Below, in pieces: positions 1 to 32,748 of a DNA stretch of 32,748 nt. The notes beneath the pieces were generated by a model. The model did not search any database, had not been told where the DNA came from, and saw nothing but the letters and a program-made list of their open reading frames with translations. A program made the position numbers and the translations under genes. Location of the stretch: positions 234,135-266,882 of the forward strand of contig NW_003109107.1 of the NCBI RefSeq assembly GCF_000003605.2, in the 5' to 3' direction. Every line of letters starts with the position of its first letter. The stretch's first letter is position 1. This DNA is from Saccoglossus kowalevskii. Lineage: Eukaryota > Hemichordata > Enteropneusta > Harrimaniidae.

Positions 1-2600
1 GAACGTGGTTCTTCGCTCATATTTATAATATAAACGTGGTCCTTCGCTCATACTTATAATATAATCGTGGTCTTTCGCTCATATTTATAAAATAATCGTG
101 GTCCTTCGCTCATATTTATAATATAAACGTTGTCCTTCGCTCATATTTATAACGTACTCATGGTCCTTCACTCCTATTTATAATATAAACGTGGTCTTTC
201 GCTCATATTTATCACGTAATCATGGTCCTTCGCTCGTATTTATCACGTACTCGTGGTCATTCGCTCATATTTATCACTTACTCATGGTACTTCGCTCTTA
301 TTTATAATATAATCGTGGTCCTTCGCTCATATTTATAATATAAACGTGATCCTTCGCTCATATGTATAATATAAACGTGGTCCTTCGCTCATATTTGTCA
401 CGTAATAACGGTCATTCGCTCATATTTACAATAAAAACGTGGTCCTTCTCTCATTTTTATCACGTAATCGTGGTCCTTCGCTCATATTTATAATATAATC
501 GTGGTCCTTCGCTCATGTTTATAATAAAAACGTGGTCCTTCGCTCGTATTTATAATATACACGTGGTCTTCGCTCATATTTGCCACGTAATCACGGTCCT
601 TCGCTCATATTTTATAATATAATCGTGGTCCTTTGTTCATATTAGCCAAGTAATCATGGTCCTTCGCTCATATTTATAATATAATCGTGGTCCTTCGCTC
701 ATATTTTAATAAAAACGTGGTCCTTCGCTCATATTTATAATATAAACGTGGTCCTTCGCTCATATTTATAATATAAACGTGGTCCTTCGCTCATATTTAT
801 AATATAAACGTGGTCCTTCGCTCATATTTATCACCTAATCATGGTCCTTCGCCCATATTTATAATATAAACGTGGTCCTTCGCTCATATTTATAAGATGA
901 ACGTGGTCCTTCGCTCATATTTATAATATAATCGTGGTCCTTCGGTCATATTAGCCACGTAATAACGGTCATTCGCTCATATTTACAATAAAAACGTGGT
1001 CCTTCGCTCATTTTTATCAAGTAATCATGGTCCTTCGCTCATATTTATAATATAATCGTGGTCTTTCGCTCATATTTTTAATAAAAACGTGGTCCTTCGC
1101 TCATATTTTTATTAAAAACGTGGTCCTTCGCTCATATTTATAATATAAACGTGGTCCTTCGCTCATATTTATCACGTAATTGTGGTCTTTCGCTCTTATT
1201 TATAATATAAACGTGGTCCTTCGCTCATTTTTATCACGTAATCATGGTCCTTCGCTCATATTTATAATATAAACGTGGTCCTTCGCTCATATTTATCACG
1301 TAATCGTCGTCCTTCGCTCTTATTTATAATATAAACGTGGTCCTTCGCTCATATTTATAATATAAACGTGGTCCTTCGCTCATATTTATAATATAATCGT
1401 GGTCATTCGCTCCTATTTATAATATAAACGTGGTCCTTCGCTCATATTTGTCACGTAATCACGTTCCTTTGCTCATATTTATAATATAATCGTGGCCCTT
1501 TACTCATATTAGCCACGTAATAATGGTCATTCGCTCATATTTACAATAAAAACGTGGTCCTTCGCTCATTTTTATCACGTAATCATGGTCCTTCGCTCAT
1601 ATTTATAATATAATCGTGGTCCTTCGCTCATATTTTTAATAAAAACGTGGTCCTTCGCTCATATTTATAATATAAACGTGGTCCTTCGCTCATATTTATA
1701 ATATAAACGTGGTCCTTCGCTCATATTTATCACCTAATCATGGTCCTTCGCCCATATTTATAATATAAACGTGGCCATTCGCTCATATTTGTCACGTAAT
1801 CACGGTCCTTCGCTCATATTTATAATATAATCGTGGTCCTTCGGTCATATTAGCCACGTAATAACGGTCATTCGCTCATATTTACAATAAAAACGTGGTC
1901 CTTCGGTCATATTAGCCACGTAATAACGGTCCTTCGCTCATATTTATAATATAATCGTGGTCCTTCGCTCATATTTTTAATAAAAACGTGGTCCTTCGCT
2001 CATATTTTTAATAAAAACGTGGTCCTTCGCTCATATTTATAATATAAACGTGGTCCTTCGCTCATATTTATCACGTAATTGTGGTCCTTCGCTCTTATTT
2101 ATAATATAAACGTGGCCCTTCGCTCATTTTTATCACGTAATCATGGTCCTTCGCTCATATTTATAATATAAACGTGGTCCTTCGCTCATATTTATCACAT
2201 AATCGTGGTCCTTCGCTCTTATTTATAATATAAACGTAGTCTTTCGCTCACATTTATAATATAAACGTGGTCCTTCTCTCATATTTATAATATAATCGTG
2301 GTCCTTCGCTCATATTTATAATATAAACGTGGTCCTTCGCTCATTTTTATCACGTAATCATGGTCCTTCGCTATTATTTATAATATAATCGTGGTCCTTC
2401 GCTCATATTTATAATATAAACGTGGTGCTTCGCTCATATTTATAGTATAAACGTGGTCCTTCTCTCATATTTATAACGTACTTATGGTCCTTCTCTCATA
2501 TTTATCATCTAATCATGGTCCTTCTCTATTATTTATAATATAAACGTGGTCCTTCGCTCATATTTATAATATAAACGTGGTCCTTCGCTCATATTTATTA
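1..2600. repeat. 31-bp minisatellite array with higher-order structure
   Basis: A tandem array with a 31-bp period, about 84 copies, starts before the left edge and stops near 2600. The most constant part of the unit is GGTCCTTCGCTCATATTTAT. The rest varies between a few recurring types: ...AATATAAAC, ...AATATAATC, ...CACGTAATC, ...TAGCCACGTAATAAC, and ...ACAATAAAAAC. The rare ACAATAAAA variant occurs at 428, 985, 1543 and 1884, spacings of 557, 558 and 341 bp, that is 18, 18 and 11 units. The units next to it also match in order, so blocks of many units were copied together. It is not coding: 31 is not a multiple of 3 and stop codons are frequent. Confidence 0.97.
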
Positions 2601-4979
2601 CCATGAGTGCGTTATTCCAGGTAAGGTCCCTGGAATCTTACCGATATTGATTTAGTCGCTATTTCCGTAGTCATCGCTATTAATTCACAAACAAAACTAG
2701 TGGTGAAATAGTAATTAGTAATTTTCACCTGTGTCGTCATTTTAATTATCCTCGCTATTTCCCACACCAGAGTGAATAAAACACTATTACTTGCAGTATG
2801 TCACTAAAGCAATGTAACACGAATGCATGATGCAAAGCCCTTTCTATAAATGTCTAAATGTTCTTTGGTCGAAGTAAGAAACCAGGTGATAATATCAGAG
2901 CATGGGTCTTATTTTGGAACTCCTGCCAGAGCAACTGCACAAAAACATAAGGACAAATTAGGAGCTCCTAAGGATGGTATTCCCAGATTAACACCAGTTG
3001 TTATTAAGACATATCTTATTAATTCTCAACTCCCGTGAAAGGATCGCAAAATCCTACTCACTGCAAAAGCTACACACTAAGAAGCTACGTAACATAAATC
3101 AAAAGTTCTTTGGGGGATCACTGGATTTTCAAATGATATGAAGGGGGTCACCCTGTTTTTTTTTTCCTTGAGGGGAATTCTTTTCATACTTTTGTGACAT
3201 CAGATTCCCCAGCATCCCCACCCCGGCAAAAGAATATGACCAGTCCCGTATTACTTTTATCAGTTGAAAAATCCTTAATCAACCGAAGAATCGAAAGACA
3301 GATAAAACTTAATGTGTACACTTGGTGTTTTGATATTTGTATAGCGTTCATTTTTATTAATATATAATCCTAATTGTAAAGAGCGTAAAGCCCCAATATG
3401 TGGCAAAGCAATAAAAATAATTTATGATCACACGATACCCACAAACCCTCTGCTAGTTCCGCGAAGTGTTGTTTCGAAAGTTAAACTCACCTCACTATAC
3501 GCGGAACCCCATACATAATCGCCATTCATTATGATTGACCTCTTTTCAACTAGCGTGACCCTGCGATATTGAAAAACAGTTCTGCAGCGAACGGGTCGAC
3601 ATTTTGATAGCTCATACGCGCTGTTCCGATTATATTTTGGTCTTACTACACATTGACATTATTACTAGGTGAGTTGGAGGATGTTTTAATCTGTTTCTGT
3701 TGCAGTTACTCTGTCGTACAAAGTACTTCGATCACTAGTGTCTAACAATTGAAAATATTTGCCACTTATGGCGGACCATTGGTGTCACACTCGATCTGAA
3801 AGCAATGGTTGCCACAAAGTGAACAATTCACATTGGCTTCGTTCTATAATTGATTGCCATATTGAATACACAGATCAAGTGTCGCGTCTACTACCAAAAT
3901 GAATAAAAATATTTCCCTGAAATCCATAGACAACTAATTTGGTTCTGGGGAATTGTGGTCGTCTTTTATTTTGTCTGTAAAAATGGCGAATTCGCGTTGT
4001 GCATGCATACAAAGATTAACGTCCTTAAAAATGGCACGGGTGATTTCACTTGCGGAATGTAGACAAACTTTTCTTCGTACCTGTCCTAATAATATCGTCA
4101 GCTCTTTTCAAATCGTAATACATGGAGTAGAGTTAACTATATCCCTCTACAGGTGGCATGGTAAACACAGGGTCCACGAATATTTGTACATGATGGGAAT
4201 CCTAAATACAAAAAAAAAAGATATTTGAATCATATTCACATTTAGCCCATGATTTGAATTCTGCTTATGAGACTCCTGTTTCACTGATACAGTCTGTGTG
4301 ATATTGCTGGTTTGGTGCATGCACTAATGCCCTATCGGTACAACACTGATATAGCATTTGACAACTTTACCAAAGTCACTTAAGTCAACTCGAGAAACCT
4401 CCTCTCTACTTTCTCATTATTTAAAGTGCTAAAACTAAGTTTCTTAGACTTAATATGCTTAGAAATGTGCTTTGTTGAAGAATTATTATATTTCTAAGCA
4501 GACGCCGCTACAGTAGGGACAATCAAATTTGGTAATCCCATGCACAGTGATTTCTTCGAGCACGTCTTTCCTACATAAAATCATTGTAAAACATAGAAAT
4601 CACACATGGAAATGATGGTATAAATCAAACAATCACCACTCGATGGTTAAAAGACACACCAATCGTCATATATATTTAATCTGCGTATACACTGAAATCA
4701 ACAAATGTATGTATGATGTATATTAATGAACCTACATAATTATAAAATAAACTTAAACGACAGTTACTCACTGTATGTATGTATGTTTGATTGTTTGAAT
4801 AAGAAGAATTTCAAATGAAAACAATTGGTTCTATAACTATTTGCAATATGAATATGGGGGTGTTAACTTAAATATACTACTTTAAGATTATTGATCAAAT
4901 AAACAAGCAGTTGAAACAGTTTGACCTTTCAATCAGTTAAAATCAAGATCTAGATTCGCAAACATTTGATTTTAAGTTT
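2601..4979. other. intergenic stretch, no firm gene
   Basis: I see no convincing gene here. Just after the array, 2614-2621 and 2629-2636 form a perfect 8-bp inverted repeat (ATTCCAGG / CCTGGAAT). A minus-strand frame at 3491-3658 is open for 56 codons and ends at a good donor, but I recognise no protein in it. Short ATG-started frames at 2850-3038 and 3953-4228 look like chance. The 5' UTR exon of the downstream GTPase gene, if present, lies in this stretch or further left, but I cannot place it. Confidence 0.5.
3491..3658 (-). other. possible coding exon, unknown
   Basis: On the minus strand a frame is open from just after a TAA at 3659-3661 to a GAG followed by the donor GTGAGT (3485-3490). 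It holds 56 codons, with an internal Met 13 codons before the donor (start of peptide MNGDYVWGSAYSE). The stretch has more CpG than its surroundings. No acceptor with a good pyrimidine tract and no known domain are visible, so it may be a first exon or chance. Confidence 0.15.
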
Positions 4980-4993
4980 TGATTTCATTGCAG
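4980..4993 (+). other. splice acceptor before the GIMAP-like CDS
   Basis: TGATTTCATTGCAG is a pyrimidine-rich tract ending in AG, six bases before the ATG at 4999. It implies that an upstream, probably untranslated, exon is spliced onto the coding exon. Confidence 0.6.
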
Positions 4994-4998
4994 TTACC

Positions 4999-5844
4999 AT
5001 GGCGTATTCATCAGCAGGAAGGATTCCAAAAGGAGACCAATTAACTCTTGTTCTTGTAGGCCGAACAGGTTCCGGTAAAAGTGCAACTGGAAACACCATA
5101 TTAGGTAAACCACATTTCATGTCGGTGCGCTCGATGTCATCAAAAACAAGAAGCATAGCATGGGGTCGACGTGAACAAGGAAGAAAACTTGTGGTAATCG
5201 ACACACCTGGATTCTTCGACACCAGTGTTGAACTGACCAATGAAGATATGGCTAAAGAAATTGCAAAATGTGTTGGCATTGCAATGACACAGGGCAATGG
5301 TCTAGACGCTATTATATTGACACTGAATGCCGATGAACGACTAACCGAAGAACACATCAAGAGTATAAAGTTACTACGTGCTTTATTCGGTGACGACATG
5401 ATGAAATATGTTACAATACTGTTTACACGGAAGGATCAACTTGATCTCGATAAAGTCAGTTTAGCCGATTTCTTGGAGGAGGTTCCCTCGTATATGAAAC
5501 ATCTGCTAATAGACTGCAATAACAGGGTGCTAGCTTTCGACAACAGAACCAATGACGCAAATGTCAAGGAGCAACAGACTGCCGAGCTTGTGCGATTGGT
5601 CGACAAAACCAGAGCTTCCAACGGAAATAAACCGTTTACAAATGATATTACGAGACGCGTGAAGGAAGCCGTTGAAGATGATAGACTGTGCAGGTATACT
5701 GGCATGGTAGGGGCTGACAGACAAGCAGATGATATCGCATCGGGGAATAACAGTGAAGTCATCGACAAAATACTAGAATTTCTTACTGCACTAATACCCG
5801 TGGCGTTAACAGTGGCACAGTTATTTATGCAATCCAGGAAATGA
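4999..5844 (+). CDS. GIMAP/AIG1-type GTPase
   Basis: The product is a 281-aa GTP-binding protein of the AIG1 (GIMAP/IAN) family. These are septin-like GTPases that assemble on intracellular membranes, linked to lymphocyte survival in vertebrates and to immune or stress responses in invertebrates and plants. Visible motifs are G1 GRTGSGKS at residues 21-28 with the family continuation ATGNTILG, G3 DTPGFFD at 68-74, the GIMAP-specific conserved box around residues 125-142 ([18 protein letters not shown]), and G4 TRKD at 143-146. N182 in AFDNR is the probable G5 region. The last 25 residues hold a hydrophobic segment (about 258-278, [16 protein letters not shown]) followed by SRK, like a C-terminal membrane anchor. 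I chose ATG 4999 over the in-frame ATG at 4966 because a splice acceptor ends at 4993 and the context is ACCATGG. The domain is complete, with no frameshift. The family call is firm; the cellular role in this animal is inferred. Confidence 0.93.
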
Positions 5845-6342
5845 CTGTTTGACAAATGCAACTTCTGTGTTCATTTGCATTTGTACACGTGATGTACCTT
5901 AACATGATGCATTACATTTTCAGAATTTAATATTAACATTAATGATTCTAAGACTTTTTTGTTATTATATTCTCCCATTAAAAAAAACTAGAGTTTCTTA
6001 GTGCAAGTTAGTAATTTCATGTCTCGCAATATTACGAGTAAAGTTATATGTACTCTTGATGTGAACATCATGAGTCAGATTTTAAACTCATAACCTCACA
6101 TTAAGCTTGTCAGTGTTATATTGCGCTGGAGTTATTGACACAGTACCTATAAGCCATTGTAGTCAAATTCACTTGTATAACACATTGGTATTGTTGTACA
6201 ATTCAGTTTAACAGTATGTATGCATTGTAACAATATTCAGTTATATATCACATATGATATTATACTGAAATTCGACATTGAACTATTTACACTGTGTGTT
6301 TGTGTTTAGACCATTAATCATAGTTTTATACTTCAAGCCTAA

Positions 6343-6348
6343 AATAAA
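6343..6348 (+). terminator. candidate poly(A) signal for the GTPase gene
   Basis: AATAAA lies about 500 bp after the stop codon and is followed by T/G-rich sequence, which would give a 3' UTR of about 0.5 kb. It is the first canonical hexamer I see downstream of the gene. Confidence 0.45.
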
Positions 6349-8400
6349 CTTCCGTAGTTATTCAGCTTATCGTTATTGTTTATTTACAACACACAGTTAT
6401 ACTATCCCACAGTAGTTTATTGCTACTACGATCATATTTCTTTCAGTGAAGATTACGTGTAACTGGTCACGTGTATTTTGGGACACTAAAACATGTGGCA
6501 ATATATTGTATATAACTTCCATTTTTTTACAGAAATTTCGAAAAAAAAAATTTAAGCAAATTTTGAAAAGTATTTTTTTCCATCAAATAACCGATTGTGA
6601 TTATGCACGAACGAACTCTTTATGAGCTATGTGATGTGGCCAGTGACATCTTCGTAAATCGGAAGCCCTCACAGTTACCTATGGGAGTCCTTAAGATATA
6701 CCCAGAAAAAGATTGGTATAACTATGTATTTGCTGCATGCTCAAGCACGAGAAACTTTTGTTTTACGATATGAAGGTCTGGCATCCCTATTTCCCCTTGG
6801 CCCACGTCATTGCTTTTCGTGAGACCTTGTCTCTCCTTCCGATAAAATTTCGTACATACTTGTTTGTCACCTTTTGTATTGCGGTATTGCTCACGATATA
6901 GATAAATTGGGATAATTTGGCCAGTGATAAAATAGTGATAATTCTCCATTTTCCGTGATTTTAATGCACATTTCAAATTGTCCATAGCCTTGTTAATATT
7001 TTTTATTTTCTATTGGTTTATGGGAGAATATATACCTAATATTTTCATGAGAAAATGGGTCATTTAACCCCGAACAGTTTTCCCGCACAAATTCCCATTT
7101 ATCTTGCTAGACAGCTTCATTTCCCCCTCGTTAATCCTACGTTTTCAAAAAAATTCCCTAGCATTTGCAAAAGCTCCTGGCAGATTTTCAATTTGAGATG
7201 AAGGGCGGCAAAAAGTTACTTCCTTTGCCGAAAATATTATTCCTTTTTATTTCATTGTTGGAACAACAAACCAGCAGTTTAGCAATTTTTTAAAACTGTG
7301 TTATAACATTGTAGGTGTGTTCGGGGGAGGGGGTGTCAGTACGCACGATGGGATGTTTTCCCCTAATTTACATAATTGGTCCCTGAGTTTTTGAATTATT
7401 GGAATTCTAATAACACAAATCATAATGTTTAGCAAATCAAAAAAATCGCAGTAGTTATGAACATCATCAAAACACAGCTAATTACAATATTTGTGGTCAA
7501 GATAAACAAATTTCATTAGTTTTTCGTGTTTTATTAATATTTTATTCCATAATGTGATGGTCAAACTTGTTCATACTGGAATCTAAAGTTTCATGAGTGA
7601 ATGAAGAATACACCAAATCAAAAAAACTATAATTTACAATTCACATGCAGTTGTGATATTAAGAAAAGTTAGGTTGAAAAACAGAAATGTCAGACGGTGG
7701 GAGAGAAATATACTAAGAGTTGGTCAGCAATTAATATGAGTTGACTGAAAAGTCGTGATAGTTGTATGAAAAGCCGAAATAATGCCCAAGCCACAATAAA
7801 TGCAGTAATTTAATTAGATAATAACTATCTCAAATTATCCATTATTACATCATATCTATCTAAAAACATATTCTACTCTATAATTTCTATTTAATTTTAA
7901 TTTTTTTTTTTAAATATGATTTTATCCAAATTTTAATATTTCGGAATACATTTCTGAATAAATAAATAAATAATATATTCATTTTAAATATAACACAGTG
8001 GACATCGTGGAAACATTAGATATATTTCCTTTGAGTGATTCATAAATACATATAATTACTAGTAAGAAGGTCTACATTTTATATATCTTGTATATAAATT
8101 TTAGATTCACATCATTTCACTATTTGCAGCGTATTACCTACCAAAAATGTCAGAATGTGATCAGAACAACTGTCAATCCTGGGCAACCCAGCTGGCGTGT
8201 CAAGAATAGTTTACGATGGAGTATTCTGTATTACATTCACTTTAATCGTCTGTGTAATTTTCTGTGACAGGTTATAACAAAAAATCATCCATCAATTTTT
8301 TTTCAAAAAATAAATAAATAAATGGTTCTTTCTATGATATCTTCACCTGAACTTGAAATCAAAGAAACCACACAATCAAGTTTCTCTTCCTTATATCTAG
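6349..8400. other. AT-rich stretch, no recognised gene
   Basis: The sequence is AT-rich with many homopolymer runs. One minus-strand frame (6722-6985, 87 codons) lies in a patch with more CpG than the flanks. I do not recognise a protein domain in it, and it could be part of an old repeat. A short (AAAT)n run lies near 7959-7973. I see nothing else. Confidence 0.5.
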
Positions 8401-8688
8401 ATGTCTTCTTTGAATGAATGCCAATCTAAGGATAACCTTTCTACTATACTGTACGACAAACGAGATAATATTGATTTTGACATGATCATCAATTTTCTCC
8501 ATCTTTCTAGTAATATCCCTCTTTCTCCTGCATATTGTGCATACATTTCTCAGCTCGTTCGATATGCTAGAGCTTGTACTGGATATGATGACTTTGGGAA
8601 ATGTAATAAACTCCTCTTTCTCTCCCTCTCTCTCTTCGAAGCTGCTAAGTCAAGGTTTGTTTTCTATAGCAGATATCATAACTGGTGA
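8401..8688 (+). pseudogene. LINE retrotransposon ORF2 C-terminal relic
   Basis: A 95-codon frame matches the tail region commonly found after the reverse transcriptase domain in animal non-LTR retrotransposons. It has YDKRDNIDFDM, then NIPLSPAYCAYISQLVRYAR (usual form: NIPxxPAYGVYISQLIRYARAC), then a decayed end, RFVFYSRYHNW, resembling the usual SFxKFYGRYxDL. No reverse transcriptase motif remains upstream in the same frame, so this is a 5'-truncated, dead copy with no separate function. The match is from memory of the family pattern; the exact clade is not clear. Confidence 0.75.
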
Positions 8689-9889
8689 AGCAATATGACA
8701 AATCATCTCTGAAGATCATCTCTGATTGATTCAATGTCATTTAATCGCGCCATAGTGCTCAAAGGATTTCATTTCTTTACATAATTTTTGTAATAGTTTC
8801 ACCAAAACGCTTCATTTCATTTTCTTCACTAAGTGTATAGAAACTCGTAATCCAACTATTATTCTGTGGTCTGAGCAATGCCGTTATACTTTCTTTTTAT
8901 TCCCTGTACTATAAACAACCAGACTCTAGCTCCATAGTTAACTTATGGCGTAATCATATTTTCCAAAATACATGACCATATTCATACCTATTGTACCTGT
9001 CGTTAAACTGTGTTTATTATTAATTTAATGTATTCTAATATTGCTTTTTTTTATAAGTTTCCATAACATTTGTATGATCTTTGTTACATAGCATTTACAT
9101 ATAATAATTATACATTTATACTGCTCGTTCGATTATATTAATTGTATTATATTGGCCTGTATTACTTGCGCTTAATGATGATAAATACATGCATTTACTT
9201 GTGCATTACTAGTAACTTGAACTCGAATTTCCAACCTTAATCTGGAACCTGCTGCGTTTTTAATCTGCCGATATATGTGTATGTATGTTAAGAACACAGT
9301 TCCACGAACGAATAGAATACAATTTATATATTGTCAGGTCACATATCAATGTCCATTGGTTTATTATGTATTATTATTATTGTCCCATGTCACCGTGGAA
9401 TCTCATACTTTTGTGTGTTACAATGATGTATTTTGAAAAACTTGTCCTAATTTAATACTGTACCAAAAAATTGCATTGTTAACAGTTTTTAAAGCCCAGA
9501 TTTCATTAAATATTTCAGGACAACAAAAAGTAGCCACAATATATGATTTTTTCAGTTACAATTTGAGATATGACATAATAATTTGCCATAGGAACCTATG
9601 GTAAAAGCGTTATAACACTGACAACATACTAGTAGTCACTATCCATTAAAAATTCAACCATCATTTTAACGCAAATTAGACTGGTGAGGCACCATTTTTA
9701 AAAATCAATTGTTGCGGTGTATTGCTCACATTTGATCAGGACCAAAAACTGTTTGTAGTGATATTACAAGATTAAGTGACGAAACAAGGTCGACTATCAA
9801 TTCGTACGTAACTCAATACGCAGAAAAGTACAGTAGAATGGCATCCAGTAACACGAAAGTAAAAACACGATACACACAAAAATATATAG
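8689..9889. other. no gene seen
   Basis: The first few hundred bases may be the decayed 3' part of the LINE copy that ends at 8688. The remainder is AT-rich sequence in which I see no gene, structural RNA or clear repeat. Confidence 0.45.
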
Positions 9890-10330
9890 TGATGCGCACG
9901 AGCAGATTTAGGGGGAGGCGCCCACCCCACGTCAATATGAGCACCCCCTTACCGAATAGGTGATTTTCCGCACAATTGCGAGATCTCGCGAGATGCATGA
10001 AAGACGCGCGTCGAACATCTGCCGCAAAAATCGAACGATTTGATTTTGAACTCGAATTTCCTTATTTCGTAGCTCACACCGACCGGCCGATCTTCGACAA
10101 AGGAATATTGCTTCCGAATACCCTTACTTAATCGAAATTGGCTATCATCAAATGTGGACAGCACATTATTAAGCATGGAAATGCCCCCAAAATACTTTCG
10201 CGTTTGTCGAATCCCACGCGATGTTTGACGCCACTTCGACGCTATGACCTTTGTTTGTCCTGTTTTTACGTTCGATTTCACGCATAACGCGTGATTCTCG
10301 CAGTGTACGGAAAATGGTCTATTGGGGGTA
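9890..10330. promoter_or_regulatory. CpG-rich promoter-like block with TCTCGCGAGA
   Basis: CpG dinucleotides are dense here (for example GACGCGCGTCGAAC near 10000 and several within 10190-10300) but rare in the flanking DNA. At 9984-9993 there is a perfect TCTCGCGAGA, inside a 12-bp palindrome (9983-9994). This motif is a known core element of many animal CpG-island promoters, often bidirectional. The block ends about 480 bp before the ATG of the Shisa-like gene, so it may drive that gene, a divergent minus-strand transcript, or both. A 110-codon minus-strand frame (9949-10281) lies inside it, but I recognise no domain. Confidence 0.5.
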
Positions 10331-10408
10331 CCGTCAGTGATGCGTCCTTTATAAATGATGGATAAGACTCACATCCCTGATTTTAATATTGAATGGAAAC
10401 GCTGTAAT

Positions 10409-10425
10409 TTATTTATTTATTTATT
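10409..10425. repeat. (ATTT)n microsatellite
   Basis: A short TTTA tandem run lies next to a stretch that contains a long palindrome. Confidence 0.7.
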
Positions 10426-10465
10426 AACACTTACTCACTCCCCGGAGAAAGTCGCAAGGTTACAG

Positions 10466-10491
10466 CATGGAAGGTACTAGTACCTTCCATG
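10466..10491. repeat. 26-bp perfect palindrome
   Basis: The half-site CATGGAAGGTACT is followed directly by its reverse complement with no spacer. The octamer GGTTACAG occurs on both sides (10459-10466 and 10491-10498), overlapping the ends. The palindrome lies about 320 bp upstream of the Shisa-like start codon. Function unknown; it may be the remains of a foldback element. Confidence 0.85.
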
Positions 10492-10809
10492 GTTACAGAT
10501 AATAGTAAAAGAATACAGCACCAATACACTAATAAGGAAGTAATAAAAAAAAATAAACTAATCTACAAAAACAGAATATTAATGGGAAAAAAAATAATAT
10601 TGATGATTGGTTTGTACACAGTTTTTGTTTCCTTACAATAGAGATTAAGATTAACAACAAATCACCGAAAATCACAGCAAAGTAACGCAGTGAGGGTTGA
10701 AAACGTGTATTTAATTTACTCCCATGCACGCTTACTGTGAATACCTAGCTAGTGGGTCTTTTTACTGCAATTATATTGTTCTAGGGAGTCACAGTGATTC
10801 ATAAACAAA

Positions 10810-10867
10810 ATGGCGATTTCGATGGGTGTGAAGTCACTTTCGCTTCTACTATTTCTCATGTCTACGG
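10810..10867 (+). CDS. Shisa-like exon 1 (signal peptide)
   Basis: Encodes Met plus the hydrophobic core SLSLLLFLMST of the signal peptide. It ends in phase 1 at the donor GGTAAGTG. The ATG context is ACAAAATGG. Confidence 0.85.
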
Positions 10868-13800
10868 GTAAGTGCGGTTGAGAATAGGCATAGTTAGAGT
10901 GGTTAAACTGCTATTTATCGTGCCACAGTCATCTATCAGTTTTAATTTGACTAAACACTTCTGAATCTCTAAACTAAAAAAACATTCCATGTCTTGACGC
11001 AGTGTGAGTGTTGGCATGGACGTATACGTCCGTGGTGTTAGTAAGGGTAATATTGTTATGCAAATCAGATGCAAATACAGTAATTGTGTTGTCCATGTCG
11101 TGGCCCGAAATATGACAAAGCCAACACTACCCAAAACAAAAACAGCGGGTGATTACATTTTGGGTTGGAGTGTGTGTACGGTACATGCAAAGTTCGTTGA
11201 CCCCGTTTTCTATATAGGCGATACATACATTTTGCAAAACCGCAGTCACGTGTGTCATATGCATGATTTCAGTAATGTACACGCTCTCACACAGGAATGC
11301 ATTCTATCTTAAATTAAATTATCAAAATCAAATCTATAATAAACCATAGACCCTAGAAGAGAGTATCTGCAAACATGAACAATTTGTATGTAGTTGTTGA
11401 ATTTCCAACCACTAGCTGCTGCATGACTGAAACATGGAGACACAAACAAAATTTTCCGTCGGCATGCAAAACCTGTGAATACACTTTCGTCGTAGAATCA
11501 AGTATTTATCAAGTTCAGCAAGATCATTTATTCGCTAATTTAAAACGAAATTCATAAATATAGAAATTAAGTTATTGGCAAAAATCACTTTTGAAATAAC
11601 TGTAATGTGACCTAAATTCAATTCAGAGAGGATTTTGTAAAAATTGCAAACTCCACTGAATAATTCTTTTTCTAACTTTTCTGTTACTTGTTTTTATTTC
11701 TGATTACTGTTGCTGTAGACTTTGTTGAGTGGAGATTATCATAATAGTGATTGTCCGTCAGCATTGTCATCAACTATATTTCTTTTTAGCTCCGCTGTTG
11801 ACTTTGTCGAGCGGAGCTTATCATATCAGTGATTGTTTGTCGTCCTTGTCAATGTTTTACATTTTCGACTTCTTCTTGAAAACTACAAGCCTGAATGCTT
11901 TGATATTTGGTGTAATATATGTACCTTAGGTAGACCTCTCTCAGATTTGTTCATTTTGTAATGATATCTTCAATTCTCTAATTTTGATGAATATTTTTGT
12001 CATTTTTGGTAAAAAGTGATATTTTCGACTTCATGTTAAAAACTACAAGTGCAATTGCTTTGATATTACATATATAGGTACTACATGTGGACCTCTTTCA
12101 GATTTGTTAATTTCATGGTGATATCTTCAGTTATCTAATTTTGATGATTGTTTTTGTCATTTTTGGTGAAAAGTGATATTTTTGAATTCTTGTTGAAAAC
12201 AACAAGTCTCATTGCTTTCAATGATACTATACATATTGTTCATTTTCTAATGATATCTTCTGTTCTTTAATTGAAATGTGCATTGCAGCAGCGGAGCTAT
12301 CTCAGCCAACTGGTTTGACTTCTTCTTGAAAACTACAAGTCTGATTGTTTTGATACTTTGTGTTTTTATACCTTGGGCAGACCTCTCTTAGATTTGTTCA
12401 TTTCGTAACGATTGATGTCTTCAATTGTCTATTTTAAATGAAAATGGTGAGAAGTGATATTTTTGACTTCATGTTGAAAACTGCAAGTTTGATTGCTTTG
12501 GTATTATACATATAGGTACCTTTACCTAACAGTATAATATTTTAATCACCTCTATTGTATTCATTGTTATACTAAATTGGGTCTATTGTTTATCCAAAAG
12601 TAAATTGTTAGGAACCTATACTCTATAATGTCCTGGGGAGAATGCGGGGGAGAACTCTGCTTAGGTGAACCTCTCTCTCATTGTTCATTGTGTGATGATA
12701 TCTTCAATTCTTAATTATAGAGCTATCTCAGCCAAGGGGCTACTTATCTTAGTGTTAAATAAATTATTATGAGTGATATAAGATTTCTAGTACTAATGTA
12801 CATTTCTCTTGTGATTTTATCAACATCTTTCAATTTGCATGACTTGTTCAATTCACATGAGATCATATCACACCTCTAGTATACTCTCATTTTATGAATC
12901 TTTGATTCCATGTATTACTCAGTGACTGCCGATTACTGTGTTGGGTACTATGATTCATTTAATGACTGGCAAAGTGGTTTTGACTGTCCCAAGAGCTGGT
13001 TTGATGACTCTGATGACAGGTATTGTTGTGGATCGTCAACTTACAAGTACTGCTGTGATGATATATTTGGGTTTGACGATGACGATGACTGGGATGACGT
13101 CAGCGGTAGCTTTCATACTGCGTAAGTGTAGCGTGAATATTTTTATTTTTATTACTATTTGATTAAAGCTACATCACCAGCCATATTTTAAAATGGGCAT
13201 GCTTAGAGGTGGACTAATAGATCGAAACAACTTGTATAACTTTCTAATAACAATTTGTAGCAATTGAGTTTATTGTGTTGAACTCATTGCCAAGTTTATA
13301 ATCAAGACTTGTTGGACTTGCTATCTTGTGAACTTGTTTGATAATAATCAGTGTAATTGATTATTGTAGTTTTGATTGGTCAGCCAGTAACCTACTGGGC
13401 ACATGTATCTCTAATGTTGACTTCATCATATGGCAGCAATATACATGTGATCTTTGGTAACAACGTCAGCAATTTTAACAATATTTCAGCAGTTGATCTT
13501 AGTTTGACCTTGTATTACAGACAATGTAATCCTTCTTTCCATGGGGATTTCTTCCAAAGTTATGTTATGCTTTGGTGGGGTTTGATGGGAGAAACAAAAT
13601 TGTATCATAATCATTACATTGTATTGCTCGTATGCTTTCAGTATTGAAAACACATTCATTGGTTATTGATAAGTTTAGCAGTTCAGGTTGTATTCAATGA
13701 CCATTTCCCAGTTTTTCTTTGATACCACATGCATGCATTTAGGGACGACGTCAAAAGTGGGATGTCGGATAAAAAACTTATTTGCTTTAGTTTGCGGGTG

Positions 13801-16662
13801 GTGGGGTTGATATCAAAAAACTTTCCATCCTACAAAAACGATTTTACTTTTTAATGAAGTCAAAAAAATCTTGGAGTAATTGTAGATCATTTTTTTTTTC
13901 TATCCAATCATGGACAGAAATAACCAAAAAGAAAAAGAAAAACATCCAAGACGAGAAAATGGTTTAGTTCGAGTGTAAATATGTGCACCAAATGAGGTGC
14001 ATTTGTAAAGTCTTTTTACACCCACCCAACAGCCAACTGCTACGCAATACTACTGTCCGATTATCAATTTGTATTTAATGGTGAATGTAGTCTGACACCA
14101 TGACCAATATTTGAATTAAGTTTCAGTGGGGGGGGGGGGGTGGAAAAAAACTAAAGGAATTAATTTTTTTATCCGACATCGATCTTTTGACGTCGTCCTT
14201 TACTTCATTCTCAGGGGCGTCTTTTCCCCAAATACAGTTTATATTCGAAAACAATTTTTGCCTGTCAACTACTGGCTGATTATAAATGATTGATGTTTCA
14301 TGTGATCTGTTTATAATCAAATGCTGCTGGTTTGGAAAATACATGTACATACAATCTCCACTCATGCATCTTGTAACAAATCATCATAGCACATTTTTTG
14401 ACCGCTTCACTACTTTTTAGTTTACTATGACTAAAATAGTGCCATTCATATAGCATTCATGTATATCTAAATAATCTTTGTCTACAGAGAATGGAAATAA
14501 ATACTGTGAAATACTTTATTTTAGCTGGAATTAATTTTCGCTGAAAAGACTTTTTTGGGTGTTTTGTGTGGATTTTATTTTCACTGATTTTTGACGAGTT
14601 TAATGTAAAATATAGGAAAAAAAGTATATTCGCTAGATTTTATTTTCACTGAATCATTCCTTCAGCGAAAATAGCGAAAATTAATTCCAAGCGTATTTTA
14701 CAGTAGTTACTTATAACTAAAATGTTGCTTCTCATGTGTTGTTGCTGTAGGTGGAGTGTGATTGTAGGTGTAGTGGTGTCAGTCATATTCGTCATTATAG
14801 TAATTATTGTTGTGAGCTGCTTTATGTGTAGCTGTTGTATCTTAAACCAGCAGCGAAGAGCCACTCGTACAAGTAAGTACCAGTATTCAATGTTTATTCA
14901 ACAGTTGTGCCTTGCAGTACTGTGGTCATACTTGCTTAATACTATTACCACTTTATATTCATATATGGTATGCACCTGTATTTTTTTTTTTTCACTCTTT
15001 ACAAAATTTTATTTCATTACATTTATTGCAGTAAACATTAATTACATGATACAAAGCGACAAAGACAAGCAAACAAAAGTAACAGAAATAAAACAAAACA
15101 AAAAAGGGTAATTGCTAATGCACTGAAATGAAAAAAGTTTACACACTATCAGAAATAATAGACCACTTCCGTAAATGTAATTCCAATTTGTTTTTAGATA
15201 TAGCTATATGCTTTTCAATCTCGCATGCTTCAGTTACCACCTTACGAAAATATACATCACTCGGTATACTCTTACTCATTTTAAAATTATAAATGTATTG
15301 CTTCCCTAAAAGTACCAAATAATTCGCCAACACTGAAAAGTCAATACAGCCTGAAATTATCTGTCTGAGGGAAAGAGCATCTAGACCAAAGATATTTTTA
15401 AATACATCACTAAGGGCAAACCAAAATTTCTTTGTATATTTACAATAAGAAAAAAGATGGTAAGTAGTTTCCGTTTCCTGATGACAGAACGAACAATTGG
15501 GACTACTGACTTTTGATGATTTCATTTTAAAAAGATCATAATTAGTGAACAAGATTTTATGTAGTAACTTAAATTGAAATTCTCTTGATTTTGTGTCAGT
15601 TGCTGTCCTAAATGGTAAAACATAATATTTAGACATAGCAGCAAAGAGTTTAAAATCTTTTATAAAATATGGTGTTGTATGTTTCATGATTTGGTTAAGG
15701 ATGGCCGACAGGTGCCCATTTTAGTTGAAAAAATGAAGTATTTCTAACCAGATCCTGTTTATACATGGATGTATTTTTTATGGTACATAAATTTTTTTGT
15801 AGAAAATCATGGAGCATTTTTATATCACCAACTTACTGGCAACCATTGTGTTTTTAGAAATATTTTCCAGGAGCTAAATCATTTATCATGTCAGACTATG
15901 TAGTGTTCTTATTATTCTCATGTATAGATATTGTAACCAATGTATCAGCTTCTTGTTCATAACCCTAAACTGGTATTTTACAAAGTTTTCAAAATTTACA
16001 TGTTTTGCACTGTCTAACAACACTGTACTAGAAATGTACATTTACCCATGCTTTGTGTGAAGTTGAATATTTTTATATGATGGTAAATACGAAAACCATA
16101 TATGATACCGATAGATTGTAATTGAATGATCATAAGCAAAGCTCTCACTGTAATCTGATGCTCCTAGTTAAAGTAATGTCAAATAGTAAAATATAAATCA
16201 TATTATTCATGTTTAAACTTTGAATATTTTTTTTTCTCTTCAGCAACAACCGTGACCCGGCCAGCAACTCAGATGACCACTGTCACAAATACCAACTATC
16301 CGATGGGACCACAACCTTATCCAGCACAGCCCCAATGTCAGCCATATCCAGCACAACCCTATCCAGCTCAGCCATACTCAGCCCCTCCACCATCCTATCC
16401 ATCAGCTACTGCTGGAGCTGCACCGTACCCAGCTGCACCGAATTATGATCCATCAAATTACCCTGCATACCCCCCAAGTACTGCACCAGGTTACCCACCA
16501 GCCCCTTCCTACCCTCCTCCATCAGATGCCCCTCCCTATCCTCCCCCATCAGATGCTCCTCCCTACCCTCCCCCGTCGGATGTCCCTTCCTACCCTCCTC
16601 CATCGGATGCCCCACCATATGCGCCAACATCGAATGCTCCTCCATACCCAACAAAATACTAG
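10810..16662 (+). CDS. Shisa-family transmembrane protein, four coding exons
   Basis: A complete gene with CDS exons 10810-10867, 12923-13121, 14751-14872 and 16244-16662 joins in frame to 265 aa. Residues 1-22 are a signal peptide. Residues 25-64 carry the Shisa cysteine pattern, beginning CVGYYDSFNDWQSGFDC and ending in two CC pairs (54-55, 63-64). An acidic linker (65-78, seven consecutive or nearly consecutive Asp) leads to one membrane helix (about 88-108), a short Cys-rich juxtamembrane stretch, and a basic NQQRRATR stop-transfer segment. The cytoplasmic tail is rich in Pro/Tyr, with PPPSYP and five copies of a 9-residue repeat like YPPPSDAPP. Shisa proteins act in the ER, endosomes or plasma membrane as adaptors; their tails bind WW-domain or ESCRT partners. 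It most resembles the Shisa-4/5 type by length and tail; I cannot settle orthology. The CpG-rich block upstream may be its promoter. Confidence 0.88.
11708..12745 (+). repeat. dispersed repeat with hairpin head and tandem body
   Basis: The head at 11788-11818 is a hairpin (AGCTCCGCT ... AGCGGAGCT around a GTCGA-like loop), with a decayed second head at 11708-11740. The body consists of several diverged tandem copies of a roughly 160-bp unit containing GATATCTTCA, a TGTCATTTTTGGT segment, AAAAGTGATATTTT and AAAACTACAAG. It ends with GGAGCTATCTCAGCCAA. The same element, inverted, is at 29171-29710. It lies in intron 1 of the Shisa-like gene. No coding capacity is seen, so it is a non-autonomous repeat. 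Confidence 0.8.
12923..13121 (+). CDS. Shisa-like exon 2 (cysteine-rich domain)
   Basis: The acceptor TATTACTCAG and donor GTAAGTG flank 199 nt that encode the six-cysteine ectodomain and an Asp-rich linker. Phases 1 in and 2 out match the neighbouring exons. The split Val codon completes a plausible signal-cleavage site (TVTA before DYC). Confidence 0.88.
13742..14198. mobile_element. foldback / MITE-like element in intron 2
   Basis: The ends are inverted copies of each other. The left end begins GGGACGACGTCAAAAG, then GATGTCGGATAAAAAA; the right end carries the same motifs in reverse. Similarity extends about 60-70 bp inward, to a G-rich run. TTTA is found on both sides (one extra G at the left), a likely target duplication. 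No transposase frame is inside. Confidence 0.75.
14128..14140. repeat. poly(G) run
   Basis: Thirteen consecutive G residues inside the right arm of the foldback element. Confidence 0.8.
14502..14705. mobile_element. mariner-type MITE, copy 1
   Basis: A 204-bp element bounded by TA, with ends CTGTGAAATACTTTATTTTA and its imperfect reverse complement. The interior resembles the copy at 21843-22054. The TA target site and CTGTA-like ends suggest mobilisation by a Tc1/mariner transposase. It ends 45 bp before exon 3 of the Shisa-like gene. Confidence 0.8.
14751..14872 (+). CDS. Shisa-like exon 3 (membrane helix)
   Basis: The acceptor GTTGCTGTAG and donor GTAAGTAC bound 122 nt that encode the single membrane helix (V/I-rich), a Cys-rich end (CFMCSCC) and the basic stop-transfer segment. 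Confidence 0.88.
14981..15687 (-). mobile_element. LINE 3' end with zf-RVT-type ORF2 fragment
   Basis: A 182-codon minus-strand frame (15139-15687) shows the zinc-binding C-terminal pattern of many animal LINE reverse transcriptases: PFRTATDTKSREFQFKLLHK, then CSFCHQETETTYHLFSYC, then FW and a basic end. Downstream is a short untranslated part and a T-run on the plus strand (about 14982-14992), equal to a poly(A) tail on the minus strand. No reverse transcriptase core is present, so this is a 5'-truncated copy, inserted in antisense orientation in intron 3 of the Shisa-like gene. Confidence 0.82.
16244..16662 (+). CDS. Shisa-like exon 4 (proline-rich tail)
   Basis: A T-rich tract ending TCTCTTCAG precedes 419 nt that encode the Pro/Tyr/Ala-rich cytoplasmic tail and stop TAG. 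Near 16500-16640 the DNA is a 27-nt tandem repeat that encodes YPPPSDAPP-like units, so length variation between individuals is likely. Confidence 0.9.
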
Positions 16663-18372
16663 TATTTTTTTTATCCTATGCTTGACTTGCAGTAAATTAT
16701 TAAATAGACAAGGCTGAAAAGTTTTGCATGTGACTATAGAGGCTGCCCTGTTATCAGGCCCTGAAATTGTAGATACTAACTTCATTTCATGCAGTATTAT
16801 TGTCCCACTTACGAGGCCTACAGGTTTTGACATCCAATCAGATATGCTGACTGCCTGCCATTTTTTTATCTTTAAGCTTAGCTTAGGCTGATTTGTTGAA
16901 AACATTTTTTTCTTATCTCGATTCAAAATGGGGTCAATTTCCTTATTATTAATTAGTTATTAATGAATGCACTTCTGTACATAACATTTCAGCCATGCCT
17001 ATAGAAACACTTGTATCCATAGATTACATATGAACATGCAGTCAATTTATCAACCAGTCAAAGGTTGTTGGCTGTCTCGTCAAAAACTCCCAATACAAAA
17101 ACGTGTAGAACCTTGCAAGGTGACGTTATTTTGAGTTGATGTGTTATTTGTAGATTATTTTGATGTTGCTGTGATGTTCTACTTAGTTTTATTAGTTTTA
17201 GTGAAAACAGAACCATCAGTCATGCTCTATATAAAGTAACTTTAAAGTGGGGGAGTCGTCACCTACGCATGCTTCAGGTGGCCATAGGGTGTCATTGTTT
17301 ACAAACAAGCATCTACCCATGAGCCTTTGCGTTTTTAGCATGTGTTGTTATCATCGCTTGGGACTCAACTCTCCAGTGTGTGCGCAGGTGATGACCCTCT
17401 CGCTTTAACCATTCAAGGAGTGGTCAAATTGTCATTCAGTTCCTCTTGGGGAAAAAATACCAGTGGTGAAGAATTACCCAATGATCACTTTTACAATAAG
17501 CTTCTTTATAAATAAATCAAAATGTTTTTTTTTGTATTTAATGAGTATTTTCAAAGGAAACTTGAAAACAAAATCAACATATTTGGTACAAGAACAACAT
17601 GTGCACATAGTTGCCAAAGTATCCAAAACTTGTTCTCATTATCCCTGTATGTTGTGTATTAATGTAATGCAAATGACAATTTTATCATTGATGACTCTGC
17701 TTTTCATTTTATGTAGTTATAATTACCTTTATTTATTTACAAAAACTTGCATTTTCTTGACAATGTATCATTTACAAAAAGAATCCAAGTCACACATGTG
17801 CGGGAATTGTAAGATGCATATGCCAATACTGTTCTAATACATTTGTACGTGTAACTTTTACACTAATATACAGATGTGTGGTTACCACAGTAATAATTGT
17901 TATCACTAGTGTTGAGGGAATTGAAAACGTAACAATTTAAAAGAAAACAATTCAAGCAAAATGTTGATGCAAAGCAACACTGTACCATATTAATTGTTCT
18001 GCAACCCTAACATATTTCATAAGTAAAAGTTGTGCTATAAAACAATTTGTAAACTATCAAAATGCATATTCATAAAAGTTTTAATGCAAGTTAAGATTTT
18101 GGATTGTGAGAGCAATTATGGAATTAAGAGATGATAGGCAATTCCATAATGTACAATTGTGGACTTCTCTTAGCACTTTGGCAAGATTTTTACTAAATAT
18201 ATCTAAGCAATTACTTCAATATTTCATTTGTATTTGGAAATAACATTTCATAATATATGCATTTACGTTCGTGTGTTTTTTTTTCAGAAATTTTTACTTT
18301 ATTGTAATCTTTAGAATATTCAAATTGCTATGTATTGTGGAAGATATGAGTTGTACATGTAGCCCCGTTAGT

Positions 18373-18399
18373 TGTGTGTGTGTGTGTGGGGGGGGGGGG
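18373..18399. repeat. (GT)n followed by G run
   Basis: A simple repeat of GT units that ends in eleven or twelve G residues. Confidence 0.85.
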
Positions 18400-21002
18400 T
18401 AGATATCTTATTTGCACAATCTATTTGTGGGTTCCTGGTGTTCTGAAGAGCTATTCAAAATGTATGCAGCGAAAATCAACCCTCTTACGAAGACAAACTT
18501 TGAAATTGTCTATTTGGCACCATGATTCTTAAAATGGACGATCCATATGTTGAAGATTGACAAAACTGAATAGTGGACATTATTGCAAAAACACTTTATA
18601 TTTATACTCTCAATTTTGTAGTACTTGTATAATATGTACATTCATTTTTACTGAGTAATAAATGTTTTTTTTCCCTCGTATGTCATTAAGTTTGGCTCCG
18701 TGTGTAAATCGGACTGCGGAGGCAAGAAGGGGCTGTGTACGTATTACAGTAATTGTATTTGAACCCAAGAGCGGCTTGAGTGAAGTTCAATGTCAGAAGT
18801 GTACATTGTGTGGCTTATTAAACTTGCCAATCTGCTAAATTGTGTCGTGAATTTCAAATTTTTGGTTGCACATATACTGAAAGTATTCAGATAGCTGATA
18901 TGAATGGTATATGGCATCAACAGATGTGTTAAACATGGAGCCTTTATATACTTGTAACAAGATGCGAGTACTACCGGTAATATTTCTGGTAAATCAAAGG
19001 ACAAAAATATTGGAATGCCGAGTTAAGAGGCATAACATAAAGTATAGTACAAGTTTTAAACTTGCCATTATCTATAAAGATTACACGACTGACTTGATAG
19101 CATTGACAATGTTAGGACCAGTGTGTTTTATATAATGACTGAGTTTTTAGGAATTTACAGTCAAAATGAAATCTTGTTTTTTTATTACATCAATGACGCC
19201 ACAGTGAATTGGCACAACTAGTTTTGTCATCAACGCTTCATGTAGGTTTAGAGGGTCCTCCGGTCAGGACTTTGTATTTACCAGTAGACACAGCTGGGCA
19301 ATACTTAGATATTACACTGGTGTAGCGTAAACTACGAGTCAATATGCGAAACTACTTATAAGATTGTGACCGATTGGCTAACGGTCAGATCAATCAGAGA
19401 GCAGTTTGTTTCTAAAATATCAAATTCTGCCTTGTATGTACCACAGACTGTTAACCTAACTGCAATCTATTTCAATGCAATTGTTCAGAGAATGCTTTTA
19501 TGGAACTATAAAGCATTAAACTGTGTAAAGAAAATTATTGCATTCATTATTTTAACACGCGTCTGATTTATGAACATACATCTACCCACTGTAATAAGTA
19601 GACATTCCATTTATTATTGAAATTGATAAAAATATACACCTTAACAATATCCCTTAGATTGAAATTTTGGATTAGTTTAAAAGATCATATTAAAGCTGCA
19701 TGTTCTTTAATCAATGTAACTGAGCCATTATGATCTTTCTGATACCAAATAAGCCCACATGGAGTGACATGTGCATTGCAACAAAACTCTATTCATTTCA
19801 AAATTCCACCAGTCACAGTTCCTTAGGGACTGTGCACCAGTCAAAAACAGGGGATGTGATATAGAATATACATTTTGGATCACAGTAACATGGGAAAATG
19901 TGATGTTTGGTTTACAATTATTTCAATTGATACAAACACATGATACCCACACAAACTCTCTATAATAAAGAGAGCATTAAGTATACATGGACAGTAAAAA
20001 TACTTGAGGGCGCACTTCAGAATGTCGGCACATCCTTGCTGCAACACGATATTCAATAAGTTAATATCCAGACTGGATTTGATTGGGTATAATTTTGCAC
20101 CATAAATATACACTTCTGTTCATACAAGTATATACAAAAGTAAAAATATCTAAAAAACATTTAGGGCGTGAATCAGCAGAAATGAGTGAAAATGCAATGA
20201 TTTCTGTACTTCAAAACAATCAATAAACAAGACTTTTACAAAAATGTTTCTGATCAATTTGTTTTTGTTTTATTGTGAAATTGTCCTATTTATGAAAACT
20301 GCATTTTTATTTATGTTTTTTTTCAAAAATCTGACATTTTCAACTGATTCACAGTGAACAAAAACATGAATTTTATTTTTAATGGCCTACCGGTAATAGT
20401 CAAATTTAAGCAGAAATGAATTCTTGTATTATATTTGATTGCTTAAAAATGAACTACAAAAATGAACAAAAAGTGTAAATTAATAAATTCTGAATGAAAA
20501 ATAATTGTATAGCAATAAATCACAGTATATCATTGCTACACCATGATTAAAAATATGGATGCTAAAATAAGAAAAAATACAACAATACCTGCAAGCATGA
20601 CCACATTAAATCATTATTAAACCTTTAAACACCATAACAAAAATTATGTAATATTTTGCACATTTTTACAGAACTTTCAATACATTATTCTTGCTATCCT
20701 AGAATCAAACAGATCATAATTTTTCTATTGGTTACAAGTCTCACCCCCACCCAATTACATTTGCATCCTTAAGTTCGTATGAATTTTATTTTGCTGTTTA
20801 ATACAATAAATAACTACCTAACAACCATTCAAACACATAACAGATTATTTGGTAGAAAACTAATATATAATTCAACACCTTATATGTTGTTAACAAAAAC
20901 ATAATTAACAAAGTTATTGTACTGGTATTCACATTTAACACTTCTACAGTCCTGTAATTTTCCATTCAAATTTCCTGCAACTCGCATTCTGCTGAATGCT
21001 AT

Positions 21003-21018
21003 CCCCCCCCCCCCCCCC
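21003..21018. repeat. poly(C) run
   Basis: Sixteen consecutive C residues in AT-rich DNA. Confidence 0.85.
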
Positions 21019-21763
21019 AGATTTTGTATGTTGATAGCCTGTTACAAAAATGTTTGGCAAGCACAATCAAAATTTGCAAACAATATGTTTCATTGTATTA
21101 AATTAAATGTTCATTGCAGTCTAAAGTAACTGCATTTTACATATGCAGCTCTTCAGTTCGGGTCTTGATTTTAAAATGAGGGAGATTGGCATAATAATAA
21201 GAAATGACCACTTCAATGATGGAGAAACACAAATGTCCAACTTGATTGAACAAATACATTCATCTGTACATTCTTCCATTGATATGCCACAAGACAATAA
21301 AAGCAGCAATGTTACTACTATGAAATTGAAAAACAAAATATTGGTTGGGAGCTGAAACATTCAGTTATGCTGAAAATTTAGGAAATATAGTCCTTCAATT
21401 TGCACACGCTCGTATCATCCAGAGTTATTGGGAAACCAAAATTGTATAACTGCATATTTTGTGTAAAATTATTTTCTGGACTGTAAACTTGACGTATAGA
21501 GACAGGAACAGTCTATTGTGGTTAGACTGTACACTCTATCAAGTCTCTGTGTTATTTATACTGTACCTGGTGCGAGCGTTGGAAAGCCTAAATAGGTTTT
21601 GATTGTATACAGCGCCACCAGTGGCTTTTCCTGTCTTTATGCATCAAGTATGGCACATAATACAGTCCAAAAACATAGTATTACACACAAAAATCAGACA
21701 ATTTGAATTTTTGTTTTGCTGTTCATCTATTCATCAGTGTGTAACAAATATAACAGATGTAAA

Positions 21764-21844
21764 TACTTGATATAAATTTGAATACAATGCTTATAATGAG
21801 ATATATATATAGGTGATATAGCAACAGCTGCTAATTGCTGTATA
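21764..21844. repeat. direct repeat, left copy, next to MITE
   Basis: Starts TACTTGATATAAATTTG and ends GCTAATTGCTGTATA. It is nearly identical to 22053-22132, on the other side of the MITE. Confidence 0.85.
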
Positions 21845-22054
21845 CTGTAAAATACTTTATTTTAGATGGAATTAATTTTCACTGAAAAGACTTATTGGGT
21901 GTTTTGTATGGAATTTATTTTCACTGATTTTTGACAAGTTGAATGTAAAATATAGCAACAAGGGTATATTCGCTGGATTTTATTTTCACTGAATCATTCC
22001 TTCAGCAAACATAGCAAAAATTAACTCCAAGTGAAAATAAAGTATTCTACAGTA
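21843..22054. mobile_element. mariner-type MITE, copy 2
   Basis: Bounded by TA, with ends CTGTAAAATACTTTATTTTA and an imperfect inverted copy (about 37 bp). It is the same family as 14502-14705. It lies between two roughly 80-bp direct repeats, far longer than the 2-bp target duplication expected. Confidence 0.85.
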
Positions 22055-22132
22055 CTTGATATGAATTTGAATACAATGCTTATAATGAGATATATATAGA
22101 TGATATAGCAACAGGTGTTAATTGCTGTATAT
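22053..22132. repeat. direct repeat, right copy, next to MITE
   Basis: Starts TACTTGATATGAATTTG and ends GTTAATTGCTGTATA. It matches 21764-21844 with a few differences. Confidence 0.85.
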
Positions 22133-22747
22133 TCAAGGATTCCAACAATTACTGTATTTGCTCTATTAGAAATGTATCTTCAAAAAAAGCATGCATAAAC
22201 GAAAACTTGCATTTATTGTATGAAGGATCATTAATTATTTTGACCATGGATAACGCATGTAATTTATTAAGTTCATGCGCTACTAATAGAACAAATACAG
22301 TATAGCTGTTAAGTATCCTCCATAATATATTACAAAATTATTATCACACAGCAATATCATGGGATAGGATGAAATAATCATAGAATAAAAAACATCCCTA
22401 GTTTTTCAAACTAATGAATGAAAATATGAAACTTTAAAGTCATCCAACCTGCACATCCTTCTAGTTTGTAAATATTGAAAGTGGTGAACTATTCACCAGA
22501 ACTATGATCTGACAATAGTTTTTTTTTAGAATGTAGGCAGTCCTAGGGGGTCTGCCAAATGCATGAGGCTGAGGCTCCTCAGGCAAGTAGTTATTAACCC
22601 CACATTTAATTCAGATTGAACAAATTGCTTATTTTCACCTCAATCCCATGACTGCATGTTATTAGTATCAATTAAGAAATGAATGTAAATCATACTAATT
22701 TTGTTTGTACATTTAGATAACAAAATTTTGTTGTTATAAGTCCTAGC
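22133..22747. other. GNS 3' flank, probably containing its 3' UTR
   Basis: This stretch follows the GNS stop codon on the minus strand. I see no other gene, and the poly(A) signal could not be settled. Confidence 0.4.
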
Positions 22748-22936
22748 TCACTCTACATCTGAGTGCAGTGGTTGGAAGTTAGGAATGGGTCCAACTTCCC
22801 GACACGATGCTCCCTGGCAGATCATCAGCATTTCCAATCGCTCGTTTTGTTCTTCGATGATATGGGGATCCACTTGATGGATGATATTGACAAGCTGGTC
22901 AGGATCCTTGGATATATTGTACATTTCAACAAAACT
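22748..22936 (-). CDS. GNS last coding exon
   Basis: 62 codons plus TGA, phase 0, acceptor TTTTTCAG. Encodes [18 protein letters not shown], then a GASCR motif like the family's GPTCR. It ends shortly after, so the C-terminal end is shorter than in the human protein. Confidence 0.93.
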   Translation of the reverse strand, partial: SFVEMYNISKDPDQLVNIIHQVDPHIIEEQNERLEMLMICQGASCREVGPIPNFQPLHSDVE

Positions 22937-25900
22937 CTGAAAAACAAAATGTAGTAATACATTGTTCATATGTACAAACTGCATTGAAGAACACATTGTG
23001 CCCTTCGCCATAACACTACATTCGTTTAATAAATCCACAATAATAATATAAAGTCAAAAACTGCCAATCTTAGTAATCAATTTAGCTTTTTATTACCATA
23101 AAAATGATGCTGATTGCAGAGTTTCATAAAATGATTTTTCTTTTGCAATTGTCTCTTGCAAAATTATCAACAGCGAAAAGTACTCTTTGCAATCAATTGG
23201 CTGATTGAATTACACTGGAACGTTTTAAACTGATGTTGTTGTGCACTGCTCTCGTTGATTGGATTGGCTGGTTGGATTCAACTGCTATAAAAATTTATAA
23301 ATATTTATAAAGATGAAGGAAACAGGTTTGTTGTGCTGAGAGTACATCAAACTAACTTTACAAACTATAATTTATTCATACTACTTATTATAACTAAATC
23401 CCAATATTCAAAAGATGTGATGCACATAAGATAATAAAAAGAAATGAAGTAGTCATAAGTGGTGTTATAACATCTTTGACTATATACTCACCTCACTGTC
23501 ACTAAACTCACAATACATCATATTTACAGTATCATTCAGTGTTCGACGACATATGTATGTGTTGTTTATAGCATCTTCACATGAACAGTCTATGGGAGAA
23601 CATGCCTAGATTAAGATACATATGATTCCTAAATTAATATATAATCAATCAATCAATCAATATCAATCCCAATCAATCAATACAAGTCTACTAATATAAA
23701 TCAACCAATCAATTTACATCAATCATTCATTCAATCTCAATCAATCAATATAAGTCTACCAATATAAATCAACCAATCAATATATTTCAATCAATCAATC
23801 ATATTCAATCAATACTAGATCTAGAAGCCAACACATCTCCACATTGCCAATACAGTTTTACCCTAATTTTGTATTATCTGGGAAAGAAGGGTAAATGTCT
23901 AAAACAGATCCAGGGTGAATAATAGAAATTTAAGTATGTTCAATACAGTTTTCTTTTCATGATCTGTGCACAATCCCTGCTAGTTCAAATATAAGCTCGT
24001 ACAAAGGTGGGCACAAAGTCAATTAGAAGTAACTACGTTTTTTTTCAGAAAATTGTTTGAATATACTTGTCATATTAAAGTAAGGTTGTTACAGTTGCTA
24101 CTTCAAGAACTCTTCCAAGTGACCGCGCGAAAGAGGGTTTTAATATACATAATTAGTGTGACGCAAACTATTATAACTTGAATACCATTTTAAAAAGGTT
24201 AATTTGTAGATAACATTCTTTACAAGTCTCACTATTAACCAGAGTTTCCAAAAAATGACAATGTTCTTAATACTTGAAAGGGTCATGTTTTATTTTTTCC
24301 TCTCATAGAGCCTGACCTGGCAGTACAGCTCTTTATCTTCTACAACTGGATTCTCAAATCTATAAATTTCACATAATCTCCTTTTTATGAGTGACAGCTA
24401 ACTTACAGAAGCAACAATAAAATAAAAAAAAATATTTTCAAAACCCACCTCCCCTCAAAGACGCGATTACAGAAATGTCAGTGAGTTTCTTATTGAGAAG
24501 GTAATCAACTCACTTGCAGACCACCTGTGTTTTTACAAGGCGGGTATTTGCCATCAGGGGCATGTTCTCCATTATGTTCAACTAGAAAGTCTTGTCTCCA
24601 TCGACTGCTAGCAGGTAAGTTGCTATGCTGCACACATACATGTATATGGATACAATACAATATAAGTAGCTGATATCACAGCAATGCTGCAGGCTTTATA
24701 CAACCAATGATCAATCTTTTCACATATGTACTGTTATACAGTAGTGACATTAATAATATAATTTCTTTTGCTCATATTTTGGTATCAGATTGTGAATTAA
24801 TACCAGATACAAATTACTGAAGTAACACCAAACTCAGATGATATGTTTACAAGTAAAAACAACCAAGATTTATTCATCAAGATTGCTCTGGATGTTATAA
24901 GATTACAACTGATACCTACTTTGTTCCAAAATATTGTTGAGTACCAGCAGACTTTGTCTACCAATATATTACACATGGAAATAATAAAATACGTCTAGAC
25001 TTTAGTCAAAAGTCTGCAGTATTTTAAAATATTTGGAAAACAGCGTAGGTAATAAGTTCAATCCAGGGCAATCTCAATAACAAAATCTCAGTGTTTTTGA
25101 CTGTAAAAAGATGGTAAATATACAAGGTTCAGATGTGCCACAAAATAAAAACCGCTAGTCATTATGTATGCCAAACTGAAACATTACAACCGAATGAACA
25201 ATGACCCACCATAGTGTATTATTGCACATAGTGGAAAGTTGACCGTTGTGTATTGCCTGCACCGTAAAGTTTGCAAAATTGACTGATCAGGATCTGTAAC
25301 CCATATTGACAAAAGTTTCCCTTGTCAACACTTTTGGAAATCACATCTTTTTCAGAGAAAAAAACAAAAACAAAATTTGTAAAATGCAGAATTTTGACTG
25401 GACTATTTATGCCATTCAACGGATTAAAATACAGTGCCTGGCAGTCAAGTTCACAAACGCAGTAAAGTAAAACAAACAAACTCACGCCAAGATCTTGTGT
25501 GTTTTTGCAGCTAGGAAAGAAACCTTGTGCCTCATGCTCACCGGTGTGTTCAACAAGGAAATCTTGCCTCCATCTAGAACTTTTTATACCCATATTAGAA
25601 GAATGCTAACAAGAAATGAAATGCAAATGAGGTCTGGGATCAACAATATGCAAGCTATCATTTGGTTATTACCACTGTGACATTTCCAGGTAAAGGTTGG
25701 TGTCGGCTTGTTTGAGACTCTTTCAAATTTGTCTTAAGATATCTTCTGCTAATTGTAGAGCAGTGTCACAGAGTATGGCTGGCAATTTTAACCATTTGAA
25801 AATATTAACTTTTCGCACGAGAATTTTGATACATTATTGTGCACATTTTTATGCATTTTTATTTTAATGAATATAAATTTTAAATGTTTGATTAAAATCT

Positions 25901-28900
25901 GAAAAAAAAATGTTGGGTTTTAAAAAAATGAGAAACGTGGACTTCAGCGAAACTGTTAATAAATGCCACATATGTGTGGAATAGTGCAATGGATCATTTT
26001 GTTTGAAAATTCAGTTTATAGAGTAAACTACGAAATAACAAGTTAAATAATAATAATCAACTTATAGCTTGCATATAGTAGTGGGATAGAGAGTGGTATA
26101 GTTGCAGATTGGTGCCATGTTACATTTAAACAGTCATGCTATTGTGCAGATATTTATTTAATTTTAAAGTGAAAGTCAACATTGTGTAAGCTTATTGTGT
26201 GCATGGCATTGCATTCTGAATATATAAGAAATAAAATAAGAACTGAAATGATGGTACTCCCATGTTGGAATGAGACACAACCCTTTAATGTCAATAAAGT
26301 GAGATGCATCATGGGAGTACCACAATGTACAATGTTTTTTAAAGGTAGTATAGCAATATAAATTCAGGATCAATGGTTATTTTTTTCAAAATGTTCTTTC
26401 AATTCTATATATTCAGGCTGACACATTAGCATTCACATTAGCTACCACCAGAGCTGCTTTGACTTCTTATTAAATTATATATACCGGTATTATATAATAG
26501 TGCAAAATCATTTTATATTTATATAAATATAATTTTCATTATCACAATTTATTTATACTGCAGTGACTTCATGAGGAACAGTTACAATAGTCCCTATATG
26601 ACTGGATTCACTGATATGTGGCATTCCCTCACTCAAGGCATTCATTGCAATTGTTTAGTGTTCTACAAGGCTGGCAAAAAAGAACAAGTAGCCTGTGGGC
26701 TGATATAGTCCACTGTTTATGAATCATACTGAACCATCGAGGTTTGCCAAAAAATGCACAAATTAGATAGAAGTACATCAAAGATATCTAAAATTTTCAC
26801 TAAAATGTGATAACTGAGGTTCCCAATATACCGGTAATCAATTGAAACATTAGGATTCTATGAATATCAAGTATTTTGTATACGCTGAACAAAACTGTGA
26901 GAAACAATGGGTGAAGAAATACCATCACCGTAAAAATTTGGCCATTCATGTCTCAATCTTCTGAAGGAAAGTGCAGACTATAAACTAGACTATTTTGTGA
27001 ATTTGCGATGAAAAGAGGGATTTGGTGCTGAAAAGGTTAAATTACTAATAAAATCTGAGTATATAAATTATATTTAAATCAGACTCACCAACAATGTAAT
27101 CAAAGACATACCATCAACATCAGAGGGTACTTCATGACCAGAAAGTTCGATAAACGTTGGAGCCAGGTCAATATTTAATACTGGTTCATCGATGACTTTG
27201 CCTGCTGGTATTCCTGGACCTCTTATTAGCAATGGAACCCGGATATCAAACTCGTATAGATGCCTTTTGTCACGTGGCATGGAAAACTGACCTGGTTAAG
27301 GAGATAACAGAAAAACTGGTTAGGTGTACACAAAACTTATTCAACATTTTCAAAATCGTTATGAAATTATTTATTATCAATCAATGTATATAACCAAGTT
27401 ACGAAAAATATGAGATGTGGTACATATAAGTGTGTAATTAGTATGTCATGTTTGTTTTGTGTATAGGCAGTTTCTCACCTAAATGGTATCCATTGTCAGA
27501 CGAGTATATTATGTATGTGTTGTTCAATAATTTCTTTTTGGACAGCGTGTTGATCACATTCTCCACCATGTCATCTACGGACAACAGTGTTCTCCACCTG
27601 GAAAACATACACACATTATTATCAAATAAAGGTGATGTCATCCACAAATGAACATGATAAGAAAATATACATAATCTGATCCATACACAGAAATACAATA
27701 ACATATACAAGATGTAGTAGTTGTTAAAATTATACATACCGTTTTCTGAATATGTCATCAGTGTTTTCTACAGAGTCATTTTTCATGGGTGTAACTTGAT
27801 GTCTTACCAACCAATGTTTATCCTACAAAAGTAAAACGTAACTGTTAGCCATATCACAGGTAACAATAGACGTGTCACTGGTAACAATAGACGTGTCACT
27901 GGTAACAATAGACGTGTCACTGGAAACAATAGACATGTTACACGTGAAGCATATAGTATGACACTCCCTGCTGGTATTTTTTCGAAGTGATTACTTTATG
28001 AGCTAAAGACATTTCGAAGGGTGTGTGAAAAATGTGTGAAAGTTAACAACTCTGTGTATTTGCTTATGACAGCAATAACCTATTTAAATGTATCAATTGA
28101 TGTTTGTGTGATAAGTACATGTATAATGGTAGATTACATCAGGTAAATGATGTACGTTTCTTGTTGGTATATGGTATAATATCAAATACATGTACTAGAC
28201 ATTCATGTCTTATTATATATTATGACTGACACTTGTATGATACAAACTGCATGGAGCCAGTTTATTTGTATAGAATGTCATTAGTCAAGGCATTTCCGAA
28301 AAATTGCCTTGGAACAGAGTTTGATGTGCATCATGCACGAACCTATATTGTTCATTGGACAAACCAAGTCAAATAATGGTCAACATTTGGCCACATTGAA
28401 TTGGATTATGACACAGCTGCATGTGTATATGTGCATGCATGGTGAGTAATTGGCCCGGGGAAATAAAACTAAAAACATAATTTGAAAAATGAGTCATTAC
28501 ACTGTATGAATAAAATCATTAAACAGAAGACTTACACTGCCGTGTTTGTTGTAACTTGCAGTCCTTGGTGCTCGTTTATTAGTGTAGTTCTTCATGAACT
28601 GAGGGGCCGAGTCAAAAGGTGCATGGCAGGCAGGGGTGGATAACATCATGAAGAATGGCTTGGAATTCTCATGCTGTATTGTCAGAAAATCCTGTGCCCT
28701 GTTGTTCTAGGAAAAGACAAATTTTTCGTATTATATCGGTAAATGCATGGTGTTTTGTTGAGTCACAATGATATAGTTATAGTTAAGGTTGTAGAAATAT
28801 AACTACCGTAACCTAATATTGCACATTTGTAAAACATTATATTAAGTCAGCAAATACATCTTTACAAAAATAATGAAACATGAAAATTACTGTCAATCTG

Positions 28901-31900
28901 TTTCTTGAGAAAACAGTAATAATCGATTCAAAATATTGGCAATATTTTAATACGTGTAAGACATTAATATATCTTTTTATTTTTACCATATGTCACCTCA
29001 TTGTAATATTAGTGTCTTAAATCTCCTAACTAATTTGAATTGGGAATGGTGGGAAAAGGGGCACAAATGATTCGTTCAATTTGAATTTGGATTGTTTTAA
29101 ATGTAGCAAAACCTGGATACTAGAACAAGGCATTTGGTAGACACAAATAGTTTTGGGGACATCAAAACAAGCAGCCTGTCGGCTGAGACAGCTCCACTGT
29201 TAGCAATGCACATTTCAATTAAAGAACAGAAGATATCATTAGAAAATGAACAATATGTATATTATCAAAGCCACAGGACTTGCTGTTTTCAACAAGAATT
29301 CAAAAATATCACTTTTTACCAAAAATTTAAAAATCATTCACTAAAATTAGAGAATTAAAGATATCATCATGAAATGAACAAATCTGATAGAGGACCACAT
29401 GTAATACCTCTATATGTAATATCAAAGCAATTGGACTTGCGGTTTTCAACAAGAAGTCGAAAATATCACTTTTTACCAAAAATGACAAAAATATTCACCA
29501 AAATTAGAGAATTAAAGATATCATCATGAAATGAACAAATCTAAGAGAAGTCTACCCAAGGTACATATACACCAAGTATCAAAGCATTCAGGCTTACACT
29601 TTTCAAGAAGAAGTCGAAAAAGTAAAACATTGACACGGACGCCGGACGACGACGGACAATCACTCATATGATAAGCTCCGCTCGACAAAGTCGACAGCGG
29701 AGCTAAAAATGGGGTCATAGGTTTATGAAGTTAACATTTGAAACTATTATAAACTAATTTTTTTTTTTAATTTGTTTAAAACTATTATTAAACAATATGA
29801 AGGAGAAAAGGAGATCTTAAGCCTGTTTCACATTTAGCATGCCTAAGGCAAGCCACTATTTAATTGTTTGTTACCTGTCTCTTTGGAATGCAGATTTGTT
29901 ATATCAGTGTCCAACATGGCAAACCTCAAAGTGTTGTTTGTAGTAGTTTCCATCATCACAATAGCAATGTCTTAAGTCGTTTTTTAGTTCTCCCAACTAA
30001 TTTGAATCGCGAATGGCGGCAAAAGGGACACAAATGATTGGTTCAATTTGAATTTGGATTGTTTTAAACTTTTGTCATGTTGAACAATACCTGGCCACAG
30101 TAACAAGACATTTTGTGGACACAAATAGTTTTGGGGACATGAAAAAAAAATTGCAAGACTTTCTTTCTGACACTATTATTGTAACAGTTGTTTCAACTTT
30201 CCTTTTACTTGTGCTGTCATTCTCTCCTTTTAAATATTCCCTGGATTGCAATCTTTTTGTGTGTAATGCTGTCTTTGGAAGTACCATTGGGAATTCTTTA
30301 TTATATATATTATATATTATATATTATATATAACCTTTTCACCACCAGTTCCCTCTTTTCATCACAAATTCACAAAATAGTCCTGTTTATAGTCTGCACA
30401 TTCCTTTCAAAGATTAGGACAAAAATAGCCAAATTTTTTGAGTAACAACTGAAAATTGACTCAAATTTTGTTGGTTCCAAAATTAGGATTCATTTCCAAA
30501 AATATATTGAAGACTGTAAGAAAAAAAAAATTGCACATAAAATTTGAGTGAGAAAGTCTGGTGGTGTTTGTCATTTTTTCCTCTTGTGAAGAGCTCTTGA
30601 AACTATGCAACAAAACTCATGAATCTAAGGCTGGCCTGAATATTTATGTTTGTATTTACACACAAAATTTAGTCAAGCCTATAATTTGGGTAAGCCTATT
30701 AAGGTCTGCCTTATTTCCAAATGAAACCACCTATATACTTAATATTTAATTTTTTAGTACATGACAAGATAATATTTCAATTTAAATGACTTAAATAATT
30801 ATCATACTTTACATTGTATAGCATGTATGCAAATGTTGCACAATTTGAAATTAATAATAATCTGAATTGCCATGACTCATCAACAGTTAATAGCCAAACG
30901 AACCATGCTCAAATGCCATGTTGGCAGAGGAGAAGTAACTATATCATTATCAGATAGGAATTGTTTTGAGTGTAACTTCAGGGAAAATTATGATGTAGAC
31001 AGTCACAACAATACTGTAAAGGGGGTAATTATTCACTGGGTTTTAATTTAGCTCATTTCGCTGACTGGAAAATGCGCTAAATTAATAAAACCCAGTGAAT
31101 ATGTAAAATGTAGAATAGAACACATTATCTAAATGACGAAACCGTGAATTTTAAAACCCATTGAATGTGCCTGAAATGGTAAATCAGTGAAATTTAAACC
31201 CAGTGAAAATTAGTCATTTTACAGTAATTGGGACAGACAGTTCCTGTTCATATACCTCTCTCTTTCATCTCATTCTGTACTTTGTATACTCACTATTAAG
31301 TCTGTTAAATAGTCTTTTTTGTAGTCATGGCCATGTGTTTCAGCTGTACCATTTACTGATAACTTGTAATTATAATACACAGAGTTATGCACCTAAAGAA
31401 AGTAACATTATTATTATTATAATATATGCATACACTGTTGTAGCTCTGTAACCTGTAGCAAATTATTTTAATAACATCAGATCATTTGATAGCAATAATA
31501 ATGTAATAGTAACAAGCATTGATAATGCATAGTCCCTGTTTAGTATTAGCTGTGGTCGATGTAAATGTTCAGTACAAGTAACGTGTAGAAATGAAAGGTC
31601 AATGTTTTTTTAACACTAACACAGATTATAGATTGTGTTACTGTCAGTATTCTACCTACGTGGAAACTTTAAACTGAATTGGACTATATCTTTCAGAGGA
31701 AATAGCATTAAAGAAAAACACAGTCAGTCGGGTATTTTTGTTCAAGTATCTCCAAAAGAAATATGGGTTGCACTGTAACCCAATATGTAAGGTAATCATA
31801 CAACTTCGTACAAACAGGGACTAATAAAGTCCATTGCTATACTGCAATGATCAGAGGAACTTTTTTCAAGAGTTTGCTAACTTTCCGTTGATTCTTTTTA

Positions 31901-32097
31901 CACTTGCTGTAAAATCAAATCCAAATTTAAACATGACGAATATTTCTCCTTTTACATTGTATAAAGTAGAGAGACATTTAGGACATCAGGTAAGCAAAAC
32001 CAAAAAAATATATTTTAAAATTGCAACTTACTAATCCATTCCACCAATCCCAGCCGGGAGGTATATGCTCAACACCACCAGCATCTTTATCACCATA
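22748..32097 (-). CDS. N-acetylglucosamine-6-sulfatase, 3' part of gene
   Basis: A lysosomal sulfatase removes 6-O-sulfate from N-acetylglucosamine ends during breakdown of heparan and keratan sulfate. Nine exon positions are seen on the minus strand (32032-32097, 31294-31392, 28536-28706, 27740-27822, 27479-27597, 27089-27291, then 25486-25605 or 24514-24627, 23492-23605, 22748-22936). All join in frame to about 385-387 residues, ending in TGA. They match the family order: [57 protein letters not shown], the metal-site [36 protein letters not shown] and DPDQLVNI. The human protein is about 550 aa, so roughly the first 165 residues, with the formylglycine cysteine, lie beyond the right edge. 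One exon is duplicated. Other sulfatases such as SULF or ARSG fit much less well. Confidence 0.93.
23492..23605 (-). CDS. GNS exon h
   Basis: 38 codons, phase 0, acceptor TTAATCTAG, donor GTGAGT. Encodes [20 protein letters not shown] and ends YCEFSDSE, matching the GNS Cys-rich CVCEDAYNNTY-type segment. Confidence 0.94.
23642..23817. repeat. (AATC)n-rich imperfect microsatellite
   Basis: AATC units are interrupted by a longer repeated segment (AAGTCTACTAATATAAATCA and a near copy about 70 bp later). It lies in the GNS intron just upstream of exon h's acceptor. Confidence 0.85.
24514..24627 (-). CDS. GNS exon g, copy B (alternative)
   Basis: 38 codons, phase 0 at both ends, acceptor TGTGTGCAG, donor GTGAGT. 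Encodes [18 protein letters not shown] then GEH and CKNT. The core [12 protein letters not shown] is identical to copy A, although 8 of its 12 codons differ, all synonymously. Confidence 0.88.
25486..25605 (-). CDS. GNS exon g, copy A (alternative)
   Basis: 40 codons, phase 0 at both ends, acceptor ending GTTAG, donor GTGAGT. Encodes [20 protein letters not shown] then GEH and CKNT. It occupies the same protein position as copy B. The acceptor has a weaker pyrimidine tract. Confidence 0.85.
26252..26322. repeat. short foldback (13-bp inverted repeat)
   Basis: TGGTACTCCCATG at 26252-26264 and its perfect reverse complement at 26310-26322 enclose about 45 bp in a GNS intron. It may be the remains of a MITE. 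Confidence 0.75.
27089..27291 (-). CDS. GNS exon f
   Basis: 203 nt, phase 1 in and 0 out, acceptor TTAACCAG, donor GTGAGT. Encodes [19 protein letters not shown] through GMSLITLL, the most conserved C-terminal sulfatase stretch. Confidence 0.95.
27479..27597 (-). CDS. GNS exon e (metal-site DNG)
   Basis: 119 nt, phase 2 in and 1 out, acceptor TTTTCCAG, donor GTGAGA. Encodes [18 protein letters not shown] and SSDNGYHLG; the Asp-Asn pair is the conserved calcium-binding motif of sulfatases. Confidence 0.95.
27740..27822 (-). CDS. GNS exon d
   Basis: 83 nt, phase 0 in and 2 out, acceptor TTTTGTAG, donor GTATGT. Encodes [13 protein letters not shown] and ends IFRKR. A 21-bp tandem repeat lies about 35 bp upstream of its acceptor. 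Confidence 0.93.
27856..27944. repeat. 21-bp tandem repeat
   Basis: Four copies of a 21-bp unit containing TAACAATAGACGTGTCACTG, the last one diverged. They lie in the GNS intron close to the acceptor of exon d. Confidence 0.9.
28536..28706 (-). CDS. GNS exon c
   Basis: 57 codons, phase 0, acceptor TTTCCTAG, donor GTAAG. Contains [15 protein letters not shown], with the conserved active-site-region His, and ends NKHGS. Confidence 0.94.
29013..29162. repeat. dispersed repeat, copy 1
   Basis: Shares GTCTTAA, CAACTAATTTGAAT-like, TTCAATTTGAATTTGGATTG and ACACAAATAGTTTTGGGGAC with 29969-30140. The two copies are direct repeats on either side of the hairpin-headed element. Confidence 0.8.
29171..29710 (-). 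repeat. dispersed repeat with hairpin head (inverted copy)
   Basis: Reverse-oriented copy of the 11708-12745 element. The hairpin head is at 29674-29704, the body carries the same GATATCATCA / AAAATATCACTTTTTACC units, and the tail is the reverse complement of GGAGCTGTCTCAGCC. It lies in a GNS intron. Confidence 0.82.
29969..30140. repeat. dispersed repeat, copy 2
   Basis: A diverged direct copy of 29013-29162 with a small insertion (CTTTTGTCATGTTGAACAAT). Confidence 0.8.
30298..30332. repeat. (TATAT)n low-complexity tract
   Basis: A short AT tandem tract in a GNS intron. Confidence 0.8.
31012..31226. mobile_element. mariner-type MITE, second family
   Basis: Bounded by TA, with CTGTAAA at the left end and its inverted form TTTTACAG at the right. 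Further inward, CACTGGGTTTTAATTTAGC and copies of AAACCCAGTGAA recur in both orientations. It shares only the outermost bases with the 14502 and 21843 elements. It lies 70 bp upstream of the GNS exon b donor region, in the following intron. Confidence 0.75.
31294..31392 (-). CDS. GNS exon b
   Basis: 33 codons, phase 0 at both ends, acceptor CTTTAG, donor GTGAGT. Encodes [15 protein letters not shown] through DYLTDLI, typical of GNS. Confidence 0.93.
32032..32097 (-). CDS. GNS exon a (first visible)
   Basis: 22 codons, phase 0 at both ends, acceptor ATTTTCAG and donor GTAAGT. Encodes [19 protein letters not shown] and GL, matching the segment just after the catalytic core start in GNS. Confidence 0.92.
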
Positions 32098-32748
32098 CTG
32101 AAAATATACAAAATGAAACATGCTCTGTCATTCTGAATAATCCATTAAATTATGATTAACAAAAAGTATGAGAGATATTGACAACTATAAATCTTTAATA
32201 AATCAAAATCAATTCATTCCATAATGACTATTCATCATGTCACCATAAGTTCGTGATGAAGCCTTATTTTTTAAGGTGAAACAATGAATTGAATTAAGGT
32301 AGCAGAATAGTTTTTTGGGCACTTTTCACATTTTTTTTTGAAAATCACACGAATAGCTCCCTAAGGCATGCTACATACATTGGTGGTTTTATTTTATTGA
32401 AAAAAAAATATCTTGTACAAGTAAACTGATTTTTTTCTTGTGTGCAAACAAATGGCCAAGTTTTTGTTTATCCAGTGTACACCCAACTAGTGCATCTCAT
32501 TAATATGCATGGTTTACAAACATAACTGAACTGAGGGTAAATAGTTTTAAGTTGAGCCACTTTCTTTATTTGCTATTTACAAACAACTGATAAGATATAT
32601 GTTTGTAGTTTACACACAGCTGATTAGATGTGATCACTGCTGCCTTTCTAGACAGGAAGTACAGCAAAGACAAAACAATCGCTTTTGAACAACAAATTTT
32701 GAATAAACAAAAAAGTACATGAATGTACCACTTCAATGTAATTATATG
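32098..32748. other. GNS intron, no exon found
   Basis: I looked on the minus strand for the preceding GNS exon and found none, so this is presumably intron up to the right edge. No clear repeat is visible. Confidence 0.5.

Follow-up and report, generated by a model that had tools for sequence, protein, structure and literature searches.

The window analysed here, a stretch of 32,748 nucleotides of the Saccoglossus kowalevskii genome (contig NW_003109107.1), carries on its minus strand the 3' portion of a sulfatase gene of the GNS (N-acetylglucosamine-6-sulfatase) type with multiple exons, whose 5' part presumably runs past the high end of the window. The formylglycine motif (C/S-x-P/A-x-R) was absent from the three minus-strand frames of positions 32748-32098, so that this N-terminal motif presumably lies outside the window. 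The coding exons of the gene model, together with the introns around the two exons that concern us most (called A and B), are listed in Table 1. Elsewhere in the window we found an open frame on the plus strand with an AIG1/GIMAP-type GTPase domain (4954-5844; Pfam AIG1, E 3e-56), a retroelement reverse transcriptase fragment with a zf-RVT domain on the minus strand (15139-15720; E 1.5e-8) and, on the plus strand at 16177-16662, a Pro/Tyr-rich open frame with YPPPSDAP repeats that had no match in Pfam at E 0.001. Repeats are also found within the sulfatase gene. An inverted repeat pair of 136 bp (26932-27065 and 30304-30438, with 113 of 136 positions identical) lies in the introns flanking the exons from 28706-28536 to 27291-27089, and we conjecture that its pairing in the pre-mRNA might favour a circular RNA made of those four exons. 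Direct repeats about 80-81% identical (29254-29463 with 29411-29620, and 29022-29170 with 29989-30148) lie in the large intron that separates 31294 from 28706, as does, near 29700, the palindrome AGCTCCGC...GCGGAGCT; TTGA-type tandem repeats occupy about 23800-23640 of the minus strand, just before the acceptor of exon 23605-23492. Rfam yielded no matches at the gathering threshold.

Table 1. Exons of the sulfatase gene model and introns around the tandem exon pair (window coordinates)
Feature	Coordinates	Strand	Remarks
Coding exon, first in the model	32032..32097	-	further 5' exons presumed
Coding exon, same sulfatase gene	31294..31392	-	
Coding exon, same sulfatase gene	28536..28706	-	
Coding exon, same sulfatase gene	27740..27822	-	
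Coding exon, same sulfatase gene	27479..27597	-	
Exon upstream of the pair	27089..27291	-	ends ..DGMSLITLL; holds DKR, which bacterial relatives share
Intron upstream of A, 1483 nt	25606..27088	-	
Exon A of the tandem pair, 120 nt, phase 0-0	25486..25605	-	splice sites, frame, homology to B
Intron between A and B, 858 nt	24628..25485	-	
Exon B of the tandem pair, 114 nt, phase 0-0	24514..24627	-	splice sites, frame, homology to A
Intron downstream of B, 908 nt	23606..24513	-	
Exon downstream of the pair, 114 nt, phase 0	23492..23605	-	
Last coding exon	22748..22936	-	TGA at end

Exons A and B are adjacent internal homologous exons that encode the same region of the protein and are interchangeable between the same flanking exons. 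The original prediction had placed two exons here with GT-AG splice sites and phase 0 at both ends, and we confirmed this structure on the minus strand at the coordinates of Table 1, the boundaries reading ..AG/CATTCT..CTTGGC/GTGAGT in A and ..AG/CATAGC..CTGCAA/GTGAGT in B. Frame 0 is the only one of the three reading frames to be open in either exon, and both neighbours (the exon ending at 27089 and exon 23605-23492) join A or B in phase 0. Using exon A as the tblastn query against the window recovered B as the second match (E = 4e-13; next match 1.6), the reciprocal query recovered A with the same value (E = 4e-13; next match 4.0), and no further copy emerged from the window below E 1.6 with either query. 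It had also been claimed that including both exons would keep the frame, and this is borne out because all four junction combinations (A only, B only, A plus B, and the skipping of both) remain open through to a single terminal stop.

The protein predicted with either exon is a sulfatase. Both isoforms matched the Pfam Sulfatase domain (PF00884) equally well (E 2e-32) and carried the SGSH_C domain (E 1.8e-17 and 64.4 bits for isoform A; E 6e-18 and 65.9 bits for isoform B). Among the best 60 of 66 PDB matches, the top two relatives of both isoforms were 5g2v, a bacterial N-acetylglucosamine-6-sulfatase, and 7p24, a mucin-desulfating sulfatase, and no animal GNS was present in that set. The GNS-type identity put forward in the original prediction is thus supported in so far as the closest solved structures are GlcNAc-6-sulfatases, orthology to animal GNS rather than to Sulf1/2 being our assumption. 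A genome scan returned at least 586 relatives. The top 80, all bacterial, were retained and aligned, and the profile built from these 80 scored isoform B at 211.3 bits and isoform A at 210.4 bits, a near-equal fit indicating that neither copy looks degraded. A search of viral contigs for a homologue, run with isoform A, confirmed neither of the two pattern matches it gave.

To what extent both copies have been maintained by selection can be judged from their divergence. Under an alignment whose gap among the first residues could be set in several ways, A and B share 24 of 38 aligned residues and only 9 of the 38 codons, and the NG86 estimates are a pS of 0.94, which is saturated, a pN of 0.32 and a dN of 0.42. 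Within the shared core of 12 residues, eight codons differ and every residue is unchanged, as had been noticed before, with the qualification that one of the eight, a serine encoded by TCT in one copy and AGT in the other, requires more than one step and is hence not a simple synonymous change. The residues differ just before the E-x-x-G-E-H segment (SSNMGIK in A versus SNLPA in B) and just after it (EAQGFFPS versus APDGKYPP), and the final residues of the exons diverge as well (TQDLG in A versus TGGLQ in B), a feature missed in the earlier description. Comparison of the flanks (800 nt upstream and 500 nt downstream of A against 500 nt upstream and 800 nt downstream of B) gave a best E of 0.25, apart from 42 nt within the exon and a stretch trivially common to both regions because they overlap, and this dissimilarity indicates that the duplication is old. 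Saturated silent sites and unlike flanks argue against an assembly artefact or collapsed alleles set in tandem, for which we found nothing specific in favour and which we regard as extremely improbable.

We simulated the decay of one neutral copy for this single genome, under a simple substitution model that uses no tree. At 0.5 changes per site the probability of retaining at least 24 of 38 identities was 0.0003 when starting from A and 0.001 when starting from B, and at 0.75 changes per site none of 4000 runs from each start did so; the AG, the GT and the open frame survived with probabilities of about 0.04 and 0.016 at these two divergences, respectively. At lower assumed divergence one neutral copy could retain such identity (0.56-0.58 at 0.2 and 0.09-0.11 at 0.3 changes per site), so the argument for constraint needs silent sites to be saturated, which they are. 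The proposal that both copies have long been under selection is therefore backed by the saturated silent sites together with the simulations at 0.5-0.75 changes per site, and the analysis of the sequences supports an ancient tandem duplication with constraint acting on both A and B. The same evidence bears on the idea that one copy is an unused relic exon kept by chance. The acceptor of B, the weakest of the nine we scored, could be read in that sense, but the retention of 24 of 38 residues, of the frame and of both splice sites despite silent-site saturation would be unlikely for a neutral copy at the simulated divergences, and we consider a relic very unlikely.

What the exon encodes was examined by comparison with bacterial sulfatases of the S1_11 subfamily. 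Both A and B read FLVEHxGEH, and the spacing between Glu and His in their E-x-x-G-E-H segment equals that in many of the bacterial enzymes. Among the best 80 bacterial relatives the Arg of a WR pair is present in all 80 and its Trp in 77, and the bacterial counterpart of the segment in many of them is YYHYYE(Y/F)P(A/G)xH. A loose pattern of the E..[GA].H type was found in 53 of 69 anchored loci, the remaining 11 of the 80 having no anchor, and a strict E-H regular expression matched 22 of 80 loci, this low count being due to the variability of the residue preceding His in bacteria. The pattern WR-x-x-x-[YF][YF] occurs once in 73 of these relatives, is lacking in 7 and is never found twice. According to a review of algal sulfatases, residues H425, H426 and W460 of the C-terminal subdomain of BuS1_11 (7LHA/7LJ2) help recognition at subsites 0 and +1 (PMC9096561). 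The sole adjacent His pair between positions 389 and 444 of the 7lha chain stands at 423-424, and because of this we assumed the published numbering to be shifted by two; in the alignments it corresponds to the EH of 5g2v and 7p24, and hence to the GEH of exons A and B. In S1_11 enzymes, another review describes a His plus Asp/Arg triad as binding O3 and O4 (PMC10154612). The window gene has in common with the bacterial 6S-GlcNAc and L-Gal6S sulfatases of S1_11 (5g2v, 7p24 and 7lha) the segment ending in His, and differs from them in an insertion after that His which is gapped in all 80 bacterial relatives and to which the variable stretch after the segment belongs. This eukaryotic insertion causes MAFFT, when the isoforms are aligned to the 80 loci, to position the segment wrongly from GEH onwards, and we used a short alignment and the PDB alignments instead. 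On the basis of the alignment to bacterial S1_11 enzymes and of the assumed shift in the 7LHA numbering, the exon probably forms part of the sugar-binding pocket. It had been suggested that the differing parts could alter the surface of the enzyme or its substrate fit, and the second of these gains strength from the alignment of the exon with the C-terminal-subdomain segment that contacts the sugar in the S1_11 structure, so that the variation may well touch substrate fit.

Because gene structure and protein logic point in this direction, our best reading is the mutually exclusive use of A and B, and we examined the devices by which such a choice could be enforced. Enforcement by reading frame was ruled out, since with lengths of 120 and 114 nt every combination is in frame, and so was a steric block, the intron between A and B being 858 nt long. 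A mismatch of U2 and U12 sites was likewise rejected, all nine donors scored being GT and of the U2 type as judged by eye rather than with a formal U12 model. A distant branch point, the device described for OGDH (PMC7969005, in the part available), was rejected because the AG-free zones extend over only 26 nt before A and 40 nt before B. Between 27088 and 23606 we found no TGCATG and no Nova-type or MBNL-type clusters; TGTGT occurs five times there, counted without a chance estimate, and one of these sites lies at 24636, just before B.

In the Dscam gene of arthropods the choice of exon is made through the pairing of docking and selector sites. A variant of the main reading would have competing RNA pairing between introns enforce the choice of A or B in the same manner, and two studies describe this device for several genes that have exons of this kind (PMC6071210, PMC9013439). 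Against this, in an ungapped scan of the three introns of this one genome, 87, 73 and 11 of 100 dinucleotide shuffles reached the pairwise complementarity values, and for docking-type complementarity, again ungapped, 24, 58 and 36 of 100 reached those observed. We hold RNA pairing to be unlikely.

The splice sites of the pair are unequal. The acceptor of B has a pyrimidine fraction of 0.47, with a longest pyrimidine run of 3, compared with fractions of 0.59-0.76 in the other eight acceptors of the gene. Scored with an approximate frequency matrix, the donor of B reaches 9.4 bits and that of A 6.4 bits, the latter being ordinary for this gene (two of the nine donors are lower and one is tied). 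Splice-site strength, together with trans-acting factors, would most likely decide between the two exons, with A as the hypothetical default and B, which combines a good donor with the weakest acceptor, needing activation. As a direct splice from A to B must use this weak acceptor, joining of A to B may be disfavoured. In a rival reading, both exons are used in a manner that is not strictly exclusive, with A, B, A plus B (a tandem repeat of the segment) and skipping all occurring. That every combination is in frame and that none of the hard-wired exclusion devices we sought is present would agree with such use, but the 80 bacterial relatives never carry the WR-x-x-x-[YF][YF] pattern in duplicate, and a repeat of 38-40 residues inside the domain would presumably interfere with folding. 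We consider non-exclusive use decidedly unlikely.

Genes with tandem-duplicated exons that are alternatively spliced are well known, also in molluscs. One close case is the alternative oxidase (AOX) of the oyster Crassostrea virginica, also an enzyme gene, in which exon 10 is reported to be tandem-duplicated; the two variants are both expressed, in proportions that change under air exposure, and one of them is altered around key functional sites (PMC5589949). It differs in that the oyster exon is number 10 of 10 and comes with expression data, whereas the sulfatase exon is internal and known from the genome sequence. In nematodes the coq-2 gene has the exons 6a and 6e, and the part of the report at hand mentions similar exons in annelids and molluscs; in C. 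elegans both are 134 nt long and double inclusion shifts the frame, whereas here the lengths are multiples of three and 6 nt apart (PMC7434440). Among human clusters of mutually exclusive exons, the available text gives 9% with potential steric interference, 0.79% with U2/U12 incompatibility and 60% with lengths not divisible by three (PMC5740500), so that many of them, like the pair described here, have no hard-wired device; those clusters rest on junction reads, and ours on sequence. The words GNS and sulfatase are absent from the main texts, as available, of PMC5740500 and PMC9741552. GNS is mutated in Sanfilippo syndrome type D, and the accessible portion of the splicing-therapy review that says so gives GNS no other role and mentions mutually exclusive exons once, when it enumerates the types of splicing in general (PMC9146820). 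Searches of open-access papers returned none that combines N-acetylglucosamine-6-sulfatase with mutually exclusive exons, no glucosamine-6-sulfatase among the matches listed from the mollusc literature and no title with sulfatase among the matches listed for duplicated exons. The statement that no such pair has been reported in GNS accordingly stands as far as open-access papers go, and predicted isoforms may already be present in annotation databases.

Taking these results together, we consider it quite probable that an old tandem duplication gave rise to A and B, that each mRNA takes one or the other, and that the gene thereby yields two enzymes with the same catalytic core. In such a scenario, a single internal exon of this sulfatase gene of GNS type was duplicated in tandem long ago, the mature mRNA would include either A or B, and the two enzymes would differ in the two stretches flanking E-x-x-G-E-H of the C-terminal subdomain. 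The likely effect would be to adjust the enzyme's substrate preference, pH optimum or stability according to tissue or condition. A bolder view, which we offer tentatively and think rather doubtful, is that swapping the exons acts as a switch of substrate specificity, with pocket walls suiting different sulfated sugars and chosen by tissue through the regulated splicing of a frame-neutral pair; the sugars in question may be heparan versus keratan sulfate, or the animal's own glycans versus dietary algal sulfated galactans.

Since double inclusion stays in frame, the pair of exons favoured here as mutually exclusive offers a clean test of how exclusivity is enforced when neither nonsense decay nor a steric block nor U12 introns can serve. 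Should both copies be in use, a single gene would provide two versions of a class of enzymes usually seen as fixed housekeeping lysosomal hydrolases. The variation would then adjoin residues that probably read the sugar, and A and B would make a natural pair for probing the specificity of animal GNS.
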